36,628 nucleotides of DNA, taken from the NCBI GenBank assembly GCA_902602655.1, contig CACKRM010000001.1, positions 95,591 to 132,218 of the forward strand, in the 5' to 3' direction. A model generated the notes under the pieces. It was not told the DNA's origin. It did no database searches and was given only the letters and a program-made list of their open reading frames with translations. The stretch is from an uncultured Pelagibacteraceae bacterium (GTDB lineage Bacteria; Pseudomonadota; Alphaproteobacteria; Pelagibacterales; Pelagibacteraceae). Positions 1 to 36,628 of the stretch are shown piece by piece. The translations under genes were made by a program, and so were the position numbers. Numbering within the stretch: position 1 is the stretch's first letter; the number at the start of each line of letters is the position of its first letter.

Positions 1-1
1 T

Positions 2-1318
2 CAGGTGAATAATTTGATTGGATTTCCATACATTTTTAGAGGTGCTTTAGATGTTCGTGCAAAAGAAATTAACGAGGAAATGAAAATAGCTGCATCTAAG
101 GCCATTGCATTATTAGCTAGAGAAGAAGTCCCTGATGAAGTAGTTACAGCATATGGAGGAGAGAGGCCTAAGTATGGAAAAAATTATATTATACCTTCAA
201 CTTTTGATCCTAGACTGATGAGTGTGATACCAGTTGCTGTAGCGAAAGCTGCAATTAAATCAGGTGTTGCTAGAAAAAAAATTAAGGATTTTGCAGAGTA
301 CAAGGAAGAACTTACATATAGACTAGATCCTTCAATGTCTATAATGCAGGGAATTAATGCTTATGTAAGAAAAAAACCAAAAACAGTTGTGTTTGCCGAG
401 GGTGAAGATGAAAATATGCTTAAGGCAGCCATAGAATTTGGTAAAAATAATTTAGGAAATCCAATTGTAATTGGAAGTGAAAAGAGAGTAAAAGAAACTC
501 TTAACAAAATTGGTTTAAACGAAGATTATAAAATTAAAATTATAAACTCCACAGACAAAATTAAAAGAGAACGTTATGTAAAATTTTTATACAAAAAACT
601 TCAAAGAACAGGCCAGTTAGAAAGAGATGTCGATAGACTGATCAGAAATGACAGGGTTGTTTTTGGATCAGCTATGGTCGCTTGCAAAGATGCCGATGCT
701 ATGGTGACAGGAAATATTAGACACTATGCTGCTTCAGTTGAAAAATTAAAACCAGTTTGTAATGCTCGAAAAGGTGAACCAATTTTTGGAATGACAATGA
801 TGATTTTTAAGGGGAAAACTGTATTGGTTGCGGACACCAATGTAAAAGATTTTCCATCTTCTCAAAGACTAGTTGATGTTTCTAAATCATGCGTAAGAGT
901 AGCTAAATTATTTGGTTTTGAACCCAAGGTTGCTTTTTTATCTCATTCAACTTTTGGAAAACCTTTGTCAAGAAATACAAAACATGTAAGAGAAGCAATT
1001 GAACTTTTAAAAAAAGATAAAGTTGATTTTGAGTTTGATGGTGAAATGCAGCCAGATGTAGCTTTAAATCCAATGTATAAAGAGATTTATCCTTTTTCAA
1101 AAATTGTAGGAAATGCGAATATTTTAATAATGCCTGCACTTCATAGTGCTGCTATTTCCACAAAATTAATGAAATCTTTTGGAGATGCCAAACTAATTGG
1201 TCCTCTCTTAATTGGTCTAGATCTTCCAATAGAAGTTGCACCTCTAAGGTCAACCACTTCAGATATTCTTAATTTGGCTTCAGTAGCGGCTTATTCATCT
1301 GATGTAATTGATTATTAA
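2..1318 (+). CDS. maeB: NADP-dependent malic enzyme, C-terminal part (5' end outside window)
   Basis: Malic enzyme decarboxylates malate to pyruvate, producing NADPH. Only the C-terminal 438 or so residues are visible. The reading frame is open through the left edge, so the GTG at position 5 is an internal Val codon, not a start. The visible part begins with the end of the malic-enzyme NAD(P)-binding domain (GFPYIFRGALDVRA). From about residue 115 a phosphate-acetyltransferase-like domain follows (KTVVFAEGEDENMLKAA, then VTGNIRHYA). This fusion is the MaeB/TME layout of proteobacteria; the PTA-like part is generally regarded as regulatory rather than catalytic. It converges on the minus-strand BON lipoprotein gene with a 5-bp gap. 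Identity is secure; the cofactor preference (NADP versus NAD) is inferred from the family. Confidence 0.93.
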   Translation, partial: QVNNLIGFPYIFRGALDVRAKEINEEMKIAASKAIALLAREEVPDEVVTAYGGERPKYGKNYIIPSTFDPRLMSVIPVAVAKAAIKSGVARKKIKDFAEYKEELTYRLDPSMSIMQGINAYVRKKPKTVVFAEGEDENMLKAAIEFGKNNLGNPIVIGSEKRVKETLNKIGLNEDYKIKIINSTDKIKRERYVKFLYKKLQRTGQLERDVDRLIRNDRVVFGSAMVACKDADAMVTGNIRHYAASVEKLKPVCNARKGEPIFGMTMMIFKGKTVLVADTNVKDFPSSQRLVDVSKSCVRVAKLFGFEPKVAFLSHSTFGKPLSRNTKHVREAIELLKKDKVDFEFDGEMQPDVALNPMYKEIYPFSKIVGNANILIMPALHSAAISTKLMKSFGDAKLIGPLLIGLDLPIEVAPLRSTTSDILNLASVAAYSSDVIDY

Positions 1319-1323
1319 AGCGA

Positions 1324-1914
1324 CTAGTTTTTATTTCTACTTAAATCCTTTACAAGGTAGATAGTTGGTATGACTTTTGCCACATCATATATCTCGTTAG
1401 CTTCTTTAATTACTTCCTTTTTTTCATCTAAATCCATTGAAATTCCAAAAATATAAATTTTCCTATTTATAGTTTCTAGAGTATAGTTAGAAGACTTTAT
1501 TTTTTTATTGAATATCATTGCTGACCTAAGTTGACTTGTTATTAGTATATCTTTTGCCGAACTTTTAAAATTTTGTTGACCTTTGATTTCTATCGCATTT
1601 TTAACAGATCTAACCCCTTTCGTTTCCCAAGCTAATTTGGTAATTCTTAATTTTTCCTCTGGTTCATCAACTTTTCCTGTAACGAATATCCTGCCATCCA
1701 AAACTTCCACTTGGATAGATAAAAAATATTTTTTATTAGTTAAGGTAAGACGTGCAATTAAATTTTTTTGCATGAGGGTATCATCAATCTGCATACCAAC
1801 AGTTCTTGGATCAAAGGAGACGCTCACTCCTTTTCCAAAGCGTCCTAAATCACCTACTGGAGTACAGCTATTAAACAAAAATAAGATTATTATTAAATTA
1901 ATTATTTTTTTCAT
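1324..1914 (-). CDS. BON-domain outer-membrane lipoprotein, DolP/YraP-like
   Basis: A 196-residue lipoprotein. The N-terminus is a short hydrophobic signal ending in a lipobox (LFNSC), giving a lipid-anchored Cys at about residue 16. Two BON-like segments follow: one around residues 45-110 (IQVEVLDGRIFVTGKVDEPE, then TKGVRSVKNAIEI) and one around 120-190 (TLETINRKIYIFGISMD, then YDVAKVIPTIYLV). This is the architecture of E. coli DolP (YraP), an envelope-integrity lipoprotein. The neighbours support that reading: in E. coli rsmI, lpoA and dolP also cluster. The gene overlaps the end of rsmI by 17 bp on the same strand and is probably co-transcribed with it. The family is clear; orthology to dolP is inference. 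Confidence 0.82.
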   Translation of the reverse strand: MKKIINLIIILFLFNSCTPVGDLGRFGKGVSVSFDPRTVGMQIDDTLMQKNLIARLTLTNKKYFLSIQVEVLDGRIFVTGKVDEPEEKLRITKLAWETKGVRSVKNAIEIKGQQNFKSSAKDILITSQLRSAMIFNKKIKSSNYTLETINRKIYIFGISMDLDEKKEVIKEANEIYDVAKVIPTIYLVKDLSRNKN

Positions 1915-2743
1915 TTTTTTTTAATTTCAAGCATATTTCGTAAGCTAATTTTCTCGATATTTTTTCTGTTTTAGATATAAGATCAGCTGTATCCTTAAGG
2001 CTATATTTTTTTAAATAAATCATAGCTTGTTTTTTTATTTCATCATTATTAATAGATATTGTTTTTTTATTATATTTTTCAGAAATTACAATTGTTAATT
2101 CACCTTTGAGAGATTTTTCAAACATTTTCATAGAACTCAAACTTCCTCTATAAAAACTTTCATAAATTTTTGTCATTTCTCTTGCTATCATTATGTCCCT
2201 ATCTTCAAAAAAAATTTTAAAAATTTTAAGATAAAAATTAATTTTATTTGCAGGTATAAAAAAAACTATTGAAAAATCCAAATCCTTGAGCTGTAAAAGT
2301 ACTTTGTTTAGCTCTTTTTCAGCCTTTGGTAAAAAACCATAAAAAATAAATTTATCACTAAAACCAGCTACACTCATTGCAGCTACAATTGATGAAACGC
2401 CAGGAATTGGGCTTACATTGATGTTTTGTTTGACACACTCCTTAATGAGTAGAAGGCCAGGATCTGAAATTACAGGGGTTCCAGCGTCGGAAATCAGTGA
2501 CAAAATTTTGCCTTCATTTATATATTTTATGATTTTATTAACTTCCTTTTTTTCATTAAATTTATGATAAGGGATTAATTTTTTTTTTATATTAAAATGT
2601 TGCAAAAGTTTTAATGATCTTCTCGTATCTTCACATAAAATGATGTCGCTATTTTTAATTACCTCTAAAGCTCTAAACGTCATATCATCTAAATTACCTA
2701 TTGGTGTGGAAACAATATATAAACCTGATAATAATGGACTCAT
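1898..2743 (-). CDS. rsmI: 16S rRNA (cytidine(1402)-2'-O)-methyltransferase
   Basis: RsmI 2'-O-methylates C1402 in the decoding centre of 16S rRNA using S-adenosylmethionine. The 281-residue protein has the tetrapyrrole-methylase fold motifs of the family: LYIVSTPIGNLDDMTFRAL at the N-terminus, CEDTRRSLKLL around residue 38, LISDAGTPVISDPG around residue 85 and PIPGVSSIVAAMSVAGF around residue 112. Length is normal. Its start codon lies only 5 bp from the start of the divergent LpoA-like gene, so neither gene has a separate promoter region. No yraN-like gene, often a neighbour of rsmI, is present. Confidence 0.95.
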   Translation of the reverse strand: MSPLLSGLYIVSTPIGNLDDMTFRALEVIKNSDIILCEDTRRSLKLLQHFNIKKKLIPYHKFNEKKEVNKIIKYINEGKILSLISDAGTPVISDPGLLLIKECVKQNINVSPIPGVSSIVAAMSVAGFSDKFIFYGFLPKAEKELNKVLLQLKDLDFSIVFFIPANKINFYLKIFKIFFEDRDIMIAREMTKIYESFYRGSLSSMKMFEKSLKGELTIVISEKYNKKTISINNDEIKKQAMIYLKKYSLKDTADLISKTEKISRKLAYEICLKLKKNEKNN

Positions 2744-2748
2744 AAATA

Positions 2749-3903
2749 ATGATTAAAAAAATAATTATAATATTATCTCATATATTAATTCTATTTAACA
2801 TTAATGTTTGGTCACTAGCTAATTCTACAGAACTAAAAATAGGTTTATTAGCACCTTTTTCAGGTGATTATAAAAATTTAGGAAATTCTTTACTATTCTC
2901 AACTCAACTAGCATTAGATGAAATAAATGATGAGAATATAAAAGTAATTCCGAGGGATTCAGGATCAGGAAATAAAGAGCAGCTAAACAGAGCTATTAAG
3001 GAAATAATAGATGCTGGCGCAAAAATTATAATAGGACCAATGGACTCAGAAAATTTTCAAGAATTAAATAAGTATGAGGATATTATTTTTATCTCTTTAT
3101 CTAATATAAAACCAGAAATTTCAAGAAACATAATAAGTATAGGCGTAAGTTTGGAGTCCCAAATTAAAGCGTTAGAAAGTTTTATTTTAAAACAAAAAAA
3201 GAAAAAAACTATAATTATGTATCCAAAAAATCATTACGCGGCCTTAATTGATCAGAAGATTAAAGATATAAAACTAAAAAATTATAAAATTTTTAAATAC
3301 AATCCAGATCCCAAAGTTTTAACTGGTGAAATTGAAAAACTTACAAACTATTCTCAAAGAAAGAGAAATCTTGAATTAAGAAAAAAATTACTTGAGGATA
3401 AGGAAGATGAAAGTTCAAAAAGAGAGTTAGCTATTTTAGAACAAAAGTATACTTTAGGAAAAATTAATTTCGACTCTTTAATTATAATTGATTTTGGAAA
3501 TAATCTTAAAAGTGTCTTAGCTTCACTAGTATTTACAGATGTAGATGATAAAGAAGTTTTATTTACTACTGTTAATCAATGGTTTGATGAGAGCATATTT
3601 TATGAAAACTCTGTAAATAATTTATATTACCCATCAATTAATTTAAAAAATTTTAAAAAATACAATAAAAAATTTTTTGAAACATTTCAGATATATCCAA
3701 ATGAGATAACTATATTAGCTTATGATGCCTTGGGTTTAGTTTATTATGTTTGGAAAAAAAATAATGGAATAAATTCAATTAAAGACTTTATTTTAAAGGA
3801 AAAAATTAAAGGAAAAATTGGAAGCTTTACTTTTCAAAACGGCAGGGTATCTCAAGACTTAGACATATACAAAACTGAAAATAATAAATTTATAAAGTTT
3901 TAA
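2749..3903 (+). CDS. Periplasmic penicillin-binding-protein activator, LpoA-like (type I periplasmic binding fold)
   Basis: A 384-residue exported protein with an N-terminal hydrophobic signal of about 24 residues ending near VWSLA. The rest resembles the type I periplasmic-binding fold: IGLLAPFSGDYKNLGNSLLF, then GAKIIIGPMDSEN around residue 95, and YPNEITILAYDALGLVYYV near residue 325. In alphaproteobacteria, proteins of this kind beside rsmI are annotated as penicillin-binding protein activators related to the C-terminal domain of E. coli LpoA. The TPR-like N-terminal domain of E. coli LpoA is absent. A Lys/Glu-rich insertion occurs near residues 200-225. The divergent rsmI start is 5 bp away, and the 3' end overlaps convergent rdgB by 14 bp. 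An amino-acid ABC-transporter binding protein is the alternative, but no transporter genes are near. Confidence 0.75.
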   Translation: MIKKIIIILSHILILFNINVWSLANSTELKIGLLAPFSGDYKNLGNSLLFSTQLALDEINDENIKVIPRDSGSGNKEQLNRAIKEIIDAGAKIIIGPMDSENFQELNKYEDIIFISLSNIKPEISRNIISIGVSLESQIKALESFILKQKKKKTIIMYPKNHYAALIDQKIKDIKLKNYKIFKYNPDPKVLTGEIEKLTNYSQRKRNLELRKKLLEDKEDESSKRELAILEQKYTLGKINFDSLIIIDFGNNLKSVLASLVFTDVDDKEVLFTTVNQWFDESIFYENSVNNLYYPSINLKNFKKYNKKFFETFQIYPNEITILAYDALGLVYYVWKKNNGINSIKDFILKEKIKGKIGSFTFQNGRVSQDLDIYKTENNKFIKF

Positions 3904-4480
3904 CTTTTTTCTTCAATTTTTTAAAAGCTATAAATCTATGGTCCATTAAAATTTTTTTTTTATAAGACATTTGGCCAAAAGTAATTTTATGTCCTTTTGG
4001 AATAAAAATTGGATCAAAACCAAACCCTTTTTTACCTAAAATTTTTTTAGAAATTATCCCAAAAATTTCCCCTTTTGCACTAACACTTTTTTTTTTATTA
4101 AGCTGAATAGTTAAAGAACAAATAAACTTTGCTTTTCTATTTTTATTTTTTTTATTAACCATTTTAATAATTTTTGTCATAGCTGTTTTAAAGCTCCCAT
4201 ATTTTTTTGCCCACCTAGAAGAAAATATACCTGGTTTTCCATTAAGACAATTAACAGATAGCCCTGAGTCATCAGATATTGTTATGAGGCCTGAATGTTT
4301 ATAAAAATATTTTGCTTTGAGACTTGAATTTCCCAAATAAGTTGTAGCTGTTTCTTTTGGTGATTTAATATCAAATTCAATTGGTGATTTTTTTTTAATT
4401 TTTTTTCTTAACAAAAAGGACAGTTCTTTAAATTTTCCTTTATTGTGGGTCCCAATTAATATTTTTTCAATTTTTAACAT
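3890..4480 (-). CDS. rdgB: Non-canonical purine NTP pyrophosphatase (RdgB/HAM1)
   Basis: Hydrolyses dITP, XTP and ITP to the monophosphates, keeping deaminated purines out of nucleic acid. The 196-residue protein has the family's N-terminal nucleotide-binding motif (IGTHNKGKFKEL), the catalytic loop SDDSGLSVNCLNGKPGIFSS around residue 72, and GFGFDPIFIPKG near residue 155. The C-terminal base-recognition segment, often S-H-R in the family, reads DHR here, a modest deviation. It diverges from grpE across 41 bp and overlaps the 3' end of the LpoA-like gene. In many alphaproteobacteria rdgB also sits near grpE, often with rph and hemW, which are not seen here. Confidence 0.93.
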   Translation of the reverse strand: MLKIEKILIGTHNKGKFKELSFLLRKKIKKKSPIEFDIKSPKETATTYLGNSSLKAKYFYKHSGLITISDDSGLSVNCLNGKPGIFSSRWAKKYGSFKTAMTKIIKMVNKKNKNRKAKFICSLTIQLNKKKSVSAKGEIFGIISKKILGKKGFGFDPIFIPKGHKITFGQMSYKKKILMDHRFIAFKKLKKKVKTL

Positions 4481-4486
4481 GAGCCT

Positions 4487-4514
4487 CTAGTATTTATTTT
4501 AATAGTACCTATAT
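4487..4514 (+). promoter_or_regulatory. Possible RpoH (sigma-32) promoter for grpE
   Basis: CTAG at 4487-4490, a 17-nt spacer, then CCTATAT at 4508-4514. The alphaproteobacterial RpoH consensus is CTTG-N17/18-CYTATNT, so the -10 element matches fully and the -35 has one mismatch. Transcription would start about 7 nt downstream, essentially at the grpE ATG (4522), implying a leaderless or near-leaderless mRNA. No Shine-Dalgarno sequence is visible before that ATG. The inference rests on consensus matching and on the heat-shock function of the gene. Confidence 0.5.
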
Positions 4515-4521
4515 TAATATT

Positions 4522-5106
4522 ATGCAGACAAAAAAAGAAAGTGAAACAGAAAAAAAACAAGAAGTGGAACCCTCAAAGGTAAAAGAACACAAAGAAAAAG
4601 AATCATTAACTATTGAGGAAAAATTTAAGCAAACAGAGGAGAAGCTTTTAAGAACTCTTGCTGAATCAGAAAATCAAAGAAGAAGGTTTGAGAAAGAAGT
4701 TAGGGAAGCTATTGATTTTGGTGGATTTAATTTTGCAAAAGAAACTCTCAGTTTATTAGATAATCTGCAAAGAGCTAAGATTTCAATAAAAAATGATCAA
4801 TCATTTAAAAACAAGGAAGATCTTAATAAATTTTTAAAAAACCTTGAAGTTATTGAAAAAGATCTAGTAGGAATTTTTGAAAAAAATAATATAAAAAAAA
4901 TTCAATGTTTAAAAAAGAAATTTGATCCAAATATTCATCAGGCAATGCTTGAAGTTGAGGACGACTCTCTTGAACCTGGATTAATTGTGCAAGAAATCCA
5001 ACCTGGATATATGTTCCAAGAACGACTTTTAAGACCTTCTTTTGTGGCTGTTTCCAAAAAAAAGAAGACTGATAAAGACAAAAAACAAGATAATAAGGGG
5101 AAATAA
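4522..5106 (+). CDS. grpE: GrpE nucleotide exchange factor
   Basis: GrpE releases ADP from DnaK and so drives the chaperone cycle in the cytosol. The 194-residue protein has a charged Lys/Glu-rich N-terminal tail (residues 1-30), a long coiled-coil helix (about 31-75, with KLLRTLAESENQRRRFEKE), and a C-terminal beta domain with the signature region LIVQEIQPGYMFQERLLRPS near residues 155-175. Length is normal. The ATG at 4522 is the only sensible start; no ribosome-binding site precedes it. grpE is followed after 62 bp by dnaK, which has its own promoter-like sequence. The usual alphaproteobacterial upstream partner, the repressor gene hrcA, is missing. Confidence 0.95.
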   Translation: MQTKKESETEKKQEVEPSKVKEHKEKESLTIEEKFKQTEEKLLRTLAESENQRRRFEKEVREAIDFGGFNFAKETLSLLDNLQRAKISIKNDQSFKNKEDLNKFLKNLEVIEKDLVGIFEKNNIKKIQCLKKKFDPNIHQAMLEVEDDSLEPGLIVQEIQPGYMFQERLLRPSFVAVSKKKKTDKDKKQDNKGK

Positions 5107-5111
5107 AGCTA

Positions 5112-5139
5112 CTTGTAGAAATAAAATTAGCACCTATAT
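5112..5139 (+). promoter_or_regulatory. RpoH (sigma-32) promoter for dnaK
   Basis: CTTG at 5112-5115, a spacer of exactly 17 nt, and CCTATAT at 5133-5139: a full match to the alphaproteobacterial heat-shock consensus CTTG-N17/18-CYTATNT. It lies in the 62-bp gap between grpE and dnaK. A predicted start near 5146 would leave a leader of about 23 nt that includes the AAGGAAA ribosome-binding sequence before the dnaK ATG (5169). SAR11 genomes are known to have few sigma factors, RpoD and RpoH, so heat-shock control by RpoH fits. Confidence 0.65.
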
Positions 5140-5168
5140 GAACCATATAACAAAAGGAAATTTATAAA

Positions 5169-7091
5169 ATGAGCAGAGTAATTGGAATAGATTTGGGAAC
5201 TACAAACTCTTGTGTAGCTGTAATGGAAGGTACACAAGCAAAAGTTTTAGAAAACACTGAAGGTGCAAGAACAACTCCATCTGTGGTAGCCTTTTTAGAA
5301 AACGAAGAAAAGCTAGTTGGACAACCAGCTAAAAGGCAGGCTGTTACAAATCCAGAAAATACAATTTTTGCAGCAAAAAGATTAATAGGAAGAACTTTTG
5401 AAGACAGTTCTGTAAAAAAAGATATTGAGAAAGTTCCATTTCAAATTGTTAAATCTGAAAAAGGTGAAGCTTGGGTAGAAAGTAAAGGGAAAAAATATTC
5501 ACCAGCTCAAATTTCAGCTTTCATCTTACAAAAAATGAAGGAAACAGCTGAAAAATATTTAGGTCAAGAAGTTACAAAAGCAGTAATTACAGTTCCAGCT
5601 TATTTTAATGACGCCCAAAGACAGGCAACAAAAGATGCTGGAAAAATTGCAGGTCTTGAAGTTTTGAGAATTATAAACGAACCAACAGCAGCCTCTCTTG
5701 CTTATGGTTTGGATAAAAAAGGTGGCAAAAAAATTGCAGTTTATGATTTAGGAGGAGGTACATTCGATGTTTCTATTCTTGAAATAGGCGATGGTGTTTT
5801 TGAAGTTAAGTCTACTAATGGGGATACATTTTTAGGTGGAGAAGATTTTGATGGTGAAATAGTAAACTATCTAATAACCGAATTTAAAAAAGATAATGGT
5901 ATTGATTTGAAAGGTGATAAATTAGCTCTTCAAAGATTAAAAGAGGCGGCGGAAAAAGCTAAAATTGAATTATCATCTGCTGCACAAACAGAAATTAATT
6001 TGCCCTTTATTACTGCAGATAAAAGTGGTCCCAAACATTTGAATTTAAAATTTACTAGAGCAAAATTAGAAGCTCTTGTAGAAAATCTTATAGAAAGAAC
6101 TCTCGCGCCATGTAAAACTGCTTTGAAGGACTCAGGTTTTTCTGCTGCAGAAATTAACGAAGTGGTACTAGTTGGAGGAATGACTAGAATGCCTAAAATT
6201 ATCGAAACAGTTAAGAATTTCTTTGGTAAAGAACCAAACAAGAGCGTTAATCCAGATGAAGTAGTTGCAATGGGAGCAGCTATCCAGGGTGGCGTTCTGC
6301 AAGGAGATGTTAAGGACGTTCTTTTGTTAGATGTAACGCCTTTATCTTTAGGTATCGAGACATTAGGTGGTGTTTCTACAAAACTGATAGATAAAAATAC
6401 AACTATTCCTACAAAAAAAAGCCAAGTATTCTCTACTGCAGAAGATAATCAGCCGGCAGTGTCTATTAGAGTTTTACAAGGAGAAAGGGAAATGGCTGCA
6501 GATAATAAAATTTTAGGAAATTTTGAACTTGTAGGTATTCCTAACGCACCTAGAGGTGTTCCTCAAATCGAGGTAACCTTTGATATTGATGCTAATGGTA
6601 TAGTAAATGTTTCAGCAAAAGATAAAGGGACTGGAAAAGAACAGAAAATTCAAATTCAGGCTTCGGGCGGTCTTTCTGAAGAAGAAATTAAAAAAATGGT
6701 TAAAGAAGCAGAAGCTAATAAGGATGCTGATAAGAAAAAAAGGGACTCTGTTGATACAAGAAATCAAGCAGATAGTATTATTCATTCTACTGAGAAAAGT
6801 TTAAAAGAACATGGGGATAAAATATCTGCAGATGAGAAAAAAGCTATAGAAACAGGAATTTCAGATCTTAAAAACGCATTAAAAGGAACTGATACAGAGG
6901 AAGTAAAGAAAAAAACTCAATCCCTAATTCAAGCTTCTATGAAATTAGGCGAAGCAGTCTATAAAAGCCAACAAAAAAATTCTGCAAAAACAGATTCTAA
7001 TAAAACATCTAAAGAAAATAAAGACAAAGAAAACGTTGTAGATGCAGATTTCGAGGACGTAAAAAAAGAAGACAAAGAAAAAAGAGCCTAA
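5169..7091 (+). CDS. dnaK: Chaperone DnaK (Hsp70)
   Basis: ATP-dependent Hsp70 chaperone that folds nascent and stress-damaged proteins with DnaJ and GrpE. The 640-residue length is typical. The N-terminal ATPase domain shows [37 protein letters not shown] around residue 140, and the phosphate-binding loop [19 protein letters not shown] near residue 195. The substrate-binding domain follows the linker [19 protein letters not shown] around residue 390. The C-terminal lid is helical and ends in an acidic/basic tail containing [10 protein letters not shown] clear Shine-Dalgarno (AAGGAAA) precedes the ATG. dnaJ follows after 24 bp. The consensus heat-shock promoter upstream suggests dnaK can be transcribed independently of grpE. 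Confidence 0.98.
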
Positions 7092-7115
7092 GACTAATTA
7101 ATAGGAGAAAGCCCT

Positions 7116-8255
7116 ATGGCAAAAAGAGATTATTATGAAGTCCTAGGTGTACAAAAATCATCAAATAAAGACGAAATCAAAAAAGCCTACAGAAAACTAG
7201 CATTAAAGTTCCATCCAGATAAAAATAAAGGTGACAAAGCTGCTGAAGAAAAATTTAAAGAAGCAAGTGAAGCCTATCATGTTCTTTCTGATGAAAAAAG
7301 AAAAACAAACTATGATCAATTTGGACACGCAGCTTTTCAAGGGGCAGGAGGACAAGGAGGATTTAGTAATTTTGATTTTTCATCCTCTTTTTCTGACATT
7401 TTTGAAGATGTATTTGGAGATTTTGGAGACTTGGGAAGTTTTGGCTTTGGAGGTTCACGAAGAGGAAGTAGATCAAATAAAGGTAATGACTTAAGGTATG
7501 ACGTCTCTGTAAACTTGGATGAAGCATTTTTAGGTACTGAAAAAAAAGTAAACTATGTTACCTATAGAAAATGTGGAACTTGTTCCGGAGCAGGTTCAAA
7601 GCCTGGATCAAAACCATCAAAATGTAATTATTGCGGAGGTCAAGGAAAGGTAAGATCAAATCAAGGATTTTTTACAATACAACAAACATGTCCCGAGTGT
7701 GGTGGAGAAGGTCAAAAAATTACAAATCCTTGTAATGATTGTAGTGGTATTGGAAAAAAACAATCAGATGAAAAAATTGTGGTTAAAATTCCAAAAGGAG
7801 TTGATGACGGAACCAGAATAAGACTTGCTGGAAAAGGAGAGGCAGGATCAAGAGGTGGTTCTAATGGCGATTTATACCTTTTTATATCAATTGAGAATCA
7901 TAATATCTTTAAGAGGTCAGAAGAAAATCTTTTTTATGAATTACCAATCTCATTTACTGATGCTGCCCTAGGAACTACAGTAGAAGTACCTTCGATTGAT
8001 GGAGGAAAAACTAAGATTAAAATACCTCCTGGAACCCAAAGCGGTAAACAGTTGAGATTAAGAGGAAAAGGTATGCCAATACTGAGACGAAATGCCTTTG
8101 GAGACCTATATATTAAGATTATTACAGAAGTTCCAACATATTTGACAAAAAGACAGAAAGAATTGCTTGCAGAATTTAAAAATTTAGAAAATACTAAGTC
8201 AAATCCTTTGATAAAAAACTTTTTTGAGAAAGCTAAAAAATTTTGGAGAAATTAA
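7116..8255 (+). CDS. dnaJ: Chaperone DnaJ (Hsp40)
   Basis: Co-chaperone that delivers substrates to DnaK and stimulates its ATPase. The 379-residue protein is a full class I J-protein: a J domain (residues 4-70) with the essential HPD in KFHPDKNKG; a Gly/Phe-rich linker (about 73-120); four zinc-finger CxxCxGxG repeats ([32 protein letters not shown]) between residues 150 and 210; and a C-terminal substrate-binding region with [13 protein letters not shown] and GDLYLFISI. The AGGAGA motif before the ATG is one of the clearest ribosome-binding sites in the window. It forms an operon with dnaK and with the small membrane protein gene 3 bp downstream. Confidence 0.98.
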
Positions 8256-8258
8256 AAT

Positions 8259-8498
8259 ATGTTTAAACTAATAATTATATACGAACTAATTTTTATTCTT
8301 TTTTGGAATATTTTATATCATTCTAACTCAGGTGTAGAAAATTGGTTCGAAGAAAGAATTCTTTCTGCAGTATATACTGTGATGTCAACTATGGCTTTAG
8401 GTTTTGCTATAGTTTACGTAATATATATAACTGCTAAACTTTCAGGGATTTTAGATAAAGTTACAAAAATTAAGGACCCAAGAAGAGATCTAAGCTAA
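8259..8498 (+). CDS. Small two-helix membrane protein, unknown function
   Basis: A 79-residue protein I do not recognise. It has two hydrophobic segments, about residues 3-20 (FKLIIIYELIFILFWNIL) and 38-62 (AVYTVMSTMALGFAIVYVIYI). They are separated by a short polar, acidic loop (SGVENWFEER), and a Lys/Arg/Asp-rich tail follows. It starts 3 bp after the dnaJ stop and ends 1 bp before the dapB start, so it is translated within the dnaJ-dapB operon. The tight packing and plausible two-helix topology argue that it is real. The loop WFEER may be conserved. A chaperone-related role is possible from position only. Confidence 0.7.
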   Translation: MFKLIIIYELIFILFWNILYHSNSGVENWFEERILSAVYTVMSTMALGFAIVYVIYITAKLSGILDKVTKIKDPRRDLS

Positions 8499-8499
8499 A

Positions 8500-9276
8500 G
8501 TGAAAAAAATTAAATTAACTATAACTGGTTGCCTTGGAAGAATGGGGCAACAACTTATTAAATCTTCGAAAAAAACTAAAAATTTCAAAGTAGTCTCCAT
8601 TACTGAAAGTAGGACAATTAAAAAAAGAATATTGGGCTTACAACCGCAATTAAATTCTAAAAATGCTTTTAAAAATACAAATGTAATTATAGATTTTACA
8701 GTTCCAAAATGCACTTTAGAAGTTTTGAAAATTGCTTCAAAGCTTAAAAAAAGAGTAGTAATTGGTACAACAGGTTTTTCCAAAAAGGAAGAGAATTTGA
8801 TAAAAAAATATTCTAGAAAAATACCTATTCTTAAAGCAGGCAATATGAGTTTAGGAGTAAATTTATTAATGTATTTAACTGAGGTAACTTCAAGATCACT
8901 TAATAATAATTTTCTAAGTAAAGTTTTTGAAACTCACCACAAACTTAAAAAAGACCATCCGTCTGGGACGGCCTTGATGCTTGGAAAAGGTATAGCTATT
9001 GGGAAAAAAAAAGATTTATATAAATTAATGGGTAAAAAATATCTAAATAAAAAATCTTTTCCATATAGTAAAAAAATTAATTTTAATTCTGTAAGAAAAG
9101 GATCGGTTATAGGCAAACATGAGGTTTCTTTTTCAAGTGGAAAAGAAATAGTTTCATTAAATCATGAGGCTTTTGATAGGGCGCTTTTTGCTGAAGGTGC
9201 ATTGTCTGCAGCAAGGTGGATAAAAGGCAAGCGACCTGGCTTATATTCTATGAGAAACGTTTTGAACTTTAAGTGA
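8500..9276 (+). CDS. dapB: 4-hydroxy-tetrahydrodipicolinate reductase
   Basis: DapB carries out the NAD(P)H-dependent reduction in the diaminopimelate/lysine pathway, feeding peptidoglycan and protein synthesis. The 258-residue protein has the nucleotide-binding N-terminus (ITGCLGRMGQQLIKSS), VVIGTTGFSKKE around residue 86, and the catalytic region ETHHKLKKDHPSGTAL around residues 145-160, with the conserved His and Lys. The start is GTG at 8500, 1 bp after the stop of the preceding gene. The stop overlaps the GTG start of nth as GTGA. Position in a dnaJ-dapB-nth cluster fits SAR11. Confidence 0.95.
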   Translation: MKKIKLTITGCLGRMGQQLIKSSKKTKNFKVVSITESRTIKKRILGLQPQLNSKNAFKNTNVIIDFTVPKCTLEVLKIASKLKKRVVIGTTGFSKKEENLIKKYSRKIPILKAGNMSLGVNLLMYLTEVTSRSLNNNFLSKVFETHHKLKKDHPSGTALMLGKGIAIGKKKDLYKLMGKKYLNKKSFPYSKKINFNSVRKGSVIGKHEVSFSSGKEIVSLNHEAFDRALFAEGALSAARWIKGKRPGLYSMRNVLNFK

Positions 9277-9926
9277 ATAATAAAGAAAAGTCTAAAAACA
9301 TCCTTAGGATTTTAAATAAAACCTATCCAAAAGTTCCTATTCCTTTAAATTACAAAAATACATTTACCCTTTTGGTTTCTGTGTTGCTTTCAGCTCAATG
9401 TACTGACGTAAATGTAAATAATGTGACTAAAAATATCTACCCTAAGTACAATCACCCAAAACATTTTGTTAAATTGGGTAGAAAAAAGATTGAAAGATTA
9501 ATAAAAAAAATAGGTATTTTTAGAATAAAAGCTAAAAGTATTTTTTACCTCTCAAAGATCCTTCTAGAAAAACACAATGGAAAAGTTCCGAAAACCTTCG
9601 AAGAATTAGAGCAACTTCCAGGGGTAGGTCATAAAACGGCTAGTGTTGTTATGTCTCAAGGTTTTGGTTATCCAGCTTTTCCTGTTGACACTCACATTCA
9701 TCGATTGGCTCAAAGGTGGGGTTTGACCAATGGCGAAAGTGTTGCACAAACTGAAGAAGATCTTAAAAGAATTTTTCCCAAAAAATATTGGAATAGACTT
9801 CATTTGCAAATAATTTGGTACGGGAGAGAATATTGTAAAGCTAGAGATTGTCATGGAATTACTTGTAAAATTTGCAAAAGCTGTTATCCCAATAGAAAAA
9901 AGCCAATAAAAACAAAAAAAGCTTAA
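9273..9926 (+). CDS. nth: Endonuclease III (DNA glycosylase/AP lyase)
   Basis: Excises oxidised pyrimidines and nicks abasic sites in base-excision repair. The 217-residue protein has the helix-hairpin-helix LPGVGHKTASVVMSQGFG (about residues 112-130) with the catalytic Lys of the GxGxKTA motif, followed by the catalytic Asp in VDTHIHRLAQRWGL. The C-terminal Fe-S region is unusual: CKARDCHGITCKICKSC has five Cys spaced x4, x4, x2, x2 rather than the usual C-x6-C-x2-C-x5-C. A [4Fe-4S] cluster may still form, but with different ligand spacing. The GTG start at 9273 overlaps the dapB stop by 4 bp, and the PfkB kinase begins 1 bp downstream. Confidence 0.94.
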   Translation: MNNKEKSKNILRILNKTYPKVPIPLNYKNTFTLLVSVLLSAQCTDVNVNNVTKNIYPKYNHPKHFVKLGRKKIERLIKKIGIFRIKAKSIFYLSKILLEKHNGKVPKTFEELEQLPGVGHKTASVVMSQGFGYPAFPVDTHIHRLAQRWGLTNGESVAQTEEDLKRIFPKKYWNRLHLQIIWYGREYCKARDCHGITCKICKSCYPNRKKPIKTKKA

Positions 9927-9927
9927 T

Positions 9928-10857
9928 ATGGAAATTTTAGGAATAGGCAACGCTATTGTAGATGTCATTTGTAAAGTGGAAGACAATTTCTTAAAAAAAA
10001 ATAGTTTAGTAAAAAGTACTATGAAATTAGTTAATGAGAACGAGTTTAAAAAATTATTATCAAATCTTAAAATTGAGGAAACTGTGTCAGGAGGATCAAT
10101 AGCAAATTCAATAGTTGGCCTAGCACAGCTCAATAATAAGGTTGGTTTCATAGGCAAAATCAATCAAGACGAGTTAGGAAATAAATATGAAGAGGGTCTA
10201 AAAAAAGAAAAAGTAGAATATTTTTATAAAAAAAAAATTGAAAAAATTCCTACAGGCACGTGTTTGATTTTAATTACCCCTGACTCGGAAAGAACAATGT
10301 GTACTTTTTTGGGTATAGCGGGTCAAATTGATGAAGATGATATTGACGCTAACGCAATAAAAAAAAGTAAAATAACCTTCTTGGAAGGTTATCTTTGGGA
10401 TGAAGGTAATCCTAAAAAAGCTTTGGAGAAAGCTATAATTAATTCAAACAAAGTTGCTATGTCTTTATCTGATAAATTTTGTGTTGATAGACATAAGAAA
10501 AGTTTTTTAGATTTGGTAAAAAATAAATTGGACATAACTTTTGCAAATGAACAAGAAATTATTTCTCTTTTAGATGCGAAAAATTTTAATGAGGTTATAG
10601 AGTTTTCAAAACAGATTAAGAAAACAATTGTAATTACTAGAGGTAAAAATGGTTCTATTGTAGTTAAAAATAGTGAAGTAATTGAATGTGAAAGCAATAA
10701 AAATCTTAAAATTAAAGATCTAACAGGCGCAGGAGATCTTTTTGCGGCTGGCTTTTTTCATGGTCAAATAAATGGGTTGTCTACTAAACAAAGTTTAGAA
10801 AAAGGAACTGAAATGGCTTCAAAAATTATTCAAAAAATTGGGGCAAGGCTTGGCTAA
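9928..10857 (+). CDS. PfkB-family sugar/nucleoside kinase, probably adenosine kinase-like
   Basis: A 309-residue ribokinase/PfkB kinase. It has the N-terminal GIGNAIVDVICKVED, the substrate-binding segment SGGSIANSIVGLAQL followed by VGFIGKINQDELG (about residues 54-86), and the C-terminal signature LTGAGDLFAAGFFHG (around residue 268), with the catalytic Asp and anion-hole Gly-Ala-Gly. Alphaproteobacterial proteins of this subgroup are usually annotated as adenosine kinase. The substrate cannot be proven from sequence. It follows nth by 1 bp. Its last 4 bp overlap the convergent ArfA-like gene. Confidence 0.85.
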   Translation: MEILGIGNAIVDVICKVEDNFLKKNSLVKSTMKLVNENEFKKLLSNLKIEETVSGGSIANSIVGLAQLNNKVGFIGKINQDELGNKYEEGLKKEKVEYFYKKKIEKIPTGTCLILITPDSERTMCTFLGIAGQIDEDDIDANAIKKSKITFLEGYLWDEGNPKKALEKAIINSNKVAMSLSDKFCVDRHKKSFLDLVKNKLDITFANEQEIISLLDAKNFNEVIEFSKQIKKTIVITRGKNGSIVVKNSEVIECESNKNLKIKDLTGAGDLFAAGFFHGQINGLSTKQSLEKGTEMASKIIQKIGARLG

Positions 10858-10982
10858 ATTTTTTTAAGTTTCTTTCTTGAAAAACTACCTTTTCCTTTTT
10901 TGGGTTTCACTATTCTTTTATGATATTTTTTTGAAAAGAGATCTATAGCAATTTTATTTCTTTTTTTATATTGAGTAACCAT
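10854..10982 (-). CDS. Small basic protein resembling ribosome-rescue factor ArfA
   Basis: A 42-residue ORF found by reading the minus strand of the gap after the PfkB gene. It starts with ATG at 10982 and ends with TAG at 10854-10856. It is very basic and contains HKRIVKPKKGKGSFSRKKLK, close to the E. coli ArfA segment FRQRVEKNKKGKGSYMRK, the part that places ArfA in the mRNA channel of stalled ribosomes. ArfA recruits RF2 to non-stop complexes as a backup to tmRNA. The ORF overlaps the end of the upstream regulator gene by 17 bp on the same strand, so it is probably translated by coupling. It fills the gap almost exactly. The motif is distinctive, but the protein is short and low in complexity, so homology is probable rather than proven. 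Confidence 0.62.
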   Translation of the reverse strand: MVTQYKKRNKIAIDLFSKKYHKRIVKPKKGKGSFSRKKLKKI

Positions 10983-11604
10983 TTTTTGTATTTAAAATTA
11001 ACTTATTGTCATTAAATTTATCTGAAATTTTTTTTCTCAATCTATAAATATGTGTTTCAACTGTATGGGTGTCTGCGTCTGAAGAATATTTCCAAACTTT
11101 TTCTAATATTTGTTCTTTTTTAACAGGAGTTTTTTTTATTAACAGTAGCTCTAAAAGTTCTATTTCTTTTTCAGTAACCATTATAAACAACTTATCTTTC
11201 TTAAGCTTTTTTTCATTCTTGTCTAAAATATAATTTTTGATTTCAACAAATGAATTTTGAAAAAATTTTTTTTTAACATTAAATTCAATTATTTTCTTAT
11301 TTAGTTCATTGATGCTTAAAGGCAAATCTATTCTATCATCATACTCCAATTTGGTTTTGTAATTAGGCTTTGCTAAAAGAATTTTGATTGTCTGTGTGCT
11401 CTTCAAAAATTTCGTTACTTCTTTATCTTTTAAAACATTTTCATGAACCATTAGAGCATTCAAATTTGAATTTATACTGTCGATTTGGTTGTTTTTTGAA
11501 AATTTTAGTTTAAATTTTAAATAACTTTTTAATTCTATGAGTGAATTTTTAAAGTTTGTGTCAGCTAAACATAAAATATTTATAATATTTGTTGAACTAT
11601 GCAT
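10966..11604 (-). CDS. OmpR-type winged-helix regulator with degenerate receiver domain
   Basis: A 212-residue protein. The C-terminal part (about 140-212) is an OmpR/PhoB winged-helix DNA-binding domain: TEKEIELLELLLIKKTPVKK, QILEKVWKY, then THTVETHIYRLRKKISDKF and the final hairpin ILNTKNGYSI. The N-terminal 120 residues have receiver-like spacing, but the phosphoacceptor region reads LNALMVHENVL with no Asp in the usual place. The conserved Lys-Pro turn reads DLPLSINEL (Leu for Lys). Phosphorylation by a histidine kinase therefore looks unlikely, and no kinase gene is adjacent. The start codon abuts the divergent L,D-transpeptidase start, and an ArfA-like gene overlaps the 3' end. The targets are unknown. 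Confidence 0.78.
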   Translation of the reverse strand: MHSSTNIINILCLADTNFKNSLIELKSYLKFKLKFSKNNQIDSINSNLNALMVHENVLKDKEVTKFLKSTQTIKILLAKPNYKTKLEYDDRIDLPLSINELNKKIIEFNVKKKFFQNSFVEIKNYILDKNEKKLKKDKLFIMVTEKEIELLELLLIKKTPVKKEQILEKVWKYSSDADTHTVETHIYRLRKKISDKFNDNKLILNTKNGYSI

Positions 11605-12090
11605 ATAAAATTAAAAAACAAAAAACTTTACTTCCTAGATTATAAGATAAAATGTGCCATAGGTAAAAGCGGAATTTCAGCTTACAAAAGGGAGGGTGAT
11701 GGTTGCACACCCAAAGGTATATTTAAATTTAAGTGTATTTTTTATAGAAAAGACAAAATTTCTAAAATTAAAACAAAATTAAAAAAAATTGTTATTAAAA
11801 AAAACATGGGTTGGTGTGATGATCCAAAATCAAAATTTTATAATAAATTGATTAAATTTCCATTTAAGTTTAGAGCGGAGAAACTTTTTTTATCAAAGAA
11901 TATCTACGATTTGGTTTTGGTAATAAACTACAACATGAATCCAATTGTTAAAAATAAAGGAAGTGCAATTTTTTTACATATTGCAACGAAAAGTTTTTCT
12001 CCTACAAAAGGATGTTTGGCCATTTCAAAACAAAATTTGAAAATTTTACTAAAAAAAATAAATGCGAAAACTAAAATTTTTATCCTTTAG
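11599..12090 (+). CDS. YkuD-family L,D-transpeptidase-like protein without signal peptide
   Basis: A 163-residue protein with the YkuD catalytic region near the C-terminus: FLHIATKSFSPTKGCLAIS, where His and Cys match the H...[S/T]xGC active site. The N-terminal part, CAIGKSGISAYKREGDGCTP and KGIFKFK, matches the substrate-side motif (KREGDGxTPxG) of the alphaproteobacterial subfamily. Family members cross-link peptidoglycan or attach proteins to it, but no signal peptide is visible here. Export or a non-wall substrate is therefore unresolved. Its ATG is the left half of ATGCAT at 11599-11604, and the right half is the start of the divergent regulator. The 3' end overlaps yggS by 11 bp. Confidence 0.82.
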   Translation: MHIKLKNKKLYFLDYKIKCAIGKSGISAYKREGDGCTPKGIFKFKCIFYRKDKISKIKTKLKKIVIKKNMGWCDDPKSKFYNKLIKFPFKFRAEKLFLSKNIYDLVLVINYNMNPIVKNKGSAIFLHIATKSFSPTKGCLAISKQNLKILLKKINAKTKIFIL

Positions 12091-12736
12091 ATCTTTCTCC
12101 AAATATAGAACTTCCGATTCTTAAAAAAGTACTTCCATAATTTAGGGCTTCTCTATAATCATTTGACATGCCCATACTCATATCATTTAAATTTAAAGAT
12201 GCACTTAGTTCAGAAAGAGTTTTGAAATGTTTGTCTGTATTACCATCATTAGGCGGAATACACATTAGTCCAATAACATCCAGTTTTTTTTCTTTTATAC
12301 AATAATTATAAAATTTATTTAATGAAGATGGAGAAATTCCTGATTTTTGTTTTTCTAAACCAATATTCACTTGTATAAAATATTTTAATTTTTTAGAGAG
12401 TTTTTTTTCTGAGTCGCTAAGAGAAGCGGCAAGTTTTTCACTATCTAGAGAATGAATAAAATCAAAAAGTTCGACCGCTTTTTTTGCTTTATTAGATTGT
12501 AATTTACCTACCATATGAAGTTTAACCGCGGCATTATTTTCTTTAAAGCTCTTCCATTTCAATTGTGCCTCTTGAACCTTGTTTTCACCAAAATGTTTAT
12601 GGCCATAATCTATAAGAGGTTTGATATAATCAAACGAAAAGGTTTTCGATACAGCTACAATATTAATTGAGCCTTTATTTCCGCTTTCATTAATATATGA
12701 ATTTATTTTATTGTATCTTTCAACTATGGTGCTCAT
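12080..12736 (-). CDS. yggS: YggS/PLPBP family pyridoxal-phosphate homeostasis protein
   Basis: Binds pyridoxal 5'-phosphate without known catalysis and helps keep vitamin B6 and amino-acid pools balanced. The 218-residue single-domain alanine-racemase-like protein has the PLP-binding Lys in IVAVSKTF (about residue 31), FGENKVQEAQLKW near residue 70, KLHMVGKLQSNKAKKAV around residue 92, and the phosphate-binding C-terminus MSMGMSNDYREAL...TFLRIGSSIFGER. Length is normal. The start lies 2 bp from the divergent ThiE-like gene. Confidence 0.94.
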   Translation of the reverse strand: MSTIVERYNKINSYINESGNKGSINIVAVSKTFSFDYIKPLIDYGHKHFGENKVQEAQLKWKSFKENNAAVKLHMVGKLQSNKAKKAVELFDFIHSLDSEKLAASLSDSEKKLSKKLKYFIQVNIGLEKQKSGISPSSLNKFYNYCIKEKKLDVIGLMCIPPNDGNTDKHFKTLSELSASLNLNDMSMGMSNDYREALNYGSTFLRIGSSIFGERSKG

Positions 12737-12738
12737 AA

Positions 12739-13311
12739 ATGTTTGTTTTAAAAAATAGTTACTATTTATACATCGAGAATAGCAAAATATTAAATTTAAA
12801 CTTAATTAAATTAAAAAATAAATTTGCTGTAATTTACAGAAATATCGAAAAAACAGAAAATATTGCTAATTTACTTAAGTTTAGAAGGGAGTGTAAAAGA
12901 AAATATATTAAATTTTATGTAGCCAATGATTTAAATTTGTTACAAAAACTAAAGGGAGATGGATTATATCTTTCTGCATATAATAAAAGTCTTAAACACT
13001 TAAGCCGAAAAAAAACCATAAAAAATATAATAGGTTCTGCACATAATAACAAAGAAATTTACATGAAGCTAAAGCAAGGCTGTAAGCAAATTGTTTTTTC
13101 AAGATTGTTTGAAACTTCCTATAAAGATAAAAAAGGCCACGTGGGGATTATAAAGTTTAATCTTTTAAACAATTATATTCAGTGTTTGATCCCTTTAGGA
13201 GGTATTAAAAGACAAAATTTGTTAAAATTGAATTTAATTACCGCTCGTTCATTTGCAATTTTGTCAGAGATAAAAAAAAAGCCGGCCAAAATAATTAGCC
13301 GGCTTTTTTAA
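12739..13311 (+). CDS. Degenerate thiamine-phosphate synthase-like (ThiE/TenI fold) protein
   Basis: A 190-residue protein with recognisable but eroded ThiE/TenI-like landmarks: GDGLYLSAYNK where ThiE has A-D-G-V-H-L-G-Q, IIGSAHNNKE for the G-x-S-x-H strand, FETSYKDKKGHVGI for the phosphate-loop region, and LIPLGGIKRQN for the A-I-G-G-I-x-x-N strand. The conserved N-D-R of ThiE is replaced by AND-L, so thiamine-phosphate synthase activity is doubtful. Alphaproteobacteria often carry such a paralogue in this neighbourhood. The last ten codons also encode the terminator hairpin at 13275-13309, and the TAA stop uses the end of its T run. Function unknown. Confidence 0.65.
   Translation: MFVLKNSYYLYIENSKILNLNLIKLKNKFAVIYRNIEKTENIANLLKFRRECKRKYIKFYVANDLNLLQKLKGDGLYLSAYNKSLKHLSRKKTIKNIIGSAHNNKEIYMKLKQGCKQIVFSRLFETSYKDKKGHVGIIKFNLLNNYIQCLIPLGGIKRQNLLKLNLITARSFAILSEIKKKPAKIISRLF
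13275..13309 (+). terminator. Bidirectional Rho-independent terminator embedded in a coding end
   Basis: Perfect stem GCCGGC (13281-13286) / GCCGGC (13298-13303) with an 11-nt loop, flanked by A9 on the left and T6 on the right, so the stem can extend through A-T pairs. Read on either strand it is a GC-rich hairpin followed by a T run. It therefore terminates both the plus-strand ThiE-like gene, whose last codons it forms, and the convergent porin gene on the minus strand. It is the only canonical intrinsic terminator I found in the window. Confidence 0.85.
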
Positions 13312-13331
13312 ATATTTTAACTAAGTACTAA

Positions 13332-14402
13332 TTAAAACGCCATAGAAATGGCCATTAAAAACTCTTTCTCGTCAGAGTTTTGTACATAGTCAGAATTTTC
13401 AGCATCGTCTTGAGATAAAGACAAAGTCATTCCGCCCATTGTGTAAGCAGCTTGAATTGAAGTTATCGTCATAGCATATGTGCTTGTAGCAGCAGTCATA
13501 GCGTTAGGTGTAGATTCCTCTTCAGTGTACGATACAGATAAGTTATCGTTTACAGAGAAACCAATTCCCATTGACTTGTTCTCAATGCTCTCGTAACCAG
13601 CTAATGCTGTGTCTTTAGCAGCAGAGTATGCATCAGTCGTTGATGTTAATCCAGCCGCTTTGTATGATCTACCATAACCTACTGTGATTCCTGCAGGAGC
13701 TGCGTATTTAATTCCCCAAGAACCATTTTCTTCAGTTTGTTCAGAGTCTGTGCTGTCTAATTCCATGTAGTCAGCTTTAACACTTAAACCATCGAATGGT
13801 GCCATAGTTACTTGATATTGAGTTATGTCATAAGCAGTAGCACCAGTATTTAAAGTTGCTGTACCGCCACTTGAGTATCCTGCTTGACCATTTGGTGAGT
13901 AAGCTACTTTGAACGTACCACCTAATGGAAGCATGCCTGATGGTAAGTGATATTGGATGTTATCGTACGAACTTATGTTGCCCGCATAGATCATTCCAAA
14001 ACCGTTACCTGTATCAGATGCAACACCGTATGCAGAAGGATCCCATGCGTACTTAGTACCCAAAGAACCTTCATGTATAAATGCTCCAATTGTTCCGTAA
14101 TCAGTTGCTAAAGTTAGTTGTGCATCGTCATATATCACTGCACCTGTACCCGCTGTTGGGTCAAGGTCTAGTGCGTAATTCCAAGCATAACCATTATCTA
14201 ACTCGCCAGAAGCACTTAATGTAAATTCATTAGTTACTCCTATACCTTTGTCCAAGTTATTTCCAGCTGCTGCACTATCCGAACTCATAATTTGGTATCT
14301 GAAGTTTGCGCCACCAGTTACAGATAGCTCACCAGCAGATGCTAGAGTTGGAACAGTTACAAAAGTAAAAATAACGAACAAGATTTTCATTATGTTTTTC
14401 AT
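13332..14402 (-). CDS. Outer-membrane porin
   Basis: A 356-residue porin with a cleavable signal peptide (about residues 1-23, ending TLASAG). It is followed by alternating polar/hydrophobic beta strands rich in Gly, Ser, Tyr, Asp and Thr, such as ELSVTGGANFRYQI, AWNYALDLDPTAG and GISVGYG-type turns. The C-terminal residue is Phe (ISMAF), the signal recognised by BamA. Together with length and acidic loops this is a trimeric 16-stranded-type porin of the alphaproteobacterial kind; the substrate cannot be read. Base composition is clearly less AT-rich than in neighbouring genes and codon use looks selected for high expression. AAGGA lies 5 bp before the ATG. The convergent terminator at 13275-13309 ends the message. 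Confidence 0.88.
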   Translation of the reverse strand: MKNIMKILFVIFTFVTVPTLASAGELSVTGGANFRYQIMSSDSAAAGNNLDKGIGVTNEFTLSASGELDNGYAWNYALDLDPTAGTGAVIYDDAQLTLATDYGTIGAFIHEGSLGTKYAWDPSAYGVASDTGNGFGMIYAGNISSYDNIQYHLPSGMLPLGGTFKVAYSPNGQAGYSSGGTATLNTGATAYDITQYQVTMAPFDGLSVKADYMELDSTDSEQTEENGSWGIKYAAPAGITVGYGRSYKAAGLTSTTDAYSAAKDTALAGYESIENKSMGIGFSVNDNLSVSYTEEESTPNAMTAATSTYAMTITSIQAAYTMGGMTLSLSQDDAENSDYVQNSDEKEFLMAISMAF

Positions 14403-14428
14403 TGTTTTCCTTTGTTGTTCTTGTTTAT

Positions 14429-14450
14429 TAATTTAATAATTATTAAATTA
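14429..14450. repeat. Perfect 22-bp AT-only palindrome upstream of the porin gene
   Basis: Bases 14429-14450 form an inverted repeat with no spacer, 11 bp per arm and only A and T (arm TAATTTAATAA). It lies 27 bp upstream of the porin start, in the 211-bp divergent gap 14403-14613 that also serves the DUF3576 lipoprotein gene. It could be an operator, part of the promoter, or a hairpin in the porin leader. Palindromes occur by chance in such AT-rich DNA, though 22 bp is long. No other gene or structured RNA is seen in this gap. Confidence 0.55.
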
Positions 14451-14490
14451 TGTTGAATTTAAACTTTTCATCTCTTTTTGCCTGTAAATA

Positions 14491-14520
14491 TTGACTAATT
14501 TGACGTTTTTTTAGTTATAT
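14491..14520 (+). promoter_or_regulatory. Possible sigma-70 promoter for the DUF3576-leuS operon
   Basis: TTGACT at 14491-14496 (five of six to TTGACA), then 18 nt, then TTATAT at 14515-14520. Transcription would begin about 87 nt before the DUF3576 gene ATG at 14614. The -35 match is fair and the -10 weak. This is the only gap upstream of the leuS-lptE-holA operon, so a promoter is expected here, but the exact site is uncertain. Confidence 0.3.
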
Positions 14521-14613
14521 GTTGCAAAAATACAACAGATAAATATCAGAAAAAACGGTTAAATTTTGCCATAAAGCTATAAAATTATCAATTTGTAGTT
14601 TATTTTAAATCTA

Positions 14614-15141
14614 ATGATCAAATTTACACGCATTTTTACCTATTTTTTAGCTTTCTTGTTTGTTGTCAATTGTGGAATATACAAAAAAGTTGATGCAAGA
14701 AAAGTTCCTGTAAGCGCTCAAGAGCGGGCACGAAAAAATGTTGAGGAAGGAAGAGGCGTTGCGTTAAATAAACTTAAGGACGTAGCACGAGGAGGAACAT
14801 ACGAGTTTAGCACTTCTAATCCTATGTGGAGAGCGTCTCTTGAAATTCTTGATTTCCTACCATTGGCCACCGTAGATTATTCTGGAGGAGTTATTATAAC
14901 AGACTGGTATAATGATACTTCAACAAAGAACGATTCAATAAAAATAACTTTGCGTTTTTTATCTAACGAAATTCAAACAAATAGTTTAAAAATTATTGTT
15001 CACAGAAAACAATGCTCGAAAAATTCAGAATGTGTTATAAAAAAAATTGAATCAAAAATAGAGGAAGAACTAACAAGATCGATATTAAATAAAGCAGCTG
15101 TGTTAGAAAAAGAAGACAAGAATAAGAAAAAGAAAAAATAA
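14614..15141 (+). CDS. DUF3576-family lipoprotein
   Basis: A 175-residue protein of the alphaproteobacterial DUF3576 family, function unknown. It starts with a hydrophobic signal ([12 protein letters not shown]) and a lipobox-like Cys (VVNCG) at about residue 20; Asn just before Cys is atypical, so lipidation is probable, not certain. The body has [20 protein letters not shown] (about residues 69-88), [14 protein letters not shown] and [10 protein letters not shown], which I recognise as the family core. The end is a Lys/Glu-rich tail. It is 10 bp upstream of leuS, and in alphaproteobacteria this family commonly precedes leuS and the outer-membrane biogenesis gene lptE. That suggests an envelope-assembly role, by context only. 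Confidence 0.85.
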
Positions 15142-15151
15142 TTTTATTTTC

Positions 15152-17680
15152 ATGGACCGACTTGATTTTCAAACAATTGAAAAAAAATGGCAAGAGGTTT
15201 GGAAAAATAAAAATTTATATCGATCAAAGAAAGATAAAAAATTTTACTGCCTCGAAATGTTTCCGTATCCTTCTGGCAAAATTCATATGGGACATGTAAG
15301 AAATTATACCATAGGAGACGTTGTAGCTAGGTTCAAATATTTAAATGGCTATAACGTTCTTCATCCAATGGGTTGGGATGCTTTTGGCCTTCCTGCCGAA
15401 AATGCTGCTAGACAAAATAACTTAAATCCAGTTGATTGGACAAAACAGAATATTGCAGAAATGAAAAGACAATTAAAAAAGTTAGGTCTTTCAATAGATT
15501 GGGAATTAGAAGTTTCAACTTGTGATAAAGAATACTACAAACATCAACAAGAGCTTTTTATAGATTTTTACAATAAGGGATTGGTTTCTAGAAAGGAAAA
15601 CTATGTTAATTGGGATCCAGTAGAAAATACTGTTTTGGCTAATGAACAAGTCATCAATGGACGAGGCTGGAGATCAAATGCTGTAGTTGAAAGAAAGAAA
15701 TTGTCTCAGTGGTTTTTTAATATAACAAAATTTTCTGAAGATTTATTAACTGGATTAGACAAACTAAATCACTGGCCTGATAAAGTTAAGCTGATGCAAA
15801 AAAACTGGATTGGTAAATCCATTGGTTGTGAAATTGACTTTGAAATTGAAGATAATTCAAATAAAATAAAAATTTTTACAACAAGGCCAGATACTATATT
15901 TGGTGCGACTTTTATTGCTATATCCGTTGATCATCCTCTTGCTTTGGAGTTCCAAGATAATAAAGAGTTTAATAAATTTAAGAATAGTTGTCTTAAAATG
16001 GGAACAACAGAGGAAGCCTTAGCCAATGCTGAAAAAATTGGATTTAAAACTGGCCTGAACGTTTTTCATCCCTTTGTTTCAAAAAAGAAAATTCCAATTT
16101 ACATAGCAAATTTTGTTTTAATGGACTATGGAACCGGTGCAATTTTCGGATGTCCCGCGCATGATCAAAGAGACTTAGATTTTGCAAAAAAATATAATTT
16201 AAACATCATTCAAGTTGTAAGTGAGAATCAAAAAAAAATAGATTATAAAAAAACTAATGAAGCATTTATAGATGATGGAGTTTTAATTAATTCAGATTTT
16301 TTAGATGGTTTAAGTGTTTCAGACGCAAAAAACAAAATAATTAAAGAGATTGAAAAAAAAAAGATAGGCCAAAAAAAAATTTCATATAGGCTTAAAGACT
16401 GGGGAATTTCACGTCAGAGATATTGGGGATGTCCAATACCAATGATATATCTAGAAGATGGAACAATTAAACCAGTTGAGAAAAGTGAACTTCCAATTGA
16501 ACTTCCTAAAGATGTAGATTTTAATTCATCTGGAAACCCTTTGGCATCACATCCGACTTGGAAAAAAACTACGCAAAAAAAAACCGGCAAGCCAGCTATC
16601 AGAGAAACCGATACACTTGATACATTTGTAGACTCATCTTGGTATTTTATGCGTTTTTGTTCTCCAAGACTCAAGGAAGAACCTTTTAATATTGAAAAAT
16701 TAAATTACTGGATGCCTGTAGATCAATACATTGGGGGAATTGAACACGCTATTTTACATCTACTTTATTCAAGATTTTTCATGAAAGCTGTAAAAGTTAA
16801 TAATACAAAAATAAATGATGACGAGCCATTTAAAGGCCTTTTCACACAAGGCATGGTTTGTCATGAAACATATAAAAACACAAAAGGTGATTGGCTTAGT
16901 CCTGACCAGATAGAAAAAAATTCTAAGGGAGAAATAGTTACTAAAAATAGTAGTGAAAAAGTAAGAGTTGGTCCATCCGAAGCTATGTCAAAATCTAAAA
17001 AAAATACAGTTGATCCTGAAAGTATGATTAAAATTTATGGTGCTGATGCAGTTAGATGGTTCATGTTATCTGACAGCCCGCCCGAAAAAGATATACAATG
17101 GTCAAATCAAGGTGTAAGTGCTTCTCATAAATTTTTACAGAAAATTTGGAATCTTAATATTGAAATTATCAACAGAAAGGAAGGTAAACTTTCAACAAAA
17201 GCTGAGAAAGAACTGGTCGATAATTTTAATTTGTACGTCATGAAAATTACTAATTTGATCAATGATTTTCATTTTAATGTTGTTGTTGCTCAAGTTTATG
17301 AGATTCACAGACTTATCAACGAGGCCCTAAAAAAACCAATAAGTAATGAATGTTTTAAAAATATTTTAATTAAATTTATGAAAATTCTAATCCCGTTTAC
17401 TCCACACTTAGCAAGCGAATGTTTGCAAAAAATAGGGGAGAGAAAGATTGATGAATGGCCGGTTGTTGATAAAAAATCAATTCAAGAAGTTAAAATAAAA
17501 GTTGCGATACAAATTAATGGCAAAACAAAAGGCGTTATAGAGGTAAAAAAAGACCTTCCAGAAAAAGATCTTATTAAAGAAAGTCAACATGATAAAAAAA
17601 TTAGCAAAAATTTGTTGAATAAAGAAATCATAAGAATAATTTATGTCAAAAACAGAATAATAAATTATTTGGTAAAATGA
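15152..17680 (+). CDS. leuS: Leucyl-tRNA synthetase
   Basis: Charges tRNA-Leu with leucine in the cytosol. The 842-residue class I synthetase has the HIGH-type motif [15 protein letters not shown] (about residues 38-52), [16 protein letters not shown] around residue 72, the CP1 editing domain with [16 protein letters not shown] near residue 245, and the KMSKS-type motif [13 protein letters not shown] near residue 612. The C-terminal domain with [13 protein letters not shown] is complete. Length is normal. The ATG start of lptE overlaps the leuS stop (ATGA). Confidence 0.98.
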
Positions 17681-18150
17681 CAAAAATTAAAAAAATTTTA
17701 ACAATCTTCTTTTTTGTACCCCTAATTTTAAGTTCTTGTGGATATCAGAAAATTTATGAAAAAGATAAAAAACTAATTAATATTGTTGAATTTGAAGTTT
17801 CAGGAAATAAAAGAATAGGCAGTTCACTAAAAAATGAAATTTTACTAATTTCTTCAAGTGAAGGCGTAAATAAATTCATTCTAAAAGCCAAAGTTGACAA
17901 AAATAAAGAAGTTAAAGATAAAAATATATCAGGTAAAATTACAAAATATAACTTAAAACTGGAAGTTAATTTAAGTTTAAAAGAAGTTAACTCATCAAGA
18001 TCGTTGATAAGAAATTTTTCTCAAACAAACGATTATGATGTTTTAAAAAGTCACTCTGATACCCTAAGTACAGAAAAAAAATTAATAGAAAATATGACTC
18101 AACAAATAGGAGAAGATATAATTAATTTTTTAAATATTTACGTGAATTAA
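17677..18150 (+). CDS. lptE: LPS-assembly lipoprotein LptE
   Basis: LptE plugs the LptD barrel in the outer membrane and helps insert lipopolysaccharide. The 157-residue protein has a signal peptide and lipobox LILSSCGYQ (Cys at about residue 21), with the GYQ/GY-type start of the mature protein common in LptE. The rest ([18 protein letters not shown], then NYDVL-like [11 protein letters not shown]) is poorly conserved, as in this family generally. Its place between leuS and holA is the classic proteobacterial order and decides the call. It overlaps leuS by 4 bp, and holA begins directly after its stop. Confidence 0.85.
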
Positions 18151-19155
18151 ATGATATTAAAAAGCTACATAGTAGAAAATAAAGTTGAGTCTTTACAGCC
18201 TTTTAATTCAGTTTTAATTTATGGAGAAAATGATGGGATTAAAAATGATTTAAAAAAGAAAATTAAATCCATAAATAAGGACGCAGAGTTAATAATTTTT
18301 TTTCAAAATGAAATTACAAAAAACCCAAATTTATTAGCTGAACAAGTTAACAACACTTCCCTTTTTTCATCTAAAAAAATCATATTTATAAATGAGATAA
18401 CTGAAAAAAATTATAATCTTATAATGAGTGTTATCGAAAACATGAATAAAAATGTCAAAATTTATTGTTTCAGCAGTCTTTTAGATAAAAAATCAAAACT
18501 TAGATCTTTGTTTGAAAAAAATGAAAATTTAGCAGCACTTCCTTGTTATCAAGACGATGAAAGAAGTTTAAGCTACTATATAAATTCTCAACTAAGAGGT
18601 TTAAAGGGCCTATCCCAAGAAATTGTTAATTTTATAATTAACAACAGTGGCCTTGATAGAGGAATGGTGAGTAATGAAATAGAAAAAATTAAAATTTTTT
18701 TTGATAAAAAAACTATTAACATTGAAAATCTTGAAGAACTCTTAAACATTAAATCAAATCAAGACTTTAATCTTTTAAGAGATGCTTCATTATTAGGAGA
18801 AAGAAACAAGGTTAATAAGCTTTTAGGGCAAGTTCAATTTGAAAATGAAGATTTTATTTACTATCTTAATAATTTAAATATGCGAATAAATAAGCTCATG
18901 GAAGCCATCAAAATTAATGAAGAATTAAAAAATGAAGAAGAATCTGTTAACAAACTCACGCCTAAAATTTTTTGGAAAGACAAACCAGTATTTTTAAAAC
19001 AATTACAAAAATGGGATAAAAAAAAATTACAAAAAAGTCTTTTTAAAATAGCTAATTTAGAATTGAATATAAAAAAAGGTAATCAGGCAAGAAATGATTT
19101 GCTTCTTAAAAATTTAATAGTCTATTTGTGTCAAGAAGCTATTGTCGTTGCTTAA
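18151..19155 (+). CDS. holA: DNA polymerase III delta subunit
   Basis: The delta subunit opens the beta sliding clamp as part of the clamp-loader complex. The 334-residue protein shows VLIYGENDGIKNDLKKKI near the N-terminus, SLFSSKKIIFINEI around residue 70, and the AAA-like and C-terminal collar regions with LLREASLLG-like LLRDASLLGERNKVN around residue 207. Length is normal. It follows lptE with no gap, and its last 17 bp overlap convergent parB. Low sequence conservation is typical; the position after lptE supports the call. Confidence 0.88.
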   Translation: MILKSYIVENKVESLQPFNSVLIYGENDGIKNDLKKKIKSINKDAELIIFFQNEITKNPNLLAEQVNNTSLFSSKKIIFINEITEKNYNLIMSVIENMNKNVKIYCFSSLLDKKSKLRSLFEKNENLAALPCYQDDERSLSYYINSQLRGLKGLSQEIVNFIINNSGLDRGMVSNEIEKIKIFFDKKTINIENLEELLNIKSNQDFNLLRDASLLGERNKVNKLLGQVQFENEDFIYYLNNLNMRINKLMEAIKINEELKNEEESVNKLTPKIFWKDKPVFLKQLQKWDKKKLQKSLFKIANLELNIKKGNQARNDLLLKNLIVYLCQEAIVVA

Positions 19156-20008
19156 GTAACTTTGAAATAAGATCGAATTGTTCAAGACTCTTATATTCAA
19201 TGACGATTTTTCCTGAGTTATTTTTTTTATTTAAAATGTTTACTTTTAATCCTAGTACATCTTCTAGTTGATTTTTTATATTCTCAACATCTGCATCTAC
19301 TTGTTTAAACAATTTAAATGGTTTTTTTGATTTTTTAGTAAGATTTTCAACATCTCTAGCACTTAATTTTTTGTTTATTATCTCCTCGGCTACACCCGAA
19401 GCATTAGACAATCCTACCAAGGGTCTAGCTTGACCTGCGGTTAGTAAACCTTCTTCGAGCATCGTTACTACATCGGACGGTAATGTTAAAAGTCTCATGG
19501 TATTACTAATATGGCTTCTGCTTTTTGACATGAATTGAGCTATCTTTTCCTGATCATAACCAAATTCCTTAGCCAGTCTTTGGTAACCTTTGGCTTCCTC
19601 TATCACATTCAAATCTTGTCTTTGTATATTTTCTACAATCGCAACTTCTAAAGTTTGACTATCACTTAGATCCAAAATAACTATTGGAACTTCGTGCAAC
19701 CCAGCTTTTTGAGCAGCAAGCCATCTTCTTTCACCTGCAACAATTTCATATTTATTTTTATCTATTTTATCTTTTCTGACTGCAATGGGCTGTATTAATC
19801 CATTTTTTTTTATTGAGTCTGATAATTCTTTTATTTTTTCTTCATCAAAATTAATTCTTGGTTGATAACGATTTCTATTTAAATCACCTATTTGAGCAAA
19901 TAATTGTTTTTTTTCTTTTTGATCTAAATCATTTTTTTCTTGTTTAATATTAACTTCTCCCAATAAAGCTGAGAGTCCTTTGCCTAGGCCTTTTTTTGAT
20001 ATATTCAA
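19139..20008 (-). CDS. parB: Chromosome partitioning protein ParB
   Basis: ParB binds parS sites near the origin and, as a CTP-dependent clamp, spreads along DNA for segregation. The 289-residue protein has the N-terminal ParA-activating segment KKGLGKGLSALLGE, the CTP/arginine-rich box VAGERRWLAAQKAGL with ENIQRQDLNVIEEA (about residues 92-140), and the helix-turn-helix SRSHISNTMRLLTLP near residue 163. The C-terminal dimerisation domain (GKIVIEYKSLEQFD) is complete. parA lies directly upstream with a 4-bp overlap. Two parS-like sites occur within rsmG, about 1 kb upstream. Confidence 0.96.
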   Translation of the reverse strand: MNISKKGLGKGLSALLGEVNIKQEKNDLDQKEKKQLFAQIGDLNRNRYQPRINFDEEKIKELSDSIKKNGLIQPIAVRKDKIDKNKYEIVAGERRWLAAQKAGLHEVPIVILDLSDSQTLEVAIVENIQRQDLNVIEEAKGYQRLAKEFGYDQEKIAQFMSKSRSHISNTMRLLTLPSDVVTMLEEGLLTAGQARPLVGLSNASGVAEEIINKKLSARDVENLTKKSKKPFKLFKQVDADVENIKNQLEDVLGLKVNILNKKNNSGKIVIEYKSLEQFDLISKLLKQRQ

Positions 20009-20805
20009 GCAGCACTTCCTATTCTTGGCGTTTTTTCTTTTAAAAATTCATCAGCTAAATTCAGGTATGCTTTACTTCCTTGGCAATTTAAATCGTAAAC
20101 TACACAAGGCATTCCATGTGAAGGCGCCTCTGACAATCTTACATTTCTAGGAATTACAGTTTGATAAACTTTTTCTACAAAATGCTTTCTTGCTTCTTCC
20201 TCTACTTGAGCAGAAAGTTTGTTTCTTTTATCATACATAGTAAGTAAAATACCTCTAATGTTTAGAGCTGGATTTAAATTTTGTTTTATTCTCTCAATAG
20301 TTTTTAGTAGCTGAGTAATACCCTCCAATGCAAAAAATTCGGTTTGTAAAGGAACTATTAATTCATCTGCAGCCACCAAAGACATAATAGTAAGTAAGGT
20401 CAGCGATGGAGGGCAATCTATAAAAATTGTTTCATATTGTTTTAGATCACTATCCTGATTTAATTTAAAAATTTCCTTTAATAAAAAAGCTCTGTTCCCA
20501 TCATTAGCTGTTTCGACTTCTAAGCCTGATAAATCAACATTTGAAGCTACAAGATCAAGTCCTTCAATATTAGTTTTTTGGATAGTTTCGCTAAGTTTAA
20601 TCTTACCAATTAGAAGATTGTAAATATTTTTAATATTATCGTTGTTTGATTTTCCAAGTCCTGTTGTGGCGTTACCCTGTGGATCTAAATCTATAACTAA
20701 AACCTTTCTCCCTTTTTTTGCTAAAGCAGTAGCTAAATTTATCACTGTTGTAGTCTTTCCTACCCCTCCTTTTTGATTAATTACTGAGATTATTGATTTA
20801 GCCAC
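20005..20805 (-). CDS. parA: Chromosome partitioning ATPase ParA
   Basis: Walker-type ATPase that moves ParB-parS complexes and thereby new origins to opposite cell halves. The 266-residue protein has the deviant Walker A KGGVGKTTTVINLATALA at residues 11-28, VLVIDLDPQGNATTGLG, FIDCPPSLTLLTIMSL around residue 128, and QTEFFALEGITQLLKTI near residue 157. The absence of an N-terminal DNA-binding extension marks it as chromosomal type. It is in an operon with parB (4-bp overlap) and 25 bp downstream of rsmG. Confidence 0.97.
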   Translation of the reverse strand: MAKSIISVINQKGGVGKTTTVINLATALAKKGRKVLVIDLDPQGNATTGLGKSNNDNIKNIYNLLIGKIKLSETIQKTNIEGLDLVASNVDLSGLEVETANDGNRAFLLKEIFKLNQDSDLKQYETIFIDCPPSLTLLTIMSLVAADELIVPLQTEFFALEGITQLLKTIERIKQNLNPALNIRGILLTMYDKRNKLSAQVEEEARKHFVEKVYQTVIPRNVRLSEAPSHGMPCVVYDLNCQGSKAYLNLADEFLKEKTPRIGSAA

Positions 20806-20830
20806 TTTAATTTTAAAATTTTTTTTTCTT

Positions 20831-21445
20831 TTATCTTGCGTAAACTAGTAAAATTTTTGATTTTTCATCAGTAACGCTACTTATTAACTTATACTTGAAA
20901 GAGCAAACTCTCAAAGCATTATCTATTTCAGCCTGTGCATTCTTTCCCTTAAGAACTATCAATTTATGAGGTTTTTCGATCTTTTCACGTGAAATTCTTA
21001 ATAATTCAGGTAATTTTTTGAAAGCTCGACATACAATATAATCTGAGTCAATTATATGAGATTGATAATCATTATCAAATACTCTACATCTTATATTTAG
21101 TTTTTTAATTATTTCCTTTAAAAATTGACATTTAACCTTTGATTTTTCATAAAGTTTCACGTGAAAATTGTTATTTGAATTCATAATAGCTAGGACCAAA
21201 CCAGGAAATCCACCACCAGTTCCAAGATCTGCTAAAGATTTATTATCTTTCAATTCTATTAATCTCAATATTTGAGCTGAATCTAACACATGACGATTCC
21301 AAATATCTTTTTCAGTCGATTTTGCTATTAAATTATATTTTTTATTAAATTTTAAGACTTCTGAAACATATACTTCAAGTAATCTAAGATTTTTTTCATT
21401 AAACCCTATCTGCTCATATAGTTTTTTTTCTATATTTAACTTCAT
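20831..21445 (-). CDS. rsmG: 16S rRNA (guanine(527)-N7)-methyltransferase
   Basis: RsmG (GidB) methylates G527 in the 530 loop of 16S rRNA; its loss gives low-level streptomycin resistance in other bacteria. The 204-residue protein has NKKYNLIAKSTEKDIWNRHV (about residues 33-52) and the SAM-binding motif SLADLGTGGGFPGLVLAI (about residues 71-88). It is followed by LIVLKGKNAQAEI near residue 163. It begins 2 bp after mnmG and precedes parA, the standard origin-proximal order. Two parS-like sequences lie inside this gene. Confidence 0.94.
   Translation of the reverse strand: MKLNIEKKLYEQIGFNEKNLRLLEVYVSEVLKFNKKYNLIAKSTEKDIWNRHVLDSAQILRLIELKDNKSLADLGTGGGFPGLVLAIMNSNNNFHVKLYEKSKVKCQFLKEIIKKLNIRCRVFDNDYQSHIIDSDYIVCRAFKKLPELLRISREKIEKPHKLIVLKGKNAQAEIDNALRVCSFKYKLISSVTDEKSKILLVYAR
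20981..20996. promoter_or_regulatory. Candidate parS site 1 (inside rsmG)
   Basis: CTTTTCACGTGAAATT. Compared with consensus TGTTTCACGTGAAACA, the core TTTCACGTGAAA is intact, with two mismatches in each outer flank. It lies about 190 bp upstream of the parA start, inside the rsmG coding sequence, where chromosomal parS sites are often found. Confidence 0.6.
21154..21169. promoter_or_regulatory. Candidate parS site 2 (inside rsmG)
   Basis: AGTTTCACGTGAAAAT. It keeps GTTTCACGTGAAA of the consensus TGTTTCACGTGAAACA, with one mismatch on the left and two on the right. It is 173 bp from site 1, in the same gene. Two such sites close together beside parAB make a chance origin unlikely. Confidence 0.68.
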
Positions 21446-21447
21446 TC

Positions 21448-23319
21448 CTAAGCAGTTATTTTAAATTTAGATCTCTTAATATAACCTAAAAGAATAATAG
21501 CAGCTGCAGGGGTAACTCCATCGATTCTTAGAGCTTGTCCTAAAGTTCTGGGCCTTATTTTGATTAGTTTAGCCTTTATTTCATTTGATAGACCGCTTAG
21601 TGATTCATAATCAATCTTGCTGGGGATGATAACTCCTTCATCTTTTTTAAAAGAATCTATGTCGTGGGATTGTCTAATTAGATATCCTGAGTAATGAGCG
21701 TCAATTTCAACCTGCTCATCGATAGAACGATCAAACTGGGGTATATCAGCCCATATTGATCTAATTTTGTTTAATGTTACATCTTTCTGTGACAATATTT
21801 GAAATCCGCTTCTCTTAACTCCATCTTTAGCAATCTTAATGGAATATTTCTGAACTGCGTTTGGAGTAATTGTTTTGGACTTCAAAGAATCTATAACTTG
21901 AACTAGTTTTTTTTGCTTGTCTAAAAATTTTTTTTCTCTTTCATCTTTAACAAGATTTATTTTTAATCCTAAAGGGGTTAATCTTTGATCAGCATTATCA
22001 GCTCTAAGAGATAATCTATATTCTGCTCTAGAAGTGAACATTCGGTAAGGTTCAGATACTCCTTTTGTGATTAAATCATCAATCATAACTCCAATGTAAG
22101 ATTCTGATCTATCTAGGACAAATTCATTTTTTGAGTTAATCTTTTGAGCTGCATTAACTCCAGCTATTAAACCCTGGGCAGCAGCTTCTTCATATCCTGT
22201 TGTTCCATTTATTTGTCCTGCTAAATACAAAGATTTAATTTTTTTTGTCTCAAGCGTTGGTTTGAGCTCTCTTGGATCCACAAAATCGTACTCTATTGCA
22301 TACCCAGCTCTCTTCATTTTAACATTCTCTAAACCCTTGATTTTAGATAGTATTTTAAGCTGTATCTCCTCTGGTAAGGAAGTTGAGATGCCATTTGGGT
22401 AAACAGTGTTGTCCTTTAATCCTTCCGGTTCCAAAAATATTTGATGTTTTTGCTTCTCCTTAAACTTGACTATTTTGTCTTCTATTGATGGACAATATCT
22501 TGGCCCCACACCTTTAATGCTGCCTGAGTACATAGCGCTCTTTTCAATGTTTTCACTTATTATTTTATGCACTTCATTATTAGTATATGTAACACCACAA
22601 GAAATTTGCTTATTATAAACTTTCTCAGTTAAAAACGAAAAAAAAGATGGTAATTCATCAGCAGGTTGGGAGTCTAACTCATCGTAGTTTATTGTGTTAC
22701 CATCCAATCTCGGAGGAGTACCAGTCTTTAATCGACCTATAATCATATTATACTTGCTTAGTTGTTCGCTTAATCCTGTTGATGGTTTTTCGTCGAATCT
22801 ACCAGCAGGGATTTTTTTTTCACCAATATGTATAAGTCCATTAAGAAAAGTCCCTGTTGTTAATATTAACTTTTTACAATGAAATTCTTTTCCACTTGCA
22901 CAAACAAATCCTTTTACTTCATCCTTGGCAAATATAAATTTTATAATGGGGTCAGCTATTATATGTAAATTGTTATAACTTCCTAAAGTTTCTTGCATAA
23001 ACTTTTTATAAAGAGCTCTATCTGATTGAGTTCTTGGTCCTCTTACTGCAGGACCTCTGCTTCTATTTAATAACCTAAATTGGATTCCCGACTTATCAGC
23101 AACATGACCCATGACTCCGTCCATTGCATCAATTTCCTTAACCAAATGCCCTTTACCAAGGCCACCTATGGCTGGGTTACAAGACATTTCCCCTATTGTT
23201 TCAATTTTATGTGTAAAAAGAGCAGTATTAACGCCCATTCTAGCTGATGCTGCTGATGCTTCACAACCAGCATGACCACCACCTATTACCGCCACATCAA
23301 ACATTGTTTTATTTGTCAT
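21448..23319 (-). CDS. mnmG: tRNA uridine-5-carboxymethylaminomethyl modification enzyme MnmG (GidA)
   Basis: With MnmE, this FAD enzyme adds the carboxymethylaminomethyl group to the wobble uridine of several tRNAs. The 623-residue protein has the FAD-binding [17 protein letters not shown] near residue 13, [20 protein letters not shown] around residue 45, [13 protein letters not shown] near residue 195, [20 protein letters not shown] around residue 365 and the C-terminal [18 protein letters not shown]. Length is normal. It lies between mnmE and rsmG, the conserved order. Confidence 0.98.
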
Positions 23320-23366
23320 AGGGTAAATGTATCGATGAAATACGATTTTACAAGCTCAAATATAGA

Positions 23367-24698
23367 TTATTTACCAATACAAAAATCTTGAAAGATTGAT
23401 CCAAGTATTTCTTCTACATCGACTTTACCTACAATGCTTCCAAGATGCCTAGTTGCTAATCTAAGATCTTCTGCTGCTGTCTCTATTTCTTTTTTTTGGT
23501 CTTTCTTTAGAAACTTTTCTATTTCTTTAAGAGTTGCTTCAAGCTTGATACGATGTCTTTCCTTAGTAATCAGAATATCATTTGTTTTCATAAATTTTTT
23601 ACTAAGTTTTAATTTTATAGTTTTAATTAAGTTGTTGATGTTTTTGTTTTTTTTGACTGATATTAAAATTTGATTATTTTCTTTAAACACATTTTTGGGA
23701 ATTTTTTTTTCTAAATCTGACTTGTTAAAAACTAAGATACAATCTTTATTAATTAGTTTTTTTAAGTCTCTATTTATTGTTTTTTTTGAAGCATCTACCA
23801 TAATCAAGATTAGATCAGCATCTTTAGCTTTTTTAATTGCTCTTTTTATCCCTTCTTTTTCAACTTTGTTTTTTGCTTTTCTAATCCCTGCTGTATCTGC
23901 CAAAATAACTGGGTAACCATCAATGTTAAGATAAGTTTCTATAACGTCTCTGGTGGTTCCTTCTTGTTCTGATACAATAGCTGCCTCCCTTTTTGATAAG
24001 AGATTTAATAGTGAAGATTTACCTACGTTTACATCTCCTAGAATAGATATTCTAAATCCATCTCTAATTTTTTCTCCAATTTTTTGATCTTCTAATATTT
24101 TTTTGATGCTTTTATGAACTTGCTTAATAGAGCTATGGACTTCTTTCAAAATATTGTGGGGCAGATCTTCCTCTGTAAAATCGATTTTGGCTTCAATATA
24201 AGATAAAGATTTAATTAATTTTTCTCTTAAAGAATTGTAATAATTTGAAGCATTTCCTTGAATTAACTTTATAGCTTGTTGTCTCTGGAGATCAGTCTCA
24301 GCATGGATAAGATCTCCAATACTTTCTGCTTCTAACAAATCTATTTTATTGTTTTGGAATGCAATTTTTGTAAATTCACCTGGTTCAGCTAACCTGCAGT
24401 TTTCCCTCTCACCTAGTACTCTCAAAAAACAACTTATAACCGCGTTGCTACCATGAGTATGAAATTCTGCTAAATCCTCGCCAGTATAGCTATTAGGACC
24501 AGGAGACCATAATAACAAGCCCTCATCTATAACTGTCCCACTGGATGGATCATGAAATTTGCAAATGTTGACTTCTTTTGATTTTATATTATTTTTTTTT
24601 GTGATCTGTTTTGAGATCTGTAGACTGTCTTTTCCAGTCAGTCTTATTATTGCGATACCAGAAGGTCCTCTTCCTGTTGATAGTGCGAATATATTCAT
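23367..24698 (-). CDS. mnmE: tRNA modification GTPase MnmE (TrmE)
   Basis: Potassium-dependent GTPase and folate-binding partner of MnmG in wobble-uridine modification. The 443-residue protein has an N-terminal folate-binding domain (FALSTGRGPSGIAIIRLTG, then YTGEDLAEFHTHGSNAV). Helical domain segments surround a G domain with GDVNVGKSSLLNLLSKREA (around residue 215), EGTTRDVIETYL, ILADTAGIRKAKNKVE and FNKSDL. It ends in CIGK, carrying the essential C-x-G-K Cys. It is 35 bp from the divergent methyltransferase gene and 47 bp upstream of mnmG. Confidence 0.97.
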   Translation of the reverse strand: MNIFALSTGRGPSGIAIIRLTGKDSLQISKQITKKNNIKSKEVNICKFHDPSSGTVIDEGLLLWSPGPNSYTGEDLAEFHTHGSNAVISCFLRVLGERENCRLAEPGEFTKIAFQNNKIDLLEAESIGDLIHAETDLQRQQAIKLIQGNASNYYNSLREKLIKSLSYIEAKIDFTEEDLPHNILKEVHSSIKQVHKSIKKILEDQKIGEKIRDGFRISILGDVNVGKSSLLNLLSKREAAIVSEQEGTTRDVIETYLNIDGYPVILADTAGIRKAKNKVEKEGIKRAIKKAKDADLILIMVDASKKTINRDLKKLINKDCILVFNKSDLEKKIPKNVFKENNQILISVKKNKNINNLIKTIKLKLSKKFMKTNDILITKERHRIKLEATLKEIEKFLKKDQKKEIETAAEDLRLATRHLGSIVGKVDVEEILGSIFQDFCIGK

Positions 24699-24733
24699 TT
24701 CATTCTTTTTGTTTTTTTCTTAACATAGAATAT

Positions 24734-25183
24734 ATGAAAAATACTATTTCTTTTAACACTAAGTTTGGCTGGGTTTCAGCAACTGAAATTAACCAAAAAA
24801 TCACAAGAATTCAGTTTAACAAAACCTCAAAATCAGGAAGATTTTCAAAAAATCTTAAAAATCTTAAAAAAATGTTGAATAATTATTTCAAAGGAAAAAC
24901 TAATAAAATAAACGCACCAATTAGTTTAAAAGGTAATAATAATCAAAAAAAAATTTGGCGTGAGTTAAAAAAAATACAGCGAGGTAGTACAAATACTTAC
25001 GGAAAAATTGCTAGAAAATTAAAATTTTCACCAAGATATGTTGGAAAGGTTTGTGGTGAAAACAAACATGTTATTTTAATACCTTGTCATAGAGTTATTA
25101 GATCAGATGGATCAATGGGAGGTTTTAGTGCTAAGGGTGGAGTTAAGTTAAAAAAAAAATTAATACAATTAGAAAAATATTAG
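24734..25183 (+). CDS. Methylated-DNA--protein-cysteine methyltransferase (MGMT/Ogt-like)
   Basis: Repairs O6-alkylguanine by suicide transfer of the alkyl group to its own Cys. The 149-residue protein has the active site [20 protein letters not shown] near residue 115, preceded by the helix-turn-helix [16 protein letters not shown] and the arginine-finger region [14 protein letters not shown]. The N-terminal domain is minimal. I chose the ATG at 24734: a longer reading frame from 24611 runs antisense through the mnmE start and adds an unrelated hydrophobic stretch. Its last 4 bp overlap convergent rho. The gene interrupts the usual mnmE-rho adjacency. Confidence 0.92.
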
Positions 25184-26451
25184 CTTGTCTTGTTCATTGA
25201 GTCGAAAAAGTCTGCATTATTTTTAGTATTTTTTAATTTGGATATCAAAAATTCTATACCATCCATAGTTCCCATGGGACTTATAATTCTTCTAAGAACA
25301 TTCATTTTTGATAGATCATCTTTTTCAAATAACAACTCTTCTCTTCTTGTTCCTGATCTTGTTATATCAAGAGCTGGGTAAATTCTTTTATCGGCAACTT
25401 TTCTATCTAAAATTAATTCTGAGTTACCGGTACCTTTAAATTCTTCGAAAATTACCTCATCCATTCTACTTCCTGTATCAATTAATGCTGTTGATATAAT
25501 AGTTAAAGAGCCTCCTTGTTCAACGTTTCTAGCGGCACCAAAAAATCTTTTTGGTCTTTGCAGAGCATTGGCGTCAACACCACCAGTTAAAACTTTTCCA
25601 GAACTTGGTATTACAGCATTATAAGCTCTTCCTAACCTAGTGATAGAATCTAGCAAAATAACTACGTCCTTTTTATGTTCAACTAATCTTTTTGCTTTTT
25701 CAATAACCATTTCTGCAACAGCAACGTGGCGAGATGCAGGCTCATCAAAAGTTGAAGACACAACTTCTCCTTTTACCGATCTTTGCATATCAGTTACTTC
25801 TTCGGGTCTCTCGTCGATTAACAACACCATTAAAAAACATTCTGGGTGATTTGCTGTTATTGATTGAGCAATATTTTGAAGAATAATAGTCTTACCGGCC
25901 CTTGGAGGTGAAACTATTAAAGCTCTTTGTCCTTTTCCTATTGGACTTACTAGATCAATAAGCCGAGCGGTATTATCAGGTTTTTTTTCAATTTTAGTAC
26001 TCTCAACTTCTAACTTGATTCTTTCATTAGGATATAGTGGGGTTAAGTTATCAAATGCAATTTTGTTTTTTCCTTTTTCAGGAGCGTCAAAATTTATATT
26101 ATTAACTTTTAATAAAGCAAAATATCTTTCTGCATCTTTTGGGGCTCTTATTTCTCCCTCAACGGAATCACCTGTTCTTAACCCAAATTTTCTAATTTGA
26201 CTTGGGCTTACATAAATATCATCCGGCCCAGGTAAATAATTTGACTCAATTGCTCTAAGAAAACCAAATCCATCTTGTAAAACCTCTAAAACACCATTGG
26301 CTGTGATTTGTTCGTTTTTTTCAGCTAATTTTTTTAATATTGCAAATAATATTTCCTGCTTACGGAGAGTACTTGGATTTTCAATTCCAAGTTTTTCTGC
26401 CTCAGAAATAATTTCCGCTGGGTTTTTTTGCTTAAGTTCTTGTAAATTCAT
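25180..26451 (-). CDS. rho: Transcription termination factor Rho
   Basis: Hexameric RNA helicase that ends untranslated or non-coding transcription. The 423-residue protein has the N-terminal Rho domain ([20 protein letters not shown]), the cold-shock-like RNA-binding domain with [19 protein letters not shown] (about residues 66-84) and the ATPase core with Walker [17 protein letters not shown] around residue 181. [16 protein letters not shown] follows around residue 265, then the Q/R-loop region. The Asn/Asp-rich insertions of some Rho proteins are absent. With almost no intrinsic terminators here, Rho probably does most terminating. The gene is 63 bp downstream of hemJ on the same strand. 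Confidence 0.97.
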
Positions 26452-26514
26452 ATGATGATTAATTGATTAAGGTAAGTAAGTTAAATATATGTATTTTTTA
26501 AAATATTTCAAGCC

Positions 26515-26949
26515 CTATAATGGCTTAAAAACTACAACAAAGATAATAATTATCAATAAAACTGTTGGGACCTCATTAATTATTCTAAAGAATTTGGAGG
26601 AGTATTCATTAGAGTTTACGCTGAATCCCCTTAAACATAGGAGCAAAAAGAAGTGGTAAATAGTTAGTAATATTACAGCTAATAATTTTATTTGAAGCCA
26701 CAATTGAGAGAAACTTTGAATACCTATAGAATGTACCAACAACATGCCAAATATCCAAGACAATATCATTGCAGGGTTCATGATGTAAAAATAAAGCTTT
26801 CTTTCCATTATTTTAAAAGTCTCATTTTGTTGTTCATTATTTGAGGTGTTGGCGTGATAAACAAAAATTCTTGGGAGATACAATAAGCCTGCGAACCAAG
26901 AAATAACTGCTATTAAATGTAATGCTTTGAATGTTAAATAAGCGTTCAT
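26515..26949 (-). CDS. hemJ: Protoporphyrinogen IX oxidase HemJ
   Basis: Oxidises protoporphyrinogen IX to protoporphyrin IX, the penultimate heme step, in the inner membrane. The protein is about 144 residues with four hydrophobic helices. It has the diagnostic N-terminal segment YLTFKALHLIAVISWFAGLL followed by YLPRIFVYH, then ERKLYFYIMNPAMILSWIFG. ALH and FVYH hold the conserved His residues. I prefer the ATG at 26949, 2 bp after the hemH stop; a GTG at 26964 would add five residues and overlap hemH by 13 bp. It forms a heme operon with hemH and hemE. Confidence 0.92.
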   Translation of the reverse strand: MNAYLTFKALHLIAVISWFAGLLYLPRIFVYHANTSNNEQQNETFKIMERKLYFYIMNPAMILSWIFGMLLVHSIGIQSFSQLWLQIKLLAVILLTIYHFFLLLCLRGFSVNSNEYSSKFFRIINEVPTVLLIIIIFVVVFKPL

Positions 26950-26951
26950 TG

Positions 26952-27950
26952 TTAGTAAAAACACCTCTCTACAAGTTTTTGAAACAAATTTATATGGCTA
27001 TCATTGTCATTTAAGCAGGGAACTAAGTCAAAATTCTCACCTCCTGATTTGATAAAAGTTTCTTTTCCCTGAATTGCAATTTCCTCAAGAGTTTCGACAC
27101 AATCAGATGCAAACCCAGGACAAATAACTAAAATATTTTTTTTCCCCTCAGCAGGTAATTTTTCAAAAGTTTTATCAGTATAGGGTTGTAACCATTCTTG
27201 GGGGCCAAACCTAGATTGAAAAGAAGTTTGAATTGGTATCTCTTCTCCAAAAGTCTCAATTAAGAGTCTTGAGGTTTTCTGGCAATAACATTGATAAGGG
27301 TCTCCTTTGTCAAAATATTTTTTTGGGATTCCGTGATAAGAAGCTAGAATTAAATCTGGCTTCCAACTAATTTCATTTATTTTTTTTTTCAGACTATCAG
27401 ATAAAGCCTTTATATATAAATTATTTGATTCATAGTGTGGGATAATTTGTAAACTAGGCTGCCATCGCATTTTCATTAAGCTTCGGTAAACTTCATCACA
27501 TACTGTAGCGGTGGTTGCCGCGGCATACTGCGGATATAAAGGTAAAACTATCAAATTTTCGCATCCTTGTTCTTTTAGTTTTTTAATGACGCTTTCTATA
27601 CCTGGACTGCCATATCTCATTGCGTAATCAACCTTAAGGCTCTCGGAGCCAATTTTTTGAGATAATTTTTCTGTTTGTTTGATTGTGTAATATCTTAAAG
27701 GAGACATGTCCTCTTCTTTCATCCAAATTTCTTTATATGCTTTAGCAGTTTTTGAAGGCCTAAAATTTAATATAAATAAATTTAGAATGATCTGCCAAAT
27801 TATTGGGTTAACTTCAATTACTCTTCTGTCCGAAAGAAACTCTTTTAAATACTTTCTTATATCTAACCAACTTGTAGAGTCTGGGGTTCCTAGATTAACA
27901 AGAAGAATACCGGTTTTTCCATAATTAATTTTTGGGTGATTATTTTTCAT
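26952..27950 (-). CDS. hemH: Ferrochelatase
   Basis: Inserts ferrous iron into protoporphyrin IX to make heme. The 332-residue protein has GILLVNLGTPDSTSWLDIRKYL at the N-terminus (residues 14-35), YAMRYGSPGIE, LPLYPQYAAATTATV around residue 138, the catalytic His in LILASYHGIPKKYFDKGDPY and the C-terminal GFASDCVETLEEI. Several Cys residues (CYCQKTS) follow the catalytic His; I cannot tell whether they hold a [2Fe-2S] cluster. It overlaps hemE by 4 bp and is followed by hemJ. Confidence 0.96.
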   Translation of the reverse strand: MKNNHPKINYGKTGILLVNLGTPDSTSWLDIRKYLKEFLSDRRVIEVNPIIWQIILNLFILNFRPSKTAKAYKEIWMKEEDMSPLRYYTIKQTEKLSQKIGSESLKVDYAMRYGSPGIESVIKKLKEQGCENLIVLPLYPQYAAATTATVCDEVYRSLMKMRWQPSLQIIPHYESNNLYIKALSDSLKKKINEISWKPDLILASYHGIPKKYFDKGDPYQCYCQKTSRLLIETFGEEIPIQTSFQSRFGPQEWLQPYTDKTFEKLPAEGKKNILVICPGFASDCVETLEEIAIQGKETFIKSGGENFDLVPCLNDNDSHINLFQKLVERCFY

Positions 27951-28957
27951 TTATAAGATCTTACTTTTTCTATAACGCTTTTTAAAACCTCTGGGTTTGT
28001 TTCTGGGAGTAGCCCATGACCAAGATTAAAAATATATGCCCTATTATTAAATATATTTAAATATTTATCAACTTCATCAAACAACTTTCCTTCATTGTTT
28101 AATAAAAGTTTTGGATCCATACCTCCTTGCAAACAAACATTGTTCAAATTTTCCTTAGCCCAATTTGGATTTATATCAGAGTCAATGTTTAGACAATCAG
28201 GTTTAACTATTTCCATAAATTCTTTGTATCTGTATCCAATTCCTTTAGGAAAACATATACTAGGGATGTTAATTTTTCTGCAAAATTTTACAATTTCATA
28301 ATTTGGAGCATAACAAAACTGTTTTAAATGTTCTTCGGGAAGCAAACCCGCCCAAGAGTCAAAAATTTGTATTATGTCAGCTCCTGCTTCCTTCTGTTTT
28401 TTAATATGAATACATAAAAATTCTGTAATTTTTTGGAGCAGAGATTTGACTTCATCTTTATTAAAATTAAAATTTACTATATTTAAATCTTTTTTATTTT
28501 TTTTTAAATCAAACATGTAGATAAGTAAAGTCCAGGGGGCTCCAACAAATCCTATTAAAGATTTACTTTTATCAAGTTCTTTTCTAGTTTTTTCTATTGC
28601 TTTATATACTTGATCTAATTTATTTATAAATTTATTTTCTTTTACATCTAAAAGTTTATTTATTTCTATTTTAGATAGTTTTGGACCTAAATTTTTTTCA
28701 AATTTGACTTCTTGACCTAACCCAAATGGTAACATTAAAATATCTGAAAATATTATTGCTGCATCTAAATCATAACGTTTAATAGGTTGTAATGTAATTT
28801 CAGCACTTAATTCACTGTTAAGACATAACTTAATAAAGTCTGGATTTTGAGATCTAATTTTTTGAAATTCAGGTAAGTATCTTCCAGCTTGTCTCATAAA
28901 CCACACAGGGACACAAGACTTATCTTTATTGATCAAACATTTAGTTAATTTATTCAT
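27947..28957 (-). CDS. hemE: Uroporphyrinogen decarboxylase
   Basis: Decarboxylates uroporphyrinogen III to coproporphyrinogen III in heme synthesis. The 336-residue protein has the signature VWFMRQAGRYLPEFQKIRS near residue 18, AAIIFSDILMLPFGLG around residue 66, GFVGAPWTLLIYMFD near residue 136 and the C-terminal FNLGHGLLPETNPE. It is the first gene of the leftward hemE-hemH-hemJ operon and flanks the putative replication origin, as hemE does in Caulobacter and Rickettsia. Confidence 0.97.
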   Translation of the reverse strand: MNKLTKCLINKDKSCVPVWFMRQAGRYLPEFQKIRSQNPDFIKLCLNSELSAEITLQPIKRYDLDAAIIFSDILMLPFGLGQEVKFEKNLGPKLSKIEINKLLDVKENKFINKLDQVYKAIEKTRKELDKSKSLIGFVGAPWTLLIYMFDLKKNKKDLNIVNFNFNKDEVKSLLQKITEFLCIHIKKQKEAGADIIQIFDSWAGLLPEEHLKQFCYAPNYEIVKFCRKINIPSICFPKGIGYRYKEFMEIVKPDCLNIDSDINPNWAKENLNNVCLQGGMDPKLLLNNEGKLFDEVDKYLNIFNNRAYIFNLGHGLLPETNPEVLKSVIEKVRSYK

Positions 28958-29242
28958 TTATATTAATATTATATATTTATAAGTTTATTATTAGTAATAG
29001 GTCATGTTAACTTGTGAAGTAACTAGTTATACATAGTTTTGAACATTTTATTCTATAAAAATTGGTTAAAAATGAGAGATTTTATAAAGATATAAAATTA
29101 TATTAACATTTAATGATAACTTTAACTAAATATATCAACATCTAATAAAATGTTTAAGATATGTTAGTTCTTGTTAGCCTTTTTGAAAAATAATTAACAA
29201 AAAGGTATAAGATAAAGTTATAAAATTTGTATTAACAGACTT
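28958..29242. other. oriC: Candidate chromosome replication origin (oriC)
   Basis: A 285-bp, extremely AT-rich non-coding gap, the longest in the window, between hemE (minus) and the PPDK regulator gene (plus). In Caulobacter and Rickettsia the origin lies between hemE and the homologue of this regulator (RP001). Nine genes lead away to the left on the minus strand, interrupted only by the methyltransferase gene, and five to the right on the plus strand, as expected for leading-strand genes. parAB with parS-like sites is about 8 kb away. One DnaA-box-like TTATACATA occurs at 29027-29035 (one mismatch to TTATNCACA). ATTAACA appears three times (29102, 29193, 29231). No full CtrA site or clear DnaA-box cluster is visible, so the call rests mainly on context. 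Confidence 0.65.
29178..29205. repeat. Inverted repeat inside the candidate origin
   Basis: CCTTTTTG (29178-29185) and CAAAAAGG (29198-29205) form a perfect 8-bp inverted repeat around a 12-nt AT-only loop. It may be a protein-binding site, a hairpin at the origin or the leader of the PPDK regulator gene. It lacks the T run of an intrinsic terminator. Confidence 0.5.
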
Positions 29243-30064
29243 ATGACCGAAAAATACAATGTATATTTAATATCAGATTCAACTGGTGAGACACTAGACA
29301 GAATATTTTTATCATTAAAATCTCAATTTGCTAATTTTGATTATGATAAAAAAGAGTTTGTGTTTGTAAGAACAGAACAACAAATTGATAAAATTATATC
29401 TGAAGGAGCTTCGATAAAAAACTGTATAATACTTTATACAATTGTTGAAACTAGACTTGCGAAATATATATCAAAAAAAAGCGAGGAGAAAAATATCCCC
29501 TGTTTTGGTATATTGGGTAACTTAATATTGACGTTTTCAAAACTATTAAATCAAAAGGCGTCTCATAAACCAAGTGCCCAACATGTTTTAGACGAAGATT
29601 ACTATAAAAGAATAGAGGCTATACAATTTACAATGTCTCATGACGACGGAAAAAAAACAGAAGACATTATAAAATCAGATATAATTTTATTGGGTGTAAG
29701 CAGAACAGGAAAAACGCCCACTTCAATTTATCTTGCAAACAGAGGTTTTAAAACCATGAACATACCTTTAGTAGAAAAGCAAAATATTCCTGAAAATATA
29801 AAAACAAAAAACTTCAAATCTTGTGTTATTGGTTTATATGCTGATCCTCAAAGATTGTCAGACATTAGAAGGAATAGGGTTAATATAATGAACGAAACCA
29901 AAATACCCACTTATACAGATCTTGAATCTATTAAAAAGGAAGTTGAAGAGTCAAAAAAACTTTTTAAAAAATATAGTTGGCCTTCCATTGATGTAACAAG
30001 AAAATCAATAGAAGAAACAGCAGCATCAATAATAAAAATTTACGATATAAGTAAAGGAAAATGA
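29243..30064 (+). CDS. Pyruvate, phosphate dikinase regulatory protein (bifunctional kinase/phosphorylase, DUF299)
   Basis: Members of this family phosphorylate and dephosphorylate pyruvate phosphate dikinase, or PEP synthase, using ADP and Pi respectively, and so control PEP supply. The 273-residue protein has YLISDSTGETLDRIFLSL at the N-terminus, KPSAQHVLDEDYYKRIEAI near residue 108, and the nucleotide-binding HDDGKKTEDI...ILLGVSRTGKTPTSIYLAN around residues 133-166. Length is normal. No ribosome-binding site is evident. It is the RP001 homologue that marks the origin in other alphaproteobacteria, and overlaps maf (ATGA). Whether the target here is PPDK or PEP synthase cannot be read from the sequence. 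Confidence 0.92.
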   Translation: MTEKYNVYLISDSTGETLDRIFLSLKSQFANFDYDKKEFVFVRTEQQIDKIISEGASIKNCIILYTIVETRLAKYISKKSEEKNIPCFGILGNLILTFSKLLNQKASHKPSAQHVLDEDYYKRIEAIQFTMSHDDGKKTEDIIKSDIILLGVSRTGKTPTSIYLANRGFKTMNIPLVEKQNIPENIKTKNFKSCVIGLYADPQRLSDIRRNRVNIMNETKIPTYTDLESIKKEVEESKKLFKKYSWPSIDVTRKSIEETAASIIKIYDISKGK

Positions 30065-30639
30065 GTATAATTTTAGCTTCAAAAAGTGGAGTGAGAAAGA
30101 AAATTTTAGATGAAAACGGGATAAGTTGTGAAGTCATTCACTCAAATGTTGATGAGGATCAAGTAAAAGAGTCTTTGCTTAATGAAAAAGCATCACCTTT
30201 AATTATTTCAAAAAACCTTGCAGAACTGAAAGCTAACAAAGTAAGCGCAAACAACCCTGACAAGCTTGTTTTAGGCGCAGATAGTGTGATCGATCTTAAT
30301 AATAACTTAATATCTAAACCCAAATCCCGAGAAGAAGCTAAGCAAATACTTCAAAGTTTAAGTGGGAAAAAACATTATTTAATAAGTTCAGCATGTATAT
30401 CTAAAAACGGATCTATGATATGGAATCATACAGAAAAATCAGCTTTAACAATGAAAAAATTAAATCTAGATGAAATTCAATCGTATTTATCCAAAATAAG
30501 AGATGAAGAATTATACGCTTATGGAGTTTACCAAATAGAAGCAGATGGTAGATCTTTGTTTCTGAAGATCGAAGGTGATGAAAATTCAATTATGGGCTTG
30601 CCTGTAGAAAAAATTAAACAATATTTAAACAATCAGTAA
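30061..30639 (+). CDS. maf: Maf-family nucleotide pyrophosphatase
   Basis: Maf proteins hydrolyse non-canonical or modified nucleoside triphosphates, and some affect septum formation. The 192-residue protein has the N-terminal substrate motif IILASKSGVRKKILDENG, the catalytic Asp region LVLGADSVIDLNN around residue 70, SKPKSREEAKQILQSLSGKKH near residue 87 and the C-terminal YQIEADGRSLFLKIEGDENS with IMGLP. It overlaps the PPDK regulator gene by 4 bp. Its TAA shares an A with the ATG of the small membrane protein (TAATG). Whether it is the YhdE (dTTP/UTP) or YceF (m7GTP) type is not decided. Confidence 0.94.
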   Translation: MSIILASKSGVRKKILDENGISCEVIHSNVDEDQVKESLLNEKASPLIISKNLAELKANKVSANNPDKLVLGADSVIDLNNNLISKPKSREEAKQILQSLSGKKHYLISSACISKNGSMIWNHTEKSALTMKKLNLDEIQSYLSKIRDEELYAYGVYQIEADGRSLFLKIEGDENSIMGLPVEKIKQYLNNQ

Positions 30640-30791
30640 TGCTAATTTTAATTTGGTTTATATTTTGTATTGTTTTTTATTTAGTACAAAAAACACTTGG
30701 CAATTCTGGACATGCGTTGGAGGTATTTGCTTTATTAACAGCTTTAATACTATTTATTATTGATAGATTTAGTAAAAAATTAAAAAAATGA
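30639..30791 (+). CDS. Uncalled 50-residue membrane protein in the maf-aroE operon
   Basis: A 50-codon ORF between maf and aroE. It starts with an ATG that shares its A with the maf stop (TAATG at 30637-30641) and ends TGA overlapping the aroE ATG (ATGA at 30788-30791). It translates as two hydrophobic segments, about residues 1-15 (MLILIWFIFCIVFYL) and 29-42 (VFALLTALILFIID). A polar linker, QKTLGNSGHALE, joins them, and the tail is basic (RFSKKLKK): a positive-inside hairpin with both ends probably cytoplasmic. The exact coupling at both ends strongly suggests a real gene. I do not recognise the family. Confidence 0.72.
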   Translation: MLILIWFIFCIVFYLVQKTLGNSGHALEVFALLTALILFIIDRFSKKLKK

Positions 30792-31585
30792 AAAAATACT
30801 TAGTAATTGGAAAACCAATAAATCATTCACTGTCACCAAAACTTCATAACTATTGGTTAAAAAAAAATAATATTGATGCTGTCTACGATAAAAAGAAACT
30901 AGAAGAAAATGAAATACAAAATATAATTTCTGAAGTCAAAGATGAAAAAGTAAATGGTTTAAACGTAACAGTACCATTTAAAAAAGCTGTTATCCCACAT
31001 CTAGATGAACTTACTAATACAGCAAGTACAACTGAGTCAGTAAACACAATATATTTAAAAAACAAAAAGGTTGTTGGTGACAACACTGATATAATTGGCT
31101 TCGAAAAAGCCATTGATCATATTAAATATAAAGTCTTAGGGAAAAAAATCTTAATTCTTGGTGCCGGCGGAGTAGTTCCTTCAATTATTTTTGCATTAAA
31201 AAAAAATGGTGCAGAACAGATAATTTTAAGCAACAGAACAAAAGAAAAGGCTCAAAATCTTAAAAAAATTTTCCCAGATGTAAAAAATGTAAATTGGGGC
31301 AGCGTAGTTAATTTTGATATGGTTATTAATGCAACTAGTTTAGGACTTAATATTAGCGATGAGATAGAATTTAATTATAAGAAAATCGAGCCAAACAAAT
31401 TATTTTTTGACTTAATTTACAACCCCAAAATGACTAAGTTTTTAATTAAAGCAAAAGAAAATGGAAATCAGACAGAAAACGGAAAAATGATGTTTTTATT
31501 TCAAGCTCAAAAAGCATTTGAAATTTTTCATGGAATAAAACCAAATGTCGATAAAAGTACAATAAACCTTTTGGAAAATGATTAG
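30788..31585 (+). CDS. aroE: Shikimate dehydrogenase (NADP+)
   Basis: Reduces 3-dehydroshikimate to shikimate in aromatic amino-acid synthesis. The 265-residue protein has the substrate motif GKPINHSLSPKLHNYWL, the catalytic Lys in NVTVPFKKAV (about residue 66), GDNTDIIGF around residue 99, the NADP-binding ILGAGGVVPSIIFAL near residue 121 with the S-N-R-T motif (LSNRTKEKA), and VINATSLGL. The start overlaps the stop of the small membrane gene, and the end overlaps coaE by 8 bp. Confidence 0.96.
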   Translation: MKKYLVIGKPINHSLSPKLHNYWLKKNNIDAVYDKKKLEENEIQNIISEVKDEKVNGLNVTVPFKKAVIPHLDELTNTASTTESVNTIYLKNKKVVGDNTDIIGFEKAIDHIKYKVLGKKILILGAGGVVPSIIFALKKNGAEQIILSNRTKEKAQNLKKIFPDVKNVNWGSVVNFDMVINATSLGLNISDEIEFNYKKIEPNKLFFDLIYNPKMTKFLIKAKENGNQTENGKMMFLFQAQKAFEIFHGIKPNVDKSTINLLEND

Positions 31586-32144
31586 AATTGGAATTACAGG
31601 TTCGTTGGCGTCAGGCAAATCTACTGTTGCTAAAATAATCTCAAAAGGAAAATATCCAATATTTAGTGCTGATAAAACTGTTGCGAATTTGTATAAAAGA
31701 AAAAGTTTTCAGAAAAGATTAACTAAGATTTTCAATCTACAAAAAAAGAAAAATATTAAAAGAGAACTTGGATCGTTAATTCAATATGATAAGAAAAAAC
31801 TTAAAAAACTAGAACAGATAGTTCACCCTCTAGTTAGAAAAGAAATGAAAAAAAAACTTAGAAAAAAAAATAATTTAAAGCTCTCCATTTTTGAAATTCC
31901 TCTTTTAATAGAAAGCAAACTAATGAAATATTTTAACGTTATTATCTTTGTTAGTTCAACAAAAAGACTAAGGCTTAAAAGATATATTGGTCGCAAAGGT
32001 AATAAAAAGATATTCACAATTCTAGACTCTAGACAATTTAAACCAACGAAAAAAATTAAAATTTGCGATCACGTGATTTATAATAATAAAAACATTAAAA
32101 GTTTAAAAAAAAGAGTAAAAGAAATTATAAGAATATATGAATGA
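31578..32144 (+). CDS. coaE: Dephospho-CoA kinase
   Basis: Phosphorylates dephospho-CoA in the last step of coenzyme A synthesis. The 188-residue protein has the Walker A GITGSLASGKSTVAKIIS at residues 4-21, FSADKTVANLYKR (D-K for the usual DAD) around residue 30, IVHPLVRKEMKKKL near residue 80 and FEIPLLIESKLMKYFN. It is very rich in Lys, in line with the AT bias. It overlaps aroE by 8 bp and dnaQ by 8 bp. Confidence 0.94.
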   Translation: MIRIGITGSLASGKSTVAKIISKGKYPIFSADKTVANLYKRKSFQKRLTKIFNLQKKKNIKRELGSLIQYDKKKLKKLEQIVHPLVRKEMKKKLRKKNNLKLSIFEIPLLIESKLMKYFNVIIFVSSTKRLRLKRYIGRKGNKKIFTILDSRQFKPTKKIKICDHVIYNNKNIKSLKKRVKEIIRIYE

Positions 32145-32805
32145 AATTTTCTTAGATACCGAAACAACAGGACTATCTATCCGTGATAAGCATCGTATTG
32201 TCGAAGTTGCTTGCATAGAAACCAAAGGCTTGGTTCCAACAAAAAATGTTTTTCATAAACTTATAAATCCTCAGCGGGAAGTGCCCGAGGACGCAGTAAA
32301 AATACATGGTTTTACGACAGAAATTTTAAAAAAAGAAAAAACATTCGAGCAAGTTGCTGATGATTTTTTAAATTTTGTTAAAGAAAAAAAATTAATTATT
32401 CATAATGCAGATTTTGATTTGAGCTTTTTAAATCATGAACTTAGGTTACTAAAAAAGGATGAAATTAAAAAAAAACAAGTCATCGACTCTTTAGAATTGG
32501 CTAGAGAAAAATTTCCGGGTGTTTCAAATTCTTTGGATAATCTATGTAAAAGATTTAAAATAGATCTCTCAAGAAGAACTAAACACAATGCTTTATTAGA
32601 CTGTGAACTTTTAAGAGAAGTTTATATTAATCTTTTAGATGCTAAAGAACCAAAGTTGGCTTTTTCAGAAGATAAAGCAGAGGAGAAAAATGAGAAGAAA
32701 TTATCAGAAAAAAATTATTATAAAAAAATTATCAAACCATCCTCAGAAGAGATTGTAAGACACTCAAACTTTTTAAAAACAGAACTTAAAAAAAATTATT
32801 ACTGA
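32137..32805 (+). CDS. dnaQ: DNA polymerase III epsilon subunit (proofreading exonuclease)
   Basis: 3'-5' exonuclease that proofreads replication. The 222-residue protein has the DEDDh motifs: FLDTETTGL at residues 4-12, HNADFDLSFLNHEL around residue 88 and KHNALLDCELL around residue 150. The Lys/Glu-rich C-terminal tail (about 170-222) would contain the alpha-binding segment. The QxxLF clamp-binding motif of E. coli epsilon is not obvious. It ends the PPDK-regulator to dnaQ operon and overlaps the convergent secB by 7 bp. The coaE-dnaQ-secB order is typical of alphaproteobacteria. Confidence 0.94.
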   Translation: MNEIFLDTETTGLSIRDKHRIVEVACIETKGLVPTKNVFHKLINPQREVPEDAVKIHGFTTEILKKEKTFEQVADDFLNFVKEKKLIIHNADFDLSFLNHELRLLKKDEIKKKQVIDSLELAREKFPGVSNSLDNLCKRFKIDLSRRTKHNALLDCELLREVYINLLDAKEPKLAFSEDKAEEKNEKKLSEKNYYKKIIKPSSEEIVRHSNFLKTELKKNYY

Positions 32806-33218
32806 GTTTTTCTTTGTTCATAAAGTTTTTCAAAATTTATAACTTCATCAATCTTAATATTTTTAAATCCTGAACTCTCAAATAGGTGAATAAAAGTTTT
32901 TCTTAAATCAGGATAAATAGTTGTTGGAACTTCTACAAGAATAATTTTTTCTAGTTTTTTTTTATCATTTATTTTTTCGCCAAATTCAATAAGAGTTGAA
33001 TGAGTGATATTGGCAATTATATTTTTTAAATCTTCTTTTACAGGACTTAATAAAATCGTTGTCTCAATGGAAATAATTTTTTCTTTTATAGGGTTGCTTT
33101 TAATATTAATTTTAACTTTATAATTAGCGATATTTTCTGCCAGTAAAAAAAAACTTTTAGTATCTGAAATTTTAAAATTTAAATCTTTAATATATTTTGC
33201 TACAATTTTATAATTCAT
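32799..33218 (-). CDS. secB: Protein-export chaperone SecB
   Basis: Cytosolic tetrameric chaperone that keeps preproteins unfolded and passes them to SecA. The 139-residue protein is weakly conserved but has YIKDLNFKISDTKSFFL at the N-terminus (residues 9-25) and the beta-strand region YKVKINIKSNPI. The C-terminal segment PTTIYPDLRKTFIHLFESSGF has the P-x-L/R pattern of SecB. The convergent neighbour dnaQ and the usual dnaQ-secB-fxsA order support the call. It lies downstream of fxsA, overlapping it by 11 bp. Confidence 0.9.
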   Translation of the reverse strand: MNYKIVAKYIKDLNFKISDTKSFFLLAENIANYKVKINIKSNPIKEKIISIETTILLSPVKEDLKNIIANITHSTLIEFGEKINDKKKLEKIILVEVPTTIYPDLRKTFIHLFESSGFKNIKIDEVINFEKLYEQRKTQ

Positions 33219-33633
33219 CTTTATCTTTTTTATCGTCTTCTAAAACTTCTCCTTCCACAAATGTATTTTCATCTAAATTTTGTTTTTTTTTCTTTTTAAT
33301 AAAAAAGTTAATAATTATCTTTCTTGTGAAAGGTATTAATAAAATAAAACCTAATGTGTCTGTAATAAAACCTGGAGTAATTAACATTATAACTGCCACC
33401 CCGATAGAAGCTCCCGAAATAACTTCGTATAAAGGAATCTCATTTTTATAAATATTTAAAAGCCCTGACTTAATTGTATTCAGTCCTTCTATACGAGCGT
33501 AGTAAACACCCACAATAGCTGTAAGCATTATCAATAAAATTGTGTTCATGGCCCCTATTTGTTGGCCTATTTTAATCATTAACCAAACTTCTGCTAAAGG
33601 AACGCCTATAATTAATAGAAATAATGAGTTCAT
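33208..33633 (-). CDS. fxsA: FxsA-family membrane protein
   Basis: A 141-residue membrane protein with FxsA features: LLIIGVPLAEVWLMIKIGQQ (about residues 6-25), then TILLIMLTAIVGVYYARIEG and the loop-helix VAVIMLITPGFITDTLGFIL. FxsA of E. coli, when overproduced, relieves F-plasmid exclusion of phage T7, but its cell function is unknown. The C-terminal tail is acidic and Lys-rich (residues 115-141). Gene order secB-fxsA-timA is conserved in alphaproteobacteria. It starts 44 bp from the divergent Tim44-like gene. Confidence 0.9.
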   Translation of the reverse strand: MNSLFLLIIGVPLAEVWLMIKIGQQIGAMNTILLIMLTAIVGVYYARIEGLNTIKSGLLNIYKNEIPLYEVISGASIGVAVIMLITPGFITDTLGFILLIPFTRKIIINFFIKKKKKQNLDENTFVEGEVLEDDKKDKDEL

Positions 33634-33677
33634 TTGTCTGATACAAAAATATATTATTAATGTATATTTATCAAATT

Positions 33678-34283
33678 ATGAGTAACAATTTTGGTTATAT
33701 AGACATAATTTTGCTAGCAATGATTGCTGGTTTTATAATTTTAAGACTAAGGAACATTTTAGGTAGAAGAACAGGACACGAGGATAAAACTTTTACAAAT
33801 TTTCCAGGCAAAAATTTTGAGCAATTCAAAAAGAGAGATCTAAATCCTAGCAAAGCTAATGTAAATGAACTTGTTGGAGAAAATAAAAAGAATTTTTTAA
33901 AAGGTGCTGAAATTGCTTATGAAACAATAATAACATCTTTCGCAAAAGGAGATCAAAAGAAATTAAAAGACCTTTTAACTCCTGAAATGGCTTCCAACTT
34001 TGCTACCGCTATTGAGCAAAGAAATAAAAATAAAATAAAATCAGAATTAACATTTATCGGTATTAAAGAGTCAAAAGTTGAAAAATATGAAAAGATTAAA
34101 AACAATCTTTTTGCAACTGTGAAAATCGTATGTGAAATAATATCTGTGAAAAAAAACCAAGAAAACAAAATTATAGAAGGAAATCCTGATAAAATTAAAA
34201 CTGTAACTGATTATTGGAAATTTTCTAAGAATTCTTTAACTCAAAGCCCAAATTGGTATTTAGCTGAAATCATTAGCAAGTGA
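33678..34283 (+). CDS. Tim44-like domain inner-membrane protein (TimA-type)
   Basis: A 201-residue protein with an N-terminal membrane helix (YIDIILLAMIAGFIILRLRN, residues 6-25) and a Tim44-like domain in the second half (about 70-200): AEIAYETIITSFAKGDQKKL, LTPEMASNFATAIEQR, and VTDYWKFSKNSLTQSPNWYL at the end. The mitochondrial Tim44 links Hsp70 to the import channel; bacterial TimA is thought to serve the cell envelope, and its function is unsettled. I chose the ATG at 33678, which begins MSNNFGYID; an in-frame start at 33660 adds six unlikely residues. It overlaps the Smr gene by 4 bp. The mltA gene usually found between them is missing. Confidence 0.9.
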   Translation: MSNNFGYIDIILLAMIAGFIILRLRNILGRRTGHEDKTFTNFPGKNFEQFKKRDLNPSKANVNELVGENKKNFLKGAEIAYETIITSFAKGDQKKLKDLLTPEMASNFATAIEQRNKNKIKSELTFIGIKESKVEKYEKIKNNLFATVKIVCEIISVKKNQENKIIEGNPDKIKTVTDYWKFSKNSLTQSPNWYLAEIISK

Positions 34284-34699
34284 AAAAGAAATTCACTCTT
34301 CCGATCTCTGATTTAAAAGATTGGCAAGAGTATACACGCAGTCCCAAAGATATATATGACAAAGATCAAGACAACCAATCTAGGAAAAAAAATATATTAA
34401 AATATAAATTTGATTTACATGGTTACAGTCTCAATGATGCAAATAAAAAAGTATCAGAAATTATAAATTTTTGTTCAGAAAAAAATTATAGTGAGATTTT
34501 ATTGATAACAGGAAAAGGTTTACATTCAGAGGAGAATGACGTTTTCAAATCAAAAGAATTAAGTAAATTAAAATTTTCAATACCTGAATATATTAAATCT
34601 TCAAGAGAATTGTCTGAAAAAATTTTAGGCATTAAAACAGCCTCTCAAAACCAAGGAGGCGAAGGAGCTTTGGTGATTAAATTGAAAATTACAAAATAA
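34280..34699 (+). CDS. Smr-domain protein
   Basis: A 139-residue protein. The N-terminus is short and basic. An Smr domain occupies about residues 40-139, with [32 protein letters not shown] and the terminal [12 protein letters not shown]. Many Smr proteins are nucleases acting on RNA or DNA; the D-L-H-G and T-G-K-G motifs seen here are those conserved in the catalytic class. The start is GTG at 34280, overlapping the TGA of the Tim44-like gene. It converges on hslU with an 11-bp overlap. In alphaproteobacteria the Smr gene normally follows mltA. The specific substrate is unknown. Confidence 0.88.
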
Positions 34700-36068
34700 A
34701 TTTTGATAAATCCGTGTCTCTGACTAGGTCACCTAAATTATTTTTTACGTACTCTTTATCAATGACTATTTTTTCTCCCGATTTATCTGATGCATTAAAG
34801 CTTATATCATCTAAAACTTTTTCAATAATTGTATGAAGTCGTCTAGCCCCTATATTTTCTACAGAAGAGTTAATCTCAGTAGATAATTTAGCCAGCATAT
34901 CAATCCCATCATTTGTAAATTCTAAAGTTACATTCTCGGTTTTAAGAAGAGCTTTGTATTGTTTGATTAAGCTATTATCTGGTTCTTTCAATATTCTTTT
35001 AAAATCCTCTTCATTCAACGCATTAAGCTCAACTCTGATAGGTAATCGACCCTGAAGTTCAGGTAAAAGGTCCGAAGGTTTTGCCAGTTGAAAAGCTCCT
35101 GATGCTATAAACAAGATATGATCAGTCTTTATCGGGCCATGTTTAGTACTTACAGTGGTACCTTCTATCAATGGAAGAAGGTCTCTTTGTACTCCTTCTC
35201 TAGACACATCTCCACCAACTCTATCTCCTCTAGCAGAAACTTTATCAATTTCATCAAGAAAAACTATTCCATTTTCTTCGGTAGATTTTTTTGCTTCTAA
35301 TACTATTTTATCTTCTTCAATCATTTTATCAGATTCTTGCGCTATAAGGATGTCATGGGACTCTTTTACTGACATTTTTTTCTTTTTACCTTTTTTATTT
35401 CCCATTGACTTACCTAGTATTTCACCAATGTTTACCATACCAACATTTGAACCAGGCATTCCAGGAATTTCAAAACTCTGCATATTAGGCGACGTGTTAT
35501 TAACTTCTATTTCTATTTCATTATTATCTAAATCTCCACTTCTTAATCTTTTTCTAAAACTTTCTCTTGTTGCTACACTAGCTTTATTACCTACTAAAGC
35601 ATCTAAAACTTTTTCCTCAGCGGCTAATTGAGCTTTCGCATGTACTTCTTTTCTTTTCTTTTCCCTTTCCATAGCTATTGCTATTTCGATTAAATCTCTA
35701 ATTATTTGCTCAACATCTCTACCCACGTAACCTACCTCTGTAAATCTTGTAGCTTCAACTTTTATAAATGGGGCTTGAGCAAGTTTTGATAATCTTCTTG
35801 ATATTTCAGTTTTACCTACACCCGTAGGGCCTATCATTAAGATATTTTTTGGCAAAACTTCTTCTCTCATTTGACTATCTAATGCCTGTCTTCTCCATCT
35901 ATTTCTTAATGCAACAGCGACTGCTTTCTTGGCTTGTTTTTGTCCTATAACATATCTGTCGAGTTCAGAAACTATTTCTCTAGGAGATAAAGCACTAACT
36001 TTTGATTCGTTTTTCTTTTTCTGTTTTTTTATTAAATTTAAATTTGTTACTTTTTTTGTATCAACCAT
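34689..36068 (-). CDS. hslU: ATP-dependent protease ATPase subunit HslU
   Basis: AAA+ unfoldase that feeds proteins to HslV. The 459-residue protein has [21 protein letters not shown] near residue 27, Walker [20 protein letters not shown] around residue 75, the GYVGRDVE pore loop near residue 108, an I-domain (about 125-255), Walker [15 protein letters not shown] near residue 268 and the sensor region [15 protein letters not shown]. The C-terminus KFIL is the tail that inserts into HslV. Length is normal. It follows hslV by 2 bp. Confidence 0.97.
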
Positions 36069-36070
36069 TA

Positions 36071-36610
36071 TTAAATCTTTTCAATTGTAATATTGTTATT
36101 TGTAAATACACATATTTCTGAGGCAACTTTAATAGATTTTTTTGCTATTTCTTCAGCACTCATATCAGTTTCAATTAAAACTTTAGCAGCAGCTAATGCG
36201 TAGTTTCCACCAGATCCTATACCAATAATCCCATCCTCAGGCTCTAAAACATCACCTGTTCCAGAAATGATAAAACTATTCTTTTTATCTGCAACGGCCA
36301 TAAGAGCTTCTAATCTTCTTAAAAATTTATCACTTCTCCAATCTTTAGCTAATTCGACAGCCGCTCTTTGAAGATTACCGGCATGTTTTTCTAACTTAGC
36401 CTCTAACCTCTCGAACAAAGTTAATGCGTCGGCAGTAGAGCCAGCAAACCCAGCAATCACTCCTCTTTTATCAATTTTTCTTACTTTTTTTGCTTTACTC
36501 TTCAAAACTGTATTTCCAAGGCTTACTTGCCCATCGCCCGCAACAACAGTCTGATTGTTTTTTCTTAATAAAACAATCGTTGTACCGTGCCATTTTTCAG
36601 CTGTATTCAT
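36071..36610 (-). CDS. hslV: ATP-dependent protease catalytic subunit HslV
   Basis: Proteasome-like threonine protease that degrades proteins delivered by HslU. The 179-residue protein begins with a nine-residue leader and [13 protein letters not shown]; the first Thr after Gly (T10) is the mature nucleophile after autoprocessing. [20 protein letters not shown] follows, with the lysine of the active site at the end of this strand. [19 protein letters not shown] and [17 protein letters not shown] complete the core. Length is normal. It is the first gene of the minus-strand hslVU operon. Only 18 bp upstream are in the window, so its promoter, expected to be heat-shock controlled, cannot be assessed. 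Confidence 0.96.
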
Positions 36611-36628
36611 ACTATTGTATGTGGAGAT

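Follow-up and report, generated by a model that had tools for sequence, protein, structure and literature searches.

A candidate chromosomal origin with variant DnaA-box spelling between hemE and the PPSR gene of a SAR11 bacterium

The stretch of DNA that we analyzed (36,628 nucleotides; hereafter, the window) forms the right end of contig C1 in a genome of 724 kb (62% complete). It comes from a branch of SAR11 that we take to be the one usually called clade II. Few groups of marine cells are as abundant as the SAR11. Within the window, an intergenic gap separates hemE from the gene for PPSR: Pfam finds URO-D in the left-hand neighbor and Kinase-PPPase in the right-hand one, which bears out the hemE/RP001-homologue context that an initial annotation of the sequence had proposed (Table 1). 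The gap had also been described as the longest non-coding gap in the window and as extremely AT-rich, and both descriptions are accurate. Between the ORFs that we took as genes, the next-longest gaps are 244 and 211 bp (versus 285 bp), and a GC content of 17.2% compares with 29.6% for the window. Just 47 of 36,344 sliding stretches of 285 bp are at least as AT-rich as the gap, and all 47 are located at the gap.

As annotated, genes diverge from the gap, with nine minus-strand genes to its left and five plus-strand genes to its right. By Pfam and profile matches, the left arm reads hemE-hemH-hemJ-rho-mnmE-mnmG-rsmG-parA-parB on the minus strand; this run is interrupted by a plus-strand ORF (24611-25183). 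The gene cluster from hemE to parB is the usual neighbor of alphaproteobacterial origins.

Table 1. Features of the hemE-PPSR gap and its flanks (positions within the window)
Feature	Position	Strand	Evidence
hemE, left flank	27947..28957	minus	Pfam URO-D, E = 2.8e-91
Candidate chromosomal origin (oriC), intergenic gap	28958..29242	none	285 bp, 17.2% GC; length and motifs kept in relatives
AT-rich strip from hemE to the trio-like block, proposed unwinding side	28958..28985	none	Sequence; role suggested by the BUS layout as described in PMC8287927
DnaA-trio-like block, TAT TAT TAG TAA TAG	28986..29000	plus	Present in 37/37 representatives
Spacer GTCA, from trio-like block to reverse box	29001..29004	plus	Alignment
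Reverse DnaA-box-like site, AAGTTAACA	29005..29013	minus	Alignment; AACA 97-100% conserved
Conserved site, TTTATACA / TTATACATA	29025..29035	plus	Alignment, motif counts
Second site of the pair, TTTTGAACA here, consensus TTTTATACA	29037..29045	plus	Final ACA 97-100% conserved; 11-12 bp from the first
Box-like ATATTAACA, this genome	29100..29108	plus	PWM 10.5; alignment with relatives uncertain
Box-like site, ATATCAACA	29132..29140	plus	Alignment; position 5 free, position 6 A in 97%
Reverse site 1 in a tandem of three, TCTTAAACA	29151..29159	minus	Alignment
Reverse site 2, GAACTAACA, consensus TAATTAACA	29162..29170	minus	Alignment; 11 bp from site 1
Reverse site 3, AGGCTAACA	29172..29180	minus	Alignment; 10 bp from site 2
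Box-like TAATTAACA, this genome	29191..29199	plus	PWM 11.2; columns not conserved
Box-like GTATTAACA adjoining the PPSR start	29229..29237	plus	Last ACA 100% conserved
PPSR / Kinase-PPPase (RP001, COG1806), right flank	29243..30064	plus	Pfam PF03618, E = 6.2e-88

We examined 110 loci. Thirty were found via hemE in the genus of the window (37 genomes, 34 of them with a match; the best 30 gave loci), and 80 were found via PPSR in named records (the best 80 of 133, at 70-83% identity and with kinship to the window not given), which include Ca. Pelagibacter ubique HIMB058 and SCGC AAA795-E07. The two sets share genomes, so a genome may count twice, and the rows of related gaps are kin, so counts are not independent. 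With that proviso, the order hemE-gap-PPSR is found in all 107 scorable loci, which belong to the window's genus or lie near it, and the gap is 263-286 bp long, with 92 distinct sequences. Conservation of the gap among relatives, which the initial annotation had named as a check, is therefore confirmed. The other three loci could not be scored: a contig end cuts off PPSR in L030 and L031 and hemE in L081. Among full-length loci of the hemE set, HemE is 54-62% identical to the window's, yet the gap aligns with fixed blocks.

The gap also persists where a flanking gene has been replaced. In f2, another family of the same order, the arrangement is hemE-gap-maf, with 262-281 bp between the genes, in 20 of 20 loci (L142-L161; a hemE match was found in 21 genomes, and 20 of them were used); in the stretches adjoining hemE, which were the part searched, none of the 20 has PPSR. 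In genus g5, which belongs to the window's own family, rho takes the place of hemE and a 353-bp gap separates it from PPSR (2/2 loci, L205 and L206). Genus g6 retains hemE-gap-PPSR, with 280 and 282 bp (2/2). Because the gap persists when PPSR is replaced by maf or hemE by rho, neither flanking gene alone explains it. Farther afield, a profile search for PPSR (PF03618) in 30 small alphaproteobacterial genomes gave four matches, three of them above the cut-off and one already known, and added gaps from G106 (family f48) and G197 (f133); two further f48 gaps were located by their distance from dnaA.

The initial annotation considered the gap to be poor in canonical DnaA boxes. This holds for the canonical spelling: TTATNCACA does not occur in the whole window, where 1.6 copies are expected. 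It does not hold for putative boxes in general, as these are mostly spelled NTATNAACA: DnaA boxes seemed to be missing because their spelling had drifted. Across the 92 related gaps, TTATNAACA has 172 copies in 80 gaps, against 12.1 expected (expected counts for the gaps are from 20 rounds of dinucleotide shuffling), while TTATNCACA has 7 copies against 3.4 (and 7 in the largest round). Two control words were near expectation or below it, with 0 copies of TTATNGACA (2.1 expected) and 11 of TTATNTACA (11.4 expected). In the 20 f2 gaps, TTATNCACA has 6 copies versus 0.7 expected, and TTATNAACA has 4 versus 1.4 (largest round, 3). The 8-mers give the same picture: TATNAACA is in 88 of the 92 gaps and TATNCACA in 10, versus 6/20 and 20/20, respectively, in f2. 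Among 37 representatives at below 75% identity, TATNAACA is in all 37 and TATNCACA in 6. All four g5 and g6 gaps that were read contain TTATNAACA. The gap in the window shows the pattern in degenerate form, with three copies of TATNAACA and no exact TTATNAACA.

At the site at 29132-29140, the fifth position varies (T59, C24, A16) and the sixth is A in 97%. DnaA boxes leave position 5 free, and the site follows their pattern with A in place of C6. The tandem of reverse sites (29151, 29162, and 29172) has spacings of 11 and 10 bp, or one helical turn. The DnaA-box-like TTATACATA that had been pointed out at 29027 is present and is kept in relatives (57 copies in 51 of the 92 gaps, 5.5 expected). 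The palindrome TAACTAGTTA at 29020 is also present, but by eye the alignment has no conserved block there in relatives. All three copies of ATTAACA are where they had been noted, and their conservation differs: the copy at 29231 is within a conserved box, the copy at 29193 falls in non-conserved columns, and the alignment at 29102 is uncertain.

In family f48 (G106, G224, and G314), the 460 bp beside PPSR contain 3, 1, and 4 copies of TATNAACA and 0, 1, and 1 copies of TATNCACA. The hemE-PPSR gap of G119 (another AT-rich alphaproteobacterium; family f61, L208) has three copies of TTATNAACA beside TTATCCACA and TTATACACA, that is, both AACA and CACA boxes. The G197 gap has two copies of TTATCCACA and no TATNAACA.

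To score the boxes jointly, we used a position weight matrix (PWM) of six box columns from 35 representatives, with the window and AG-426-L23 left out. The gap is the top-scoring 285-bp stretch of the window (60.9; the next, at about 11085, scores 48.6). In AG-426-L23, the gap scores 68.8, versus 47.7 or less in 400 kb sampled from its contig outside the gap. In G255 (genus g6), of which 800 kb were sampled, the gap has the top score (63.9, with 59.8 for the runner-up). In two other genomes the gap was not first: it scores 43.3 in G341, where the best of the 400 kb sampled is 52.3, and 28.5 in G152, where the best of the sample is 59.6.

Near the hemE edge, the plus strand reads, in order, a DnaA-trio-like block (28986-29000), GTCA, and the reverse site TGTTAACTT. 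Across the 37 representatives, 106 of 184 triplets of alignment columns in the trio frame are TAN, versus 10/184 and 21/184 in the other frames. A count based on an anchor gave 96, 8, and 20 for 33 of the 37 representatives, although requiring AG before the box favors the trio frame. By a rough estimate, a run of TAN in a single sequence is not rare; the case rests on its conservation among related rows that are not independent. Conservation is highest in the triplet adjacent to the box (T92 A92 G95), and 3'-GAT-5' is reported as the most frequent trio adjacent to the box (PMC8287927). In that account, the BUS, an unwinding system made of a DnaA box plus DnaA trios, calls for three or more trios (3'-NAN-5') no farther than 16 bp from a DnaA box. 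The window has five trios at 4 bp from the reverse AACA site, and this fits the rule only if the site counts as a box. The gap shares with the BUS a run of 5'-TAG/TAA/TAT triplets, on the expected strand and in the expected order, at no more than 16 bp from a box-like site; it differs in that the box is non-canonical and the spacer is 4 bp, versus a reported peak at 10-13 bp (PMC8287927).

The gap lacks a full CtrA site (TTAA-N7-TTAA), as had been noted: no match is exact and five have one mismatch. One-mismatch matches occur at chance levels across the window (150 versus 157 expected). This absence had been thought notable; it is instead expected, since a curated model found no CtrA equivalog above the cut-off in 11 SAR11 genomes and, according to Brilli et al. 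(PMC2877005), Pelagibacter lacks a ctrA orthologue. All 11 genomes had sub-threshold matches to the model (best, 142.5 bits; cut-off, 350), which was above the cut-off in 1 of 14 controls and was built on a narrower group, so that it might overlook a CtrA that has diverged strongly. Exact TTAA-N7-TTAA sites are present in 46 of the 92 related gaps (a raw count), perhaps because TTAA-like words compose the box arrays. The IHF site WATCAN5WTR does not occur in the window's gap; it is found in 31 of the 92 related gaps and in none of the 20 f2 gaps. Among 43 places listed for PF00486, the proteins that we read look like PhoB, ChvI-like, OmpR-like, or degenerate orphan regulators (named by eye). 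GcrA (L241, G000:C1:782-1210) occurs in 50 of 61 relatives. One orphan, degenerate OmpR-type regulator, in which only the DNA-binding half scores, is encoded in the window itself (10966-11604, minus strand), and the second PWM peak of the window falls inside this ORF; AG-426-L23 has a similar orphan regulator (L237).

The gap is a variant of the known alphaproteobacterial hemE/COG1806 origin, as described for Caulobacter (Cori) and Rickettsia prowazekii (PMC1914354). It has the same two flanking genes and an AT content above the window's average. It differs in lacking TTATNCACA (which is above chance in f2), an exact CtrA site, and the IHF consensus, with no CtrA equivalog found, and it is shorter: 285 bp, versus 383-404 bp in Rickettsia and Caulobacter (PMC1914354). 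The titles, abstracts, and passages that our literature search returned contain no description of a SAR11 origin.

Synteny, the persistence of the gap with replaced flanks, the conserved box-like motifs, the PWM peak obtained without the window, and a coarse fit of GC skew (below) all support the proposal of the initial annotation that this is a replication origin. Judging from these sequence comparisons, the gap at 28958-29242 very probably serves a clade II-like SAR11 bacterium as its chromosomal origin (oriC). DnaA would occupy about eight conserved ACA-ending sites, mostly NTATNAACA, several of them at a spacing of one helical turn. A DnaA filament would extend from the reverse box (29005-29013) onto the trio-like strand (TAT-TAT-TAG-TAA-TAG) near hemE; the AT-rich strip at the hemE edge would be melted and the helicase loaded; and forks would depart both ways along the divergent genes. 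We infer the binding of DnaA to these sites, the start of unwinding at the hemE edge, and the start of replication at the gap, and we are quite confident of the reading as a whole, that is, an origin with about eight ACA-ending DnaA sites and trio-primed melting at the hemE edge.

The DnaA protein of this genome is a DnaA equivalog (TIGR00362, 480.7 bits; cut-off, 343.9), and the signature GGRDH is absent from it. In its place is ANRDH, as FANRDHTT before the recognition helix. We presume that the positions concerned correspond to residues 430 and 431 of E. coli, which we placed on SAR11 DnaA by counting back from R432. In the window's genus (g1), FANRDHTT is found in all 24 proteins read (of 32 matches). 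The other two genera have FSNRDHTT (g6, 2/2) and FTGRDHTT (g5, 2/2), f2 has FGGRDHTT (18/18), the three f48 genomes have FGGRDHT, and G119 has one residue deleted (KKFNRDHTT). Elsewhere in the class, where 314 of 386 genomes matched and signatures were read by eye among the matches listed, we saw GN, GD, GK, SG (G182), and further one-residue deletions (G104, G080, G096, and G144); origins were read for few of these. GGRDH is usual, not invariant, and it is less fixed in the class than we first took it to be. A second match to the C-terminal (box-binding) domain of DnaA, in a 137-amino-acid open frame, occurs in one genome (G111:C1:1688587-1688778, L196).

If the gap is the origin, then its AACA sites may be weak, AT-drifted boxes of an ordinary DnaA, with the change in the DnaA signature being unrelated; this seems to us to be slightly on the probable side of even. 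Family f48 fits this account, as it has FGGRDHT yet has TATNAACA sites beside PPSR. There are precedents as well. Caulobacter likewise has an origin without strong DnaA boxes, using moderate G-boxes and very weak W-boxes, but there the weak sites accompany CtrA binding (PMC4468827) and here no CtrA protein was found. The spelling TTATTAACA is the same as that proposed for the DnaA box of Mycoplasma hominis, M. mobile, and M. arthritidis, although those belong to another phylum, with an origin upstream of dnaA that is called putative there (PMC2751442). What weak boxes do not account for is the site at 29132-29140, where A is kept at 29137 in 97% of sequences while the neighboring fifth position varies freely: plain drift would not hold the one and free the other. 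Also, f48 and f61 partly keep canonical boxes, whereas the window's genus hardly does (TATNCACA in just 10 of 92 gaps).

Alternatively, box recognition may have been re-coded in the window's family, with FGGRDH losing its first G (E. coli 430) and the core changing from CACA to AACA at the same time; we regard this as somewhat unlikely. In its favor, the signatures of all three genera differ from that of f2, and the boxes differ in parallel: TTATNAACA is in 80 of 92 g1 gaps and in every g5 and g6 gap read, and TATNCACA is in every f2 gap. G119, with a residue deleted from its signature, also has three copies of TTATNAACA. A clade-specific box core that goes with changes near the DnaA recognition helix is known from the Epsilonproteobacteria, where the core has T at position 5 and the variation is at residues 435, 438, and 439, versus A6 and changes just before R432 here (PMC5043019). 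Several observations weigh against re-coding. The three genera are one lineage, so they count as one event, and the signature varies in the class outside the family. The residues of E. coli DnaA reported to contact bases (399, 423, 432-435, and 438-439; PMC5043019) look unchanged from f2 in an alignment read by eye, under our placement of the E. coli numbering. Six genomes with GN (families f64, f125, and f53) have no TTATNAACA and three of the six have TTWTNCACA, though most of these genomes are GC-rich. Because f48 pairs GG with AACA boxes, a strict coupling of signature and box is rejected. Asparagine at E. coli 431 is likewise rejected as the sole cause of the shift: g5 has G there yet has AACA boxes, and the six FGN genomes point the same way (weakly, given their GC content). 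On these comparisons, the coupling is suggestive rather than proven. The wider idea that a marine family without CtrA re-coded its DnaA/box contact, including the box that would prime trio-based unwinding, is tentative and, we think, rather doubtful. AACA boxes themselves have precedents; what seems to be new is an alphaproteobacterial family with almost only AACA boxes and a changed DnaA signature. Should a paired change of DnaA and box be confirmed, it would offer a natural experiment on joint change of an initiator and the sites that it recognizes.

The gap could instead be a mere promoter region shared by hemE and PPSR, whose motifs bind a transcription factor. Since the two genes diverge, both promoters must lie in the gap or overlap it. 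We nevertheless consider this very unlikely as a full account: the gap stays when maf stands in for PPSR and when rho stands in for hemE, promoter-like matches are at chance (6 versus 4.4 expected), and the gap has no Rfam match. An RNA element in the gap is rejected on the same search, which extended to an E value of 0.1.

The GC-skew check that the initial annotation had proposed was made in relatives, by sampling 20-kb stretches of the complete genomes G255, G152, and G341. With a symmetric terminus, the skew contrast at the gap is 0.0444, 0.0651, and 0.0417, respectively (permutation P = 0.0002, 0.0002, and 0.014), and at dnaA it is 0.0459, 0.0453, and 0.0439. If the terminus is left free, the gap is outscored by 4%, 3%, and 30% of positions. 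In AG-426-L23, the best single switch of skew on a 638-kb contig is at 330 kb; the gap, near 285 kb, is outscored by 11% of positions. Skew thus agrees coarsely with an origin at the gap but does not separate the gap from dnaA, which lies 60-75 kb away in the genomes compared and about 60 kb away in the window's own genome. An origin at or near dnaA fits the skew slightly better in G255 and G341, but it fits worse in G152 and would come with hardly any boxes (upstream stretches of 300 bp from 24 dnaA genes, or 7,200 bp, contain a single TATNAACA and no TATNCACA), so we give it next to no credence; in the same count, an array of DnaA boxes at the dnaA promoter was not seen.

If the gap is the origin, its mapped position would allow growth to be estimated from coverage ratios with the correct zero point. 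In one paper, alignments of SAR11 genomes begin at dnaA (PMC12421898), which is 60-75 kb from the gap. In both g5 loci (L205 and L206), dnaA is on the PPSR side of the gap, not on the hemE side.
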